From Acidobacteriota bacterium (GTDB lineage: Bacteria; Acidobacteriota; Terriglobia; Terriglobales; Acidobacteriaceae), in NCBI GenBank assembly GCA_021792795.1, contig JAJYUB010000018.1:1-64000 (forward strand): a DNA stretch of 64,000 bases, in the 5' to 3' direction. Under the pieces are notes generated by a model that saw nothing but the letters and a program-made list of their open reading frames with translations, was not told the origin of the DNA and did no database searches. Below, piece after piece: positions 1-64,000 of the stretch. Numbering within the stretch: the first letter of the stretch is position 1; the number at the start of each line of letters is the position of its first letter. Both the position numbers and the translations under genes were made by a program.

Positions 1-18
1 GATGGCTGAATGACTTGC

Positions 19-111
19 GCCGGGTATCCCACTGCACACGCATGGGCCCGTTGCCGTTGCTTCCTTCCGGACCTGGCGGGGTTGGCGGGATTGCGTCGCG
101 TAGGACCCGGC
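19..111 (-). ncRNA. ffs: Bacterial small SRP RNA (4.5S RNA)
   Basis: The minus strand carries the conserved domain IV of signal recognition particle RNA, CAGGTCCGGAAGGAAGCA (residues that bind Ffh), at about 82-65. The ends GCCGGGT and ACCCGGC pair to close the molecule, and an inner ACGCA/TGCGT helix is also visible. The length of about 93 nt fits the short bacterial SRP RNA. It would pair with Ffh, and FtsY is encoded 8.4 kb away in this window. It is divergent from rimO. Confidence 0.93.
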
Positions 112-120
112 ACAAGTTCG

Positions 121-150
121 ATGATATTCGGATATGGCCAATATTGCCAA
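121..150 (-). promoter_or_regulatory. Probable ffs promoter overlapping tandem CAATATTG palindromes
   Basis: Read on the minus strand, TTGGCA (150-145), an 18-nt spacer and TATCAT (126-121) lie 9 nt before the deduced 5' end of the SRP RNA at 111. Two copies of the self-complementary octamer CAATATTG (139-146 and 148-155) overlap the -35 side, 9 bp apart. The promoter placement is inferred from spacing to the RNA end; whether the octamers bind a protein is unknown. Confidence 0.55.
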
Positions 151-169
151 TATTGTCAGCGCGACGGTG

Positions 170-202
170 CCCCATTCAAGCCTTGTTTTGGCTTGAGTGG
201 GG
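170..202. repeat. REP-like hairpin, copy 1 (ahead of rimO)
   Basis: CCCCATTCAAGCC (170-182) pairs with GGCTTGAGTGGGG (190-202) with one G-T pair around a 7-nt loop. A nearly identical hairpin lies at 10711-10741, ahead of ribE. It sits 20 nt before the chosen rimO start codon. Confidence 0.8.
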
Positions 203-222
203 TGTTCGACTGCCTTGGTAGA

Positions 223-1749
223 ATGGAAGGTGTGAACAGTCTGGAAATCAACGCAGCTACAACCATCCCTGGGCCACAGGTTTCGCGTTCCAGGATCGGA
301 TTTATCAGCCTGGGCTGCCCCAAAAATCTGGTCGACAGCGAAGTGATGATGGGAATTCTCTCCGAGGCTGGCGCGATCATCACTGCGGATGCCGAAACCG
401 CCGACGTCCTGGTAGTGAACACCTGTTCCTTTATCGACAAAGCCAAGCAGGAGTCCGTCGATACCATTCTGGAGATGGCGCAACACAAGACTGCCGGCAA
501 AGCGCGACGCCTGGTCGTTGCCGGCTGCATGGTCGAACGCTATCGCGATGAAATTCAGAAAAATATTCCCGAAGTGGATGCTGTTGTCGGGACAGGCGAG
601 TTGGAACAAATCCTCGCCGCAGCGGGCCTGGCTTCCACGCCAGCAGCTTTCAACTCCACTACTTCAGATTCGCCATTTCGCATTCTAACGATTGCGGAGG
701 CGAGCATTTCACATCGCGCGGAAGGCGATCACCGCGAACAGCAGGGTCGCTTCTCCCGCGAAAGCTGGGACGGCGCCATCGCCAGCCTGCCGAATTATCT
801 CTACAATGAGCACACCCCGCGGCTGCGCGCGACAGCGCGTAGTTCCGCTTACGTGAAAATCGCGGAAGGCTGCGACCATCCCTGCGGCTTCTGCATCATT
901 CCGCAGATTCGCGGCAAGTTTCGTTCCCGCCGGTTTGAATCCGTCGTCGCTGAAGTGGAGCGGCTCGTCACGGAAGGTGTGCGGGAAGTGACGCTGATCG
1001 GCCAGGACACCACCTGCTATGGCGAGGAATTCGGCATGAAAGACGGCCTCGCGCAACTGCTGGATCGTCTCGCCCGCATCGATGGCGTCCGCTGGTTGCG
1101 TTTTCTCTACGCGTACCCGAATAAGGTGACGCCTGCGCTGCTCGAAACCATGGCCCGCCATGACAACATCTGCAAATACCTGGATGTGCCGCTGCAACAT
1201 GCTGCGCCCAACGTGCTGAAGCGCATGAAGCGCGGCGGCGGAGCGGACATTTTCCTGAAGATGATTGAGCGCGCGCGCGCCACCATGCCGGAGATTGCGC
1301 TGCGCACCTCCTTCATCACCGGATTCCCCGGCGAGACCGACGCCGACTTCGATCTGCTGATGGACTTTGTTCGCGAGGCGCGCTTCGACTGGCTCGGGGT
1401 GTTCGAGTATTCGGATGAGGAAGGTTCCGCTGCCTTTGCCCTCGATGGAAAAGTTCCTCGCAAAACCATCGGGGCGCGGCAGCGCAAGCTGATGCGAAAT
1501 CAATTGCAGATCAGCCGCAAGGCGCGCGCCGCGCAGGTGGGGCGCAGTTTCGACGTGCTGATGGAAGGCGAAAGCGAGGAAACGCCGCTGCTTTGGCAGG
1601 GCCGTGGGGCGATGCACGCTCCGGAAATCGACGGAAAGATCCTGATCAACGACTTCGGACCCTACCCGGCTGTGCAAGCGGGAAAGTTCTATCGCTGTGA
1701 AATCACCGATGCCCACGATTACGACCTGATTGCCCGCGTCGTGGCATAA
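223..1749 (+). CDS. rimO: Ribosomal protein uS12 methylthiotransferase RimO
   Basis: Radical-SAM enzyme that adds a methylthio group to an aspartate of ribosomal protein S12. The 508-residue product has the N-terminal UPF0004 domain with cysteines near 32, 67 and 102, the SAM-cluster motif CDHPCGFC at about 217-224, and a C-terminal TRAM-like region. An insertion of about 60 residues (about 138-199) separates the first two domains, making the protein longer than the roughly 440 residues usual for the family. The reading frame is open back to position 10, but that extension would run across the SRP RNA and the hairpin, so the ATG at 223 was chosen; GTG at 232 is an alternative. The Shine-Dalgarno signal is weak for both. 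Confidence 0.93.
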   Translation: MEGVNSLEINAATTIPGPQVSRSRIGFISLGCPKNLVDSEVMMGILSEAGAIITADAETADVLVVNTCSFIDKAKQESVDTILEMAQHKTAGKARRLVVAGCMVERYRDEIQKNIPEVDAVVGTGELEQILAAAGLASTPAAFNSTTSDSPFRILTIAEASISHRAEGDHREQQGRFSRESWDGAIASLPNYLYNEHTPRLRATARSSAYVKIAEGCDHPCGFCIIPQIRGKFRSRRFESVVAEVERLVTEGVREVTLIGQDTTCYGEEFGMKDGLAQLLDRLARIDGVRWLRFLYAYPNKVTPALLETMARHDNICKYLDVPLQHAAPNVLKRMKRGGGADIFLKMIERARATMPEIALRTSFITGFPGETDADFDLLMDFVREARFDWLGVFEYSDEEGSAAFALDGKVPRKTIGARQRKLMRNQLQISRKARAAQVGRSFDVLMEGESEETPLLWQGRGAMHAPEIDGKILINDFGPYPAVQAGKFYRCEITDAHDYDLIARVVA

Positions 1750-1802
1750 AAGTTTCGTCGCGTGTAGAAGTGTATAAAAGGCTTGTCATTCTGAGAATCT
1801 GT

Positions 1803-2042
1803 ATGGCGAAAGAGAAAAACAAAACAATATCGGCTCTCCGCTGCCCGACATGCCACACGCTGGTGCTGCGAGACGACGAGGACTTTCCATTTTGCAGCGA
1901 CCGCTGCCGCTTGATCGACCTGGGCAAGTGGGCCAGCGGCGCCTATCGCATCTCGTCTCCAATCCTCGACCCGGAAGTGCTGGAATGCCTGGATGAGATG
2001 CACCGCAGCGGGCGCGGCCCCGGCGACGATGAGTATAAATGA
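1803..2042 (+). CDS. yacG: DNA gyrase inhibitor / zinc-binding protein YacG
   Basis: Small protein of 79 residues with the YacG treble-clef zinc signature: CPTC near the N-terminus, then FCSDRCRLIDLGKWASG, giving C-x2-C and C-x3-C ligand pairs. In E. coli YacG binds GyrB and inhibits gyrase. The ATG at 1803 (MAKEK) is preferred; an in-frame ATG at 1770 would add 11 residues that overlap a GTCATTCTGAG-like repeat end. Its stop overlaps the pgpA start by four bases (ATGA), so the two are probably translationally coupled. Confidence 0.88.
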   Translation: MAKEKNKTISALRCPTCHTLVLRDDEDFPFCSDRCRLIDLGKWASGAYRISSPILDPEVLECLDEMHRSGRGPGDDEYK

Positions 2043-2533
2043 CAAGAAAACGGACGGCCTGGGCTTGGGTGCTGGCAACATTTTTTGGCGCGGGATTCCT
2101 GCGTCCTGCGCCGGGCACGTGGGGCTCCGCGGCGGGCCTGCTGTTGTGGCTTGCGGCGGCCCACTGGCTTCATCCTTCGCCCATGTACCTGGCGTTCGGC
2201 ACCGCAGTCGCGGCGCTTCTCATATTGCTGGTGGGGATTCCCGCAGCCGGCATTGTTGCCCGGGAAGCGGCCACGGAGGACCCCAGCTTCGTGGTCCTGG
2301 ATGAAGTTGCCGGCCAGTGGGTCACGTTGATCGCGGCCGGCACTCGCCCGTGGGAATGGCTGCTGGCATTTCTGCTGTTTCGTCTTTTCGATATCCTGAA
2401 ACCATCCCCCGCCCGACAGTTTGACAGGATGCACAGCGGGTTCGGCATCATGATGGATGACGTAGCTGCGGGGATCTATGCCATGGCAATCCTGTGGCTG
2501 GCGAAGCTTTTTTTCGCCGGCTGGCGGTTCTAG
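2039..2533 (+). CDS. pgpA: Phosphatidylglycerophosphatase A
   Basis: Membrane phosphatase converting phosphatidylglycerol phosphate to phosphatidylglycerol. The 164-residue product has the family motifs: GTWGS near residue 28, LDEVAGQW, RLFDILKPSPARQFD, and GIMMDDVAAG near the C-terminus, with several hydrophobic segments. It overlaps yacG by four bases. The pgsA-like gene at the far end of the window would make its substrate, although the two are not linked. Confidence 0.93.
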   Translation: MTRKRTAWAWVLATFFGAGFLRPAPGTWGSAAGLLLWLAAAHWLHPSPMYLAFGTAVAALLILLVGIPAAGIVAREAATEDPSFVVLDEVAGQWVTLIAAGTRPWEWLLAFLLFRLFDILKPSPARQFDRMHSGFGIMMDDVAAGIYAMAILWLAKLFFAGWRF

Positions 2534-2569
2534 ATCTGGGTTACAGTTTGTGCAATCCTTTTGAGGAAT

Positions 2570-2682
2570 GAGTCATTCTGAGCGAAGCGAAGAATCCAGA
2601 GGGTAATGGCGGCGCGTATCAGGCGCATATTGTCTGGATTCTTCACTCCGGTCGCCGCGGCGACCTCCATTCAGAATGGCTC
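2570..2682. repeat. Palindromic GTCATTCTGAG-type intergenic element, copy 1
   Basis: Begins GTCATTCTGAGCGAAGCG (2572-2589) followed by AAGAATCCAGA, and ends with TCTGGATTCTTC and CATTCAGAATGGC, so the two halves are roughly inverted. A related element lies at 3931-4056. The family is a dispersed, non-coding, MITE-like repeat. The rest of 2534-2851 shows no gene. Confidence 0.7.
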
Positions 2683-2851
2683 CATTTGGAATCTGGCCAC
2701 ACGAACCATCAATCCGCTCTAGCGGCGGGACCAGGAATAGTATGGCTGTGACGCTTGCTTCACGATGGTGCCTGTAGGATGTAGCAACTTGAATGGCTTG
2801 AAGCGCCGGTACCTTCCCTGTCTTGCTGTACCGCGCCGGAGCGCGACGCAC

Positions 2852-3889
2852 ATGAAATTTGGAATCCACACCACCGATACCACCCCGCACATCGCCTCCA
2901 TCGTTCCCCTGGCAGCCTTGCCCGGCGGCGAAGTGGAAGTGCATGGCAGCAGGCTGGCGACGGAAACCTATCGTCAACCGACCGCCACCATCGGAGAGCA
3001 ACCGTCTCCCGTCCGCATGAGCCGCGGCTCGAAAGTTCTGTTGCATGTTCCCGACGGCGCCATTTCCGGCAACGTCCAGCTACGCGTCGAAGGACATGCC
3101 AGCAACCCCATGCCGCTGTCTGTAGGGGTCGCGATTGCGGAAGACATGGACCCTGTTGCCAGTCCGGTGGTCGATCTGGAAAGCAATATTTACGTGGCAT
3201 TCTCCGGCCAGCGCGGCCAGCAAACTCCAGTGTCCGTCTTTCAGATCGATGCCGAATACCAGGTCCGTCCTTTTGCCACGGGCATTATGAATGCCACCGG
3301 ATTGGCGCTCGACCCGGAGGGAAATCTCTATGTCTCTTCGCGCCACGAAGGGACGGTCTATCGCGTCACCCCGAGTGGCGCAAAATCCGTGTTTGCGGAA
3401 GGCATGGGTGTCGCCACCGGACTGGCCTTCGATCGCGATGGCTTTCTCTATGTCGGCGACCGCAGCGGGACCGTCTTCAAAATTTCCCCAACCCGCCAGG
3501 TCTTCGTCTTCGCCACGCTGGAGCCCAGCGTCTCCGCCTATCACCTTGCTTTTAGCGAGGGAGGCACGTTGCTGGTCAGCGGACCCACCACCTCCGCCAA
3601 TGAATCCATCCACGCCATTGAGCCGAACGGAGAAATTTCCAGCTTCTACACCGGATTGGGCCGTCCCCAGGGCATGGCATTCGATGTAGACGACAACCTC
3701 TATGTGGCTGCATCGCTGCACGGCCGCCGCGGCGTGGTAAAAATTACCCCCAAACGCGAAGCCTCGCTGGTCATCTCCGGCTCTGGAATCGTCGGACTGG
3801 CTTTTCTGCCGGAAGGCGATGCTGCCGTGGCCACCCGCGATACCGTATATCATGTTGGATTGGATATCGTCGGAAGATTGTTGCGCTGA
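2852..3889 (+). CDS. TIG/IPT-domain plus NHL-type beta-propeller protein
   Basis: The first 90 residues resemble a TIG/IPT immunoglobulin-like domain (IASIVPLAALPGGEVEVHG). The rest contains repeated propeller blades of the form GLALDPEGNLYVSS, GLAFDRDGFLYVGD, GMAFDVDDNLYVAA, as in NHL/SMP-30 folds. No catalytic set or signal peptide was recognised, so the function is unknown; such propellers usually bind ligands or carbohydrate. The start is uncertain: ATG at 2852 gives 345 residues, while an in-frame ATG at 2765 would add 29 poorly convincing residues. Palindromic repeats lie on both sides of the gene. Confidence 0.8.
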   Translation: MKFGIHTTDTTPHIASIVPLAALPGGEVEVHGSRLATETYRQPTATIGEQPSPVRMSRGSKVLLHVPDGAISGNVQLRVEGHASNPMPLSVGVAIAEDMDPVASPVVDLESNIYVAFSGQRGQQTPVSVFQIDAEYQVRPFATGIMNATGLALDPEGNLYVSSRHEGTVYRVTPSGAKSVFAEGMGVATGLAFDRDGFLYVGDRSGTVFKISPTRQVFVFATLEPSVSAYHLAFSEGGTLLVSGPTTSANESIHAIEPNGEISSFYTGLGRPQGMAFDVDDNLYVAASLHGRRGVVKITPKREASLVISGSGIVGLAFLPEGDAAVATRDTVYHVGLDIVGRLLR

Positions 3890-3930
3890 AAGCTGTTCGA
3901 CGCCGATGACAATGGCCAAATGTTAAGGCG

Positions 3931-4056
3931 AGTCATTCTGAATGCAGGTCGGTCGCCTGGGCGACGCGACACAGGTGAAGAATCCAGAATCTATTGGTCC
4001 GATACGCGTCGCCATTGCCCTCTGGATAGGTGCGCCTTCTTTCATAGAAGAATGAC
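3931..4056. repeat. Palindromic GTCATTCTGA-type intergenic element, copy 2
   Basis: Starts with GTCATTCTGAATGCAGG at 3932, contains GTGAAGAATCCAGA, and closes with CCCTCTGGATAGG and AGAAGAATGAC, an imperfect inverted copy of the left end. It is related to the element at 2570-2682. No coding potential is seen in it. Confidence 0.68.
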
Positions 4057-4130
4057 GAACTCTTCTTTGACAACACCCTCGACGAGATCGTTATAGAGTC
4101 GCCAAGGCTGTAGTTCCACCATTCACGCCC

Positions 4131-5375
4131 ATGCTCGCAGAAATCATCGCCGTCGGATCGGAACTGCTGACCCCCTTTCGTCAGGACACGAACTCGCTGT
4201 TCGTCACCGAGCAGTTGAACTCCCTCGGCGTCAACGTCGTCTTCAAAACCATCGTCGGCGATCGCAAGCCGAACCTGGTACAAGCCATCTCTCTCGCTCT
4301 CGGTCGCGCAGATATCGTCTGCGTGATGGGCGGCCTTGGCCCCACGGAAGACGACCTCACCCGCGAAGCCGTCGCGGAGGCGCTGGGAGCGCGGGTGCGC
4401 CGCAACGGCGACCTCCTGGCTGCGCTCTACAAGCGGTTCGCAGAACGTCGCATCGCCATGCCCGCCAACAATTCCAAACAGGCGGACTTGATCGACGGCG
4501 CGGAGATTTTGCCCAACGCCAACGGCACCGCGCCCGGCCAGTGGATCGATACCGTCGTCGGAGAACACCGCAAGCTGGTGCTCCTGCTGCCGGGACCGCC
4601 GGCGGAATTGAAAGCGATGTTTGCCGCCGAATGCCTGCCGCGCCTGCGAGAGGCGCTGCCCCCTCGCCACATTGCCCGACGCGTTTTGAAAATCGCCATG
4701 CTGCCGGAATCCGAAGTGGACGCCCGCTTGGCCCCCATCTATACGCGATTCACCGATGTCGAGACGACGATCCTGGCGCGCGCCGGCGAAATCCAGATGC
4801 ATCTGCAATGCACGAAGGCGATCCTTGAAGTGGCCCAGGGTCGCGTGAATGAGCTGGCAAGTCGTATTGAAGAGGAGATGGAAGACGCGATCTTCTCGTC
4901 CCACGGCGAGTCGCTGGAAGAGATCGTCCTCTATTACCTGGAGATTCGCGGAGCTACAGTCGCCGTCGCGGAAAGCTGTACTGGCGGACTGCTGGCGCAG
5001 CGCCTTACCGGCATCAGCGGCAGCTCTCGCTCCTTTCTTGGCGGAGCGGTGGTGTATACCGACGCTCTGAAGGTTGAATTCGCCGACGTGCCGGAAGACA
5101 TGCTGGAGGAAAAAGGCGCGGTCAGCCGCGAAGTCGCCGAAGCGCTCGCCCGAGGAATTCGACGCCGCGCCCAGTCCACCATCGGCGTCGGCATCACCGG
5201 CATCGCGGGTCCTACTGGAGGCACCGAGGCCAAACCCGTCGGCCTGGTCTACATCGCGCTCGACGATGGAAAAGAAATCAATGTATGCGAACGCAATTTT
5301 CGCGGCGATCGCGACCGCGTGCGCTGGTTCGCCAGCCAGCAAGCGCTCGACATGATACGCCGCAAGTTCATGTGA
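4131..5375 (+). CDS. cinA: CinA-family protein: MoCF domain plus nicotinamide-nucleotide amidase
   Basis: 414 residues with two domains. The N-terminal molybdopterin-binding-like (MoCF/COG1058) domain begins MLAEIIAVGSELL and contains MGGLGPTEDDLTREAVAEA. The C-terminal PncC-type amidase domain (from about 265) carries VAVAESCTGGLLAQRLT and GITGIAGPTGGTEAKPVG. Known members cleave ADP-ribose-type pyrophosphates and deamidate nicotinamide mononucleotide in NAD salvage; the name also reflects competence induction in Gram-positives. The length is typical of full two-domain CinA. Confidence 0.93.
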   Translation: MLAEIIAVGSELLTPFRQDTNSLFVTEQLNSLGVNVVFKTIVGDRKPNLVQAISLALGRADIVCVMGGLGPTEDDLTREAVAEALGARVRRNGDLLAALYKRFAERRIAMPANNSKQADLIDGAEILPNANGTAPGQWIDTVVGEHRKLVLLLPGPPAELKAMFAAECLPRLREALPPRHIARRVLKIAMLPESEVDARLAPIYTRFTDVETTILARAGEIQMHLQCTKAILEVAQGRVNELASRIEEEMEDAIFSSHGESLEEIVLYYLEIRGATVAVAESCTGGLLAQRLTGISGSSRSFLGGAVVYTDALKVEFADVPEDMLEEKGAVSREVAEALARGIRRRAQSTIGVGITGIAGPTGGTEAKPVGLVYIALDDGKEINVCERNFRGDRDRVRWFASQQALDMIRRKFM

Positions 5376-5547
5376 TCCCCGCCGAGCGTGTTTCATGCAC
5401 TCGATGCGGCCGAATTCGCCGGGAATGGTACCCGGCAACCAGTCGGACTCCATGAACTCCGTGGGTCGGGAAAATCCACGAAAAAACACGCTCTCGGAAG
5501 TTCATCTCAAATCAACCGCCCCGCTGCTACACTCGAAAAGTACTCAC

Positions 5548-6186
5548 ATGACAGTGGATTGTATTGCAGCCGCGATTGCGTACTTGCTGGGGTCGATTCC
5601 CTTCGGCTATTTGCTGGTAAGGCTGTTTCGAAAAGAAGACATCCGCGAGACTGGCAGCGGCAACATTGGGGCCACCAATGTGCTGCGCACCGGCTCCCGC
5701 TGGCTGGGCGCGCTTACGCTGGTGCTCGATATCGGCAAGGGATTTCTGGCGGTTGAGATTGCTCGCCGCCTTTCCTCCGGCCATCACTCTGTCGAGGCTG
5801 GCTCCATCGCCGCTGTATTCGCCGTCGTCGGGCATGTTTTCACCATCTGGCTGCGCGGCAAGGGCGGCAAGGGAGTGGCCACGGCGCTAGGTGTTTTTCT
5901 GGCGCTCGCGACCCTGCCCGCGGTCTGCTCGGCGATTGTCTTTATCCTCCTGACAATACTGACACGCTATGTATCTCTGGCTTCCATGCTGGCGGCGGCG
6001 TCCTTTCCTGTCTGGGTCTGGCTGGGAGAGCGTTTTTGGGGCATCGACTATGGCTCGGGCGCGATCTTCATTGCCAGCACCATCCTGGTTCCGGCGGTCA
6101 TTCTCATCAAACATCGTAAAAACATCGACCGCTTGCTGCATGGGACCGAATTTCGATTCGGCAGCAAAGAAAGCGACGCTGCATGA
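5548..6186 (+). CDS. plsY: Glycerol-3-phosphate acyltransferase PlsY
   Basis: Integral membrane enzyme transferring acyl groups from acyl-phosphate to glycerol-3-phosphate, the first step of phospholipid synthesis. The 212-residue product begins with a membrane segment (AAAIAYLLGSIPFGYLL) followed by the hallmark GSGNIGATNVLR and later LRGKGGKGVAT. The open frame extends upstream to 5395, but the ATG at 5548 puts the first transmembrane helix at the N-terminus as in the family. Its end overlaps gpsA by four bases (ATGA), linking production and use of glycerol-3-phosphate. Confidence 0.93.
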   Translation: MTVDCIAAAIAYLLGSIPFGYLLVRLFRKEDIRETGSGNIGATNVLRTGSRWLGALTLVLDIGKGFLAVEIARRLSSGHHSVEAGSIAAVFAVVGHVFTIWLRGKGGKGVATALGVFLALATLPAVCSAIVFILLTILTRYVSLASMLAAASFPVWVWLGERFWGIDYGSGAIFIASTILVPAVILIKHRKNIDRLLHGTEFRFGSKESDAA

Positions 6187-7199
6187 GCCGCATCGCCGTC
6201 GTCGGAGCGGGATCGTGGGGAACAGCGCTGTCGCTGGTCCTGGCGAAGCGGGGTGGTCATAGTATCACCCTGTGGTCCCACACCGGCCTGGTCGCCGAGA
6301 GTATCCGGCAGACGCGCGAAAACAGCATCTACCTGCCCGGACTTCCTGTCCCTGATTCTATTGCTGTAACAACTGACCTGGAAGAAGCCGTCAAAAACGC
6401 CGAAATTTTGCTCCTGGCGGTGCCGTCCGAGCATCTGCGCAGTATCTGCTGCGCCATGGCGCCGCTGCTCACCAGTAAGCAACTTATCGTCAACGCCACC
6501 AAAGGCATTGAGGACGGCACGTACCTGCGCATGACCCAGGTGATGGGAGAAGTGCTCGGCAAATACAACCTGGCGCTTCCGTGCGGCGTGCTGAGCGGCC
6601 CCTCCTTCGCTCAGGAAGTGGGTGCGGGCAGCCCGACGGCGATTACGATTGCCTCCTCCGATCCGGCCATCGCGACGCGCGTGCAGGAGGAATTCTCCAG
6701 CCCCACGTTGCGCTTGTATACCAATGAAGATGTGGTGGGCGTCGAGCTGGGCGGCGCGCTAAAGAATGTGATTGCCATCGCCGCCGGGGCCACCTACGGC
6801 CTGGAACTGGGCCATAACAGCGTGGCCGCGCTGATCACCCGCGGCATCGCTGAAATCACCCGCCTGGCTGTCGCCTGCGGCGGTCGCCGAGAGACCCTTG
6901 CCGGACTCTCCGGACTTGGGGACCTTGTACTGACTTGCACCGGCGCTTTGTCCAGAAATCGCCATGTCGGCCTGGAGTTGGGACGCGGCCGCTGCCTGAA
7001 GGAGGTCCTTGCCGACATGCATGGCCGGGTAGCGGAAGGCGTCCGCACCACCGACGCGGCGCTGGGAGTTGCCCGCCGGATGGGTGTTGAAATGCCGATT
7101 ACTGAAAAAGTGGCCGCTGTCCTGCACGAACAGATCTCCGCCAAGGAAGCAATGCGGGAACTGATGTCTCGACCTGGCCGGGATGAGTCATCTCGCTGA
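6183..7199 (+). CDS. gpsA: Glycerol-3-phosphate dehydrogenase [NAD(P)+]
   Basis: Reduces dihydroxyacetone phosphate to sn-glycerol-3-phosphate, the substrate of PlsY encoded just upstream. The 338-residue protein starts with the Rossmann motif VVGAGSWGTALS, and contains NATKGIE, GPSFAQEV, the catalytic-lysine region LKNVIAIAAG and GLSGLGDLVLTCTGALSRNR. The start overlaps the plsY stop (ATGA), indicating translational coupling. Confidence 0.95.
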   Translation: MSRIAVVGAGSWGTALSLVLAKRGGHSITLWSHTGLVAESIRQTRENSIYLPGLPVPDSIAVTTDLEEAVKNAEILLLAVPSEHLRSICCAMAPLLTSKQLIVNATKGIEDGTYLRMTQVMGEVLGKYNLALPCGVLSGPSFAQEVGAGSPTAITIASSDPAIATRVQEEFSSPTLRLYTNEDVVGVELGGALKNVIAIAAGATYGLELGHNSVAALITRGIAEITRLAVACGGRRETLAGLSGLGDLVLTCTGALSRNRHVGLELGRGRCLKEVLADMHGRVAEGVRTTDAALGVARRMGVEMPITEKVAAVLHEQISAKEAMRELMSRPGRDESSR

Positions 7200-7375
7200 C
7201 GCAAAAGCATCTATGTTCGGGCTTCCGACCCCACAAGCATCCCGGTTACGCAACCGAAAAGAGGGCGATTGTGACGGCACGAAGGATACCCCCTCGAAAG
7301 TTCCATCCAACCTTTTTCCACATTTCGTGTTTCCCAAGGTAATATCGTTGGAAGATATGATGGTTACCTGAAGGT

Positions 7376-8494
7376 ATGGCCCCCATCCTACATCACGGAA
7401 ATCGCAGCCAGATCAAGCGCAATCCTCGACTCTGGGTGCTCTATCTCACACTGCTGCTTCCCGCGGCAGCGGGCGCGATGTCCGTCATGCTCGCGGTCAA
7501 TGCGTTCCAGTCCCCTGCCTGGGGCGACAGGATCATCAAATTGCTGCTGGCGACGCTCGCTGCGGGAATGTCGGTCAAATGCTGGGCCGTGACATGGGAA
7601 TTTGCCCGCGACATGCGCCAGTTCTTAGAGACCCTGCAGGCCATCAAGCGGGGAGAATTCGTCTTGCGCACCGGCCAGGCCGGACTGCCGGAGATTGAAG
7701 AGCTTGCCCGCGAACTCAGCGGCATGAACGAGAGCCCCGACACTTCCCTGGCCAAGTGGATCCTGCTGTCACGCGACCACCATGCCATCTTTGTCCGGCT
7801 GGTCGAAGCCATGTCCGCCTCGATGAGCACGAAAAGTTTTTATGCCCGTGGGCACTCCGGGCGCGTGGCCGAATATTCCTCGCTGATCTGCGCCGAGCTG
7901 GGCCTGTCGCCGGAGGAAAGCATGAGGATCCGCCTTTCCGCCCTGTTGCACGATATCGGCAAGATCGGCATGGACCAGAACATCCTGACCAAACCCGGCG
8001 TCTTGACCCCGGAGGAATTTGCCATCCTGAAAACGCACACCACCCGTGGCGCGGAGATGCTTCGCCCCGTGCCGGAGTTTGCCGACCTGCTGGCGGGCGT
8101 GGAACTCCATCATGAATCGATGGATGGCTCCGGCTATCCGTACGGACTGAAAGGCGATCAAATTCCGCTGATGGCCCGCGTCATCGCGGTGGCGGACACC
8201 TTCGATGCCATGACCCACAACCGTGCCTACCAGGACGCGATGGACGGCGCGTATGTGGTCCGGATCATCCGCACCATGTCCGGCAAGAAGTTCGACGTAC
8301 ATGCCGTCGAGGCGTTCTGCCGCGCCTATTCCGCCGGGCTTGTTGAGCTTCCGAAGAGACACCTGGATGGGCCCGAACTCAAGTCGCCGCTTGCCACGGG
8401 ACCTTCCCGCGCTCCGGCCGGCGCTTTGCCCGAAGGGCCTCTTCCGTCGCCTTCGCTGGTCACGGCTGCAGGGGTTGATACACTGGAGGTGTAG
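7376..8494 (+). CDS. Membrane-anchored HD-GYP domain protein (probable c-di-GMP phosphodiesterase)
   Basis: Two hydrophobic helices at about 19-41 and 53-75 are followed by a HAMP-like linker (about 75-118) and an HD-GYP domain. Catalytic signatures are intact: LLHDIGKIG with HD at 192-193 and HHESMDGSGYP at 245-255. Family members hydrolyse cyclic di-GMP to pGpG or GMP. The N-terminal part has no recognisable sensory domain beyond the membrane anchors. The last 40 residues are proline-rich and probably disordered. It stands alone between gpsA and ftsY, so its signalling partner cannot be deduced. Confidence 0.88.
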   Translation: MAPILHHGNRSQIKRNPRLWVLYLTLLLPAAAGAMSVMLAVNAFQSPAWGDRIIKLLLATLAAGMSVKCWAVTWEFARDMRQFLETLQAIKRGEFVLRTGQAGLPEIEELARELSGMNESPDTSLAKWILLSRDHHAIFVRLVEAMSASMSTKSFYARGHSGRVAEYSSLICAELGLSPEESMRIRLSALLHDIGKIGMDQNILTKPGVLTPEEFAILKTHTTRGAEMLRPVPEFADLLAGVELHHESMDGSGYPYGLKGDQIPLMARVIAVADTFDAMTHNRAYQDAMDGAYVVRIIRTMSGKKFDVHAVEAFCRAYSAGLVELPKRHLDGPELKSPLATGPSRAPAGALPEGPLPSPSLVTAAGVDTLEV

Positions 8495-8509
8495 CTCTTC
8501 GAACACCTC

Positions 8510-9460
8510 ATGCTGCAGTCACTCTTCAATACCCCAGAACAAAAGCCCGGCCTGATGGACCGCATGAAGCAGGCGGTCGCGCGCACCCGCACCGGTCTGC
8601 AGGAGCGCATGGACGACCTGCTTTCCCTGGCGCGTCCGGTGGATGAATCCGCGCTGGAAGAGTTGGAAGGCACCTTGATCGCCTCCGACATCGGGGTCGC
8701 CACATCGCAGGAAATCATCGCTCAACTTCGGCAACAAGCCTCCCGTCGGCAAATCCGCGATGGGGCCGAATTACGACATCTTCTGAAGGCGGAAATGCTG
8801 CGCATTTTAGATTCCGTTCCATTGGGGCAACGGACCGTCACCGCGAGACCGGAAGTGATTCTGATGGTGGGGGTCAACGGCACCGGGAAAACAACCACGA
8901 CGGGAAAATTGGCTGCGTATTTCCGCGAACAGGGAAAGTCCGTTCTGCTGTGCGCGGCCGACACCTTTCGCGCCGCTGCAATCGAGCAACTGGAGGTCTG
9001 GGGCCAGCGCGCCGGCGTGGAAATGGTCCGCACCCGCCAGGGCGGCGACCCTTCGGCTGCGCTCTACGACGCGCTGCAGGCCGCGCAGGCGCGCGGCATC
9101 GACGTGCTGATTGTCGATACGGCCGGCCGTCTGCACACAAAAAACAACCTCATGGCGGAGCTGGACAAAATTCGCCGCACGGCACGACGTTTTTCCGCCG
9201 ACGCGCCGCATGAAACACTGCTGGTGATGGACGCGACCACCGGACAAAACGGCCTGCAACAGGCGCGGCTATTTACCCAGGCGGCCGCGGTTTCCGGCAT
9301 CGTGCTGACCAAGCTGGATGGCACCGCAAAAGGCGGGATCGTCATTGCCATTGCCCGGGAATTGCAGTTGCCCGTGCGCTTTGTCGGAATTGGGGAACAA
9401 ATGGGAGATTTGATTCCATTCGACAGCAATGCGTTCGTCGATTCACTGCTGGAAGGATGA
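8510..9460 (+). CDS. ftsY: Signal recognition particle receptor FtsY
   Basis: SRP-family GTPase that docks the SRP-ribosome complex at the membrane. The 316-residue product consists of a short N-terminal region and the NG domain: four-helix N domain (about 10-100), P-loop GVNGTGKTTTTGKLA, DTFRAAAIEQLE, DTAGRLHTKNNLM and TKLDGTAKGG. It lacks the long acidic A domain of the E. coli protein, as is common. Its RNA partner, the SRP RNA, is at the start of this window. Confidence 0.95.
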   Translation: MLQSLFNTPEQKPGLMDRMKQAVARTRTGLQERMDDLLSLARPVDESALEELEGTLIASDIGVATSQEIIAQLRQQASRRQIRDGAELRHLLKAEMLRILDSVPLGQRTVTARPEVILMVGVNGTGKTTTTGKLAAYFREQGKSVLLCAADTFRAAAIEQLEVWGQRAGVEMVRTRQGGDPSAALYDALQAAQARGIDVLIVDTAGRLHTKNNLMAELDKIRRTARRFSADAPHETLLVMDATTGQNGLQQARLFTQAAAVSGIVLTKLDGTAKGGIVIAIARELQLPVRFVGIGEQMGDLIPFDSNAFVDSLLEG

Positions 9461-9529
9461 GGGCGCGACGGTCACGCCCAACGGCGTACAGTAAGCTCCA
9501 GTGGCCCGTCATTGAAGATTGCGAGGAAA

Positions 9530-10675
9530 ATGATACCGACGGAATCGAACTCGGATGAAGTTTGGATGGAGCGCGCGCTGGCGCTGGCCGAGGCATCGGT
9601 CGGACTGGCTTCTCCAAATCCCGCCACCGGGTGTGTGCTGGTCAAAAACGGCGCCGTCATCGGCGAAGGCTTCCATTCCTACGCCGACAAGGACCACGCC
9701 GAAATTGTGGCCTTGAAGCAGGCTGGCGCGGAAGCGCGCGGCGCCACCGCCTACGTAACGCTGGAGCCGTGCAGCCATCATGGCCGCACTCCGCCCTGTG
9801 CCGATGCGCTGATCAAGGCGGGCGTGGCGCGGGTTGTCACCGCCGCAAGAGATCCAAATCCGCGGGTCAGCGGTCGCGGCCTGGATCGGCTCCAGGCAGC
9901 CGGAGTTTCGCTTACCATCGGCGTCAAAGAGGCGGCTGCCCGTCGCCTCAACGAGGCCTTTGCGAAGTTCATCCGGACCCATCGCCCGTTCGTCACCATG
10001 AAGGCCGGCATGACGCTGGATGGACGTATTGCGCCCCCGCCCAGCAAGGACCACATTCCTTCCGGCTCGACCCACTGGATCACCGGCGACCGTTCCCGCG
10101 AAAAAGTGCAGCAGCTGCGCCATGCCGCGGACGCGATCCTCACCGGGATTGGGACCATTCTCAGCGACGATCCGCTGTTGACCGACCGCAGCGGAAGGCA
10201 ACGGCGGCGGCCCTTTCTGCGCGTGGTGCTGGATTCTTCCCTGCGGCTCTCGGTCGATTCGCAACTGGTCCGCACCGCCAGCCAGGATGTCCTGGTGTTT
10301 CACACCCGCCCCGCCGCCCTGCACGCCAAAGCATTGGAGGAACGAGGGGTCCGCGTGGAGCGGCTGGATCCGGAACCGCTGACAGGTCACGTTCCGATGC
10401 GAGCGGTGATGGAGCGGCTGGCGGAAATGGAAATGGTCGGCGTCATGCTGGAGGGCGGCTCGCAGATCAACGCCTCCGCGCTGGCGGCGCAGATTGTCGA
10501 CAAGCTTTTTCTGTTTTACGCGCCGGCCATTTACGGAGACGCGGCGGTCCCTGTGGTCCGTTCGCTGGAGCCGAACACATATTTTTCCACCCGGCTGGGA
10601 AGCTACCAACTCCATGAACTGGGCGAGGATTTCGCGGTCGAGGGCTATATCCACAATCCGTGGGAAAGCGCATAG
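9530..10675 (+). CDS. ribD: Riboflavin biosynthesis deaminase/reductase RibD
   Basis: Bifunctional enzyme for the second and third steps of riboflavin synthesis. The N-terminal cytidine-deaminase-like half carries the zinc ligands HAEIVAL and PCSHHGRTPPC; the C-terminal reductase half starts near FVTMKAGMTLDGRIA and includes LEGGSQINASAL. The ATG at 9530 has a GAGGA sequence just upstream and gives 381 residues; a TTG at 9512 is an alternative. ribE follows after a 82-nt gap containing a hairpin repeat. No FMN riboswitch is visible ahead of either gene. Confidence 0.93.
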   Translation: MIPTESNSDEVWMERALALAEASVGLASPNPATGCVLVKNGAVIGEGFHSYADKDHAEIVALKQAGAEARGATAYVTLEPCSHHGRTPPCADALIKAGVARVVTAARDPNPRVSGRGLDRLQAAGVSLTIGVKEAAARRLNEAFAKFIRTHRPFVTMKAGMTLDGRIAPPPSKDHIPSGSTHWITGDRSREKVQQLRHAADAILTGIGTILSDDPLLTDRSGRQRRRPFLRVVLDSSLRLSVDSQLVRTASQDVLVFHTRPAALHAKALEERGVRVERLDPEPLTGHVPMRAVMERLAEMEMVGVMLEGGSQINASALAAQIVDKLFLFYAPAIYGDAAVPVVRSLEPNTYFSTRLGSYQLHELGEDFAVEGYIHNPWESA

Positions 10676-10710
10676 CTTGCGGCGCGACACGCATTCAGCG
10701 GCCGGGGTGC

Positions 10711-10741
10711 CCCATTCAAGCCCTCGTTTGGCTTGAGTGGG
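10711..10741. repeat. REP-like hairpin, copy 2 (ahead of ribE)
   Basis: CCCATTCAAGCC (10711-10722) pairs with GGCTTGAGTGGG (10730-10741) around a short loop, with the same stem sequence as the element at 170-202. It ends 4 nt before the ribE ribosome-binding sequence. Confidence 0.8.
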
Positions 10742-10757
10742 ATTGAAAGGACCTGCA

Positions 10758-11435
10758 ATGTTTACCGGCTTGATTGAAACCACCGGAACAATTCGTTCCT
10801 TGGAAGAATGGCATGGAGTCATGCGTCTCACCGTCGCTGGCCCTGCGTCTCTGGTGCAGCGACTGCATCCCGGCGATAGCGTGGCCGTCAGCGGCATCTG
10901 CCTGACGGCGGTCGATATCAACCCGGACAGCAGTCTCTTCGCTGCCGACCTGGCTGCCGAAACCATGGCCCGCACTTCCCTGTCCCGCCTTCATTCCGGC
11001 TCGATCGTGAATTTAGAATTGCCCACCGGGGCAGGCACTCCGCTGGGTGGCCATATCGTGCAGGGCCATGTCGATGGCGTGGGCACGGTCCAATCGTTGC
11101 ATCCGCTGGTCGCCAAGGCTCAATCCTCCGCAACCGATTGGTGGCTGCGCCTGACCATCCCGGAAGAATGCTCCCGGTATGTGGTCGAGAAAGGCTCCAT
11201 CGCAATTGAAGGCATCAGCCTCACGGTGGCTGGCATTGCGGGAACAGCCGTCGCCATCGCGATCGTTCCGCACACCTACACCGTGACCAATCTTCACACG
11301 CTAGTGCCCGGCAGCCCTGTCAACATTGAAGTCGACGTGATGGCGAAGTATGCCGAACGGCTCGCAGCATCTCCCGTTGCGAAAGACAAGCCGTTTGAAT
11401 TGACAACAGAATATTTGATCGCCAACGGATATTAG
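10758..11435 (+). CDS. ribE: Riboflavin synthase, alpha subunit
   Basis: Dismutates two 6,7-dimethyl-8-ribityllumazines into riboflavin. The 225-residue product starts with the signature MFTGLIE and has two lumazine-binding barrel repeats; the second begins around GGHIVQGHVDGVG. The ATG at 10758 is set by this signature and by GAAAGGA eight bases upstream; the open frame reaches 10737. It lies downstream of ribD and is probably co-transcribed, with a hairpin between them. Confidence 0.94.
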   Translation: MFTGLIETTGTIRSLEEWHGVMRLTVAGPASLVQRLHPGDSVAVSGICLTAVDINPDSSLFAADLAAETMARTSLSRLHSGSIVNLELPTGAGTPLGGHIVQGHVDGVGTVQSLHPLVAKAQSSATDWWLRLTIPEECSRYVVEKGSIAIEGISLTVAGIAGTAVAIAIVPHTYTVTNLHTLVPGSPVNIEVDVMAKYAERLAASPVAKDKPFELTTEYLIANGY

Positions 11436-11485
11436 CGCGAAAGACAATCGGGGCATTTCCAACGCTAGCGGAATGTCATGGGTGC

Positions 11486-11510
11486 CCCATCCTAGCGCAG
11501 CTAGGGTGGG
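11486..11510. repeat. REP-like hairpin with GGTGCCCCAT...GTGGG ends
   Basis: CCCATCCTAGC (11486-11496) pairs with GCTAGGGTGGG (11500-11510), one G-T pair, three-base loop. The outer bases GGTGCCCCAT and GTGGG match those of the hairpins at 170-202 and 10711-10741, though the stem core differs. Just beyond, CAGTAAC-TGT-GTTACTG (11531-11547) is a second perfect inverted repeat. The rest of 11436-11699 shows nothing recognisable. Confidence 0.65.
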
Positions 11511-11699
11511 ACAGCGCAATGTCCGCATTACAGTAACTGTGTTACTGCATTGGTTCGGTTCGCGTCCTCAATCGAGATTGGCGCCTATTTCCGTGACAGA
11601 GGAATCGCCGCAACGCGACGGCGAACGAATGAGCTTGCGGCCCCAGCCGTAAGCTACCTCGCCATCGTCGAATGGTAGACTCGCTGCGGAAAATGCCTG

Positions 11700-14324
11700 C
11701 TACACCCCTCCCGCAGGCAGGTGCTGCTTTGCCAGCCACTCCGTCAGCTTGGGCTGTTGCGTCGCCCGCAGGACCGAGCAGTCATGGATGGAATCCGTTG
11801 CGCGTTGGATGGCTTGCTGCGCCGCCGCGACTGGATGCGCGGCAAAGAAGGTCTGTATCTGCTGGCCTTTGTCCGCGCTGCAGAATGAGCCGGTCGACTG
11901 CACCAGGTAGCCTCCCATCATCGTCGTCATCTCCGCATGTACCTTGTCCCAGTTTTTCTGGATGTACTCCCACGCAACTGGCCGAGTGTCCCGGCTGCGC
12001 AGAGCAACCACAAACAGGATGATGGCATCCTGATTGCGCACCTGGCCGGAAGTCGCATAATCCAGCGCCCGGCGTACCAGGGCGGGATCGTGGAAATTGG
12101 CCAAGGCGATCAAGGCCGTCACCTTCACGTCCGGGGTGTTCGATTTTTTGCTGAGTTGCTGCAACTGGTCGAACAAATGACTGTCGCCGTTTTCCGTTGC
12201 AATCATCACAGCGGGCCGCACCAGCGAAGGCTCCACGCTGGCCTGGTCTGCGATGTACTTGTTCGTCAGGTCTCTCGCTTGCGCGATGATCTGGGGGTCG
12301 CGACCAATCTCCCCTAAGACGCCAAATAACGTTGCGCGCAGTTGCTTCTTCTCCACCGCATCCGACGGAGAAATCCCTTTCACCCGGTCATACGCCGGCC
12401 GGAACTGCTGCCGCACCCAGGCCGCCAACTTGGTCCGGTCCGCCGGCGTTGCAATGCGCTCATCGGCGGCGCCGATGGCCGCTGCAATGTTTTCGATCAC
12501 ATCCGCGTTCGGGTCGTTGCGCAAGACCGCAGCAAGATCCAGATAGTTGCCGATGCCGCTGCGCCCGGAACGCATCAGCGCCCACTCATTCCCGGCAAAT
12601 CCGATACGCACCGCCGGGGACAGTTTGGTTTCCGCCACGCTGAGGATTTTGTTGTAATCCGCGGCATCGTAAAGCGTGCGGTAATAGCCCCGGTCGCTCG
12701 CGTTGGCGAAGAAGAAGTCCGCGCTCGGCACGGAAAGCGTCTGCTGTGCCGCGGAAAGCAACTCGCACTTCGGAGTTTCTCCCGCCCTGAAACATACCGG
12801 CACCGTCCAGGTTTGCGGATGGTCCCCTTGCGTCTCCGGGTCGAGGTAGAAGCGCTGCTGGGAAACACTCGTCGATCCGCTCTTCGGCGGACTGAACGTG
12901 AGCAGCGGCACGCCGGGTTCTGCAATAAAGCTGCCCATCACTGTATCGATCGGTTTGCCGCTGGTTTGCGTCTGCGCATTCCAAAAGTCTTCCGCGGTCG
13001 CATTGCCGTACATGTGCGCTTCCAGATATTTGTGTACGCCTTGACGGAAGACCTCGGGGCTCTCGTAGTTCTCCGTCATGGCCAGCACGGCGCCGCCTTT
13101 TTGATAGGTGATGCCATCGAACATCTCGTTAATTTCGCCCGGCGTATCCGCGTTGGCTCGAATCGCCCGAGTCACTTTGCCGGCATCGTAATTCAGCACG
13201 CCATCCAGATCGAGTGCTTCGTCCTGCGGGATGTTCCATTCCGGTTTCCATGCCGCAACCGCCTTCGATTCCATCCAGGTCGCAAAACCTTCGTTCAACC
13301 ACAAATTGTTCCACCAGCTCATGGTGACCATATCGCCGAACCATTGGTGCGCCATCTCGTGCGCGACATCCGTGGCCACGTTCTTTTTCGCGTTGGTGGA
13401 GGCGGTCTTTTCATCCACCAGAAAAGCGCTCTCGCGGTACGTGATGGCGCCGAAATTCTCCATCGCCCCTGCCTCAAAGTCCGGAATCCCAATCATGTCC
13501 AGCTTGGGCATCGGATACTTGATGCCGAAGTACGTGTCGTAATAGTGCAGAAAAAATTCCGCCGCATGCAGGGCGTACGCGCCCATCTGCGCTTTGTCCG
13601 GAGTGGCGCAGGCGCGAATCGGCACGCCGTCGCTCTCTCCCGAGAGGCATTGAAAATCTCCCACCAGAAACGCAACCAGATACGTAGACATCTTCGGCGT
13701 GGTGGCAAAGTGGATCGTGTGCTTGTCCGGCGCCGGTCCCGGCTCGTCGGAAACAATGTTGGTGTTTGAAATGGCGGTGTCGCCCTTGTCGACAATCAGC
13801 GTCGTCGAAAAAGTGGCCTTCATCGCCGGTTCATCGAACGATGGAAACGCGCGGCGTGCGTCGGTGGGTTCAAACTGCGTCACAGCGTAGTTGCGACGGG
13901 CCGTCTTTGACAGGTAAAAACCGCGCAGTTGACCGTTGAGAATCCCGGTGTACTGTATGTTGATGGTGGCCGCGCCCGCCGGTATTTCCTTCTCCACCTG
14001 CAACGTGGCCTGTTCGTCGGGCTTGTTCTCCGTGACAGTTGCCGTCTGCGTAGTTCCAGCGGCCGCGATCGCCACGCTCTGGAACGTAATTTGCGCCGCA
14101 TTCAGCGTGATGCTGGTGGAAGGCTTCGCCAACGTGACATCGATCTTCTCCACGCCTGTGAATGTTGCCGCCTTCAGGTCCGGCTCCAGCGTCAAAGTGT
14201 AATGCTGGGGTGTCGCATCCGTGGACAGCCGCTGCGCCTGCAACGCAGGTACAAAAGTCGAGAACAGCAGCACTGCGCGCGCCGCAAACAGGCTGGCAAA
14301 CAAGTAACGGGAATAAAAACGCAA
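11700..14324 (-). CDS. Secreted M1-family metallo-aminopeptidase
   Basis: Zinc aminopeptidase of the M1 (puromycin-sensitive/ERAP-like) family, 874 residues. Visible motifs are the exopeptidase motif GAMEN at about 286-290, the zinc site HEMAHQWFGD at about 322-331 and the third zinc ligand in NEGFA at about 345, followed by a long helical ERAP1-like C-terminal domain. A signal peptide covers about residues 1-30, ending LQAQ, so the enzyme is exported. The start is taken as TTG at 14324, because AGGAGG lies eight bases before it and it places the signal peptide at the N-terminus; the frame is open to 14423. It could feed peptides from extracellular protein breakdown. Confidence 0.92.
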   Translation of the reverse strand: MRFYSRYLFASLFAARAVLLFSTFVPALQAQRLSTDATPQHYTLTLEPDLKAATFTGVEKIDVTLAKPSTSITLNAAQITFQSVAIAAAGTTQTATVTENKPDEQATLQVEKEIPAGAATINIQYTGILNGQLRGFYLSKTARRNYAVTQFEPTDARRAFPSFDEPAMKATFSTTLIVDKGDTAISNTNIVSDEPGPAPDKHTIHFATTPKMSTYLVAFLVGDFQCLSGESDGVPIRACATPDKAQMGAYALHAAEFFLHYYDTYFGIKYPMPKLDMIGIPDFEAGAMENFGAITYRESAFLVDEKTASTNAKKNVATDVAHEMAHQWFGDMVTMSWWNNLWLNEGFATWMESKAVAAWKPEWNIPQDEALDLDGVLNYDAGKVTRAIRANADTPGEINEMFDGITYQKGGAVLAMTENYESPEVFRQGVHKYLEAHMYGNATAEDFWNAQTQTSGKPIDTVMGSFIAEPGVPLLTFSPPKSGSTSVSQQRFYLDPETQGDHPQTWTVPVCFRAGETPKCELLSAAQQTLSVPSADFFFANASDRGYYRTLYDAADYNKILSVAETKLSPAVRIGFAGNEWALMRSGRSGIGNYLDLAAVLRNDPNADVIENIAAAIGAADERIATPADRTKLAAWVRQQFRPAYDRVKGISPSDAVEKKQLRATLFGVLGEIGRDPQIIAQARDLTNKYIADQASVEPSLVRPAVMIATENGDSHLFDQLQQLSKKSNTPDVKVTALIALANFHDPALVRRALDYATSGQVRNQDAIILFVVALRSRDTRPVAWEYIQKNWDKVHAEMTTMMGGYLVQSTGSFCSADKGQQIQTFFAAHPVAAAQQAIQRATDSIHDCSVLRATQQPKLTEWLAKQHLPAGGV

Positions 14325-14516
14325 GTGGAATTCCTCCTGAGAATTGAAACGGACCACGTGGCCCGCAAAAATGGGCCTAGCTTGAATACGATACTCGCCG
14401 AGAGATGGTTCCGTCATCTCCATCCTCAGAAGCGTAGTGCCCTTATTTGAAATCCACAGCCTTATCCTGCGATGACGACGAATAACGTGCTCCCGGTCCT
14501 TCGTGCTATTCAGGTT

Positions 14517-15191
14517 TCAATAAGTCGCCTCGGGAAAAAGCATTTGTTCGGTTTCATAATTAAATGCAAATCTTCTTTCAGCGGGTGGTACATCATCTGC
14601 GCTTGCAATCACGCATACGGGACCGTAATCCCATGCAGATGGTCCGGCAAGCATTCCGGCCTGAGCCTTTGGATGAGGCCATCGAATAATGGCAGCCAAT
14701 TCACTACATCCTGGTTGAAGATCGCAACTGTCGGCATTTAGCCGAACGAAATCTGCTCTGTGTGGTTTTTCTGGAGATGGCCCAATGCGTTCGACTGTTA
14801 CGGCCACGTTTCGTAGAGTCTTATGAGAAATATTCTTTATCTCCACTCTGTATTCCCAGTACGGCCCTGTCACGCGCTTATAAAAATCATGTTTGGCCTC
14901 AAGAGACCAGAATTTTCTTGCCGGATTAAGCGGCTCGAAGATAATTTCAAGCGGAGATGAGGGAGAGGGAATTTCATCTGTTTTATTAAACCGAGTCGCC
15001 CGAAAATAGAGGGTTTTGGCAAGGGGAATGATAATGCAGAGCACGCCTATCGCGAAAAATGCAGTAACAATTAAAGGATGCGGCTTGATACTTTCAGGCC
15101 AAACAGAAGAAACCACTTGGACTGTAGTGGCTATCATGAACGCCCCCAGTCCAAGCCACCATGATGTATACCAAGCGGACTTTTCTCCCAT
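14517..15191 (-). CDS. Unrecognised membrane protein with two N-terminal helices
   Basis: No family was recognised. The 224-residue product has two hydrophobic helices at about 13-31 and 40-60, then a soluble domain of about 150 residues with beta-type pattern (YWEYRVEIKNISHKTLRNVAV) resembling an immunoglobulin-like fold. Base composition is visibly more A+T-rich than neighbouring genes, which may indicate acquisition. The opposite strand has only short frames. It is flanked by the M1 peptidase and copD on the same strand but separated by gaps of 95 and 192 nt. Confidence 0.7.
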   Translation of the reverse strand: MGEKSAWYTSWWLGLGAFMIATTVQVVSSVWPESIKPHPLIVTAFFAIGVLCIIIPLAKTLYFRATRFNKTDEIPSPSSPLEIIFEPLNPARKFWSLEAKHDFYKRVTGPYWEYRVEIKNISHKTLRNVAVTVERIGPSPEKPHRADFVRLNADSCDLQPGCSELAAIIRWPHPKAQAGMLAGPSAWDYGPVCVIASADDVPPAERRFAFNYETEQMLFPEATY

Positions 15192-15286
15192 ACGACATCA
15201 TCTGCCCGTAGGGGTTTGTGTGTCGAGTGCATAGTTGCCCGAATTAGGACACTATCCTCAAAAGATCGCGGCCCTGTCGCTACCGT

Positions 15287-16936
15287 TCATGCCTCGCGGT
15301 AGTTCAACAAAAGCAGGCCGATACATACCAGACACACAGGCCAGACCCATGCTGCGATGCGTATTCCGCGCCCGGTCGCCGCGCCGCCCCCGGAGGCCCG
15401 CACTTCCAGCCACCGCGACCAACCGGCAAACACCGCGCACAACGCGATTGCAGTGTGGCTCATTTCGGCCAGCAGCTCCTCTTTCACATTGCCCAGGGTG
15501 TGATCGTGGGTCAGCAGAAGGGCGCCGCCAAGCGCACAGACAGCGGGAAACACCAGCGCCGCCTTCGACGATCGCAACCGTTCGGTTTGTACGCTCCATT
15601 CGAAGGCAACAAAACTGGCAATCAGCAGGATATAGAGGCGGTGCTGCAGGTCCTCCGGATTGTAAAAGCTGGCCCAGTAGCCGCGCGGACCCAGCGGCCA
15701 TGCCTCCGGATCGGCGCGCAAAAATAGAAACAACGCCAGCCCCAAAAAAGCCAGCGGCCAGTGACGGGCCCAGCGGGCGCGGTCCCATCGCCCCAGCATC
15801 GCCAGCAACCCCGCCACCAGGACCACAATTCCCGCCCAATGATGGTTGTATTCCGACCATTCCTGCTCCATTTTATTGCTCGCGCTCTTCGCATCGTCCG
15901 GCGACAAGGCGTAGGTCTGGATCGCGGCCTTCATCGGCTGCACCGCCGGTAGAGCGCGCGCGGGCGGCGTAGAAAAACTGGGCCATCGCGGAGTCATTCG
16001 CGCGGAAATCTCCGGAAGCGTTAGCCGGTTCTGCGCCAGGTCCACGGCGGGCGGCTGCGCGGTAAGCGAAGCGGCCGCCAGAATAATGGCGAACCCGATC
16101 CCCATCTCCGCTTCGGAGAATTGAGCAATACGCAACAGCCACGGTGACGAATTGAAACGACGACCGCGAATCAGCAGAAAATTGCCCGCGCCCAGAGCCA
16201 ACACTGCTGCCAGCATGATCGACTTCGCGATCAGCACCACGCCATACGCGGTCCCGTACATTGCGCTCCAGGACTGCGTATAGACCCACGCCATGGCCAC
16301 GCCCGCCCCCACCAGGACAGCGACGCTCGCCAAGGACATGATGGAATATCGCCGCGCGACACGGGCCCCTCCGTCGTCCTCGACAGTGCCGCCGTTGGCT
16401 CGCGATGCAAGTAGCAGCCACAGATACGGCATCCCCCCGATCCACAGCGCGACCGCAAGCTGGTGCAGGCCCGTCAGCAGCATCAGCGGAATTTGATGTT
16501 CCAGGCGCGACGCTCCATGGCTCGTCCAAACCGTCGCAAATATCAGTGGGACCGCAAACGCCAGCCATGCAGGTTTCCTGGGAAGACCCAGGCGGCTCGA
16601 AATCAGGAAAATGCACGTGCTGGCCACAAAAAGCGAACCAGCCAGAAAATAGTTGGCCGCATACAGATCGGACAAACGCAGCCCGCCGGTGCTCATCAAC
16701 ATTGCCGAGTCGAGCGCAACAAATAGGACCTGCGCCGCGGCGAGTCCTATCGCGCCAATCCGAAGCAGCCGCAGCGCGCGTGGCGCGAATTTCCCGATTG
16801 CGACTGAGAAGAAATTCGACTGCGGAAGCAGCACCGCGCAAAACACGATGCCGCCAATCAGCAGGGAATTGAAGGCCAGGGTGGCCGCGCGCAGCAGGAC
16901 GGCAGCCAGCGGATAGTCGCGCAAAAACCAAAGCAA
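15287..16936 (-). CDS. CopD-family copper resistance membrane protein
   Basis: 549 residues with about a dozen hydrophobic segments. The central part (about 130-260) matches the CopD domain: a helix with LLTGLHQLAVALWIGGMPYLW, conserved histidine and tryptophan included. The N- and C-terminal membrane regions extend beyond a bare CopD domain. Members are proposed to move copper across the inner membrane. It follows copC by 43 nt on the same strand, the usual CopC-CopD pairing. Direction of transport is not established from sequence. Confidence 0.82.
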   Translation of the reverse strand: MLWFLRDYPLAAVLLRAATLAFNSLLIGGIVFCAVLLPQSNFFSVAIGKFAPRALRLLRIGAIGLAAAQVLFVALDSAMLMSTGGLRLSDLYAANYFLAGSLFVASTCIFLISSRLGLPRKPAWLAFAVPLIFATVWTSHGASRLEHQIPLMLLTGLHQLAVALWIGGMPYLWLLLASRANGGTVEDDGGARVARRYSIMSLASVAVLVGAGVAMAWVYTQSWSAMYGTAYGVVLIAKSIMLAAVLALGAGNFLLIRGRRFNSSPWLLRIAQFSEAEMGIGFAIILAAASLTAQPPAVDLAQNRLTLPEISARMTPRWPSFSTPPARALPAVQPMKAAIQTYALSPDDAKSASNKMEQEWSEYNHHWAGIVVLVAGLLAMLGRWDRARWARHWPLAFLGLALFLFLRADPEAWPLGPRGYWASFYNPEDLQHRLYILLIASFVAFEWSVQTERLRSSKAALVFPAVCALGGALLLTHDHTLGNVKEELLAEMSHTAIALCAVFAGWSRWLEVRASGGGAATGRGIRIAAWVWPVCLVCIGLLLLNYREA

Positions 16937-16979
16937 TGGATTTTTCCTCGGACTTTAGGGCAGCGCCATGCAGCCTGTT

Positions 16980-17345
16980 TTATTTTCCGGCCACGGTGAA
17001 GGCGACATCGCCACGCGTGATGTGCCCGTCGCTGGCCAGCACCTGCCAGTGGATCTGATATTTTCCATCCGCTAGATTGTGGGCAACAGCTTTCAACTCC
17101 GACGGCTTTGCGCTGCTTTCCATCTGCAATGGAAACGCTTTGCCCGCGAGATCTGTCAGCCTCACGGTGCATCGGCTGGCCTCAATCCGCGAATTGTAGT
17201 CGAGCACGATGTCGATCTGACGACTCCGCGCAATCGCCTGGTCCGCCGGAATCGAATGCACCAGAATGGCGTGGGCGAAGGCCGCAGGAGATGCGGCAAA
17301 CAGCAGCAGCGCTAGCAGTACAGTCCATCCACAAAAGCGTGCCAT
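16980..17345 (-). CDS. copC: CopC-domain periplasmic copper-binding protein
   Basis: 121 residues with a signal peptide ending AFA, so that the mature chain would begin with histidine (HAILVHSIPAD), the amino-terminal copper ligand of CopC. A second ligand-type histidine lies in the DGH sequence near the C-terminus (LASDGHITRGDVAF). The fold is the small CopC beta-barrel. ATG at 17345 was chosen because it begins the signal peptide; the frame is open to 17414. The copD-like gene follows. Confidence 0.85.
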   Translation of the reverse strand: MARFCGWTVLLALLLFAASPAAFAHAILVHSIPADQAIARSRQIDIVLDYNSRIEASRCTVRLTDLAGKAFPLQMESSAKPSELKAVAHNLADGKYQIHWQVLASDGHITRGDVAFTVAGK

Positions 17346-17415
17346 CGAAACGTCTCTCTCTCCTTCACGGTCGTCTCGGTTCGACCGTGCCTCACCGCGC
17401 CGCCGCGTCCGCAAC

Positions 17416-18465
17416 TCATACTGTCACGCGGATCGACGCTGCGCGGATGGAGCGTCCGGAAATTTCCGCGGTCTTCATCTCCGCATAGGAAGCCGCTCCC
17501 ATCAACGCCGCGCGGCTTTCCAGAATGATCCGCACAGGCATCGTGGAGACAAGATCGTGCATGCGTCCCTTGTCGCAAAATCCTCGCATGAAGCTGCCGT
17601 CCTGCATCTTCTTCAGGATCTTCGGCGCGATCCCGCCGCCAATGTACATTCCTCCGTGCGCCAGGATCTTCAGCGCCAGGTTCCCCGCTTCCGAACCGTA
17701 GATGGAAACAAACACATCCAGCGCCTTGGCGCATAACTCGTCGCCGCCGGACTCGCCCAGCTCGCCGATCACGGCGTTGGGATCTTCTTCCAGCATCCGC
17801 TGGCGCAGGGCCTCGGACTCATTCATCTTCTTGCAGTCGCGCAAAAATGTATAAATGTTCTTCAGCCCAATTCCGGAGCAGACCCGCTCCCAACTTACAT
17901 GGCCGTTCATTTTCGGGTCGGCCCGCAGATAGCGCAACAACTCGATCTCAAGCTCGTTGTGCGGCCCAAAGTCGCTGTGGCCGCCTTCAGACGCCATTGG
18001 GACATGCGTTTTCCCGTCCCAGATCAACAGCCCTTCGCCCAGGCCGGTACCCGCCGCAATCAGCCCGCGATTGCCGACCTGACTGCTGTCGCCCTCGCTC
18101 AGCGTAAAAATCTGGCCGGGACGGAGTTCGTTGATGCCATAGCCGTTCGCTTCCAGATCGTTGATCAAAAAAATATGTTCAATGTGGAGTTCGCGCGCCA
18201 GCTCGTGGGTGTCCAGCGTCCATGGCAAATTCGTCAACTGGATCGCGTTCTTGCGGACGGGGCCGGGCGCGCCGAAACAGGCGGCTTCAATCCCGTCGGG
18301 ATCCTGCTGCTCTTTCGGGCCCAGAAATTCGCGCGCAATGGCTTGCAGATTCGGATATTGCGGCGCAGCGAATTTCTCGTCGCGGACATGCTGCAAGGTG
18401 CCTTGTTTAAAACGAAAAAGCGCGAGATGCACCTTAGTACCGCCCACGTCTCCGGCAAGAATCAT
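17416..18465 (-). CDS. glk: Glucokinase
   Basis: Phosphorylates glucose to glucose-6-phosphate. The 349-residue protein belongs to the bacterial Glk family: ATP site LAGDVGGTKVHLALF at the N-terminus, ACFGAPGPV, NDLEANGYGI, AAGTGLGEGLL and HGGMYIGGGIAPK. It overlaps the upstream pgl gene by four bases (ATGA) and is the last pentose phosphate gene of the operon, so glucose entry is co-expressed with its oxidation. Confidence 0.93.
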   Translation of the reverse strand: MILAGDVGGTKVHLALFRFKQGTLQHVRDEKFAAPQYPNLQAIAREFLGPKEQQDPDGIEAACFGAPGPVRKNAIQLTNLPWTLDTHELARELHIEHIFLINDLEANGYGINELRPGQIFTLSEGDSSQVGNRGLIAAGTGLGEGLLIWDGKTHVPMASEGGHSDFGPHNELEIELLRYLRADPKMNGHVSWERVCSGIGLKNIYTFLRDCKKMNESEALRQRMLEEDPNAVIGELGESGGDELCAKALDVFVSIYGSEAGNLALKILAHGGMYIGGGIAPKILKKMQDGSFMRGFCDKGRMHDLVSTMPVRIILESRAALMGAASYAEMKTAEISGRSIRAASIRVTV

Positions 18466-19271
18466 CGGCCCACTTCCAGCAATCCTCTACCATCCGCCGC
18501 AGGTGGCGGCAATTTGGAAGCTGCCGCTCGATCCAGCAGCAGGCCTAACTCGCCGCTCTCCGGTCGAATCAGTTGCGAGGGCAATCTCTCCGGCTGATAT
18601 GGCCCCAACAGGACCTCCTTCAACACTTCAGCTTTTGACGCGTCCTGAATCAGAAAGAAGATTTTATCAGCATGGTTGATGACCGGCCAGGTAAGAGTGA
18701 CACGCCATGGATTTTTGTCCTCCACCTGGGTTGCAACCGCCAGCCGCATCGTTTCATGCAACGCTGCGGAGTGCGGAAACAAAGAGGCCGTGTGACCATT
18801 GCTCCCCATGCCCAGCACAATCAGGTCGAAGCGCGGCAGTTCCGCGCCTTCCAGCCGAAATCGATTGCGCATGGCCGACTCATAGCGCGCGGCTGCTTCT
18901 TCGGGCGCCAGTTCGCCCTCAATGCGAATGACATTCCCTTCCGGCAGCGGCGCCTTCGACAAAAAAGTCTCCTTCGCCAAACGGTAGTTGGAGTCGGGGC
19001 TCTCCGGCGATACGCATCTCTCGTCGACAAAGAAAAGCAGCAGACGCCCCCAGTCGATGCGCTTGCAAAAATTGTGAGCAGGATCGGCGAGCAGCTCGAA
19101 GGCGCGCTTCGGCGTGCTGCCACCAGAGATCGCGATCCTTGCGGTCCCGCGCGCGCCGACGGCCGCCTCCACGGACGAGGCAATCCAGTCGGCGGCCGTC
19201 AGGCCAATCGCTTCGCTGTTCTCTTCCACTTGATAGTGGACCTGAATTGTTTTCGGCATTGCTCTCACCAT
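18462..19271 (-). CDS. pgl: 6-phosphogluconolactonase
   Basis: Hydrolyses 6-phosphoglucono-lactone made by Zwf. The 269-residue product is of the DevB/NagB-like type with ISGGSTPKRAFELL, FFVDERCVSPESPDSNY and LGMGSNGHTASLFPHS. The start could be the ATG at 19271 or 19259 (MPKTIQ); neither has a clear ribosome-binding site. It lies 18 nt after zwf and overlaps glk by four bases. Confidence 0.92.
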   Translation of the reverse strand: MVRAMPKTIQVHYQVEENSEAIGLTAADWIASSVEAAVGARGTARIAISGGSTPKRAFELLADPAHNFCKRIDWGRLLLFFVDERCVSPESPDSNYRLAKETFLSKAPLPEGNVIRIEGELAPEEAAARYESAMRNRFRLEGAELPRFDLIVLGMGSNGHTASLFPHSAALHETMRLAVATQVEDKNPWRVTLTWPVINHADKIFFLIQDASKAEVLKEVLLGPYQPERLPSQLIRPESGELGLLLDRAAASKLPPPAADGRGLLEVGR

Positions 19272-19289
19272 TCTGCCATCTGGCTGCCC

Positions 19290-20846
19290 TTACTGGTGGC
19301 GCCATTTGCGGCCATCGCGGGCAAGCAGTTCGATGGCAGCCTCCGGCCCCCAGCTTCCGGCTGCGTAATTGGGAAAGTCCTTCGGCGGATGGGCGGCCCA
19401 CTCCTCCAGAATCGGGGCCATCAAGGCCCAGGTTGTCTCCACGCCGTCGCGGTGCGCAAACAGCGTCGCATCCCCCAGCATGGCATCGAGCAGCAAGCGC
19501 TCATACCCGTTCGCGGAGGAAACGCCAAACGCGGCCGCGTAGTCGAAATCCATCATCACGGGGCAGCTTTGCATGTTCGGACCAGGCGCCTTGGCAGCGA
19601 ACCGCAAGGAGATTCCTTCATTCGGCTGAATGCGCATGGAAATGATGTTGGGCTGGATTTCACCGCACTCGCTGCTCCCTACGTTGTCCTTAAACAGCAT
19701 CGTCGGAGGCTGCTTGAACTGGATCGTAATGTCGGTAAATCGCTGTGCCAGCCGCTTGCCTGCGCGCACGTAAAAAGGCACCCCCGCCCAGCGCCAATTC
19801 TCAATTTTAAATCGCATGGCGGCGAACGTCTCGGTGTTGGATACAGGATCGACGCGGTCCTCCTGGCGATATCCGATCGCAGGCTTGCCATCGACCGTCC
19901 CGGGGCCATACTGGCCGCGAACGATGTCTTCCATCCTGATGGGTTGGATCGCCTTCCACACTTTCATTTTTTCCACGTGAATGGGGCCGGAAAAAAACGA
20001 TACCGGCGGCTCCATGGCGACAAACGTGAGCAGTTGCATCACGTGGTTCTGGATCACATCGCGCAACGCTCCCGCCTTCTCATAGAATGGGCCGCGGCCT
20101 TCAATCCCAATGTTCTCCGCCGCGGTGATCCGTACATGGTCGATATAATTGCGGTTCCAGATCGGCTCAAATATCCCATTGGCGAAGCGAAACACCAGGA
20201 TGTTTTGCACCGTCTCCTTGCCCAGATAGTGGTCGATGCGGAAGATTTGATCTTCCGACAACACCTCGTTGATGTCGTCGTTGAGTTTCCTTGCCGAACT
20301 CAAATCGTGCCCGAAGGGCTTTTCAATAATGCACCGCACCGCGCCTTTTTCCGGCTTGGCCATGCGGTGCGCGCCCAATTGATGCACAATCTCCGAGAAA
20401 TACTCAGGAGAGGTCGCCAGGTAAAACAGGCGGTTGCCGTTGGTCCCGTAATTCTTGTCCAGCGTTTCCAGCAATGCCTTCAGGCGGACATATCCCTCCG
20501 GATCGTCGAAGTTCATGGCATGATAGTTCACTCGTTGCAAAAAGTCGCGCAGATTGGGGTCGTCCGCTTCGACCCCGCCGCCTTTGATGATTCCATCGCG
20601 CATGTCGTTGACGAACTCGCCCTGCAGCGGACGCCGGGCAACGCCAACGACGGCAAACTCTGCCGGCAGCAGGCCGGCCTGTTCCAGGTGATACAGCGCC
20701 GGCAGCAATTTCCGCTTGGTCAGGTCGCCGGAGGCGCCAAAGATCACAACCGCGCATGGCTCCGGTACGCGCTCCGGGACACGCGACGCTTGCAGCACTT
20801 CAGGAGAAACCGTTACTTCCGTCGTGACCATCCGCACTCTCCTCAT
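19290..20846 (-). CDS. zwf: Glucose-6-phosphate 1-dehydrogenase
   Basis: First enzyme of the oxidative pentose phosphate pathway. The 518-residue sequence has the nucleotide site VIFGASGDLTKRKLLPALY, the catalytic signature RIDHYLGKETVQN, and NEPF-like substrate regions including YVRAGKRLAQR. The start may be ATG at 20846 or 20831. It is preceded by gnd and followed by pgl, giving the oxidative branch in consecutive order. Confidence 0.95.
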   Translation of the reverse strand: MRRVRMVTTEVTVSPEVLQASRVPERVPEPCAVVIFGASGDLTKRKLLPALYHLEQAGLLPAEFAVVGVARRPLQGEFVNDMRDGIIKGGGVEADDPNLRDFLQRVNYHAMNFDDPEGYVRLKALLETLDKNYGTNGNRLFYLATSPEYFSEIVHQLGAHRMAKPEKGAVRCIIEKPFGHDLSSARKLNDDINEVLSEDQIFRIDHYLGKETVQNILVFRFANGIFEPIWNRNYIDHVRITAAENIGIEGRGPFYEKAGALRDVIQNHVMQLLTFVAMEPPVSFFSGPIHVEKMKVWKAIQPIRMEDIVRGQYGPGTVDGKPAIGYRQEDRVDPVSNTETFAAMRFKIENWRWAGVPFYVRAGKRLAQRFTDITIQFKQPPTMLFKDNVGSSECGEIQPNIISMRIQPNEGISLRFAAKAPGPNMQSCPVMMDFDYAAAFGVSSANGYERLLLDAMLGDATLFAHRDGVETTWALMAPILEEWAAHPPKDFPNYAAGSWGPEAAIELLARDGRKWRHQ

Positions 20847-20915
20847 CCGTGAAAATAATTGCCGTTCTGGTCCGGGTCAGCGACGCAATGCTGCGTCGCT
20901 GCCCGTGCGAGCGCG

Positions 20916-21824
20916 TTATGTCGATTTTTTCACCGCGTGGCCGCCGAACTCATTGCGCATGATCGACAACATGCGGTCGGAGAAATTATTGTCCTCCCGC
21001 GAACGAAGCCTGCGAATCAAGGATTCCGTAATCACCGGCGCGGAAACATTCAAGTCGATCGCCTCGAACACCGTCCAGCGGCCCTCGCCGGAGTCCGCGA
21101 CATAGGCCTCCAGTCCCTCCAGTTGCGGATTTTTCTCCAGAGCATCCGCGGTCAAATCCAACAGCCAGGAGCGGACCACGCTGCCGTATTGCCAGATCTT
21201 CGCAATCTGCGTCAGGTCCAGATTCATCGACTCCTTGTGCTTCATGATGGAAAAACCCTCGGCATAGGCCTGCATCAGCCCGTATTCGATGCCGTTATGC
21301 ACCATCTTCACGAAATGTCCCGCGCCCGACGGTCCCACATGGCCCCAGCCTTTATCGGCCGCCGGAGCCAGCGTCTCGAAGATGGGCCGCAGATGCTCGA
21401 CCGGCCCCTTATCGCCGCCGATCATCATGCTGTACCCCTCTTTCAGTCCCCACACTCCGCCGGAAGTCCCGACGTCGACAAAGTTGAACCCTTTGGCGGT
21501 CAGTTGTGCGTAGCGCCGCTGGGAATCCTTGTAGTTTGAATTGCCTCCGTCGATAAAAATATCGCCCTTCTGCATCGAGGCTTCCAGCTTGGCGATCGTC
21601 TGGTCCACCGGATCGCCAGACGGCACCATGATCCAGACCGCGCGCGGAGCTTTCAAGTTCTTCACCAGATCGTCCAGCGACTGCACGCCCAGTGAACCGG
21701 ACGCGGTAAGGTTCTTCACCGCGTCGGCGTTGAAATCGAAACCGACAACTTTGTGCCCGCCCAGGCGCAACCGCTCCGCCATGTTGAAGCCCATTTTTCC
21801 CAGACCAATTAAACCGATTTCCAT
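20916..21824 (-). CDS. gnd: 6-phosphogluconate dehydrogenase, decarboxylating (short type)
   Basis: Converts 6-phosphogluconate to ribulose-5-phosphate. The 302-residue length and motifs IGLIGLGKMGFNMAERL, DGGNSNYKDS and GHFVKMVHNGIEYG fit the short GndA/YqeC-like form rather than the 470-residue enzyme. ATG at 21824 has GGAG about eight bases upstream; the frame also opens at 21842, but that start would place the ribosome-binding sequence inside the gene. Cofactor preference (NAD or NADP) was not determined. Confidence 0.92.
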   Translation of the reverse strand: MEIGLIGLGKMGFNMAERLRLGGHKVVGFDFNADAVKNLTASGSLGVQSLDDLVKNLKAPRAVWIMVPSGDPVDQTIAKLEASMQKGDIFIDGGNSNYKDSQRRYAQLTAKGFNFVDVGTSGGVWGLKEGYSMMIGGDKGPVEHLRPIFETLAPAADKGWGHVGPSGAGHFVKMVHNGIEYGLMQAYAEGFSIMKHKESMNLDLTQIAKIWQYGSVVRSWLLDLTADALEKNPQLEGLEAYVADSGEGRWTVFEAIDLNVSAPVITESLIRRLRSREDNNFSDRMLSIMRNEFGGHAVKKST

Positions 21825-21855
21825 TTGCTCTCCTCTTTTCAAAAACTCATTGTCG

Positions 21856-22500
21856 TCATGCAGCCCGGTCCGCCGTCACTCCCAGCCGGCGAAGCTCTGC
21901 AATGACCTGTTCCGGCGATGTCATCCGAATGCCGCGAATTCCCAGCTTGCGGGCGCCTTCCAGGTTCTCTTCGCGGTCGTCGATAAAAACGCACTCCTCG
22001 GGCCGGCGTTGAGAAAGATCGAGGGCGCACTGGAAAAACGCCGCCTCCGGCTTGCGCAATCCGATATACGCCGACACCAGATATGCGTCGAACAGACCAT
22101 CCAAGCCAAACCTCGGGATCCGATATTCCATCAGCTCGCGCGATTCATTGCTCAACATATAAGTGCTGTTGTCTCGCGAACTCCGCGCCCGCAGCGCTCC
22201 AAGAAATTCAATCGTCGCCGGATACAGTACCTGGGTGATGTCGCGCATCTTTGAAAAGAACTCGCCTTCTGAAAACGCGCGGGGGGTATAAAACACTGTC
22301 TCCCGCAGATATTCCTGCGCGTCAATCTTGCCGCGCTCCCACATGTCGTTGGCGTTGTAGTGGCGCCGCTCAAACTCGTCGAAATTCAGCCCAAAATGTT
22401 CCACCACCCGCTTGCGCGCGTGCTCGTCCCATCCATTGGTCAACAAAACGCCGCCGCAGTCCCAGAACGTCGCCCGAATCTCCGCCTTCCCCACCGTCAC
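21856..22500 (-). CDS. HAD-superfamily (subfamily IA) hydrolase
   Basis: 214-residue phosphatase-like protein. Motif I reads FWDCGGVLL (Asp nucleophile with glycine at the second acid position, as in YihX-like proteins), motif II LSNES, motif III lysine in LRKPEAAFF and motif IV VFIDDREENLEGA. Subfamily IA cap helices lie between. It overlaps rpiB by four bases, so it is an integral member of the pentose phosphate operon. Its substrate is unknown; dephosphorylation of a sugar phosphate or of a side product of the pathway is a reasonable inference. Confidence 0.88.
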   Translation of the reverse strand: MTVGKAEIRATFWDCGGVLLTNGWDEHARKRVVEHFGLNFDEFERRHYNANDMWERGKIDAQEYLRETVFYTPRAFSEGEFFSKMRDITQVLYPATIEFLGALRARSSRDNSTYMLSNESRELMEYRIPRFGLDGLFDAYLVSAYIGLRKPEAAFFQCALDLSQRRPEECVFIDDREENLEGARKLGIRGIRMTSPEQVIAELRRLGVTADRAA

Positions 22501-22997
22501 TTTTGTCCCTTGGAAGGTTCGTATGCGCGCTCTCCCCAGTTGTTCGTCGTAAAGCGGGCCTCAATGGCCTTCACCTTGTTCAATCGCCGCACGAACCTCA
22601 CTTCGTTGGATTGAAAATGCGCGTTCAAATACGCCGCCACCACGTCATACGCCAGCGCGGAACCGATAATGCGCGAACCCATCACCAGCACATTCATATC
22701 GTCGTGCTCGACGCCCTGGTGCGCGGAGTAGGTGTCATGGCACATGCCGGCGCGGATGCCCGGCATCTTGTTCGCCGCCACCGATACGCCAACGCCGGAG
22801 CCGCAAATCAGCACGCCGCGCTCCGCATTTTTTGCGTGCAACGCGCGACCCACGTACTCGGCGTAGTCGGGATAATCGGATGGCTCCGTATTGAACGCTC
22901 CCAGGTCGAGCACCTCATGCCCCAGGTCGGTCATGTATCTGCGGACTTCTTCTTTCAGCTCAAAACCGGCGTGGTCGGACGCAATCGCGATTTTCAT
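22497..22997 (-). CDS. rpiB: Ribose-5-phosphate isomerase B
   Basis: Interconverts ribose-5-phosphate and ribulose-5-phosphate. The 166-residue protein has the RpiB/LacAB signatures IAIASDHAGFELKE, YPDYAEYVG and GVLICGSGVGVSVAANK with the active-site cysteine in the last. It starts 7 nt after tkt ends and overlaps the HAD gene by four bases. Confidence 0.95.
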   Translation of the reverse strand: MKIAIASDHAGFELKEEVRRYMTDLGHEVLDLGAFNTEPSDYPDYAEYVGRALHAKNAERGVLICGSGVGVSVAANKMPGIRAGMCHDTYSAHQGVEHDDMNVLVMGSRIIGSALAYDVVAAYLNAHFQSNEVRFVRRLNKVKAIEARFTTNNWGERAYEPSKGQK

Positions 22998-23004
22998 TTC
23001 CCGC

Positions 23005-25023
23005 TCACTTTCCTGCCACGGCGGATGTTTTCACCGCCCGCTCGACGATCCGCGTCGCCATGCGGACCACGTTCTCCACGCTGAAACCAAGTTTCTCCAT
23101 CGCGATCTCTCCCGGCGCTGAAGTTCCAAACCGGTCCAGCCCCAGCACATCTCCGCTATCGCCGGCAATCTTCCACCAGCAGATCGGACTGGCCGCTTCA
23201 ACGACCAACCTGGGAACTCCTGCGAGCAGGACCCGCTTTTTGTATTCCTCAGTCTGGCCATCGAACAGGCGCCAGCTCGGCATGGAAACCACCCGCGCAT
23301 GCATCCCCTGCGACTCCAACACGTCTGCCGCTTTCTGCACCAGACTGACTTCGCTGCCGGTCGCAATCAACACCACGTCCGCCGAGCTTCCGCCATCCCG
23401 CAGCACGTAAGCGCCGTGACGAACGCCATTCAGGATGTCGTACTTCTCCGGGTCGAGCACCGGCAGGTCCTGCCGGGAAAGGGCCAGAAAAGACGGCTTG
23501 CGGCGCTCTAGAATCACCTGCCATGCCGCCGCGGTTTCATTCGCATCCGCCGGTCGAAAGTCTGTAAATTCCGGAATCGCCCGCAGCGACGCGATCTGCT
23601 CCACCGGCTGGTGCGTCGGACCGTCCTGACCCAGTCCGATGGAGTCGTGCGTGAACACAAAAGTCGATGGCACCTGCATCAGCGCAGCCAGCCGCAGCGC
23701 CGGTCGCGCATAGTCGCTGAACACAAAGAAGGTCGAACCATACGGGACCAAACCTCCATGCGCCGCCATCCCGTTCACGAAGGCGCACATGCCAAACTCG
23801 CGCACGCCGAAGAAAATGTTGCGCCCGTTCGGATCCACATGGAAGCTGGGGCTGTCTTTGATGGTCGTCTTCGTGGAAGCGGAAAGGTCCGCCGCTCCGC
23901 CCATCAACTCCGGTACCTTCAAGGCAATTCCGTTCATCGCAGTATTACCGGCAATACGGGTCGCTATCGGTTTCGAGCCCGCCGGAAACTTGGGCACGCC
24001 CGCTTCCCATCCCGCCGGAAGTTTCCCCGCGAACACACGCTCATACTCCTCCGCCAATTCAGGAAACTGCTGTTTGTATTTGGCGAACAATGTGTTCCAG
24101 TCGCCTTCAAACTTCGCTCCTCGGTCCTTCGCCTGCGCCCAATTTTTCGCCGCCTCCTCCGGAACATAAAAGCTCTTGTCCGCCGGCCATCCCAGCTTCT
24201 CCTTGGTGAGCTTCGTGTCTTCCGCGCCCAGCGGTTCGCCGTGCGCTTTGGACGAGCCCGCCTTGGGGCTGCCGTAGCCAATAATGGTGCGCACCGCGAT
24301 GATGGAGGGTTTGTCGGTCACAGCTTGCGCCGCCTCGATCGCTTTGCAAATCGCCTCCAGGTCGTTCCCATCGGCGACGCGCTGCACATGCCAGTGGTAG
24401 GCTTCAAATCGCTTTTCCACATCTTCCGTAAACGACAATTCCGTCGGCCCGTCCAGCGAGATCAAATTGTCGTCGTACAACAGAATCAGCTTGCCCAGCC
24501 CCAGCGTCCCTGCAAACGAACACGCTTCGTGCGACACGCCTTCCATCAGGTCCCCATCGCCGCACATCACGTAGGTATGGTGGTCGACAATCTCCAATCC
24601 GGGCCGGTTATAGCGCGCCGCCAGATGCCGTTCCGCCGCCGCCATGCCGATCGACATGGCCAACCCCTGTCCCAGCGGACCCGTCGTCACTTCCACGCCA
24701 TCGGTCAATCCCCGCTCCGGGTGACCGGGAGTAATGGAGTCGTATTCGCGGAATTGCTTCAGGTCTTCCAGCGTCACCTTGTATCCGGCCAGGTGCAGGG
24801 CAGAGTACAGCATCGCCGACGCGTGCCCGTTTGAAAGCACAAAGCGGTCCCGATTCGACCACTTGGAGTTGGCCGGATTGTGGCGCATGAATCTGTGAAA
24901 CAGCAGGTACGTCATCGGCGAATCGCCCAGCGGCGCTCCGGGGTGTCCGCTGTTCGCCTTCTCTACCGCATCGACAGCCAGAAAACGCAATGCATTGATC
25001 GACATCTGATCCAGTTCCGTCAT
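23005..25023 (-). CDS. tkt: Transketolase
   Basis: Thiamine-diphosphate enzyme of the non-oxidative pentose phosphate branch. The 672-residue product has the N-terminal region [27 protein letters not shown], the cofactor motif [12 protein letters not shown], and [18 protein letters not shown] in the pyrimidine-binding domain. GGAGAG lies just before the ATG. It is the first gene of the run tkt-rpiB-HAD-gnd-zwf-pgl-glk, all on the minus strand with short gaps. Confidence 0.96.
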
Positions 25024-25115
25024 TCATGCTCTCCAACATCGGGCCCAGTGGCCAAGTTTAGTGTCTCGTCAATAATTGTATAGATGCGCCGCGCCGGAAA
25101 TGGCCGCAGTAGGAT

Positions 25116-25138
25116 TGCCGATGTTTTCAACATCGGCA
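25116..25138. repeat. Perfect hairpin enclosing the GH15 stop codon
   Basis: TGCCGATGTT (25116-25125) and AACATCGGCA (25129-25138) form a perfect 10-bp stem with a three-base loop; the GH15 stop codon (25127-25129) lies in the loop. No T-tract follows on the minus strand, so it is not a standard intrinsic terminator. It lies between GH15 and tkt. Confidence 0.75.
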
Positions 25139-27547
25139 GATCGGCACCTCATAATTTCGGCCTTCCCAGCGGCCTTCCGCAGGCCAATACAACGTGAAAA
25201 TCACGTTCCCCGGCGCCTGTTTGCCGATCGGGATGTCCGCATAACAGACACAACTACCCAGATGTTTCGACTCTGTGGTCTGATTCGTCGTCCAATCGTT
25301 CTCGGTCCAAACCACGCGGAAGGGGCTGCATTCGACAATCCGCAGCGTTTTTCCCGGACCGATGCGCGTCAACAGATGGTCGCGCTTGCATATCTCGATA
25401 TCCAGCTCGCCCCGGCCATGGCGATATCGACTGGCGACGGGCCCCACGCGATCGAAAACGTCTCCATCCTCCCGCGAACGCAGCAGCTTAATGTATTCCG
25501 CATGGGCCCAGGCCAGCGGCATTGCGGAGCCCGATGGGCGGCCCAGAAACATCCCTTCCTCCGGCAGGTCAGGCGCGTCCCAAATTTGTTCCGGCAGCAT
25601 TCCGCCCTCGGAGCTGAACTGCTCCATGGCCTTGATCAGGGGTTGCATGTCCCTGTCGGCCGCCAACTCGTAATGCGCCCGTTCCCCGGTCAACAGCGGC
25701 CAGGCGCGTCCCTGGCCCCAGCCTTCATAGGGCCCGCCATTGTGCTTCTGTCCATAGCCGTCGTGGTTGTAGCGCCGCCAGCAAGGGCCGTAGGGAGTGT
25801 TGACCTTGAGCAGGGCGTCGACAACCTTCAGCGAATCGACAATCAGCGGATCGTGCGGAGAACGAATGCCGTAGCGGACGAGTTCCAGGAAGCCTTGGTC
25901 GATGATCTCCCGCGCATCGTAGTTGGATTTTTCGCCCGGCCCGCGATTGGCCAGTTGAAGCCTTCCTTCGCCTGCGGAGGGATTGTAATAACGATCTCCT
26001 GGGGCCGGCGGACGAATGCGCATATAGTGGCGCCGCACCTCCGGCAACAGGACCCCATCGTCTGTGACCGTCCATTTCTCCAGATTCGATTCAATCCAGT
26101 CGGCAAAAACGGCATAGAAATCCGCCAGGTCGGGCGCCTCATGCGCGCGCGCCAGTTCGCTGGCGCAAATCAGCCCGGTTATCACCGCGGCCAGCGTGGA
26201 GGGCGAGTAGCCGGCATTTTCCTCCCATCGGTCCTGCTGGGTAATGGGCGCAAACTTCATCAGAAACCCGGCGGCGCGCTCCACAAACGGGACGACATCG
26301 ACGCTGTCCAGCGCATTCTCTTTCCACAGGCGCCATGCCAGGATGATCGGAAATGCGACCTCGTCCAACTGCATGCTCGACCAATACGGGGTACCGTTCA
26401 CCCAGAAATTTTGCGAGAAGCTGCCGTCAGGCCGCTGCGCGCAGATCAAATACACCAGGGCGCGCAGGGCCGTTTCATTCCGGCCAACCGCCATCAACGC
26501 GGTCGCAGTCTGCACCATGTCTCGCGTCCACACCAGGTGGTAGCCTCCCAGGTCGTCGTCGCCTTTCGTTTGTCCCCACGGAATGGATGCCGAAGCGATG
26601 AACGCCCCCTGAAAGGTCTTGTCTTCATGGGCCAGCAAAATGCTGTGGCTGATGTGCAGCAGACGCCCATGGTCCCCGGAAGCGGACACCAGTTGCAGCG
26701 GACATCGGGCGCGATGCCACTGCGCGTGGAAACGTTCCCTGTGGGCTGAAAATCCGGTTGCCAGCGACTGCATGGCGCCCGCCAACGCCGCGTGATGGCC
26801 CCGTCCAAATCCGACGGCAATGGTAAATTCCGGATGGGCGGCCACATCGATTTCTCCCATCAAAGCGATGTTGCCGTCGAGCGCCCGATCGAACTCCCAG
26901 TCCATTTTGAAGTTGTCGCTCAAGTCGGTCCAGCCATCGCTGGCCCCGACGTACCCGCAGGATGTCTTGCTGAAACCGCAGTCGGCGGCCATGGCCAGGG
27001 AGGTGACATCTTTCCACGCCACGAAGGCCCGTTTGCCTCCCACGTCGATCACCCGCGCGGAATTCCCGGCTCCGCCTACCTCAAGGTGCGGCGCCAGCAG
27101 CGCATAGACCTTGACCCGCCTCAGAAAATCTTCATTGCCGTCCATGCGCACATGGATCAGGACCGTCGACTGATGCGGATCGGCAATGACTTCCTTGATG
27201 AGCGCATACCGTCCGAGCGGATCGCGGCCCGTCAATCGCACTCCCAATGCTTCGTTGTCAATGTACTCAAAACTGCGGTCCAGATCGCGCTTCTCCTCGT
27301 GGAAAAACGTCTCTCCATCCGTGACCAAAAAGCCCAGATCGCGGACCTGGGGACGATCGATGGTCGGATAGTAGATTTCGTTCAGGATGCCGTGCGCAAT
27401 GGTGTACCAGACCCGACTGGAGGCGGAATACGCTGTGCCGACTGCCTGCTTCTCGCTCGAAGTCCAGCGCGGTGGCATGCCGGGAGCGCCGAAGGCGGCG
27501 CCTCCCGACGTGACCCACAGATATTCAGGGACACCCAAAATCATCAC
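25127..27547 (-). CDS. GH15 glucoamylase-type glycoside hydrolase
   Basis: 806 residues. The N-terminal beta-sandwich of bacterial glucoamylases begins at APGMPPRWTSSEKQAVGTAYS; the (alpha/alpha)6 catalytic domain follows from about 300, with YHLVWTRDMVQTATAL and WGQGRAWPLLTGERAHYE, the latter carrying a glutamate of the catalytic region. Members release glucose from alpha-1,4 glucans or dextrins. No signal peptide is visible, so it probably acts in the cytoplasm on storage or imported glucans, feeding the glucokinase and pentose phosphate genes just downstream. The start may be one codon later (27544). Confidence 0.9.
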   Translation of the reverse strand: MMILGVPEYLWVTSGGAAFGAPGMPPRWTSSEKQAVGTAYSASSRVWYTIAHGILNEIYYPTIDRPQVRDLGFLVTDGETFFHEEKRDLDRSFEYIDNEALGVRLTGRDPLGRYALIKEVIADPHQSTVLIHVRMDGNEDFLRRVKVYALLAPHLEVGGAGNSARVIDVGGKRAFVAWKDVTSLAMAADCGFSKTSCGYVGASDGWTDLSDNFKMDWEFDRALDGNIALMGEIDVAAHPEFTIAVGFGRGHHAALAGAMQSLATGFSAHRERFHAQWHRARCPLQLVSASGDHGRLLHISHSILLAHEDKTFQGAFIASASIPWGQTKGDDDLGGYHLVWTRDMVQTATALMAVGRNETALRALVYLICAQRPDGSFSQNFWVNGTPYWSSMQLDEVAFPIILAWRLWKENALDSVDVVPFVERAAGFLMKFAPITQQDRWEENAGYSPSTLAAVITGLICASELARAHEAPDLADFYAVFADWIESNLEKWTVTDDGVLLPEVRRHYMRIRPPAPGDRYYNPSAGEGRLQLANRGPGEKSNYDAREIIDQGFLELVRYGIRSPHDPLIVDSLKVVDALLKVNTPYGPCWRRYNHDGYGQKHNGGPYEGWGQGRAWPLLTGERAHYELAADRDMQPLIKAMEQFSSEGGMLPEQIWDAPDLPEEGMFLGRPSGSAMPLAWAHAEYIKLLRSREDGDVFDRVGPVASRYRHGRGELDIEICKRDHLLTRIGPGKTLRIVECSPFRVVWTENDWTTNQTTESKHLGSCVCYADIPIGKQAPGNVIFTLYWPAEGRWEGRNYEVPICRC

Positions 27548-27938
27548 GCCTCCAAAATTGCAGCTTTGTAAGGTTGGCTGTACCGGGACGGAGTCGGCGT
27601 CGGTTCCATTCTATGAAGGACCCTCGCCTCGTCTGATAGATAGACGCATCGCGGAAGATATCGTTGCCTTTCTGCCCGAAAGAAACGCGCGCCGGGTTGC
27701 GACCTGCCCCGCGCCGAATGCATCTGAATACATGGAATGACACCGGACGCCGAGGATCGAGCGTAAAATGACCGTGCGTCTGAATGGTATCGATTGACCC
27801 CGCGCCCTCATTCGTTCGGCTGTTGTTCCGTTGCCGGCAAACGTTGGAGTGCTGCGGGCATCCTACCGTCACCAGCACCGCCCTACAAAAATCGGACAAC
27901 CCAGCAGGAAAACCTGCGACAAACATAGGAGGATCCCA
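27548..27938. other. Non-coding region between GH15 and sodA
   Basis: 391 nt between divergent genes. Short frames here show no family likeness. No convincing promoter pair was found; the stretch presumably holds promoters for both genes. Confidence 0.5.
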
Positions 27939-28550
27939 TTGGCACACGAAGTTCCACCGCTCCCGTACGACTACGCCGCCCTTGAACCCCACATCGACGA
28001 AACCACCATGCGCCTGCACCACGACAAGCATCACCAAGCCTACGTGAACAACCTGAATGCGGCCATCGAAAAACATCCAGAGCTGGGCAATCGTTCCGCC
28101 GAGGATTTATTGCGCCACCTGGACAGCGTTCCGGAAGACGTTCGCGCAACCGTCCGGAACAATGGCGGCGGCCATGTCAACCACACCATGTTCTGGCAGA
28201 TCATGAAGCCCAAGGGTGGCGGCGGCCCCACCGGCAAGATCGCCGACCAGATCAAGAAGGACTTTGGCAGCTTCGAGGATTTCAAGAAGCAGTTCAACGA
28301 GACCACGGCCAAGCAGTTCGGCTCCGGCTGGGGCTGGCTGATCTTAGACGGCGGCAAGCTGAAGATCATCACCACCGCCAACCAGGACAGCCCTCTGAGC
28401 CAGGGCCATTTCCCTATCCTGGGCAACGATGTCTGGGAACATGCCTACTATTTGAAGTATCAAAATCGACGCCCCGACTACCTGGCCGCTTGGTGGAACA
28501 CGGTAAATTGGGACGAAATCGACAAGCGCTTCGAATTGGCCGGAAAATAG
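27939..28550 (+). CDS. sodA: Superoxide dismutase, Mn/Fe type
   Basis: Dismutates superoxide. The 203-residue product contains the metal ligands in the expected places: His in [17 protein letters not shown], His in [11 protein letters not shown], and Asp/His in [19 protein letters not shown]. The start is TTG at 27939, since the family N-terminus ([17 protein letters not shown]) begins there and AGGAGG lies eight bases upstream; the frame is open to 27831. A double terminator follows. Mn versus Fe was not resolved. Confidence 0.95.
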
Positions 28551-28587
28551 GCCAAATTTGCCCCGATTTCGGTGCAGAATCAAGCTG

Positions 28588-28625
28588 GCGGAATTGGTTG
28601 CTAAGGCAACCAATTCCGCTTTTTT
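28588..28625 (+). terminator. Intrinsic terminator of sodA
   Basis: Perfect 14-bp stem GCGGAATTGGTTGC / GCAACCAATTCCGC (28588-28601, 28606-28619) with loop TAAG, followed by six T. It is a textbook rho-independent terminator 38 nt after the sodA stop. Confidence 0.93.
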
Positions 28626-28633
28626 GTTGTCTT

Positions 28634-28658
28634 TTAGTTGCCTTAGCAACTAATTTTT
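28634..28658 (+). terminator. Second hairpin terminator after sodA
   Basis: Stem TTAGTTGC / GCAACTAA (28634-28641, 28646-28653), loop CTTA, then five T. Its core TTGCCTTAGCAA is the exact reverse complement of the core of the first hairpin. It ends against the stop codon of the convergent CCA-enzyme gene. Confidence 0.75.
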
Positions 28659-30052
28659 CAGGCCCTCTTTGGCGGCCCCGGAAACCGCTCCGCGATCATC
28701 GCCAATGCCTGCTCCCTAGTATCAATTCGCCCTTCCAACTGGGCATCCTCGACCAACGTCAACATCTTTCGAAACTCCGGACCCGGTCGATGGCCAAGCG
28801 CGATCAAATCGTCGCCGGTAATCGGCGGCGTAGGACGAATCTGCTCCGGGGCCGCTGTTTGATACCGTTCCAGCGCAAATCGATAGAGCGAAAGATCTCT
28901 GTGGCTGGCCATGCAATCCATGCGATGCAGCGCCAGATGCTCGTCAAAGCGGTCGAGGCGAAAAAATCGCTTCAACGTTGAATCGCGCATTTTCTCGACG
29001 TCTGCAAAACGCATGTGGTTCGCCACCAGCGCCAATATCTGCTCCGTATCGCTGTTCGACATCCGCAGGCGGCGGCAAATGTCCTTTGCCATGCGGACAC
29101 CCACTTCGACATGACCATCGAAACGAATGCGATCGGGCGCGATGCGAAATGTTGCGGGCTTGCCAACATCGTGCAGCAGCGCACCCCAGGCCAGCGTTGC
29201 GGAGCATCCCGGCGGCAGTTGTTCCAGCAGCATCCGCGTATGGATCCAGACATCGCCTTCGGGATGGTACTGCGGCGGCTGCTCGACGCCAGCCATGCGA
29301 GCGACTTCCGGCAGGACTTCCGCCAACAAACCCGTTTGCTCCAGCAATTCAAACGCTCGGCGGGCCGCGCCTTCGGTCAACATGCGCGTCAACTCTTCCC
29401 GCACCCGCTCGCGGCTTACCTGGTCGATCTCCCGGGCCGCTGCACGAACCGCGCGCAGCGTGTTGTCTTCAATCTCAAAGCCGAAACGGGCAGCGAAACG
29501 GACAGCGCGCAACATGCGCAGCTTGTCTTCCGCAAATCGCTGGCCGGGGTAGCCAATGGCGCGAACGATGCCCCTATGCAGGTCCTCCCTGCCTCCGACA
29601 AAATCGAGGACCGCATCGGAGACGCTGCCTGAAGTTCTCAGCCGCGCAGGGTCGAGCAACATGCCGTTGATGGTGAAGTCGCGACGCAGAACATCTTGTT
29701 CCGCGGAATCGGTGTAGCGAACGGCGTCCGGCCTGCGGCCATCGCTGTAGGCCCCATCGCTGCGGAACGTGGCCACTTCGGTCAAAATTTCCGCCGACTC
29801 GTGGCCGTCCACAACCAGCACCACGCCAAATTGCGCGCCCACGGCAAACGTTCGTGGGAACATTGCAAGTACCTGCTCCGGTCTTGCGCTGGTGGCCACG
29901 TCGAAGTCCGACGGCTCCCGGCCCAGCAATAAATCTCGCACACACCCGCCGGCAAAATACGCAGCGTAACCGGCCGCGCGGAGCCGGTCGACAATGTGCG
30001 TTGCCGTCTGTTGACGCGCCGAAGCGGGAACGGAATGTCGACTGATCGCCAT
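28658..30052 (-). CDS. CCA tRNA nucleotidyltransferase / poly(A) polymerase family, with HD domain
   Basis: 464 residues. The N-terminal class II nucleotidyltransferase head has FAGGCVRDLLLGREPSDFDVATSA with the catalytic DxD, followed by RRDFTINGMLLDP and the RNA-binding neck (GYPGQRFAEDKLRMLRAVRFAARFG). An HD domain follows with ALLHDVGKPATF. It adds CCA to tRNA ends, or A tails; the family members are hard to separate by motif. Start at ATG 30052 or GTG 30076. It is divergent from tsaD by under 50 nt and convergent with sodA. Confidence 0.9.
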   Translation of the reverse strand: MAISRHSVPASARQQTATHIVDRLRAAGYAAYFAGGCVRDLLLGREPSDFDVATSARPEQVLAMFPRTFAVGAQFGVVLVVDGHESAEILTEVATFRSDGAYSDGRRPDAVRYTDSAEQDVLRRDFTINGMLLDPARLRTSGSVSDAVLDFVGGREDLHRGIVRAIGYPGQRFAEDKLRMLRAVRFAARFGFEIEDNTLRAVRAAAREIDQVSRERVREELTRMLTEGAARRAFELLEQTGLLAEVLPEVARMAGVEQPPQYHPEGDVWIHTRMLLEQLPPGCSATLAWGALLHDVGKPATFRIAPDRIRFDGHVEVGVRMAKDICRRLRMSNSDTEQILALVANHMRFADVEKMRDSTLKRFFRLDRFDEHLALHRMDCMASHRDLSLYRFALERYQTAAPEQIRPTPPITGDDLIALGHRPGPEFRKMLTLVEDAQLEGRIDTREQALAMIAERFPGPPKRA

Positions 30053-30099
30053 ACGCCTATTCGCAGCACCGAACACGATGCTGCCATTACCATGGTGAC

Positions 30100-31287
30100 A
30101 TGCATCCTACGCTTCCCTCCAGTTCTGGGCCGGCTTCAGCGTCTGGACCTGTCCCCGCGTCCGGACTGATTCTGGGAATTGAGAGCTCCTGCGACGAAAC
30201 GGCGGCCGCCGTCGTTCGCCGGGGAGCGGAGGTGTTGTCCAATGTGGTCGCGTCGCAGGTCCGCACCCACGCGCCCTACGGCGGGGTCGTTCCAGAGCTG
30301 GCCTCGCGCGAGCATCTGCAGAACATTGTCCCAGTGGTTCGGACTGCGCTGGAACAGGCGGGATGCAGCCTCGAAGACCTGGATGCTATCGCCGTCACGG
30401 AAGGACCGGGGTTGGCTGGAGCTTTGCTGGTCGGCGTGATGTACGCCAAGGGCCTGGCGTTCGCGCTGAACAAGCCGCTGATCGCCGTGAATCACCTGGA
30501 GGGACATATCCATGCGGTGTTGCTGGAGGCAAAAAAACAGCAACAAACACTGGCGCAGCCGACCCTGGCGCTGGTCGTTTCCGGCGGTCACACGCATCTG
30601 TACCTGGCGGAGGAAACGCAAGCGACCTGGCGCTACAAAAACATCGGCAGGACCGTGGACGACGCTGCCGGCGAAGCCTTCGACAAAGTTGCCAAGCTGC
30701 TTGGCCTCGGCTATCCCGGCGGTCCGTGGATTGACTGGCTGGCGCAGCACGGGGACCCGCGCGCCGTACCGTTTGGCCCCATAACGGTGAAGCAAAAACC
30801 GTATCGCGCCCCGCAGCAACAGAGTCCGCGCTTTTTATTTTCCTTCAGCGGCCTGAAAACAGCAGCCCTGCGCTACGTGCAGACTCATGCCATGGCGCAA
30901 ACCATTGCGGCACGCCATCAAACCTTGGCGGAAATTGCCGATGCAAAGCCTGCCGACGCGCTGGCTCTCTGCAACACGGAAACGCTCAACCTGATCGCGT
31001 CGTTTCAGCGAGCGGTGGTGGAGGACCTGGCGCGGAAAACATTCGCGGCGGCGGAGACCTTCCATTCCGCCAGCATCGTTGTCTCCGGCGGCGTGGCTGC
31101 CAATCGCGAGTTGCGGCAGCACCTTCTTGCGGAGGGCCGCAGGCGCAGCCTCCCGGTAATTTTTCCTTCGCTCGAACTTTCCACCGACAACGCCGCGATG
31201 ATTGCCGCAGCCGCATGGCCGAAGTTTGTTGCAGGCGACGTGGCCACCGCGGCCCTGACTGCGGAGCCATCGCTTTCGCTGGGCTAG
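30100..31287 (+). CDS. tsaD: tRNA N6-threonylcarbamoyladenosine transferase TsaD
   Basis: Transfers the threonylcarbamoyl group to A37 of ANN-decoding tRNAs. The 395-residue product shows ILGIESSCDETAAAVV, the metal-binding histidines in VNHLEGHIHA, LVVSGGHTHLYL, DDAAGEAFDKVAKLLGLGYPGG and VSGGVAANRELR. The first 20 residues are serine/proline-rich and precede the fold; a later start cannot be excluded. cysS follows 43 nt downstream. Confidence 0.94.
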   Translation: MHPTLPSSSGPASASGPVPASGLILGIESSCDETAAAVVRRGAEVLSNVVASQVRTHAPYGGVVPELASREHLQNIVPVVRTALEQAGCSLEDLDAIAVTEGPGLAGALLVGVMYAKGLAFALNKPLIAVNHLEGHIHAVLLEAKKQQQTLAQPTLALVVSGGHTHLYLAEETQATWRYKNIGRTVDDAAGEAFDKVAKLLGLGYPGGPWIDWLAQHGDPRAVPFGPITVKQKPYRAPQQQSPRFLFSFSGLKTAALRYVQTHAMAQTIAARHQTLAEIADAKPADALALCNTETLNLIASFQRAVVEDLARKTFAAAETFHSASIVVSGGVAANRELRQHLLAEGRRRSLPVIFPSLELSTDNAAMIAAAAWPKFVAGDVATAALTAEPSLSLG

Positions 31288-31330
31288 ATCGCTTTTATTT
31301 TGGCGGTTTGCCCGTACAATCAGAAATTGC

Positions 31331-32809
31331 ATGTCCCTTCGCCTCTATAACACGCTCAGCGGCCAGATCGAAGAGCTGACGCCGCAACCTGGGCGGCCGC
31401 TGAGCATCTACGCCTGTGGGCCCACGGTGTACGATTACGGGCACATCGGCAACTTCCGCACCTTTGTGCAGGTGGACATTCTGCGGCGCTTCCTCAAGCT
31501 GCAAGGAATGCCGCTGCGCCACGTCATGAACATCACCGACGTAGACGACAAAATCATGGCCAGGGCCGCGGCCGCAGGCCAATCCATCGGCGATTACACG
31601 GCCAAGTATGAAGCCGCATTCCTTGAAGATCTGAACGCCCTGGCCATTGAGCAGCCGGAGTTTCTGGCGCGCGCCACCGAGCATATTCCGCAGATGGTGG
31701 GTCTGATCGAGAAGCTGGTGGAACGAGGCTGCGCCTATCGCGGCGAAAACGGTTCGTACTATTTCCGCATCGCCAGCTTTCCAGGCTACGGCAAATTGTC
31801 GAAAAAGGACCTGGCCGGGATGGAGGATGGAGCGCGGGTCGATGTCGACGAATATGACAAAGACAGCGCCCGCGATTTCGCGCTATGGAAGGCGGCCAAG
31901 CCGGGCGAATTTCACTGGAACACGCCGCTTGGGCCGGGCCGGCCTGGCTGGCACATCGAATGCTCCGCCATGGCAACGGAATACCTGGGCGAGACCTTCG
32001 ATCTGCATACCGGCGGCGAAGACCTGATGTTTCCTCATCATGAAAATGAGATTGCGCAGTCGGAGTCGGCGAGCGGAAAAACATTCGCGCGCCACTGGAT
32101 GCATATCCGATTTCTGCTGGTGGAAGGCAAGAAAATGTCGAAGTCGCTGGGCAACTTCTATACCCTGCGCGACCTGTTGCTACGCGGGTATAAGGCCTCT
32201 GCGATTCGATTTCTATTGACCGCGGTCCCCTACCGTAACCAGTTGAATTTCACCTTTGAGGGGCTGACAGAATCGACCAACGCGGTGGAACGGCTGCGCA
32301 CATTTATCGAGCGGCTGCGCAAAGGCGAATTCCCCGCAGGCGTCAACGCGGCGATTTTGGAAGCGACGGAACGCGCAGGCAAAAACTTCATCGCATCGCT
32401 GGAAGACGACCTGAACACCGCAGAGGCGCGGGCGGCGATTTTCGAGCTGGTGCGTCTGGCGAATTCCAGCGCCGACCGCGGCGAATTAAGGCAGGACAAT
32501 GTCGCTCCCATCCTTGAAGTGCTGGCAAAGTTTGACCAGGTGTTCGCGGTGCTGGAAGACCACGACGATGCGGTGACGCGGTTCGCATTGGACTGGGCGG
32601 CGAAGGAGAACCGCCTGACCGAAGCCACGACGGAGTTGGTCGCGGGATATTCCTTAAGCGCGGAGGCCATCGACAAGCTGGTGGAGGAACGGACCAAAGC
32701 CCGCAAATCCAAGGACTTTGCTCGCGCTGACGCCATTCGCAAAGAGCTTGCTGAAAAAGGCATTCTGCTGGAAGACAGCGCCGATGGCGCGCGCTGGCGC
32801 AGGAAATAA
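31331..32809 (+). CDS. cysS: Cysteinyl-tRNA synthetase
   Basis: Class I aminoacyl-tRNA synthetase of 492 residues. The HIGH motif appears as [11 protein letters not shown], zinc-ligand cysteine in [36 protein letters not shown], and the KMSKS motif in [14 protein letters not shown]. The C-terminal DALR-type helical domain ends with [21 protein letters not shown]. Length and order are typical. Confidence 0.96.
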
Positions 32810-33158
32810 ACGCCGCCACGTTTTTAATCTTCAAAGGCCATTCGAGATCACGTTATACTGTTGTCATCAGGTTTCCTATGCGCAGGACTTTCGTTCCCAG
32901 TGTCGAGTTCGGCTGCCACGTTCCCCAGGAGCGCGTAGGACAGGACCGCCCGCGACCGCACCTGCACAGCCTGCCCACCTGGCTGCGACCTAGTCTGTTC
33001 GGCAGCGACTAAGCTGTCCGCGCCCCGTCTGGCGAACATTCGAGCGTGAGCCCTGCTCCCAGCGGCCTCGAAAAATCTTCGATTTTCTCACACTAAATTG
33101 CTCGGCTGATGTATCGCGACAGCCCGCACCCACACTTCCAATTGCGAGGAGAGCTACG
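32810..33158 (+). promoter_or_regulatory. Possible promoter and structured leader ahead of the aminotransferase
   Basis: 349 nt without a gene. TTCAAA (32830-32835) and TATACT (32854-32859), 18 nt apart, form a candidate promoter, which would give a leader of about 290 nt. In the leader GGACAG (about 32939) and CTGTCC (about 33013) can pair around a hairpin AGTCTG...CAGCGACT, and an outer GCCA/TGGC plus TTCG/CGAA helix is possible. No known riboswitch motif was recognised; a stand-alone small RNA is an alternative. Confidence 0.35.
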
Positions 33159-34571
33159 ATGCAGAACGACGGAACCGGTTCCTATAAACATTCTGAGAAG
33201 TACGCTAAATTCGGACCGAAGCTGGCAGGCCCGCTGCCCGGCCCCAAGGCAAAAGCGGTGGTTGACGCAGACGCAAAGTGGATTTCGCCCAGCTATACCC
33301 GGTCGTATCCGTTGGTGGCCAAGCGCGGACGCGGCGTGCGAATTGAAGATGTCGATGGCAATCAGTTTCTCGATTTTGCCGCCGGGATTGGCGTTTGCTC
33401 CACCGGACATTGTCATCCGGAAGTGGTGAAGGCGATCCAGGAGCAGGCAGCGGAATTGATTCATATGTCCGGCACAGATTTTTACTATGAGGCGATGATT
33501 CAACTGGCCGAGCGGGTGTCGAAGATTGCGCCCATGCCGGGCCCGCACAAGTTCTACTATGGCAACTCCGGAGCGGAGGCCATCGAGTGCGCGCTGAAGC
33601 TGGCGCGTTATCACACGGGGCGGCAGAACATCATCGCGTTCTACGGCGCATTTCATGGCCGCACCATGGGAGCGCTTTCGCTGACGGCATCGAAGGCCCA
33701 GCAACGACGCCGGTTTGGCCCGCTGGTCCCCGGCATCACGCACGTCCGGTATCCCTACGCGTATCGCGGATGCAGCGGCGGCCCGCAGGAAGAAGAGGCG
33801 TTCGCGCTGGGTTGCGCACGCTACATTGAAGAAAAACTTTTCAAGACCACGATGCCTCCGGAAGAAGTGGCCGCGATTTTTGTCGAGCCGATCCAGGGCG
33901 AAGGCGGGTATGTTGTGGCGCCGACAATTTTCATGCAGGAGTTGCGAAAGATCTGCGATCGTCATGGCATTTTGCTGGTCGCCGACGAAGTGCAGTCGGG
34001 CGTGGGCCGCACCGGCAAGTGGTGGGCCATCGAACATTCCGGCGTCGAGCCGGACATGGTTTGCATCGCCAAGGGAATCGCCAGCGGCATGCCGTTGAGC
34101 ATCTGCATGACGCGCGCGAGCATCATGGATTGGAAGCCCGGCTCGCACGCGTCGACGTTCGGCGGCAATCCAGTGGCGATCGCGGCGGCGATGGCGACGC
34201 TGGATGTTCTGGAGCGCGAAGGCGTCAGTAATGCCGCCAAGGTTGGCAACGCGATGATGCAGCGCTTGAAGGAGTGGCCGAAAAAGCACCCGATCGTCGG
34301 CGACGTGCGCGGACGCGGACTGATGATCGGCATCGAGATCGTAAAAGATCAGGGTTCGCGTGAGGCCGCATCGGAATGGCGCAATCAAATTGAGACCCTG
34401 GCCTTCGATCGCGGACTGTTGATCCTGGGCTGCGGCGAGACCTCTGTCCGGCTGGCGCCGCCGTTGATTGTGAAGCAGGAGGAGGGCGATATCGCGCTCG
34501 ACATCCTGGAAGAAAGCATCGCCGAGGTCGAACGCCAGCACCTGCCGGCCATGGTCGCAGCCAGGGCCTAG
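33159..34571 (+). CDS. Class III aminotransferase (4-aminobutyrate/acetylornithine type)
   Basis: PLP-dependent enzyme of 470 residues. Seen are GNQFLDFAAGIGVCSTGHCHPEVV, the cofactor-phosphate site NSGAEAIECALKLAR, AFHGRTMGALSLTASK, the glutamate/aspartate stretch EPIQGEGGYVV and LVADEVQSGVGRTGKWWA, and the PLP lysine in CIAKGIASGMPLS. Members of this branch are usually called 4-aminobutyrate or acetylornithine aminotransferases; the exact amine donor cannot be fixed. A GAGGAGAG ribosome-binding sequence precedes the ATG. A terminator follows. Confidence 0.9.
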   Translation: MQNDGTGSYKHSEKYAKFGPKLAGPLPGPKAKAVVDADAKWISPSYTRSYPLVAKRGRGVRIEDVDGNQFLDFAAGIGVCSTGHCHPEVVKAIQEQAAELIHMSGTDFYYEAMIQLAERVSKIAPMPGPHKFYYGNSGAEAIECALKLARYHTGRQNIIAFYGAFHGRTMGALSLTASKAQQRRRFGPLVPGITHVRYPYAYRGCSGGPQEEEAFALGCARYIEEKLFKTTMPPEEVAAIFVEPIQGEGGYVVAPTIFMQELRKICDRHGILLVADEVQSGVGRTGKWWAIEHSGVEPDMVCIAKGIASGMPLSICMTRASIMDWKPGSHASTFGGNPVAIAAAMATLDVLEREGVSNAAKVGNAMMQRLKEWPKKHPIVGDVRGRGLMIGIEIVKDQGSREAASEWRNQIETLAFDRGLLILGCGETSVRLAPPLIVKQEEGDIALDILEESIAEVERQHLPAMVAARA

Positions 34572-34590
34572 GTGACTGGTTAGGCAACAG

Positions 34591-34617
34591 GGGCAGCACG
34601 AATTCGCTGCCCTTTTT
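34591..34617 (+). terminator. Intrinsic terminator of the aminotransferase gene
   Basis: Stem GGGCAGC (34591-34597) / GCTGCCC (34606-34612), eight-base loop, then five T. Confidence 0.85.
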
Positions 34618-34651
34618 ATTCTGGGATTGTTAGAGTGGCTCCATACCCCCT

Positions 34652-35158
34652 ATGCAAACGATTTCCCATCTAGGGCACGCCCGTCTGTCCATCTTTGAAA
34701 GAACGCTGGGCTGGCTCGATCAAGCGGCTACGCGCTCCGCCAGGCCCCCCAAGTATCCGGCCCATCTGATGACCGGTTTGCGCGGCGAAGATGCCGCCTA
34801 TTTTTATCTTCGCGGGTTGGGTTACACTATTGTGGCGCGACGCTGGAGCAGTCCGAAATTGCGCGGAGACATCGATCTAATTGGGTGGGATGGCGAGTGG
34901 CTGTGCTTTGTTGAAGTCAAAACACGAAGCTCGCGCGCCTTTCAGCCCGCGGAAGCGGCCGTCGATCATGAAAAGCGCGCGACGCTGGCAAGGATGGCAA
35001 GAGAATACACCCGCCAGCTAGAACATCCGGAGCTGATTCCCGTCCGGTTCGATGTAGTTTCTGTCTATTTCCCCGGCGGCCGACCGGAATTTGAACTGTT
35101 CCGCGGCGCTTTCGATTGGGACGACTCGTCGCCTTCAGGATTTCGCACCCACGAATGA
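34652..35158 (+). CDS. yraN: UPF0102 / YraN-family endonuclease-like protein
   Basis: 168 residues. After a 45-residue lead, the YraN fold is visible: GLRGEDAAYFYLRGLGYTIVARRW, then GDIDLIGWDGEWLCFVEVKTRSS, which forms the E...D...ExK restriction-endonuclease-like site. Function of the family is poorly known; Holliday-junction-resolvase-like folds are related. Its end overlaps the carbonic anhydrase gene tail to tail by 24 nt. Confidence 0.9.
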   Translation: MQTISHLGHARLSIFERTLGWLDQAATRSARPPKYPAHLMTGLRGEDAAYFYLRGLGYTIVARRWSSPKLRGDIDLIGWDGEWLCFVEVKTRSSRAFQPAEAAVDHEKRATLARMAREYTRQLEHPELIPVRFDVVSVYFPGGRPEFELFRGAFDWDDSSPSGFRTHE

Positions 35159-35779
35159 TGCGTGGGTAAGCGGGACAAACTCTCCCGCCTCGGCGTCGTA
35201 GGTGGTCACCGTTGCGGTGGCGATATCGAATACCCATCCATGCAGTCGCACTTCCTTCGACTGAACGGCATTGGCCACCACGGGATGCGTCAACAGGTTG
35301 ACCAATTGCGCCAGCACATTTTCGCGCACCAGAATATCCAGTTTCGTCCGCTCGTCTTTGTGGGCATGCTGCTCTTCAATCACCCGGGTTGCGGCGTTGG
35401 CAAAGTTCAGCCAGCGCGAAACTTCCGGCAGCGCTTTCAGTTGCTGGCTGCCGCTTAAAATTGCGGTCATCGCTCCACAGCCGGAATGACCGCAGATCAC
35501 AATATCTGGAACCCCTAAGACGGCCACGGCGTACTCAATGCTGGCGGAAACTCCGCCCGGAGCGACAGCGTGCGGGGGGACGATGTTGCCGGCGTTGCGA
35601 ACCACAAACAAATCTCCGGGACCCTGCTGCATGAACAGTTCGGGGATGACACGGGAGTCCGAGCAGCCAATAAACAGGGCCTGGGGGCGCTGGCCGCTCG
35701 ATAACTGCTGAAACAGCGCCTTCTGGTTTGGAAATACTTCCGTCTGAAACTTCAGTACACCGTCAATGATTCGCTTCAC
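35135..35779 (-). CDS. Beta-class carbonic anhydrase
   Basis: Hydrates CO2 to bicarbonate. The 214-residue protein carries the zinc ligands in FIGCSDSRVIP and ICGHSGCGAM, plus RNAGNIVPPHA, as in beta-carbonic anhydrases. The GTG at 35779 (KRIIDGVLKF) is chosen as start because homologous sequence begins there and GGAAAG precedes it; the frame is open to 35863. It overlaps the 3' end of yraN on the other strand. Confidence 0.92.
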   Translation of the reverse strand: MKRIIDGVLKFQTEVFPNQKALFQQLSSGQRPQALFIGCSDSRVIPELFMQQGPGDLFVVRNAGNIVPPHAVAPGGVSASIEYAVAVLGVPDIVICGHSGCGAMTAILSGSQQLKALPEVSRWLNFANAATRVIEEQHAHKDERTKLDILVRENVLAQLVNLLTHPVVANAVQSKEVRLHGWVFDIATATVTTYDAEAGEFVPLTHASFVGAKS

Positions 35780-35953
35780 TGTTTTTCTTTCCTGCTTCCC
35801 CGGTTGCAATACGTCGTTCCACGCTTCTACTGTAAAACTGCGTTGTTGGTGCCGCGGCTGCAATCGGTTTGCAAAAATCCCCTCGCCGCATGAATGCTTC
35901 TCCTTCGTCCTTGCCGCTTTCGCCCTAACGGCTGAACGGGAAAGATTGCTGCG

Positions 35954-38005
35954 CTATTGGGTCTTGGTTGCCTCGACAAGCAGTTCAACCGACGGAACCA
36001 CCATGTCGACCACCACCGCCTGGGGCTTTTCAGCGATTTTGAGCGACGCTAAATTTTGCTGTCGCTTGTCTGCGCTGACGACACGATTGTTTTCGAGATC
36101 GTCCAACGCCTGCAGGCCTACTGTTGCCACCTGCGCCAGGATATGCGAGACGGGCGCCAAATCCGCCGTCAAGTCCGACTTCACCAGCAACGGTTGCAGC
36201 TTGGCATCGTTATCTCGCCACAGAATCAGCCACTGCTTCGCTTGCTGAAACTGCTCCGGCGTCGCCTTTCCAAAGGCAATCTGCCTGGCAAGGTCATTGA
36301 ATTTGCGCGCCGTTTCGCTCTCTGGAGGGACCGCATCCGCAAGGCGATTGAGCGGCGTAAACGTGTTGTATTTCGCCAAACTCTCGCGTTCATAACCCAG
36401 CGGCGGTTGCACAACCGCAGCCAGCACCTTCAGCGGCACTGGATCGGATTCGCCGGTCATGCGTTGTAACATCCGGTCGGTAAAGTAGTCGTTGTTGAGG
36501 CCGTAATTCTCCAGCTTTTGCGACACAATGGCCATCCGCCGGTACATCGAAGGAACATCCCGCACCTGCTCCGGCGACCAGTATCGTTCGGCGATGGCTG
36601 CGGTGCGCGGCCAGATGCGGCTGTCGATGTTTTCCGGAGTGACGTACTCGCTCCACATCGTCGCTTCGCCGCCAAGAACGCGCGCCTTTTGCTGGGGTGT
36701 AAGGGAAGCGGCTGCGTCGCCGCCCAGCGGATCGACCAGATAATGCTCCGCGGCAGGTTGGTTCAAATCGATGTAATAGCCGGTCGAAAGTATGCCTCGA
36801 TTTCCTTGCCGCACGGCGACTGCCAAGGCAGTTTGCCCGCGCCAGGATTGAATCACCACATCCTTGGGTGTATTCGGCTGCAGCACTTCATCCCAACCTT
36901 CCATAATCTTGTGGTGCGCTGCGACCAGTTTCTGCACTCTGCCGGTGAAATATGCCTGCAGTGCTGCGTTATCGCGCAAGCCGTGGGCACGCATGAAAGC
37001 CTGGATGTGCGGATTGGCATTCCATTCTTTTCCATTGCACTCGTCGCCGCCAATGTGAAAATACTGATCGGGAAATAGTACGGTCATCTCCCCGATGAAA
37101 GTATTGAGGAACGTGTAGGTGCTCTCCCGCGTAGGATCCATCGCGGCATTCAATACGCCAAACCTGCGCGCAATGTGGTACGGACCTTTTCCACTCGCCA
37201 GGTCCGGATAGCCGACGAACCACGACGTGGTGTGGCAGGGCATGTCGAACTCAGGAACGACCCGGATTCCGCGGTCCCGCGCGTATTCGATCACCTCCCG
37301 AATCTGCGCTTGCGTATAGTACAGGCCGTCGGAGCCTTTTTCCTGCAGCAGCGGAAACTTCTCGCTCTCAGCCCGGAAGCCCTGGTCATCGGAAAGATGC
37401 CAATGGAAGACATTCAGCTTGACCGCTTCCATTGCATTCAGGTTGCGCTCGATCACAGGGATGGGCATAAAATGCCGGCCCACGTCGATCATCAGTCCTC
37501 GCCAGGGAAATCGCGGCTGGTCGTCGATGGTAACGACAGGGACGCTGAAACCTTGCGGAGTGGTCCGGACCAGTTGCAAAAAGGTCTGCAGGCCATGTAG
37601 AACGCCGAGCGGATTTGCCGCTGTCAGCTTCACGCCACTGGCGGAGATTTCCAGGCGATAGGATTCATCTTCTCCGAGCCGCTGCACGGGATCGCTGGGT
37701 CCGGCAGTTTGGACCACGAAACTGGGCCGGTTGAATTGCGCTTCGCGCCAGAGCGGAATGCCTGTTTCCCGCGAGAGTGTCACCAGGAATCGCTGTTGCG
37801 CCCGCTGCAATCGCGGTTCTGTGTAACCTTGCAATGCGATGCCGAAATTTCCGTCAATCGAAAATTGACCTTGTCCCTGCACATCATGGGAAGGCAACGG
37901 CATGATCGGGAGTGTCGTCTGAGCTTGCGCTATAAGATGCATCGAAAAACCAAATGCGCAGGCGAGAATCAAGAGAAGAGAACAAGGCAGGCCAACTCGT
38001 TTCAA
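35954..38005 (-). CDS. Secreted GH20 beta-N-acetylhexosaminidase
   Basis: Removes terminal GlcNAc or GalNAc from glycans. 683 residues with a signal peptide ending IAQAQ (about 1-29), an N-terminal GH20b-like alpha/beta domain, and the GH20 barrel from about 165 (FPWRGLMIDVGRHFMP, NVFHWHLSDDQGF). The catalytic Asp-Glu pair lies in HIGGDECNGKEW at about 321-322. The start is TTG at 38005, with GGAGGAT eight bases before it. It lies downstream of the PNGase gene and is part of the N-glycan island; GlcNAc released here could be used by the adjacent kinase. Confidence 0.93.
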   Translation of the reverse strand: MKRVGLPCSLLLILACAFGFSMHLIAQAQTTLPIMPLPSHDVQGQGQFSIDGNFGIALQGYTEPRLQRAQQRFLVTLSRETGIPLWREAQFNRPSFVVQTAGPSDPVQRLGEDESYRLEISASGVKLTAANPLGVLHGLQTFLQLVRTTPQGFSVPVVTIDDQPRFPWRGLMIDVGRHFMPIPVIERNLNAMEAVKLNVFHWHLSDDQGFRAESEKFPLLQEKGSDGLYYTQAQIREVIEYARDRGIRVVPEFDMPCHTTSWFVGYPDLASGKGPYHIARRFGVLNAAMDPTRESTYTFLNTFIGEMTVLFPDQYFHIGGDECNGKEWNANPHIQAFMRAHGLRDNAALQAYFTGRVQKLVAAHHKIMEGWDEVLQPNTPKDVVIQSWRGQTALAVAVRQGNRGILSTGYYIDLNQPAAEHYLVDPLGGDAAASLTPQQKARVLGGEATMWSEYVTPENIDSRIWPRTAAIAERYWSPEQVRDVPSMYRRMAIVSQKLENYGLNNDYFTDRMLQRMTGESDPVPLKVLAAVVQPPLGYERESLAKYNTFTPLNRLADAVPPESETARKFNDLARQIAFGKATPEQFQQAKQWLILWRDNDAKLQPLLVKSDLTADLAPVSHILAQVATVGLQALDDLENNRVVSADKRQQNLASLKIAEKPQAVVVDMVVPSVELLVEATKTQ

Positions 38006-38222
38006 GGTGCATCCTCCAGTGGCAAGGTTGGACGTGCGTTCGCAGGAATAACCGGACGCTCAATGAAATTCTACCGGCGCGAACAACTAGATTGACATGC
38101 AAAAACAAATAAGCGCGCATGGAGAGGGCGCCAGGTTGGCCGCGTCTCATCGCTAATATTTCTCAACTACAGCTGAAGAATACTTATACTGCAAGCAATC
38201 GTTGCTGCACAGCGTACCACGA

Positions 38223-38254
38223 AAAGGAGTTCGGCTTTTCCGCCGGACTCCTTT
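38223..38254 (-). terminator. Hairpin terminator after the PNGase gene
   Basis: On the minus strand a 13-bp stem AAAGGAGTCCGGC / GCCGAACTCCTTT (one G-T pair) with a six-base loop is followed by TTTT. It lies 27 nt after the stop at 38281, between the PNGase and GH20 genes, so these two are probably separate transcripts. Confidence 0.75.
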
Positions 38255-38280
38255 CCCTGGCAGTGAATCATGCTATTGGA

Positions 38281-39405
38281 TCAATGGTCGCGGTCTTCGC
38301 AATCCCTCCCGTCGCTGACATTGGTCAACACGTGCGCGGCCGCGGTGAGCGTGCGATCGTAGCAATGACCAAACGAGTCCCTGGAGCGATATGTCTGCGT
38401 GGTCATGGAACCGGTCGACCCCGTGACGTTAAAGTTGGCGTCGAAGTTGAGCGTGTCCGCTGCATTCACTTCATTGTGCAGTTTGCTGACATAAGCCTCG
38501 GACCCATTCACTTTCTGGGTTTTCCGGACCAAGTCCTGCTGATCGCTGGCGACCGTCTGAGTATAGGTGCCATCCGGATTCGCGACGAAGGAGTAGTTGA
38601 TGTTGAGTGGATAAGAGAAACGCTCCTCGACATTGCCTGAGTAAAAACCGCCGCGGGTGAAGGTGTGAGAATCGACGGTGGTCGTTTGCTGCGCGTTTTG
38701 CACGTCTGTGGCGGCATTCACGTCGAATTCCTGGGTGCTAAGGAAATCGACGCTCTGCCGCACAGTCGTCTCGACGCGACCGTGGGAAGTGTTGACGTAC
38801 CCTCTAATTTCAAAGTCGCGATTCGAGGCGACCGAGACGCTGCCGGTATATGTCGGTCCAGCGGCCGCAGTGATTTTTTCGGTGACAACCGGCGCAGGCG
38901 CCGCAGTGAGAGTGTTGCTGAGGATGCCGCCCGTGATCTTCTGCTTGCCGCGGTCGGTATACACCAGCAGGTTCGCAGTCGCGAGAAAATAGTTGTTTGC
39001 GTTGTAGACGCCGACGCCAACCGTGTGCGGATTGCCGTCGTCAAGGACCCCCGCGAAGGGCGTCAGATCGACGCGGTACGGCTTGAAGTCGATCGTCTGC
39101 ACTCCGGGGATAGGCTCCCAAAGATAGGGATCAATGCCGCCTGTATAAATCCACGGATAGACGGGCGCGACGCCGGCGGGTTTGCCGTCGATGGTCACCT
39201 CGGTCTCGCGGAAGGCAGTGTTGCCGCAGCTTTCGAGATTCGCGGTTTGATCGTTCGGCACGCAGAAGTACCAGAACTCATCGTTCGACTGGCTCTGCGC
39301 GATGATGTCGAGATAAACGCGCTCAACATTCATCGGCAAGTTTAGCACCTGCGTGATCTGGTCGGCAGTTGTATTGAGCGTGCCAGCATCGCCGCCGGGA
39401 ACCAT
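38281..39405 (-). CDS. C-terminal frame of the frameshifted PNGase A-type amidase
   Basis: Open frame of 374 residues from an internal ATG at 39405, which is not a plausible native start. It contains LNLPMNVERVYLDIIAQSQ, NDEFWYFCVPND and VYPWIYTGGIDPYLWEPIPG, typical of PNGase A, and a beta-rich C-terminal half with cysteines near the end. It lacks any export signal if translated alone. Confidence 0.8.
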   Translation of the reverse strand: MVPGGDAGTLNTTADQITQVLNLPMNVERVYLDIIAQSQSNDEFWYFCVPNDQTANLESCGNTAFRETEVTIDGKPAGVAPVYPWIYTGGIDPYLWEPIPGVQTIDFKPYRVDLTPFAGVLDDGNPHTVGVGVYNANNYFLATANLLVYTDRGKQKITGGILSNTLTAAPAPVVTEKITAAAGPTYTGSVSVASNRDFEIRGYVNTSHGRVETTVRQSVDFLSTQEFDVNAATDVQNAQQTTTVDSHTFTRGGFYSGNVEERFSYPLNINYSFVANPDGTYTQTVASDQQDLVRKTQKVNGSEAYVSKLHNEVNAADTLNFDANFNVTGSTGSMTTQTYRSRDSFGHCYDRTLTAAAHVLTNVSDGRDCEDRDH

Positions 39406-40015
39406 TCACCGGAACAACGATGTCTGGAGTCACTGCCGGACCGTCCTGCCAGGAGGCTGGATAAAATTCCAGCGCGGCATTGGCATAGATGATGCCGTTG
39501 TAGGTGACGCCGTTATACACGCCGACAAAATTCCCGATGTTGGCCTCTCCGGTCTGGTCAGCTTTGAAGATCGGCGTCAGGTCGGTGACATCGCGCTCCA
39601 CATGCCAGGACGGACTGAGTGCGGCGCGAGGTTCGGCAGTGGTGCCGTAATAGATATTTGCGTGGCCAAGATAGAAAGCGGCGGTGCGGTCAAACTGGCG
39701 GCCGGCGGTCACAGTAAAATCGGCGGTGAAGACGACTTTCGCCCACGGACCCGGACAGGCAGCCGGGGGCGTGTAGCTAAAGGGCTTGGTGTTGAAGTCG
39801 GCGAACTCGAGATTCTTGAAGAGTTGGACGACGCAGGGTTTGGTGTGGGGCCGCGGTACCGGCGGTTCGGCGGTCACTGGGTTGGAGGAACCAATCTGTG
39901 GATTTGGCGGAACGATCACGACTTGTGCGCGTGCCGCACTGAAGGTTGCCAACAAAAATGCGGCCGTCATCAGGGCCAACCGCCGCATGCCGAGTGGTGT
40001 TGCTGTCATTTGCAT
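39323..40015 (-). CDS. N-terminal frame of the frameshifted PNGase A-type amidase
   Basis: 230 residues: a signal peptide (MRRLALMTAAFLLATFSAARA), then HTKPCVVQLFKNLEFADFN, CPGPWAKVVFTADFTV and AAFYLGHANIYYGTT from the N-terminal beta-sandwich of PNGase A. After VPVNGS the sequence becomes arginine/cysteine-rich and unrelated to the family until the stop, as expected after a frameshift. Confidence 0.8.
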   Translation of the reverse strand: MQMTATPLGMRRLALMTAAFLLATFSAARAQVVIVPPNPQIGSSNPVTAEPPVPRPHTKPCVVQLFKNLEFADFNTKPFSYTPPAACPGPWAKVVFTADFTVTAGRQFDRTAAFYLGHANIYYGTTAEPRAALSPSWHVERDVTDLTPIFKADQTGEANIGNFVGVYNGVTYNGIIYANAALEFYPASWQDGPAVTPDIVVPVNGSRRRCWHAQYNCRPDHAGAKLADEC

Positions 40016-40200
40016 AACGCGTTCCTTTCGGACCTGCTAAGTTGCGTCGCCCAATATATCACGTTGCGTGAAGTAGAGTTCCGATTCGAGCAAAACTGCA
40101 ACCTGAGCCGCAGGGATGGAAACAACACGGTAAGTGGTGTCCCGGAGAGCACGCCTAGCCTCATGCACCACACGTCGGACACTTCGGCGCGGAGTCGATC

Positions 40201-41142
40201 TTATGAACGGGAAGCGCACTTGGCGGCGCGCCACAGCGCGCCCAGAGGAGGATCCGCGGGTCCCGGCTGAAACTGCACCGCTGGGTCTGAGCGATGAATG
40301 GCCACGATCGTACACTCCCGCAGGAAAGAGATTTTTTCGACGACACTGCCGGTATAGGCGACTGTCCAGGGCTCGACCGTGGAAAAATGAGACGACGCGC
40401 TGGATTCAAGGGCAGATCCCTTGCGCATGGCCAGCAGAACAAGGTCGGCGAGTTCTTCGCCGGACTGTTGCAGCACGCTGCGGGCCACGGCGTCTCCCGC
40501 AGCAGCCGCTTCCGCAACCAGAGGCGCCAGCTTTGAAAATTCCACCACAGGAAGGCTATTTCCGCGCTCGATTAAATCCTCGATTGTATGCGTGCCCCAG
40601 GCGGCATGAATCGCGGGCAGTAACGCCGTCGCTTCCGACGCATCCTGCGCATGAAACATGGCGCGCAGTGCCAGCAGGCCAATCCTGGTTCCCGCGCCCT
40701 GGTCGCTCATTACTGGCCCCCATCCTCCCGTACGCACCAGTTGTCCGTCGCGGGCTCGACCCACCACGTGCGAGCCAGTGCCGGCGATTGCCAGAATGCC
40801 GCGACCACCGTGAAACGCAGCATCCAGCGCGATCAATTCGTCACCGCAAATTTCAATCGTGCCGCTGACATGCGCAGCCAGCGCATTCCGTACCCAGTCG
40901 GCCACGCTGGAAATGGAGATGCCAGACAATCCCACGCAGGTGCCGGTGATGGCACTGAGCGCGACTCCGGATTGCTGGACGAGAAAAGAGAGGACATCCT
41001 GCAAATGCTTTTCGGCATCGGCTTCACTGACGCGGGCGACTTTGATGGAGCCACCGTGTGCCCGCGCCAGCACATCCGTTTCCGTGCCCAGGACACAGTT
41101 GGTTTTCGTTGCGCCTGCATCGATCCCGAGAAAGTATGCCAT
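40201..41142 (-). CDS. BadF/BcrA-type ATPase, probable N-acetylglucosamine kinase
   Basis: 313-residue sugar-kinase-fold protein. The phosphate-1 motif FLGIDAGATKTNCVLG is at the N-terminus, with VGLSGIS, ICGDELIALDAAF, GILAIAGTGSHVVGR and GGWGPVMSDQGAGTRIG, matching the GlcNAc-kinase branch of the BadF/BadG family. It would convert free GlcNAc to GlcNAc-6-phosphate in the cytoplasm. It starts 4 nt after the GH18 gene, indicating one operon, which supports the GlcNAc assignment; a 2-oxo-acid dehydratase activator role is unlikely as the cysteine pattern is absent. Confidence 0.85.
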   Translation of the reverse strand: MAYFLGIDAGATKTNCVLGTETDVLARAHGGSIKVARVSEADAEKHLQDVLSFLVQQSGVALSAITGTCVGLSGISISSVADWVRNALAAHVSGTIEICGDELIALDAAFHGGRGILAIAGTGSHVVGRARDGQLVRTGGWGPVMSDQGAGTRIGLLALRAMFHAQDASEATALLPAIHAAWGTHTIEDLIERGNSLPVVEFSKLAPLVAEAAAAGDAVARSVLQQSGEELADLVLLAMRKGSALESSASSHFSTVEPWTVAYTGSVVEKISFLRECTIVAIHRSDPAVQFQPGPADPPLGALWRAAKCASRS

Positions 41143-41146
41143 GCGG

Positions 41147-42226
41147 CTAATTCTTCTTTGGCTGCGAAGCCGGGTGAACGGCCGATTGATCGCGCGAAGG
41201 CAACTGCTGCCAGATCGCAGGATCTTCCTCTCCCAGCACCCAGGAGCAGAAGCCCTCCAGCCCGTCCTGCTTCACCAGGTCGTAGCGCGCGGCAAAGGTG
41301 CGCGCGTCGGTGTAGAAAATGTACTCGCGATCTTGCGCGCGATAGAAATAGAACCACGCCGTCTTGTCCTCGGAGTCCCACTGCAGTTTGGCGTTGTAGG
41401 CATGGGCCAATTGCATTGCTGCCGGCGTGCCGATGTATTCCGCGGAATTGTTGGGCACGTTCTTGCCGCCGACCGGCATTCCCGCAAACCAGTGATATCC
41501 GTAGACAGGAATGCCGAGGGAGAGCTTGTCTTTTGGCACCACGGCGAGCGCGTATTTCAGATTTTCAAGCACCCACGGGTAGCCTGCGACCGGCCCCGGC
41601 GGCGTGTAGGCGGTGTGTTGATCGTAGGTCATCAGGCAGATCAGGTCAGCAGACTGTGCCAGCGCCTTCAGATCGTACGCGCCGCGCCAGTCGCGATACA
41701 TCCACGCGCTATACGCAGTTTCCGGGGGATAGCCCGGCGCGTTGGGAACCGTAGCGATCGAGAGCTGAAAGCCCGCTGCATGCAGCGCAGCCGCCGTTTC
41801 CGCCACCGTTTTCGAAAGCGCGCCTGCGTCTTGCCAGTCGATGTCTTCAAAGTCAAACTGGATGCCGAGGTAGCCATTCTGCTTGCAAATGCGGACGAGG
41901 GCTTCGTCCATCGCGCGACGCGCAGCTTCATCGTTGAAGAACTGATGGTACTCCGCCGTTCCCATGGCGCTGCCGCCAATGATCGGCATGACGGCGACAT
42001 GATGTTCGCGCGCCACCTGCATCACCTGTGGATTGGGACCGCCCCAAACCATCCCATGCACGTCGGTCGAGTACCAAGTGGGCACAAGAATGTCGATTTT
42101 GTCGGCATGGTCGAGGAACGATTGCACCGAGGTCGGACCGCTGGTCATGTAAAACAGTGCTTTCGGTTGAGCGTTCAGTATTGGCGCGCTGATCGCAAGC
42201 CCAAGCAGAATACAAAGGGTACGCAT
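41147..42226 (-). CDS. Secreted GH18-family glycoside hydrolase
   Basis: 359 residues with signal peptide MRTLCILLGLAISAPILNAQ. The GH18 barrel is recognised from VMPIIGG, GYLGIQFDFEDIDW, SADLICLMTYDQHT and LGIPVYGYHWF. The catalytic Glu is at about 127 with the preceding Asp at 125, but the first two aspartates of the DxxDxDxE signature are Leu and Gln, as in divergent YaaH/SleL-like members. Endo-beta-N-acetylglucosaminidase or chitinase-like activity is possible; the island context favours action on the GlcNAc core of N-glycans. GGAGGT precedes the ATG by seven bases. Confidence 0.85.
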   Translation of the reverse strand: MRTLCILLGLAISAPILNAQPKALFYMTSGPTSVQSFLDHADKIDILVPTWYSTDVHGMVWGGPNPQVMQVAREHHVAVMPIIGGSAMGTAEYHQFFNDEAARRAMDEALVRICKQNGYLGIQFDFEDIDWQDAGALSKTVAETAAALHAAGFQLSIATVPNAPGYPPETAYSAWMYRDWRGAYDLKALAQSADLICLMTYDQHTAYTPPGPVAGYPWVLENLKYALAVVPKDKLSLGIPVYGYHWFAGMPVGGKNVPNNSAEYIGTPAAMQLAHAYNAKLQWDSEDKTAWFYFYRAQDREYIFYTDARTFAARYDLVKQDGLEGFCSWVLGEEDPAIWQQLPSRDQSAVHPASQPKKN

Positions 42227-42542
42227 TCAAAGACCTCCATGAGCGATGCTCAGTATAAATTTTTCAACATTACCGTTGTCTGTAAAGGCGTTGAATCACG
42301 GTCTCCGCACCTGCCAGTTTCTTTTGGGTCTGGCGGATGCCGTGGAGTTCTACGCATCGACAGGACAGCGCCTTGATTTTATCGGTTTCTTTCGTTTCCA
42401 CGAATCGATCGGCAAAACAATGTTGCGCGAAGGCCGTCGAAATCTTACTGCAGTATCGATGGTCTCTTGTCGAACTGGAGCGCGGCATGCGTATGCGAAG
42501 CTGGATGTTCTGATACATTGATCTGGAAAACTGGGAGTGAAC
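42227..42542. other. Divergent intergenic region between GH18 and glycosylasparaginase
   Basis: 316 nt holding the start regions of both genes. On the minus strand TTTATACTG (about 42253) could be the GH18 -10 element; no good -35 partner was found. Short frames here resemble no known family. Confidence 0.4.
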
Positions 42543-43790
42543 ATGATGTCGACAACTCGCCGCGATTTTTTGTCTCGTACCGCAATGATGGCTGCCGGAA
42601 CGGTTGGGGTGGGAGCGGGCGAAACTGCGAATCGAAACGGTCCCGCAGACATCTCGTTGCAATATCAGCCGCCCAAAAAACCGGTGATCGTGACCCGCGA
42701 AACCGGGGACGATACGGTGGCCGAAGCGTATGCCATGCTGGAGCGCGGCGGGGACACGTTGAACGCAGCGCTGCACATCTGCCAGGGGCGCGAGGACGAC
42801 CCGAACGACCACAGCGTGGGACTGGGCGGCCTTCCCAATGAAGATGGCGTGGTGGAACTGGATGCCAGCGTCATGCATGGGCCGACGCGGCAAGCAGGAG
42901 CCGTCGGCGCTGTGCAGAACATTCGCCACGCCGCGCTGCTGGCGGAAACCGTGATGCAACGTACCGCTCACGTGATGATTGTGGGGAACGGCGCCGAGAA
43001 ATTCGCCGTTGACGAGGGCTTCCAGCGCGAAAATTTGTTGACCGACGACGCGCGGAAAATCTGGCTGTTGTGGAAAGAGCATAGCAACGGCTGGTGGGGG
43101 CCGGGACTCGACAGTCCGGATTGGAAACCCCCAGCAGTCGGAAAGCCTGCGCAGGGACCCATGGCCAGGTTGATGCCGCGGCACCCCAGCGAAGAGCAAG
43201 CGCCCATGGTAAAGGACGCACTGCGACGCCTGTCTGAAATGGCGGACCGAATGGGCATTCGTCCGGACTTGCGGCGCGAGGCGGCGCTGCAAGTACTGTG
43301 GCCCACGACGGGCACGATCCATGTCTCCGCCTTGAATACGAAAGGTGAAATGTCGGGAGCGACCACAACTTCCGGATTGGCCTGGAAGATTCCTGGACGG
43401 TTGGGCGACTCGCCCATTATCGGAGCGGGTTGCTATACGGACCAGGACATAGGTTCGGCGGGCGCGACAGGAAACGGAGAGGAAAACATCAAGGTCGCAG
43501 GCGCGCATACGATTGTGGACCAGATGCGCCAAGGCGCCACTCCTAAAGAAGCCGGCATGGAAGCGCTGCGCAGGATCGCGCGCAACTACAACAACGACAT
43601 GACCAAATTGCGCTATCTGGACATGATTTACTACATCGTCCGGCGCGACGGCGCGTACGCCGGCGTGTCGCTATGGAGCACGCGCGGCACGGGGGCCCGA
43701 AAAAATTTCGTCGTGCATGACGGCACGTTGCGAACTGAACCCTGCGACTATTTGTACGAGGGCACAACCCTGAGTATGCATCCATTCTGA
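42543..43790 (+). CDS. N4-(beta-N-acetylglucosaminyl)-L-asparaginase (glycosylasparaginase)
   Basis: Ntn-hydrolase that splits GlcNAc-Asn into amino-GlcNAc and aspartate. 415 residues with a twin-arginine signal (TTRRDFLSRTAMMAAG). Typical sequences are GGDTLNAALHICQ, SVGLGGLPNEDGVVELDASVMHG in the alpha part, and GTIHVSALNTKGEMSGATTTSG around the autocatalytic threonine at about 258, then GRLGDSPIIGAGCYTD. The residue before the threonine is glycine rather than the aspartate of human and Flavobacterium enzymes. ATG at 42543 follows a GGGAG sequence. It converges on the GH29 gene. Confidence 0.92.
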   Translation: MMSTTRRDFLSRTAMMAAGTVGVGAGETANRNGPADISLQYQPPKKPVIVTRETGDDTVAEAYAMLERGGDTLNAALHICQGREDDPNDHSVGLGGLPNEDGVVELDASVMHGPTRQAGAVGAVQNIRHAALLAETVMQRTAHVMIVGNGAEKFAVDEGFQRENLLTDDARKIWLLWKEHSNGWWGPGLDSPDWKPPAVGKPAQGPMARLMPRHPSEEQAPMVKDALRRLSEMADRMGIRPDLRREAALQVLWPTTGTIHVSALNTKGEMSGATTTSGLAWKIPGRLGDSPIIGAGCYTDQDIGSAGATGNGEENIKVAGAHTIVDQMRQGATPKEAGMEALRRIARNYNNDMTKLRYLDMIYYIVRRDGAYAGVSLWSTRGTGARKNFVVHDGTLRTEPCDYLYEGTTLSMHPF

Positions 43791-43854
43791 AGCGCGACGC
43801 GGAAGCGCGAAATGTTGCGTGGGCCCGAATGGATTTCCGCTGCTGCGAACATTG

Positions 43855-45543
43855 TCACAATTTTCGCAGCAGGATGCTTCCGGCGTCGGCGCATTTCAAG
43901 CGGCCTTCGATCACCACCTTTTGACCGATGCCGGGCATGGTGAGGACCCAAACATCCCGCGATCCAGCGAGCGGCCGCAGCAGTTTCGGCTCCTGCACGC
44001 CACCGATCTGCACCGTTACATGCTCGATCGGCTCCGCACAATTGCCCCATCCTGTTTGCGGAACAAAGCGCAGTCGATATTGCGTGGCGGCCACAATCTT
44101 GTCGGACACGTCGATGTGGAAGCTGTAGTTGCTCCAGGTTCCGACTTCGTCGTAGGCCCAGGCGGTTGCGGGAGAGTCCCAATGTTTGGGCGGCGGAGTT
44201 TGTGTATCGAATACGGCGAGTCGGCGAATGACGGGGCGGGCGGCACTTTCAAAAGCGACCAGTCGCACCGCGTCGGCGGTTGTCGGCGGAACCGGCTGTA
44301 TTCGTTTGTGTCCGATTGCGGTTCCGGCGCCCAGCGTGATCCACTTCCCTGCCTGACGCGCTTCGATTTTGTATTGGCGTACGCGCTCGCCGAAGGAACA
44401 GTCTTCCTGCATCAGGAATGTATCGACGCGAGAACCAGCGGCCAGCGGCAGCGTGACGCTCTCGCCCGAGCCGGAAGTCTCTGCCACACTTTTTCCGAAG
44501 CGACGCTGAATCTCTTTTCCAAACTCCTGCGCACGTGCAATGTCGGCGGCTGGCATGAGCCCTGTTGTGTCCGGCGGAACATTCAGCAGCAACTGCGCGC
44601 CCCGCCCAATGGAGCGGTAATAAATTTCCAGCAATGCATCGAGCGAGAGCAAATTGCGCTGGCTTTTCTCGCTCCAAAACCAGTTGGGGCGCAAGATGGA
44701 AACGTCCACTTCGTTCGGCATCCAGACGGTCCCGTTGGGGTCTCCGTTCAGCGCAGTCGCAATGCCGGTCTTCGCATCGGCGGCGGAGATGGAGTTCCAT
44801 GCGGGATAGGGCACGAAGCCGTCTTCATTCCCGGCCCAGCGGATGGTCGCATGCGGGCCTTGGAAGATCATCGCGTGCGGGGCATATTTTGCGAGAATGT
44901 CGCCGACGGGAATGACATTCGAACCGTCGAACCATATCTCCACCATGGAACCGTATCGCGACAGCACCTCAGTGAGCTGGCGGCGATAGATGGCGTTGTA
45001 GATTTGCTGCTGCGCGGGCGTCTTGCAGAGACCGCCGATTTCCGCGCCGAACTTTGCGTCGCGCGGGGAAACATAGACGCCCAGCTTCAATCCGTATTTA
45101 CGGCAGGAAGCGGAAACGTCGGCCAATACATCGCCGTGCCCGCCTCGCCACGGCGTGTTGCGGATGCCGTAGTGGGTCGTCTCCGTCTGCCACATGCAGA
45201 AGCCGCCAGAATGCTTGGCGACGAAGACGATATATTTTGCGCCCAGGTCGACGGCGGTGGAGGCCCATTGATCGGTATTCAACTGCGTTGGATTGATGGC
45301 CGACAGCGGAGTGGACAAATTATCCTGCTCGACACCCTGCCAGGTGTTGGGAGCGAAATGGATGAACATTCCCATTTCGAGGTCCTGCCATGCCAGTTGT
45401 TCCGCGGTCGGGTCGGCCAGGCGACCGAGATGAGCGCGCGCATTTGCCGACAGCGCAGCGTTCCGTTCGGCTGAGGCGATCCCTGGGACAGAAAGTCCCG
45501 CGGCCATTCCAGTAAGAAAAGCGATGAAGCTGCGTCGGTCCAT
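43855..45543 (-). CDS. GH29 alpha-L-fucosidase, Tat-exported
   Basis: 562 residues with a twin-arginine signal (MDRRSFIAFLTGMAAG). The GH29 barrel has MGMFIHFAPNTWQG, KHSGGFCMW, YVSPRDAKFG and the nucleophile aspartate in VEIWFDGSN at about 206. A beta-sandwich of about 150 residues follows, resembling an F5/8-type carbohydrate-binding module. It removes fucose, for example core fucose of N-glycans or terminal fucose on antennae. ATG at 45543 has AGGAGG eight bases upstream; an in-frame TTG lies at 45549. It is divergent from the TonB-dependent receptor. Confidence 0.93.
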   Translation of the reverse strand: MDRRSFIAFLTGMAAGLSVPGIASAERNAALSANARAHLGRLADPTAEQLAWQDLEMGMFIHFAPNTWQGVEQDNLSTPLSAINPTQLNTDQWASTAVDLGAKYIVFVAKHSGGFCMWQTETTHYGIRNTPWRGGHGDVLADVSASCRKYGLKLGVYVSPRDAKFGAEIGGLCKTPAQQQIYNAIYRRQLTEVLSRYGSMVEIWFDGSNVIPVGDILAKYAPHAMIFQGPHATIRWAGNEDGFVPYPAWNSISAADAKTGIATALNGDPNGTVWMPNEVDVSILRPNWFWSEKSQRNLLSLDALLEIYYRSIGRGAQLLLNVPPDTTGLMPAADIARAQEFGKEIQRRFGKSVAETSGSGESVTLPLAAGSRVDTFLMQEDCSFGERVRQYKIEARQAGKWITLGAGTAIGHKRIQPVPPTTADAVRLVAFESAARPVIRRLAVFDTQTPPPKHWDSPATAWAYDEVGTWSNYSFHIDVSDKIVAATQYRLRFVPQTGWGNCAEPIEHVTVQIGGVQEPKLLRPLAGSRDVWVLTMPGIGQKVVIEGRLKCADAGSILLRKL

Positions 45544-45969
45544 CCTCAATCCTCCTTGCAGAATCTCTCCGGTTTCGCAGGCGATCTTGTGGAAAACCTA
45601 CGCGCCTGTTCCCTGCGCAGCAAAGTCACGACCCCAGAAGCAGCGCCAACCGGCTGTCCGAGCCATGGTGGTCAGTAGACCCTCAAATGTCTCAAAGGAA
45701 GGACGATAGCATTGATCGGTTCGATCAAACAACTCCCAGTCCAACCGAATGTGCGCAGTCTACGATCAGAAACTGAGCATGTTCTTCAGGAAAACAGTTT
45801 ACACCGCCAATTAATGGCGTATATGATTATTCCGACGAAAGATCCAGTCATATTTTGATCGCCTTTTGCGCACGTACGCATTACGGAGCAATCCGATAAA
45901 CGCTTGAAATCTGTGGGGCCGGTAGTGAGAAACAACGCTGTATCAACGAAGGAAGGTAGGGAATTAACC
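45544..45969. other. Divergent regulatory region between GH29 and the TonB-dependent receptor
   Basis: 426 nt without a supported gene, more A+T-rich than the flanks. It contains a good promoter for the receptor with an embedded inverted repeat (separate entry). Promoter elements for the fucosidase gene on the other strand were not identified. Confidence 0.5.
45798..45827 (+). promoter_or_regulatory. Promoter of the TonB-dependent receptor with an operator-like palindrome
   Basis: TTTACA (45798-45803) and TATGAT (45822-45827) are separated by 18 nt. The spacer is occupied by CGCCA-ATTAA-TGGCG (45805-45819), an inverted repeat placed where a repressor would block RNA polymerase. The 5' leader would be about 135 nt. 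A DeoR-type regulator is encoded downstream and is a candidate binder. Confidence 0.55.
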
Positions 45970-48900
45970 ATGTGTCAGTCGAAGCAACAACCTCTGCTGC
46001 GGCTTGCGTTAGCGGTCGCTTTCGGTGTATTCGTGCTTTTCGGAAGCCAGCTCGTTTCAGCACAAAATGCACAGGGAACAATTCTGGGGCATGTCGTAGA
46101 TCCTTCTGGCGCCGCTGTTGCTGGGGCCAAGGTGACGATTACCAACCACAATACGAACGTGCAGAGCAGCTTTGTCACGAACTCTACTGGCGACTACACG
46201 GTCCCAAATCTGAATCCGGGCCCGTATTCCGTCTCCGTTGTGGCGCCAGGCTTCCAGACATCAACCTCTTCAAACGTGATTCTCGAAGTGCAACAGACGC
46301 TGCGTCAGGACTTCAATCTCGTCGTTGGCAGCGTGGCGACGACCGTGGCGGTTTCGGCAAGTACGCAGATGCTGCATACTTCCGACGCCACTGTGGGACA
46401 GGTGATCCAAGGCAAACTGATGGAAGCGCTGCCTATGAATGGCCGTGACTTTACCAACCTGATGCTGACCAACATCGGCACCAACATCACGCCGGGAGGG
46501 TCGGGGGTCGACTGGAGCTACCATGGCTTGAATACGGAATACATGGAAGTCAGCGCGGACGGGGCCCAGGCCCAGTCCACCAGCTACAGCGTCGATGGCG
46601 TTTACGATGCCGATTATTTCTTCAGCGTGCCAATCAACATCCCGACTGAGAGCGCCATTCAGGAATTTAAAATGATGAACGGCATGTATGGCGCGGAGTA
46701 TGGCCCAGGCGTCGCCCAGGTAAACGTGGCGATCAAATCCGGCACCAACCAGTTGCATGGTGAATTGTATGAGACGTTTCAGAACAACGATTTGCAGCCC
46801 GACAACCAGTACGTAGCGGCCCAGAACAGGATTACCGGCAGCCATATACCGTTGAGTACACCCTACAGCCAGAACCAGTTCGGAGGCGCAGGCGGCGGTC
46901 CACTCGATGTCCCATTCCTGTACAACGGAAAGAACCGCACCTTCTGGTTTGTCGCCTACGATGGGGGGCGTTACAACGCCACAAATAGCCCATCTTCCGT
47001 TCTCTCGCCATCCGCAGCGGAATTGAGCGGAGACTTCAGCGCATGGCCCTATCCGATCTACAATCCACTGACGACCGTTCCGAATCCCGCATATAACTCC
47101 GGCCTCCCCTTAAGCCCCACAAATTCTCCAATCATCCGCACGCCATTCGCGGGAAATCAAATCCCCACCACGCAGTTGGATCCTGTTGCTGCGAAAATGG
47201 CAACCTACTTCAACACACCGAACAATCCAAACTGCACGGACGCACAAAGCATTACAACCGGCTGCTTTGACTATTCCGCCAACACGGAAACAACCAAAAG
47301 GACGGACGTGGAAACGGTGCGGTTCGACCAATATTTTGGAAAGAGCGACCATGTTTTCCTGACTGGAAACATGGGGAATCTGTCCCAGGAAAGCAGCAGC
47401 ATCTCCTTTGGCCAAGGCGGCACAACCTATGCGAGGCCCAAACTTTTTGGCGGCACATGGAGCCATGTTTTCAATCCAAACACATTGAACCAGGCTACGC
47501 TTGGGTATAGCCGCGACCATTTCCTGACAGGGCCCAGCACGGCATACGGTCCAAACCTTTCCGCATTGGTCGGTTTTGCCAATAGCGTGCCGAACCCGGC
47601 CACCTACGATCTGCCCGGGACCTGCCTTTTCAATTACTACTGTATCGGCGGCGGGGAACCGACGACGTATGTGGACAATATCTATCAGGGAGTCGATACA
47701 GTCACGCTGGTCCGCGGACGACACAATATGGACTTCGGCATCGACGCCCGCCGGATCCAGCTTTTTGAACTCGACAATTACCTGGGGACGGGGTCCCTCA
47801 ACTTCAATGGGCAATATACGTCGCTTGTTCCAGGCTTTGCCGGACAGGCCTGGAGCAGCAATGGCGTGGTAAATCCTAATCTCCCTTACGCAGGAAATGC
47901 GGCTGCGGACTTTGCGCTGGGCGACCCGAATTCGGCCAGCGGGCCACCTCCGCTGGGGACAGACGACTACATCCTTTGGGGCGTTAACTGGAACCTTTAT
48001 TTCCAGGACAACATCCACGTCTCGAACCATCTCACCTTAAACGCCGGCCTGCGCTGGGAAAGGCCACCAAACTTTCATTCCAAAGATGCCAGCGGCTATG
48101 CTTTCAACCCCAATAATGGCGGACAATTGGTGTGGGCCAACTGCGCCTTTCCTACTTCGATTCTGGCGGCAGGGGGCAGCCCACAGTATTTAGGCTGCGG
48201 CGCCAGCGATACATTGGTACCGATCGATAACAAGGACTTCGCTCCCCGCGTTGGCTTTGCCTACAACCCATCATTTTGGAACAGCAAGTTCGTCCTCCGC
48301 GGTGGGTTTGGCATCTTCTACGGCCTCTACAACCGCTACTACGACGGTACCCAGTTCGATAAAAACAGCATATACAACAAGGCGGCAGCCCCCTATGCCA
48401 ACACAACCGGGCAAGAAACACAGTCCACAGCGGTGCTGAAGAACCTGTGGTCACCTCCGATTACCGCCGATCAAAGCTTCAGCCTGCCATCGTACCTGTT
48501 CCCGTACAACCAGGTGAACTGGCCAACCAACCATAATCCTTACGATTATCAATGGAACCTTGACACCGAATACTCGTTGACAGAGTCGTTAATGCTGGAT
48601 GTCGGGTATGTAGGAGACGCCGGACGGCGCCAGCCCAGCCAGGACATTGTTGGGGCCGGCACGCCACCGACCGTGGCCGGAGATACTTGCAACTCACTGG
48701 CCGATATTTCCCAGGCGACCGGCGGCAACGCAGGCTGCCTCTCGGACCCGAACTTCCAGCCGATTGACACGCGCACTCCGTTCAAGAACATGCCGCCGTA
48801 CTTCTACGCCAATATCAACGGCTTCTCGTCCAGCTACAATGCGCTGCAGGTGCAGTTGATCCAGCGTCCATGGCATGGCTTGGTCTACCACCTGAATTAC

Positions 48901-49575
48901 ACATACTCGAAGACCATGGACCTCACTTCCGGCATCAACCTCATCGACGGCGAGCCAAGCCTGATCCAGAACCCGCACAATCCTTACAAGGAGTATGGAC
49001 TGGCGGCCTCCGACCAGACCAATCGTTTTGTTGCCACGTATGCGTATCAGGTCCCGGACCACCTGATTCATAAGAAGGGCCTGGACATGCTCAGTTCCGG
49101 TTGGACTGCGAGCGGGGTCTATCAACTGGCCAGCGGCTTCCCGTTCGCCATCTATGGGAACCCCTCCGCGGACCAGATGGCTGAATTTTATGGCAGCCGG
49201 TTCCTGGCCAACTCCACCTTCCAAACGACTCCGGGATTCAAGAGTACGCTGCGGCGCTACTTCGACACCTCCAAGTACTCCACACCGGAGTTGGGCCGTT
49301 ATGGCAATACCAACAAAAGTCCGGAACGCGGGCCCTACTTCACCAACCTGGATGCCAGCTTCGGGAAAACCACCAATCTGGGCGGACAGCGGGTCTTGAT
49401 TACGCGCGCGGAGTTCTTCAATCTCGGATCAACCTGGCATGCCAATCCGGGGCAAGTATTTCCAGATTCGACGGTCACCGATACGAATTTTGGATCGTTG
49501 ATCAACCCGACCTACGGCAACGTTTCGTTGTGGAACCCCCGCATCCTTCAGCTCACGGCGGAGTTTACCTTTTAG
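45970..49575 (+). CDS. Oar-like TonB-dependent outer-membrane receptor
   Basis: 1201 residues. A signal peptide ends around LVSAQNAQ, followed by a carboxypeptidase-regulatory-like domain (about 30-115: GTILGHVVDPSGAAVAGAKVTI), a plug-like region with LPMNGRDFTNLML, and a long beta-barrel ending in LQLTAEFTF with the terminal aromatic residue used for barrel insertion. Acidobacteria use large families of such proteins for uptake of oligomers. No SusD partner is encoded nearby. ATG at 45970 lies after AGGGA; the frame is open to 45904. In this island the likely cargo is glycopeptide or N-glycan, but that is inference from neighbours. Confidence 0.92.
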   Translation: MCQSKQQPLLRLALAVAFGVFVLFGSQLVSAQNAQGTILGHVVDPSGAAVAGAKVTITNHNTNVQSSFVTNSTGDYTVPNLNPGPYSVSVVAPGFQTSTSSNVILEVQQTLRQDFNLVVGSVATTVAVSASTQMLHTSDATVGQVIQGKLMEALPMNGRDFTNLMLTNIGTNITPGGSGVDWSYHGLNTEYMEVSADGAQAQSTSYSVDGVYDADYFFSVPINIPTESAIQEFKMMNGMYGAEYGPGVAQVNVAIKSGTNQLHGELYETFQNNDLQPDNQYVAAQNRITGSHIPLSTPYSQNQFGGAGGGPLDVPFLYNGKNRTFWFVAYDGGRYNATNSPSSVLSPSAAELSGDFSAWPYPIYNPLTTVPNPAYNSGLPLSPTNSPIIRTPFAGNQIPTTQLDPVAAKMATYFNTPNNPNCTDAQSITTGCFDYSANTETTKRTDVETVRFDQYFGKSDHVFLTGNMGNLSQESSSISFGQGGTTYARPKLFGGTWSHVFNPNTLNQATLGYSRDHFLTGPSTAYGPNLSALVGFANSVPNPATYDLPGTCLFNYYCIGGGEPTTYVDNIYQGVDTVTLVRGRHNMDFGIDARRIQLFELDNYLGTGSLNFNGQYTSLVPGFAGQAWSSNGVVNPNLPYAGNAAADFALGDPNSASGPPPLGTDDYILWGVNWNLYFQDNIHVSNHLTLNAGLRWERPPNFHSKDASGYAFNPNNGGQLVWANCAFPTSILAAGGSPQYLGCGASDTLVPIDNKDFAPRVGFAYNPSFWNSKFVLRGGFGIFYGLYNRYYDGTQFDKNSIYNKAAAPYANTTGQETQSTAVLKNLWSPPITADQSFSLPSYLFPYNQVNWPTNHNPYDYQWNLDTEYSLTESLMLDVGYVGDAGRRQPSQDIVGAGTPPTVAGDTCNSLADISQATGGNAGCLSDPNFQPIDTRTPFKNMPPYFYANINGFSSSYNALQVQLIQRPWHGLVYHLNYTYSKTMDLTSGINLIDGEPSLIQNPHNPYKEYGLAASDQTNRFVATYAYQVPDHLIHKKGLDMLSSGWTASGVYQLASGFPFAIYGNPSADQMAEFYGSRFLANSTFQTTPGFKSTLRRYFDTSKYSTPELGRYGNTNKSPERGPYFTNLDASFGKTTNLGGQRVLITRAEFFNLGSTWHANPGQVFPDSTVTDTNFGSLINPTYGNVSLWNPRILQLTAEFTF

Positions 49576-49660
49576 CTGAAGGCCGCTTGATCTTGAGGTT
49601 GGGACATGCTCGCTGATTTCGGCTTCCTTACTACGATGGCAGCAAGGGAGCCGCTTCCTC

Positions 49661-49722
49661 AACATTCGGATTTCTGCGCGAAAGCGAAAGCAGTTTCCGC
49701 GCAGATGTCCGAATGTTTTTTG
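49661..49722 (+). terminator. Two-part hairpin terminator after the receptor gene
   Basis: Outer stem AACATTCGGA (49661-49670) / TCCGAATGTT (49708-49717) and inner stem CTGCGCG (49674-49680) / CGCGCAG (49698-49704), followed by TTTTTTGTTT. It lies 85 nt after the receptor stop and shows that any in-frame ATG at 49713 cannot be the cutC start. Confidence 0.9.
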
Positions 49723-49733
49723 TTTGGACACGA

Positions 49734-50510
49734 ATGAAGAACATGATGCTCGAGATTTGTGTGGATTCCGTGGAATCGGCGCTCGCGTCCGAAGCGGGAG
49801 GAGCGCAGCGGATTGAATTGTGCAGCGATCTGAACGAGGGCGGCATTACGCCGAGTGCCGGCCTGATCCAGGCAGTTCGCAAGCACGTCGGAATCGACGT
49901 GTTTGTGATGGTGCGGCCCAGGGGCGGGGACTCCTTCTACACGGACCATGAATACGGAGTGATGCAAGCGGACGTCCTCCGGGTCAAGGAACTGGGAGCG
50001 GACGGGATTGTTCTCGGCTTGCTCGACAAGGAGGGCCAGGTCGATGTGGAACGGACCCGAGAACTGGTCCGCCTGGCCCACCCCATGCAAGTGACGTTTC
50101 ATCGCGCTTTCGATATGTCCGCCGATCTGGATGGGTCGCTGGAGCGAGTCATCCAGACGGGCGCGCACCGCATCCTGACCTCTGGCGGCATGCAGACAGT
50201 TACCCAGGGCGCCGATCGGGTCACGCACCTGATCGACGCTGCAAAAGGAAGGATCCATATCATGGTGGGCGGCGGAATCCGCCAGGAGAACATCCGCAAA
50301 ATCGCTCTGCGTACCCGCGCCACGGAATTCCATTGCTCCTTGAGGATCAAAACACGCAGTCCCGTCACCTTCCGGAACCATTCCCTGAAACTGGGCGCGG
50401 TGGCCAATGATGAATTTGCGCGCTACGTCGTTCTCGAAGAGAATGTACGTGGGTTGCGCGAAGCGCTGAATAAAATCTCGAGCGGAGTTCTCCAGGGTGT
50501 TTACGAATAA
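49734..50510 (+). CDS. cutC: CutC-family protein
   Basis: 258-residue TIM-barrel protein of the CutC family: LEICVDSVESALASEAGGAQRIELC, GGITPSAGLI, MVRPRGGDSFYTDHE, FHRAFDMSADL and ILTSGGMQT. The family was named for copper homeostasis in E. coli, but a direct copper role is doubtful. The start could be ATG at 49734, 49743 or 49746; an upstream ATG at 49713 falls inside a terminator. It overlaps the regulator gene by 14 nt and sits inside the N-glycan island, which suggests a link to amino-sugar metabolism (inference). Confidence 0.9.
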   Translation: MKNMMLEICVDSVESALASEAGGAQRIELCSDLNEGGITPSAGLIQAVRKHVGIDVFVMVRPRGGDSFYTDHEYGVMQADVLRVKELGADGIVLGLLDKEGQVDVERTRELVRLAHPMQVTFHRAFDMSADLDGSLERVIQTGAHRILTSGGMQTVTQGADRVTHLIDAAKGRIHIMVGGGIRQENIRKIALRTRATEFHCSLRIKTRSPVTFRNHSLKLGAVANDEFARYVVLEENVRGLREALNKISSGVLQGVYE

Positions 50511-51342
50511 CACGCATTTCACTGCATCCGGCGAAATTGGGCCTTCCGCCGCGGTTGTATCTTCCAAGATCGACAAGCGCGCCAAGGAAATTCTGCGGCT
50601 GCTTCTCCACCACGGCCGGACATCCGTCGATGAATTGACGGTGATCCTGAAAATGTCGCCCGCAAGCGTGCGCCGCGATCTGGTACGACTGGAAGAACGC
50701 GGACTGGTCCATCGCACCCACGGCGGCGCCATGCTGGCAGGCCACGCCGTCTATGAGCCTTTCCGCTTCGACGCCTCATTTGGGGTACGCGAGGAGCGTT
50801 TCGCAAAAGAGAAGCAGCGAATCGCGCAGGCGGCGGCGGACATGGTACAGGAGAACGAAACGGTAGGCATTACAGCCGGGACGACGACCACGCAGGTAGC
50901 ACAATGCCTTCGCCATCGCAGCAACCTCCACATCATTACCAACGCCGTCAATATTGCCATGGAGTTGAGCAGCAGCGCGGGTTTGGACACCACCCTGACA
51001 GGCGGTCGCATGCGCTGGCAAGGGGCGTTCTCGCTGATTGGGCCGGCGGCCATCGAATCGTTGAACGTAGTCGTGATGGACCGGGTCTTTGTCGGCGTCT
51101 GCGGTGTCGATCCGGAGCGCGGGGCAACCACCATCGAAGCGGATGAGGCCGCGGTCTTTCGCGCCATGACGCGTCAGACCAAGCACGTCGTCGTCGTGGC
51201 CGATTCCAGTAAGGTTGGCATGATCAGTCCGATCATCATCTGCCCGGCTGCAGCCATCGATGTCTTGATTACCGACGACGGTATCCCCGACGACGCCGTG
51301 GCTGCTTTTGAAAAGGCCGGCGTCCGCGTCCTGAGCGTCTGA
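50497..51342 (+). CDS. DeoR-family sugar-responsive transcriptional regulator
   Basis: 281 residues. A winged HTH at about 26-80 (RAKEILRLLLHHGRTSVDELTVIL, SVRRDLVRLEERGLVHRTHGGAML) is followed by the sugar-phosphate-binding ISOCOT domain (ITAGTTTTQVAQCL, LTGGRMRW, GVCGVDPERGATT). Such proteins are normally repressors released by a sugar phosphate. It starts at GTG 50497 inside the end of cutC, so the two are co-transcribed. It is the only regulator in the N-glycan island and is the best candidate for controlling it; GlcNAc-6-phosphate is a plausible but unproven effector. Confidence 0.9.
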   Translation: MFTNNTHFTASGEIGPSAAVVSSKIDKRAKEILRLLLHHGRTSVDELTVILKMSPASVRRDLVRLEERGLVHRTHGGAMLAGHAVYEPFRFDASFGVREERFAKEKQRIAQAAADMVQENETVGITAGTTTTQVAQCLRHRSNLHIITNAVNIAMELSSSAGLDTTLTGGRMRWQGAFSLIGPAAIESLNVVVMDRVFVGVCGVDPERGATTIEADEAAVFRAMTRQTKHVVVVADSSKVGMISPIIICPAAAIDVLITDDGIPDDAVAAFEKAGVRVLSV

Positions 51343-51565
51343 ACCACCGTCGCAGCCTCACGCCGATATGCTGATGATGTTCCAGCTATTGGAGGGTCCA
51401 TTCGCATGAAGCTTCCCCCCAGTTGTCATCGCCCGATTTTCACTCTTCGGATTCGGGGCTGGCGATGCAACTTGCAAATCTCCTGAAAGCATCTTGATGC
51501 CGCGGCGGTATGAAGTTCCCGCCGGGGAGCAAAATTCCTAACACTTTCGCTGCACCCTCAATTCG

Positions 51566-52336
51566 CTATCGCGCGGTCCATCCTCCATCGATCAGCAGAG
51601 TCTGACCGGTAATCAGCGAAGCGGCAGGAGATGCCAGGAAAACCACGGCCCCGGCAACTTCGATGGGCTCGCCAATGCGATGCAGCGCGGCAATGTTCTG
51701 GATCACCTCGGCTCGAAACGCGGGATCGGAGAGCGCCGGCTCAGTACCCGGCGTGTGGATAAATGTCGGGGCCACAGCATTCACGCGGATGTTGTATTTG
51801 CCCCACTCCACAGCGAGACACTTGGTCAGGTGACTGATACCTGCCTTGGTCATGCAGTAGACGGACTCAGTGGGCAATGCTGCAAAACCTGCCTGCGAAC
51901 CCATGTTGATGATGCAGCCACGTTTCTGCCGGATCATCACGCGACCTGCCGCTTGACTGGCGAAGAAGGTCCCCTTGAGGTTGATCGCGAGGGTTCGGTC
52001 GAAGTCCTCTTCCGTCACATTTTCCGCAAAGTTGTCAGGGGCGATTCCGGCATTGTTCACCAGAATGTCAAGCTTGCCGAAGTATCGCTCGGTGTCCTCG
52101 ACAGCACGACGGATCTGCTGTAGATCCATCATGTCCATTTGCAGCGGCAATGCCCGGCGACCGAGGGCAACGATCTCCCGCGCGAGTCCGCCATCGTTGC
52201 CGAGCTGCCGGAGACCCAGGGCGACATCCGCGCCCGCCTCCGCCAGGGCCAATGCAATCGCCCGCCCCAACCCACGCGCTGCACCTGTCACCAGCGCGAC
52301 CTGACCTTCAACATCAAATCTTGGCAAAGCGTCCAT
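51566..52336 (-). CDS. Short-chain dehydrogenase/reductase
   Basis: Classical SDR of 256 residues: cofactor motif LVTGAARGLGRAIA, NNAG in LDILVNNAGIAP, catalytic Ser in NMGSQAG and YxxxK in SVYCMTKAG, ending LLIDGGWTAR. Closest named functions by pattern are gluconate 5-dehydrogenase or 2-deoxygluconate 3-dehydrogenase types, but the substrate is not determinable. It is on the opposite strand to the adjacent regulator and may or may not belong to the glycan island. Confidence 0.9.
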   Translation of the reverse strand: MDALPRFDVEGQVALVTGAARGLGRAIALALAEAGADVALGLRQLGNDGGLAREIVALGRRALPLQMDMMDLQQIRRAVEDTERYFGKLDILVNNAGIAPDNFAENVTEEDFDRTLAINLKGTFFASQAAGRVMIRQKRGCIINMGSQAGFAALPTESVYCMTKAGISHLTKCLAVEWGKYNIRVNAVAPTFIHTPGTEPALSDPAFRAEVIQNIAALHRIGEPIEVAGAVVFLASPAASLITGQTLLIDGGWTAR

Positions 52337-52666
52337 TGTTCCAGTCTACGATCTGAAGTTGCGGCAAGCGCAAAACTTGCCATGGATAAGTTCGACACTC
52401 AGGGAACCACGCCACCAATCCGTGGCCGACCGGGAACTCACAATATAGTCAGAATGGCTTTGTGCTCGGCGCTGCACTGAAGGCAGCAAACTGACAGTGG
52501 ATGGCGTTTATGGTTCAAGATGGCCGCACAGGAAACACATGTTGGGCAGATGGCTTGCGTGCGCCACACGAAAACCAACGAGAGGGCCATCGAAGAATCG
52601 ATGCGCCCTCCCTATTGGACATTTTCTATGTTGCCTCAGCTTGCCGCGCAACAATCCAGAATCGAT
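52337..52666. other. Non-coding region
   Basis: 330 nt between the SDR start and the small secreted protein stop. Short frames here resemble no family, and no terminator or promoter stands out. Confidence 0.45.
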
Positions 52667-53068
52667 CTAGCGGCTCCGGTGTGCCAAGCGTCGAGCGGTC
52701 GCATATTCGGCGTCCTGGACATTACGATCCAGCACAGACGTAATCATCGGCCCGATTTGAACCGATCGAAGCAGGTGCGTCTGCCCGGCCACGTCAAACT
52801 TCAGTACGACGTTGTTGTCGGTGGGGTCCTGGTTGCCGGGACCGAGCGTCCATGTGAAGACGCGGCTGGAGTCCTCATTGGTCAGCGTCACGTAGCTGCC
52901 AATCGCGTTTTCCTTCACGGTATAGCGGCCAGCGGGGCAAATCTTGCCGGCAACCGTGAAGCTGAAAGGAATTCGAAGAATCGTTTCCGCCTTCGCGGAG
53001 TTGGTTGCCAAAGCTGCTGTCGCCATCAATACTGCTGACGCCAGAACGGTATGAAGTTTGGATCGCAT
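52667..53068 (-). CDS. Small secreted beta-rich protein
   Basis: 133 residues with a clear signal peptide (MRSKLHTVLASAVLMATAALA, ending SAKA). The mature part has alternating beta-pattern: ILRIPFSFTVAGKICPAGRYTVKE, SYVTLTNEDSSRVFTW. This pattern (a PFSF-V-GK--PAG-Y-V motif) is seen in many short exported proteins of Acidobacteria; function is unknown. ATG at 53068 is set by AGGAGG eight bases upstream; the frame opens at 53254 but that part is not protein-like. A TTGACA hexamer (53122-53127, minus) overlaps the stop of the upstream regulator gene and may serve a promoter. Confidence 0.85.
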   Translation of the reverse strand: MRSKLHTVLASAVLMATAALATNSAKAETILRIPFSFTVAGKICPAGRYTVKENAIGSYVTLTNEDSSRVFTWTLGPGNQDPTDNNVVLKFDVAGQTHLLRSVQIGPMITSVLDRNVQDAEYATARRLAHRSR

Positions 53069-53123
53069 ATGTGGTACCTCCTGCCTATGTCCACCACAGT
53101 AGCGACTGGCAAAAATAAAGTTG

Positions 53124-54983
53124 TCAAGTTCCCATCCAGAATCCGTCAATTTCTTCCGGCGGCTTCGGCGGCTGTTTCGCGCCCTCCATTGCGCCCCGTG
53201 CCATCTCCAACTCGGACTGAATCTCCTGCTCAATGACCCGGCGCTCGGCTTCATTCAGATTTTCTGAGATTGCCAGGCCATGCTGCAGCAACTGCGCGGC
53301 TTCTGCGTGCGCCTGCCGTTGATGGGCGTGGCGCGCCGCGGTTCGCAGCGCAGTCGTCGCGCGCTTCCAGTTGCCGGCCGCTTCGTAATGCATCGCCATC
53401 TCTCGCGCCACGTTGTCCTCGCGCCCTGCGAACAGTTCGCCCAACCGCTCCGCAATTCGCATATGTCCTTTCGCACGACGCGATGCAGTCTGCTTCTGGT
53501 ACAAAACTTCGCGGTAGAGTCCATGCGCAAATGCGTAGAAGTCCGAACGCGTGCCATCCGGGAGTTCGTCGTGCCCGGCGCGATGCACAAAACATAAGCG
53601 TCGCGCCAGCTTGTCGCATGCCTCCTCGATTTCGGTCCGATCTTGTTCCAGCACGGCCGCGACCGCCCACGCGGGAAACACAACACGCATCAGACTGGCT
53701 GCTTCCAGGATGCGCTGTTCGGTTGGAGGCAGCCGTTCAATTTCCGGATCGATCAACTGCTCCAGTTCCTGCGGCACACCGGTTTCCATGTCCGGAAAGG
53801 GCGCACGCTGCTCCCATCGACCGGAACCGTCTGCGCCGTCGCGCATCAGAAAATGCTCGGAGATAAGGTGCCTCAGCAGGGCAAGGACAAACAGCGGATT
53901 GCCTTCGGAGTGCCGATAGACAAATGTATCCAAACCGGGAGGCAGCATTTCTTGTTCCAGTTCCCTGCTCAATACTTGTCGGACCGCTGTCTTGGCCAGC
54001 GGCGCTAACGCCAACTCCGCACACTGCCGATGCAGCACCAGGTCTTGCTTCAACGCTTTCAGAGGATGTTCCGCGGATGTGCAATGGGAACTGTAGGTCG
54101 CCAGGACCATCAACTTTGCCGGCGTACGTCGCCGTGCCAGGGCCGATATCAACTCCAACGTGGAATCGTTCGCCCACTGCAGATCCTCGAAGACGAGGAC
54201 GAGCGCTTTTTCTTTTGCCAGTTCCTCCAACGCTCGACAAAGGTCTCCGGGCGCCTTCGGCTGCATCGATCGCGCGTCGACGGTTGTTGATTCAGGTTCC
54301 CGGCCAAGCGCAGCCAGCCATGCCGGCGCGATACTGGCGAGAATCCGGGTCGCCATCTCACCACATGCGGAAGCACGCAACTGCCGCAGGGCTTCCGTTA
54401 CGGCGTAGTAGTCCTCCTTCTTGCTGAGTCCTTCGACGCACTGACCGCAGGCCACGTTGGCCGACAACATGGCGATCATCTGGCGGCATGCCGCCTCCAC
54501 CAGCGCAGTCTTCCCTATCCCTGTGGCACCGGTGACGAAGACGGTTTGCCGCTGCCCGCATGCCAGTGCCTGCGCAAGCGTCTTCAAGCGAATCAGTTCC
54601 TGCTCGCGTCCTACAACTCCGTCGAAAACCGCAGGCTGCGCTTCACTTATATAGGCTGCGCCGGACTCTGGTGCGCCCGTATCCGCGACCAGTGCGACAA
54701 AACAATAGCCGCGCTTCGGCAACGTCTGGATAAACCGCGGGCGCGCTGGATCGTCTCCCAGGACCTTTCGCAGGTCCAGCATGTACGTCCGCAACACCTG
54801 GGGCTGTACATAGGTTTCCGGCCAAAGCGCATCCAGCAGTTCGTCATGGGTGATCAATCTGCCCGGATTCTCCACCAAATATCGCAGGACAGCGAACGGC
54901 TTTGGCGGAAGATTGATCTGCGCCTTGTTTTGCCAGAGGCATTCGTTCGAGGTGTCCAGCCGAAAAGATTCAAACTGCTTCAT
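53124..54983 (-). CDS. Winged-helix transcriptional regulator with AAA-type ATPase and helical repeats
   Basis: 619 residues. An OmpR/CadC-type DNA-binding domain lies at about 1-97 (NLPPKPFAVLRYLVENPGRLITHDELL, FIQTLPKRGYCF). An ATPase domain follows with Walker A VTGATGIGKTALVEA and Walker B LVLVFEDLQWAND, then a helical C-terminal half like TPR/MalT-type regulators (HSEGNPLFVLALLRHL). Large ATP-binding sensors of this kind (LuxR/AfsR/adenylate-cyclase-associated type) respond to unknown ligands. Its only close same-strand neighbour is the small secreted protein, 55 nt downstream. Confidence 0.9.
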   Translation of the reverse strand: MKQFESFRLDTSNECLWQNKAQINLPPKPFAVLRYLVENPGRLITHDELLDALWPETYVQPQVLRTYMLDLRKVLGDDPARPRFIQTLPKRGYCFVALVADTGAPESGAAYISEAQPAVFDGVVGREQELIRLKTLAQALACGQRQTVFVTGATGIGKTALVEAACRQMIAMLSANVACGQCVEGLSKKEDYYAVTEALRQLRASACGEMATRILASIAPAWLAALGREPESTTVDARSMQPKAPGDLCRALEELAKEKALVLVFEDLQWANDSTLELISALARRRTPAKLMVLATYSSHCTSAEHPLKALKQDLVLHRQCAELALAPLAKTAVRQVLSRELEQEMLPPGLDTFVYRHSEGNPLFVLALLRHLISEHFLMRDGADGSGRWEQRAPFPDMETGVPQELEQLIDPEIERLPPTEQRILEAASLMRVVFPAWAVAAVLEQDRTEIEEACDKLARRLCFVHRAGHDELPDGTRSDFYAFAHGLYREVLYQKQTASRRAKGHMRIAERLGELFAGREDNVAREMAMHYEAAGNWKRATTALRTAARHAHQRQAHAEAAQLLQHGLAISENLNEAERRVIEQEIQSELEMARGAMEGAKQPPKPPEEIDGFWMGT

Positions 54984-55457
54984 CCAGATCTTGCCCTCAA
55001 GGGAAATGAGTTCAGAGTAACAACTGCACTTGGACTTCCAATCAGGAATCTACATTCTCGAATCGCATCTGTAACAACTCGTTATAGATGATTCCGCATC
55101 TCGGTCACCGACTTGGCGAGCTGCCGTTCATTTTCGGACATACTGTCCAAATGCGAACGGTGAGCCACGCGGCGTCCGATAAAGACGCATACGATGGATA
55201 CGCCGGAATGCGCGAAGTCGTTCCCTGGTGCGACGCCGGATTTTCCAAGCACCAAATGCCAGCGAGAAAATCGCGAGGAGCAACCGAACTGCACCCGTAG
55301 CCAGGCTGGCAGACTACATATTATGTACATCCTGAGTATTAGGGGATTGCGTTGTCAAGCAGAGGGGACGGGCACTTTCGCAGCACCCAAAACCAACATG
55401 AGGTCGCAAGCAGGGGGCAAGAACCTCGCGCAGGTATGGCGCTGATTGGCGGTGGCG
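54984..55457. other. Non-coding region upstream of the regulator and downstream of iscX
   Basis: 474 nt. Frames of 70 residues (plus, 55088-55300) and 82 residues (minus, 55082-55330) exist, but neither resembles a family or has a clear ribosome-binding site. It may contain a decayed gene; nothing firm is seen. Confidence 0.45.
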
Positions 55458-55673
55458 TCAGCCCTGCGCGTCTTTCCACTCTTCATACCAGGCCATCTGG
55501 ATGGCTTCCAGCTTTGCCTCGTTGGACTTTTGAGGATCGTCGGCAAAGCCTGGCAGCTCCGTCACAAAGCGATGCAGTTCAGTAAATCGCACCGTCAACG
55601 GGTCCGTCTCAGGAAATTTCTCCTGCAACTGGATTCCAATTTCTTCCGCATCGTTCCAGGTAATCTGTGGCAC
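55458..55673 (-). CDS. iscX: Iron-sulfur assembly protein IscX
   Basis: 71-residue acidic protein matching IscX/YfhJ: ITWNDAEEIGIQLQEKFPETDP, VRFTELHRFV and NEAKLEAIQMAWYEEWKD. IscX binds IscS and iron and tunes cluster assembly. It is the last gene of the isc operon, 32 nt after fdx, as in Proteobacteria. Confidence 0.93.
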   Translation of the reverse strand: MPQITWNDAEEIGIQLQEKFPETDPLTVRFTELHRFVTELPGFADDPQKSNEAKLEAIQMAWYEEWKDAQG

Positions 55674-55705
55674 GGCACACTCCCTTGTGGCTTGACAACA
55701 TTATG

Positions 55706-56167
55706 TCAGGGATTTGAGGGCGCTTGTTTTTCTTCCGCCAGCGACAGCGGCTTACCTTCGGAAACGTAATTGCGGTTCCACTTGGGAATTTCGACAACGT
55801 AGCTTCCCGGGTCGGTGATGATGGCCTGGCAGCCCAGGCGAGAATTCAACTGCACATCCGCGGCCGTTTCCATGCGATCCAACTCGTCGTCATCCGGCTC
55901 GCTGATTCCCGATGCGCCCTCTTTGATCCAAAGATGACAAGTGGTACAAGCGCAGGCGCCGCCGCATGCGTGGTCGAGGAAGATGCCGTAATTTTCCGCC
56001 ACGTCGAGAAACGACATCGGCTTGCCATGATGATCGTACGGCATCGTACCGTATTTGAACTCGACCGTGCGGCCTTCGGGAAGGAATGTGACGCGGACCA
56101 TTCCCGCTGCGGGTGGCTTGGATAGATCGATCGGCTTCTCAGTTTCAGGACTTGTCGTATGTGCCAT
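55706..56167 (-). CDS. fdx: ISC-type [2Fe-2S] ferredoxin
   Basis: 153 residues. The cluster ligands appear as CGGACACTTC (C-x5-C-x2-C) and a fourth cysteine in SRLGCQAI, the adrenodoxin-like spacing. It supplies electrons for cluster assembly on IscU. Both ends extend beyond the typical 110 residues: about 20 extra N-terminal residues and a charged C-terminal tail. It lies between hscA and iscX. Confidence 0.92.
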   Translation of the reverse strand: MAHTTSPETEKPIDLSKPPAAGMVRVTFLPEGRTVEFKYGTMPYDHHGKPMSFLDVAENYGIFLDHACGGACACTTCHLWIKEGASGISEPDDDELDRMETAADVQLNSRLGCQAIITDPGSYVVEIPKWNRNYVSEGKPLSLAEEKQAPSNP

Positions 56168-56185
56168 AGCGTGCTCTCGGTTGTT

Positions 56186-58138
56186 TTAAACTTCAGATTC
56201 TTTCGGTATCGCTTCAAATTCAGCAGCGGCCATTGGATGATGCGCGGCTGGCCCTTTGCCCATTCGCTGGCCGGCGGCATCCATGGTCCTTCCCTTCATC
56301 ACGGAGCCGACCGCCACGTCCATTTGCAACTCCGCGAAGTTTCTGGTCGCACGGTCCAACGCATCGATGGCGCCGCGAATCGCATGGTAGTCGTTGCCGC
56401 AACGCGCCTCTTCCAGCGCCGTGCGCGTCGTATGGATGCGGGCGACTTCGTCCGGGCGCAACAGCGTCCATGCAGGGCTTGACGGGGCTTTTTCCACTGC
56501 GATCAGGATCGTCTCGGCCTCGCTCTTGGCTTCGATAAGTTGCCGCTCGCGGAAATCTTCCTCAGCATGATCGAAGGAATCCAGGATCATGGCCTCAACC
56601 TGCTCGTCTGTCAACCCATAGGTAGGCTTGACTTCAATTTCCGACTGCTTGCCGCTGCGTTGCTCCAGTGCCGTTACGCGGAGGATGCCGTTGGCGTCGA
56701 TCAGGAACTTCACTTCAATCCGCGGCATCCCAGCCGTCATTGGAGGAATCCCCTTGAGATCAAATCGCGCCAGCGATCGACAATCTTTCGCCAACTCGCG
56801 CTCCCCTTGCAATACGTGGATGGCGACATTGGTCTGGCCGTCGATGCCGGTGGTGAAGTGCTCGGTGGCAGACGCGGGAATGGTAGAGTTGCGCTGGATG
56901 ATCCGCGCCACGACGCCTCCCAGCGCCTCAATGCCCAGCGACAACGGCGTCACGTCCAGCAACAGCATGTCGTCGGTGGCCGAGGAATCTCCCGCGAGAA
57001 TGTTGGCCTGCACTGCGGCTCCCAGTGCGACCACTTCGTCGGGATTCATTTCCGCGTGAGGCTTTTTCCCGCGAGCTGCCAGTTCGAAAACATCGTCCAC
57101 CAATTTGCGTACCAGGGGAATCCGAGTCGATCCACCGACCAAAACGACCTCGCCGATTTCCTCGATTTCGATGCCTGCGTCCTGAATGGCCTGCCTGCAA
57201 GGCGCGATGGTGCGGTCGATGACGGGGCGAATCAACTGCTCATATTGTTCGCGCGTGACCTCGCGCTGATAGCGTTGTCCGTCTGGCAAGGTAATGTCGA
57301 GCGTAGTGAAATTTTCCGCCGACAGGGCAATTTTCGCGTCGATGACTGCTTTGCGAATTGCCTGGATTGCTTCTCCACTGTGCCGCACATCAAGACCCAG
57401 GTCGCCGGAAATATCTTCAAGCGCAATGGCGATTAAAAGGTTGTCGATATCATCGCCGCCCAGGTGGGTGTCGCCATTCGTGGCAATTACTTCGAAGATG
57501 CCGTTGTGCAATTTCAGGATCGAAATATCGAACGTGCCGCCGCCAAGGTCGTACACCGCAACAATGCCGTCTTTTTGCCTGTCCAAGCCATAGGCGAGCG
57601 CCGCCGCCGTGGGTTCATTCACCAGACGCAGAACTTCGAGGCCGGCAATTCTTCCAGCATCCTTGGTCGCCTGGCGCTGGGTATCGTTGAAGTATGCGGG
57701 GACCGTGATCACAGCTTTTTTGATGGCGACGCCGGGACCAAAAAAGCGCTCGGCATTTAGCTTTAGCTGACGAAGGATATAGGCGGACACTTCCGGCGGG
57801 GTCAGTTCGCGGGTGCCTAATTTGATGCGAAGCACTTCGCCTGCGGCCAGGTCATCCGCCAGACGAAAAGGAAAAAACTTCAACTCGTCGTGAACATCTT
57901 CAACCCCGCGGCCCATCAAGCGTTTCACGGAATACACTGCGCGGTCCGGAGTCTCCAGCAGGTTCTTTCGCGCGGCATTGCCAACGACAAAGCGGTCATC
58001 CGCCGACAGCGCAACCACTGAGGGGACCAGATTGGAGCCGTCTTCTCCGGGAATGACCACCGGCTGGTCGCCTTGCATAAAAGCGATCAGCGAGTTGGTC
58101 GTGCCCAGATCGATGCCTACTACTCGTTCATCCGCCAT
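56186..58138 (-). CDS. hscA: Hsp70-type chaperone HscA
   Basis: 650-residue DnaK-family ATPase with VGIDLGTTNSLIAF, VPAYFNDTQRQATKDAGRIAG, VYDLGGGTFDIS and VLVGGSTRIPLV. Its operon place between hscB and fdx, and the shortened C-terminal lid, identify it as HscA, which works on the LPPVK motif of IscU to release clusters. Confidence 0.93.
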   Translation of the reverse strand: MADERVVGIDLGTTNSLIAFMQGDQPVVIPGEDGSNLVPSVVALSADDRFVVGNAARKNLLETPDRAVYSVKRLMGRGVEDVHDELKFFPFRLADDLAAGEVLRIKLGTRELTPPEVSAYILRQLKLNAERFFGPGVAIKKAVITVPAYFNDTQRQATKDAGRIAGLEVLRLVNEPTAAALAYGLDRQKDGIVAVYDLGGGTFDISILKLHNGIFEVIATNGDTHLGGDDIDNLLIAIALEDISGDLGLDVRHSGEAIQAIRKAVIDAKIALSAENFTTLDITLPDGQRYQREVTREQYEQLIRPVIDRTIAPCRQAIQDAGIEIEEIGEVVLVGGSTRIPLVRKLVDDVFELAARGKKPHAEMNPDEVVALGAAVQANILAGDSSATDDMLLLDVTPLSLGIEALGGVVARIIQRNSTIPASATEHFTTGIDGQTNVAIHVLQGERELAKDCRSLARFDLKGIPPMTAGMPRIEVKFLIDANGILRVTALEQRSGKQSEIEVKPTYGLTDEQVEAMILDSFDHAEEDFRERQLIEAKSEAETILIAVEKAPSSPAWTLLRPDEVARIHTTRTALEEARCGNDYHAIRGAIDALDRATRNFAELQMDVAVGSVMKGRTMDAAGQRMGKGPAAHHPMAAAEFEAIPKESEV

Positions 58139-58171
58139 ACTTCGTAGATTCCATTTCCAGAGATGCCGTTG

Positions 58172-58897
58172 CTAGCTCTTCAGCGCCGCTTCCACGTCGC
58201 GCATCAGGTTGCGAATATAGCTGCGCCGATTCAGCAAGTCGACCATTCTTTGTTGAGCAGCCTGTTGCGTACTTCCGTCATCCGCTTCAGCAGCCGCATC
58301 CCATTCGCTCCACAGTCGATGCAGGTCCTGCTCGCTTGCCTTCAGCTGCGCATCAAAATTCTGTCTTGCGGCTTCGAGACTTCCCCGCGTCTCCGGATCA
58401 TCCGACCCGCTGGCCTTGGCCATGCGCATTTCTTCCAACTGCATGTTCAATTCGAAAACTTCTTCCAGCAGGTCCGGCGGAACCACTTGCTGCTTGGCCG
58501 TCCCATTTTCTACCGCTCGGTCGGAAGCATCGCGCGACTGCACTTCCAAGCGAATCCCCGCAAGGCCCAACATGTACTCCGTCCGCGCCAGCGGATCACG
58601 CAACGTGCGCCAGGCATCGTTCAACACGGAACTTTTCTCCAGGCTCCATCGTTGCTCCTCAGCACTGGCGCGAGCATACAAGTCTGGATGAAACTTCCGG
58701 CTCAATCGGTAAAACTGCTTTTCCAGCGCAGCCGTATCCAACTGGAATCGGCGCGGCAGGCCGAAGAATGCAAAATAGTCAGTCGGCGTATATGGCTGCA
58801 GCTTGCCGCAGTTGGCGCAAAATTGCGTGTCTGCGTCATTGTCGCCGCCGCACGACCAGCAAACAATTTTCTTCGATGGTTCGGCGACGATTGTCAT
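58172..58897 (-). CDS. hscB: J-domain co-chaperone HscB with N-terminal zinc-finger-like cysteines
   Basis: 241 residues. An N-terminal CWSCGG...FCANCGKLQ segment (about 13-36) gives two CxxC pairs, then the J domain (DYFAFFGLPRRFQLD, YRLSRKFHPDLYARAS with the HPD motif, SSVLNDAWRTLRDPLARTEYMLGL) and a C-terminal three-helix IscU-binding domain. The cysteine pairs resemble those of eukaryotic HSC20 and are absent from E. coli HscB. Start at ATG 58897 follows GAGAG; an in-frame ATG lies at 58942. It recruits IscU to HscA. Confidence 0.92.
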   Translation of the reverse strand: MTIVAEPSKKIVCWSCGGDNDADTQFCANCGKLQPYTPTDYFAFFGLPRRFQLDTAALEKQFYRLSRKFHPDLYARASAEEQRWSLEKSSVLNDAWRTLRDPLARTEYMLGLAGIRLEVQSRDASDRAVENGTAKQQVVPPDLLEEVFELNMQLEEMRMAKASGSDDPETRGSLEAARQNFDAQLKASEQDLHRLWSEWDAAAEADDGSTQQAAQQRMVDLLNRRSYIRNLMRDVEAALKS

Positions 58898-58982
58898 GCA
58901 TGCTCTCTTGGCTGATTGAATATCCGAACCTTCGCCTGCCATCCCCGCACCACGGCGTTAGCTTCCAACAGGCGGCCCGGCG

Positions 58983-59438
58983 TTAACCAGAAAAAGAAGA
59001 TCCGCAACCGCACGATTTGGTAGAGTTCGGATTGATGAAGTTGAAGCCTTGGCGCATCAACGTTTCTTCATAGTCCAGCGTCATGCCGTTCAGATAAATA
59101 AACGATTTTGGATCGACGAAAACGCGCACCCCATCGTAGTCATAGACGCGGTCGCGTTCGCGCGGTTGGGTATCGAAGCGAATGTTGTAGCTGAGCCCGG
59201 AACATCCACCACCCTGCACTCCGAGTCGCAGACCGCCTTGATCGGGAGCGATTTTCTCTTTCGCCATCGCTGCTCGAATCCGCTTCAACGCGCGATCAGT
59301 CACGTGAATTCCCTTCTGCGGTGAATTCGGCGCCAAGGAAATTTCGCCAGCGTGCCCATTGGATGCGCCTTCGGATTGGCCCTTTGTCTGACCCGACGTG
59401 CTGATCGTAACTGGTTCCAACGCGCTCATCTCCCTCAT
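58983..59438 (-). CDS. iscA: A-type iron-sulfur carrier IscA
   Basis: 151 residues. The A-type domain occupies the last 110 residues and has the three conserved cysteines: GGGCSGLSY and KSCGCGSSF. The first 40 residues are a low-complexity extension absent from short IscA proteins. Start at ATG 59438 or 59429. It accepts or delivers Fe-S clusters and lies between iscU and hscB; an ErpA-like role is also possible. Confidence 0.92.
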   Translation of the reverse strand: MREMSALEPVTISTSGQTKGQSEGASNGHAGEISLAPNSPQKGIHVTDRALKRIRAAMAKEKIAPDQGGLRLGVQGGGCSGLSYNIRFDTQPRERDRVYDYDGVRVFVDPKSFIYLNGMTLDYEETLMRQGFNFINPNSTKSCGCGSSFSG

Positions 59439-59488
59439 CCTATCCGTGCCGAAGCGGCCCCCAATCCCCTGCCTGCCGCGCCGTCGAC

Positions 59489-59917
59489 TTAGTTCGCCGC
59501 CACAGCGACCTGCGCCGAAGCCTGCTCACCCACCGCGACATTCTTCTTCTTCCAGTCGCCGATGGCGGCGCGAATCGCATCTTCCGCCAGCACCGAACAG
59601 TGGATCTTCACCGGCGGAAGCGCCAACTCTTTCACAATGTCAGTGTTCTTGATCTCCAGCGCTTCGTCCACCGTCTTGCCCTTCACCCACTCCGTTGCCA
59701 GTGAGGAAGAAGCAATCGCCGAACCGCACCCGAAGGTCTTGAACTTGGCGTCTTCGATGACGCGCGTCTCCGGATTCACTTTAATCTGGAGCCGCATCAC
59801 GTCGCCGCACTCTGGAGCGCCGACCAGTCCCGTGCCAACTTCTGTGCTGTTCTTGTCCATCTGACCGACGTTGCGCGGATTGTTGTAGTGCTCAATTACC
59901 TTGTCGCTGTATGCCAT
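59489..59917 (-). CDS. iscU: Iron-sulfur scaffold IscU
   Basis: 142 residues beginning AYSDKVIEHYNNPRNVG. Cluster ligands are the cysteines in GAPECGD, TFGCGSAIASSS and KIHCSVLAEDAI, and the chaperone-recognition motif LPPVK precedes the last cysteine. ATG 59917 has GGAGG six bases upstream; the frame extends to 59977. It is the assembly scaffold between IscS and HscA/HscB. Confidence 0.96.
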   Translation of the reverse strand: MAYSDKVIEHYNNPRNVGQMDKNSTEVGTGLVGAPECGDVMRLQIKVNPETRVIEDAKFKTFGCGSAIASSSLATEWVKGKTVDEALEIKNTDIVKELALPPVKIHCSVLAEDAIRAAIGDWKKKNVAVGEQASAQVAVAAN

Positions 59918-59961
59918 ACTTCCTCCAAAATACTGTAAACTTGAAAAACTTGCGCGCAGTC

Positions 59962-61215
59962 TTAGTGCGCCTGCCACTGGACCTTCGTCAGATCGATGCC
60001 CTCTTTCGCCATCTCATACAGCGGCGAAAGCTCGCGCAGTTTCTGCACCACGTCGATCACTTTGTCGGCAACGTAATCCACTTCGGCGGGCGTGTTGAAC
60101 CGTCCCAGCCCGAAGCGAATGGAGCTATGCGCCACATCGTCGCCCAAGCCAAGCGCCTTCAATACATAGGATGGTTCCAGCGTCGCGGAGGTACAGGCGG
60201 AGCCGCTTGAAACCGCAATGTCGTTGATGCCCATCAGCAGCGATTCGCCTTCCACGTGGATAAAGCTCATGTTCAGATTTCCCGGCAGGTGATGCTCCAT
60301 GGAACCGTTCAAATGGATGAAATCCAGATTGGACTCGAGCTTTTTCCGCAGGCGATCGCGCATGGCGATCAGCTTGGCCGCTTCTTCGGCCATCTCCAGT
60401 CGAGCAATCTCACACGCCATCCCCAGGCCAACAATGCCTGGAACATTCAAAGTGCCGGAACGCATGCCGCGCTCGTGACCGCCGCCGTCCATCTGCGCGG
60501 CAATCTGCACCCGCGGATTGCGACGGCGAACATACAGCGCACCGACACCCTTGGGGCCGTAGATTTTGTGTCCGGAAAGCGAGAGGACATCAATGTTCAT
60601 CGCATTCACATCGACGGGAATCTTTCCGACGGCCTGCACCGCATCGGTATGGAACAGGATGCCGCGCTCGTGACACAGCTTGCCAATTTCTTCAATCGGC
60701 TGGATGACGCCAATTTCGTTATTCGCGAACATGATGGTGACGAGAATCGTTTTGTCATCGATGGCGCGCTTTAAATCGTCCATCTCAATCAAGCCATCGG
60801 CATTCACCGGCAGATAAGTGACGCGGTAGCCCAGCTTCTCCATCCGCTTACAGGTATCCAGCACCGCTTTATGTTCGGTCACCTGGGTGATGATGTGATT
60901 GCCGCGTTCGCGGTACATCTCGCCAATCCCCTTGATCGCCAGGTTGTTGCTCTCGGTCGCGCCTGAGGTGAAAATGATTTCCTTCGCCGTCGCGCCAATC
61001 AATTTGGCAATCTGTTCTCGGGCCAGGTCCACTGCCTTTTCCGCTTCCCATCCAAAGGAGTGGTTGCGGCTGGCGGCGTTTCCAAATTTGTTCGTGAAAA
61101 ACGGAAGCATCGTCTCCAGTACGCGCGGGTCGAGCGGCGTGGTGGCATGGTTATCCATGTAGATTGGCAACTTCACTCCGGCGGGCAATTTCGGCTCACT
61201 TAGAACGGTACTCAT
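59962..61215 (-). CDS. iscS: Cysteine desulfurase IscS
   Basis: 417 residues. PLP lysine in [17 protein letters not shown], histidine-rich TEHKAVLD, and the mobile cysteine in SSGSACTSA typical of group I (IscS/NifS) desulfurases. It mobilises sulfur from cysteine for cluster assembly and tRNA thiolation. ATG at 61215 lies six bases after GAGGAG. It follows iscR by 44 nt. Confidence 0.95.
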
Positions 61216-61259
61216 TGAGGCTCCTCTGTTCGACAAAAAACTTTGTAGTACTTCTCCCG

Positions 61260-61745
61260 CTACGCGCGCGACATGATACGGCCTAATGTCACTAACGAAC
61301 TGGCTTGCCCACTGCGCGCATATCCCGAGGCTCCCAATTTAGATTCGTCGCAGAGATCGGAGATGCGCATATCGTTCAACAAATCGCGGATCGTGTCGTT
61401 CAACTTTCGCAGCGGCTCTTTCACAATGCAGGAACTCAGCAGATCGCAGTCGCCATGGCTGGTGGTGCAGGACGCAATGAACAGCGGCCCTTCAATCGAG
61501 CGAATCACCTCGAACGCGGTAATTTCGCTCGCCGGACGGGCCAGCGAATAGCCGCCGTGCAGTCCAGCGTGCGAAATCACCAGGCCGGAGCGGGCCAATG
61601 TCTGCAAAATTTTGGCCAGCAACGGAGGAGGAATGTGATACGCCTCCGCCATGTCCTTGGCGCTCTGCGTCGGATTGCCGGGATGCTCGGCAAGGTGCTT
61701 CAGCGCCATCAGCGCATAGTCCGATTTTTTGGTGAGACGCAGCAT
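61260..61745 (-). CDS. iscR: Rrf2-family Fe-S-dependent regulator IscR
   Basis: 161 residues with an N-terminal winged helix ([20 protein letters not shown]) and three cluster-type cysteines in [14 protein letters not shown]. The spacing C-x6-C-x5-C differs by one residue from the C-x5-C-x5-C of E. coli IscR. It heads the isc operon and probably represses it when carrying a [2Fe-2S] cluster; an IscR-like site lies in its promoter. Start at ATG 61745; GTG 61766 is an alternative. Confidence 0.9.
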
Positions 61746-61815
61746 AGTTTTGTGCCTGTGACCCACGAAGGGACATCATCAAGCCCCGGTTCGCGGATAT
61801 TTCCTCGGCAAATTT

Positions 61816-61845
61816 ATTATAGGACTCTTTCAGTCCGAGTTGCAA
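61816..61845 (-). promoter_or_regulatory. isc operon promoter with IscR type-1-like site
   Basis: On the minus strand TTGCAA (61845-61840), an 18-nt spacer and a perfect TATAAT (61821-61816) precede iscR by about 70 nt. The spacer holds the inverted repeat GGACT-GAAAG-AGTCC (61836-61822). Its GACT-N5-AGTC core has the spacing of E. coli type-1 IscR sites, though flanking bases match only partly. Confidence 0.65.
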
Positions 61846-61913
61846 GGAGCATTCCCGCTGCCAAAACGATTGATAATGTGACGGTTTATCTCTTAGTCAA
61901 TTAAGAGGTGCGA

Positions 61914-62528
61914 ATGCGCTGCTCGCGATTCCAGGTAGCTGGTTCATTGTGGCTGTGCATCGCTCTTCCACGTGCCCTTTCGGCGCAGAAGGCCGGTTCC
62001 GATGCGGCGAGCTACAACCGATACGATTTATTCGGCGGCTACAGTTTTCTTTCGAACTCGTTCAACGATTACAGTTTTCCAGGAACCTCTCATGTACCTC
62101 TGAACGGTTGGGATGCCGGACTGGCTTTTCGAGCCTGGCACAAACTGGACAATAGTTCGTGGCACAGACTGGGCGTGAAAGTAGATGTCTCCGGCTACTA
62201 CGGCACCAGCCTCGGCTCGCCGCAAAGACCCATCTTCTTGCTTGTGGGCCCGCAATACACGTGGACGTTCGGCAAAAATCGTCCATTCATTGAGGGGCAG
62301 GTAGGATTCGGGCACATCAACAGCGACGGGCTTACCCCTTACACCACCTCAAATAATTCCTTTGCTGCGTTTGTGGGCGCCGGATACGATCGGCAAATCA
62401 CGCCACGCTTGGCGTTTCGAGTTGACGGCGGTATGCTGCACACAAACTTCAACTCTGGCTCGCCTGAAATCCACGGCGTTCCCAATTCCTTTGCGCGCAT
62501 TTCCACTGGCCTGGTCTGGCATTTCTAA
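61914..62528 (+). CDS. Outer-membrane beta-barrel protein (OmpA-like fold)
   Basis: 204 residues with signal peptide ending ALSAQ. The mature part shows amphipathic beta strands typical of 8-stranded barrels: NRYDLFGGYSFLSNSF, AGLAFRAWHKL, IFLLVGPQYTWTFG, PFIEGQVGFGHINSDG, and a C-terminal RISTGLVWHF ending in phenylalanine. No peptidoglycan-binding domain is present. Function unknown, possibly structural or adhesive. ATG at 61914 has AGAGG six bases upstream. Confidence 0.85.
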   Translation: MRCSRFQVAGSLWLCIALPRALSAQKAGSDAASYNRYDLFGGYSFLSNSFNDYSFPGTSHVPLNGWDAGLAFRAWHKLDNSSWHRLGVKVDVSGYYGTSLGSPQRPIFLLVGPQYTWTFGKNRPFIEGQVGFGHINSDGLTPYTTSNNSFAAFVGAGYDRQITPRLAFRVDGGMLHTNFNSGSPEIHGVPNSFARISTGLVWHF

Positions 62529-62551
62529 GAATCGCCGTCTGACGGATGCAA

Positions 62552-63067
62552 TCATTCCGGCCAGATTCCTAAAAGTCTCCGCACCAACAGCGCCTGGCCC
62601 AGATGATAGGCGTTGTGATCCAGACAGCCTAACGCCTGGCGCAGAATGGTGCGGCCATCGCTTCCTGGGATAGGCGTGAACAAGTCCGTCGATGGGTCGA
62701 GCAGTAGCACCTCGAATTCGCGCATGGCAGCGTGATATCCGGCCAGATCTGCGTCCCACGAGGCGTCGTCCGCAACTGCATTTTCATCCGGCCAAAATCC
62801 TTCCGGCACTGGCAGTTCGACATATCCGAAAATCCTGCAGGCATCCAGAAAGTCAACAACGCACAATCGCAGATGCACGAGTAGCTGCCACAGCGTAAAC
62901 GGCTGTCCGGGCGGCTTTACATTGCGCAAATCTGTAGGAATGTCGGCGAATATTTTTTCAAAACTCGCGTGGACCCGGTCATCGTGGAAGGATGCAACCA
63001 GATGCCTGCGGAGCAGGAAATCGGTATCTGTTTGGATTGCCAGCGACAGAGGAGGCAGCGGGGTCAT
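62552..63067 (-). CDS. DinB-superfamily protein
   Basis: 171 residues forming a four-helix DinB/YfiT-like bundle. Probable metal-site histidines are in LWQLLVHLRLC and DHNAYHLGQALLVRRLLG (HxxxH). Family members are metal-dependent enzymes, some acting with bacillithiol or mycothiol, many unassigned. ATG at 63067 starts the folded part; the frame runs upstream to 63514 but that portion is antisense to the zinc-ribbon gene and not protein-like. Confidence 0.85.
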   Translation of the reverse strand: MTPLPPLSLAIQTDTDFLLRRHLVASFHDDRVHASFEKIFADIPTDLRNVKPPGQPFTLWQLLVHLRLCVVDFLDACRIFGYVELPVPEGFWPDENAVADDASWDADLAGYHAAMREFEVLLLDPSTDLFTPIPGSDGRTILRQALGCLDHNAYHLGQALLVRRLLGIWPE

Positions 63068-63281
63068 CTGCCTAGCATTCCACCAGAAGAACGGAAAAGA
63101 GCCAAGCGCCGATCGAGGAAATTGTGGTTCCGCAAACATCCCTTCATGGGCAAGGATTGGTTGTGCTCGTGACGATGCGCGTGGCAGATTCTTCGGGTTC
63201 GGTAAATTTTCTTTTGACAAACGACCTGCACTTACGGGACACTGGCGCAACCGGGACACTCCCGCATCGAAACCATTTGCC

Positions 63282-63443
63282 ATGGAAGCCTGCAAACACC
63301 CACGCGTGCGCGTACTGACCCGCGAAGAAGATGCCGAATTTGTCGAATGTCTGGAATGCGGCGAGGTCTTCGACTCGCACGAATTTACAGATATGGCCAT
63401 CGAAGAGAAGAGCCTGAAGAACATCGAGCAGCCGGAAGAATGA
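63282..63443 (+). CDS. Small zinc-ribbon-like protein, 53 residues
   Basis: MEACKHPRVRVLTREEDAEF begins the product; a C-x-H pair and a later CLEC pair suggest one zinc site, followed by an acidic helix-prone tail ending EQPEE. No function is known. The ATG at 63282 is chosen because upstream in-frame sequence back to 62922 is antisense to the DinB gene and unlike protein. It is too short for confident family assignment. Confidence 0.7.
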   Translation: MEACKHPRVRVLTREEDAEFVECLECGEVFDSHEFTDMAIEEKSLKNIEQPEE

Positions 63444-63557
63444 CCGGCCAGCCATTGCAAGATGATCGGCAAAGGGCCGTGCCCTGCAACGAATCTACGA
63501 TGTGCGCGACGCACCGGCCCACAATCAAGCCGATCACAACGGCTAGAATGGTCCCCA

Positions 63558-64000
63558 CTACCCGCGCACGCCCGCTTCGGTTTCCACGGGAGAGCCCAGC
63601 CTGCGGCCGCTGCGCCACAGATAATGAAATCCGGAGAACACCGTCAGCCACAGGGTAGCTTGCAGCGCCGTGTGTCGTGTCCATAACACCCAATACGCGG
63701 GATGCGTCTGTGCCAGCACCACGGAGCAGACGGCGAGAATCTGGGCCACTGTGTTTGCCTTGCCCAACCAACTGGGATGAAAATCGCGCGTCCCCGTCGT
63801 CGCGTACAACAGCGCCGAGATAATCACGATGCCCACGTCCCGGCTAAAGACCATGACGGTGATCCGCAGCGAAACCAGGCCGACATGCGTCAGGACCAGA
63901 AAAAGCGTGCTCAACAGCAACTTGTCCGCAATGGGATCCAGATAGGAACCAAGCTCCGTTCGCTGGCGAAAGATGCGCGCCAGGGCGCCATCCAGTCCGT
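63558..64000 (-). CDS. CDP-alcohol phosphatidyltransferase, PgsA-like (5' end outside the window)
   Basis: Partial: the stop is at 63558 and the frame runs off the window at 64000. The visible 147 codons include the family signature DGALAR-x8-G-x3-D-x3-D (GLDGALARIF and GSYLDPIADKLL), followed by at least three hydrophobic helices. Enzymes of this type make phosphatidylglycerol phosphate from CDP-diacylglycerol and glycerol-3-phosphate; cardiolipin- or phosphatidylserine-type synthesis cannot be ruled out. Confidence 0.85.
   Translation of the reverse strand, partial: GLDGALARIFRQRTELGSYLDPIADKLLLSTLFLVLTHVGLVSLRITVMVFSRDVGIVIISALLYATTGTRDFHPSWLGKANTVAQILAVCSVVLAQTHPAYWVLWTRHTALQATLWLTVFSGFHYLWRSGRRLGSPVETEAGVRG

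Follow-up and report, generated by a model that had tools for sequence, protein, structure and literature searches.

A PNGase A-type gene in the window (the whole 64-kb stretch of DNA analysed here) is spread over two overlapping reading frames. The locus poses the question of whether the organism has lost a working acid PNGase, has an intact gene that its assembly misrepresents by one base, or makes its enzyme from two frames by design. We find a gene of a known enzyme family with its frame broken, a case that is ordinary overall, and consider it probable that a one-base insertion or deletion has recently and genuinely inactivated a conventional secreted acid PNGase (PNGase A or PNGase H+ type). 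The wider interest of the locus lies in the piecemeal loss, within one genus, of the gene cluster to which it belongs.

The two frames, both on the minus strand in the open-reading-frame listing, encode 230 and 374 amino acids (Table 1), are offset by one base and overlap at 39323-39405 (83 bases). Both match the Pfam family PF12222 (PNGaseA, 336 positions) above its cut-off of 25.3 bits, the N-terminal half over positions 9-150 (E 1.5e-19, 70.4 bits) and the C-terminal half over positions 161-333 (E 3.6e-35, 121.7 bits). Against PNGase_A_C, the C-terminal half scored E 2.6e-6 and 27.8 bits, slightly under the cut-off of 27.9. Because the two parts of the PF12222 profile are consecutive, do not overlap each other and meet where the frames overlap, this is no chance pattern; by sequence, the gene is a member of the family, though not an intact one. 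An earlier note on this DNA had described two PNGase halves in frames one base apart, and the frames and profile matches confirm that description.

Table 1 Positions of the PNGase frames and of neighbouring genes in the window
Feature	Position	Strand	Evidence
GH20 beta-N-acetylhexosaminidase, downstream of PNGase, single open frame	35954..38005	-	Pfam
PNGase A-type C-terminal half, second jelly roll and PNGase_A_C region	38281..39405	-	ORF, Pfam and alignment
PNGase A-type N-terminal half, first jelly roll, with ~25 out-of-frame residues at its end	39323..40015	-	ORF, Pfam and alignment
One-base frame-change stretch	39397..39402	-	Sequence and relatives; model switch at 39406
BadF-family NagK-like sugar kinase, upstream of PNGase, open frame	40201..41142	-	Pfam; NagK match below model cut-off
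GH18 family glycosidase	41147..42226	-	Pfam
Asparaginase_2 family amidase	42537..43790	+	Profile match; beta-aspartyl-peptidase match below cut-off
Alpha-L-fucosidase (GH29)	43855..45549	-	Pfam

A codon-usage model that allows frame switches placed a single switch in the 64-kb window, within this gene (Table 1). The earlier note had proposed that a CCC run read as CC restores the frame. The run is present (39399-39397), but it is only one possibility within the frame-change stretch: the junction residue is T, S, A or P in close relatives, so the exact base within that stretch cannot be assigned.

The sequence AAAGGA precedes the ATG of the first frame, and the start of the N-terminal half looks like a signal peptide by eye. 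On inspection, the second frame had an internal ATG without a ribosome-binding-like sequence in front of it, and no secretion signal was visible. A one-base insertion or deletion near 39397-39402 would disable the gene: translation from 40015 would read the first jelly roll, then go out of frame and stop at 39323, and the product would be a first domain, secreted if the signal-like start functions, with a nonsense tail. As the remainder would have neither a secretion signal nor a recognisable translation start, a complete enzyme would not be expected, and activity would presumably be lost.

Directly past the PNGase stop, at 38221-38254, an inverted repeat is followed by T-rich sequence and is terminator-like by eye. 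It was absent from the output of a promoter and terminator scan, which returned 0 and 3 sites, respectively, versus 0.8 and 2.0 in shuffled sequences.

Continuity in relatives and position of the break

The C-terminal half was matched in 7 of 61 genomes, the window's own included, and in all six relatives the gene is a single open frame of 579-625 amino acids from stop to stop, with no internal stop. In a scan of species genomes, which may leave out the window's own, the junction was read in one frame at 16 of 16 loci, each with a stop-free stretch of at least 213 residues preceding the start of the match in that frame; the two sets overlap by two contigs (G007 = L049 and G019 = L060). A family-wide search of 300 genomes, evenly drawn from a larger group, matched PF12222 in 103, and at least one undivided match was present in 100 of the 102 genomes other than the window's. 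Within the genome of origin, the PF12222 search found no second PNGase copy, and plasmid records gave no match to the gene.

A PF12222 member would be expected as one continuous polypeptide, and the sequence that occupies two frames here occupies one in the relatives; a frame broken in this genome and intact in its relatives is as expected of a frameshift pseudogene. Since the relatives checked across the junction are single open frames, we do not regard the locus as a two-gene design. We also rejected a two-gene layout as a family trait, as the other divided matches have causes of their own: that of G288 is divided by contig ends, the PNGase A-type gene of G293 (L075, G293:C311) has its own frame break elsewhere, near profile position 81-84, and G296 has partial matches beside a full copy, one stopping at a contig end and another being a fragment (C345). 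The earlier note had interpreted the locus as an interruption of a formerly continuous PNGase A-type gene, which agrees with the intact gene in every relative of both sets, and the comparison with siblings that it recommended turned up no separate functional genes in two frames with their own starts.

Programmed +1 frameshifting, which would yield the full enzyme alongside a short product containing the first domain, is highly improbable. The overlap would allow a ribosome to switch frame and go on, and both halves are conserved, but inspection of the frame-change site found neither a stop codon nor a recognisable slip motif, and the first stop of the entering frame (39325-39323) lies ~75 bases beyond it. 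The second frame, moreover, occurs in 0 of 6 and 0 of 16 homologues, and the local DNA varies between relatives. With no recognised combination of slip motif and stop, and with the two-frame layout absent from the relatives examined, we set this explanation aside, as the doubt expressed in the earlier note had anticipated.

We located the break in the fold using a model of the continuous homologue from G007, built from 16 sequences (mean pLDDT 76.5, pTM 0.79, with residues 248-264 and 291-300 below pLDDT 50). Single-domain fold matches span ~57-190 and ~196-356 of this model, and PNGase F-type enzymes and Ngly2 align over ~40-59 to 351-357 (Z 14.7-16.8). The junction corresponds to residues 205-207; strand one of the second domain occupies 199-203, and the loop that follows it holds the junction. 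On the model, the frame change is thus near the border of two jelly-roll domains, at the start of the second, and from this position neither half would be a full enzyme. Going by the fold, one may guess that the break lies between the two catalytic residues; the profile search used to place the PNGase F catalytic pair on this family listed only PDB 9vla.

A break near a domain border also makes a two-chain enzyme imaginable, encoded by two separate functional genes. The almond enzyme PNGase A consists of two chains that arise by proteolysis, and a protein split in the loop that follows the opening strand of the second jelly roll, as placed on the G007 model, might reassemble. We nevertheless give such a two-chain PNGase very little credence: the second frame offers only its internal ATG, lacking a ribosome-binding-like sequence in front and any visible secretion signal, the first frame ends in ~25 unrelated residues, and the layout is not a design in any relative examined.

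Age of the break and frame breaks elsewhere in the assembly

Apart from the single base, no decay is visible in the gene. It keeps 99 of the 100 columns that are invariant among 16 homologues, the exception being one L to I, and 69 of the 71 columns common to 14-15 of the 16. Amino-acid changes on the window and G007 sides, counted with four outgroups, were 25 v 35, 22 v 29, 16 v 34 and 23 v 29, and these four comparisons gave no excess on the window branch of the kind expected from relaxed selection after the break. Relative to G007, both halves have low dN/dS (dN 0.06-0.21, dS 1.1-1.8), although this ratio is only rough because dS exceeds 1 and is near saturation, and two NG86 dS values were undefined (printed as -1). 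The conserved columns and the relative-rate counts rule out a long-decayed pseudogene; the break is either very recent or an assembly error. The earlier note had offered the same pair of options on the ground that both halves keep family motifs, and both options fit the near-complete set of invariant columns and the lack of excess amino-acid change.

An assembly or consensus error would leave the organism with an intact acid PNGase and the draft with one wrong base. We regard this as a possible, less favoured explanation. It would account for a single base being the only defect while other conserved features are intact, and for the low dN/dS of both halves, and it would look like a genuine inactivation in every such respect. 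The genome is a 133-contig draft, and spurious frameshifts and pseudogenes in public assemblies, arising for example from low coverage, are documented (PMC11017572).

The frequency of frame breaks elsewhere in the genome bears on this explanation. An initial scan of 206,678 bases was extended to 485,789 bases (the 64-kb window and 422 kb sampled), with 438 coding segments entered. The sampled contigs, the first 30 by number and at most 20 kb from the start of each, form a small, non-random set, and the 64-kb window was the sole training data for the codon model. The scan flagged 22 frame switches, of which 16 were set aside for having fewer than 40 codons on one side and 6 had at least 40 on each. 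One of these six looks like two ordinary overlapping genes (L145), and another lies near a contig end with an upstream ORF that has no family match (L141).

Domain matches supported the other four breaks. Apart from the PNGase itself, they fall in a transposase gene, an MFS gene that is truncated and the gene for a conjugation coupling protein. The transposase (L067:1006-2054) occupies two frames and has HTH_33 and DDE_3 parts; it is presumably IS630-like, and its two-frame layout may be natural. The MFS sugar-transporter gene (L070:8998-9714) is similar to its family over the first third alone and then stops, with a possible frame change. The type IV secretion coupling protein (TrwB/TraD-like; L134:184-1879) is in two overlapping frames on a 5.1-kb contig. 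The L134 and L070 switch sites adjoin runs of five C, as slippage or indel errors would give, which counts against genuine inactivation of the PNGase gene. However, none of the breaks followed up in the 485,789 bases is in a housekeeping gene, and because all four domain-supported breaks are in dispensable gene types the sample leans towards biology. Within this sample, we rejected pervasive indel errors, given how few breaks the scan contains and the types of gene in which the domain-supported ones fall.

Erosion of a likely N-glycan cluster in the genus

The GH20, PNGase, kinase, GH18, Asparaginase_2 and GH29 genes form what we take to be a likely cluster for taking N-glycans apart. The cluster, at 35954-51342 of the window, also contains genes for a large outer-membrane beta-barrel protein, CutC and a DeoR-type regulator. 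Sister genomes were compared at this locus; as they are drafts (72-100% complete), gene absence is weaker evidence than scars.

Two sister genomes, G006 and G008 (L016 = G006:C279 and L017 = G008:C204), have lost the PNGase gene and bear the same deletion scar, in which the kinase reading frame continues without a shift into the last ~17 PNGase codons and ~1.9 kb of window sequence, counted by hand, is gone. The missing sequence lies between a GCCGC in the kinase end and another GCCGC in the PNGase tail. Beyond the scar, the GH20 gene of G008 is spaced roughly as usual; the G006 contig runs out shortly past the scar, and a GH20 orthologue was not found in that genome. The GH18 gene is 91% identical in DNA to the window in G006 and 82% in G008, and a scar shared despite these distances suggests an old polymorphism, a deletion that recurred at this short repeat, or recombination.

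Other sister genomes carry different lesions. The PNGase gene is kept and the kinase missing in G007, with ~200 bases between PNGase and GH18 (L113, G007:C73, 7004-7212). The kinase is in two frames in G009 (L109:1124-1946); in G004 (L110:8415-8669) only the first 85 residues of it remain, and the family-wide search found no PF12222 match in either genome. In G008, the GH29 fucosidase survives only as C-terminal fragments in three frames (L112:12198-12394). The N-glycan cluster is eroding differently from genome to genome in this genus.

Because sister genomes have lost PNGase and its neighbours by other lesions, genuine loss is somewhat likelier than an assembly error. On the reading we favour, the base change would be present in the organism itself, and the loss would be tolerated because the cluster is dispensable in the genus and lost piecemeal.

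A more specific account holds that the genus repeatedly discards its secreted PNGase, keeps other sugar-processing genes of the cluster and lives on N-glycans released by its neighbours, as public-goods (Black Queen) reasoning would have it. It builds on the removal of PNGase by a deletion in two genomes, G006 and G008, and by the frameshift described here, and we think it unlikely: in G007 PNGase survives and the kinase is lost, G004 and G009 have lost both, G008 has lost its fucosidase as well, and G006, with its contig ending at that point, gave no GH20 orthologue. The pattern of loss may instead be plain erosion of the whole cluster.

Until the reads have been checked, annotation should not credit this genome with a working acid PNGase or treat the two PNGase ORFs as two genes. 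The sister genomes and the window together provide a small series of different losses (deletion scar, frameshift and truncation) in one acidobacterial genus, and the cluster would lend itself to studying the loss of glycan-use loci in soil bacteria. Among the enzyme and assembly papers listed by searches of one literature library, none described PNGase gene loss in Acidobacteria.

Comparison with known PNGases and frameshift pseudogenes

Homologues of the PNGase H+ and PNGase A family occur in Acidobacteria, as here. The acid PNGase H+ of Terriglobus roseus (PMC4231336) and a panel of acidobacterial enzymes (PMC7348039) belong to PF12222, as do both window halves. The T. roseus enzyme is reported to have a 28-residue secretion signal (PMC4231336), to be set beside the signal-like start of the window gene, and several members of the panel are active, others having negligible activity (PMC7348039). 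These published acid PNGases were expressed as continuous proteins, whereas the window gene is interrupted between its jelly-roll domains.

The best solved relative of the G007 homologue is PNGase Bb (PDB 9vla; sequence E 6.7e-55), which aligns with the model of that homologue, not with the broken window gene, at Z 33.0 over 500 residues (27% identity, rmsd 3.3) and is one continuous chain, unlike the window gene. PNGase F (PDB 1pnf) and zebrafish Ngly2 (PDB 9lwg) share the two-jelly-roll core with the G007 model (Z 15.4 and 14.7) at only 12 and 14% identity, and are assigned to other Pfam families, PF09112 and PF09113.

As a lesion, one indel within a gene that is otherwise conserved, in a draft genome, resembles the bacterial frameshift pseudogenes, real or spurious, of PMC11017572. 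What differs here is that the gene sits in a cluster that other lesions have struck in sister genomes.
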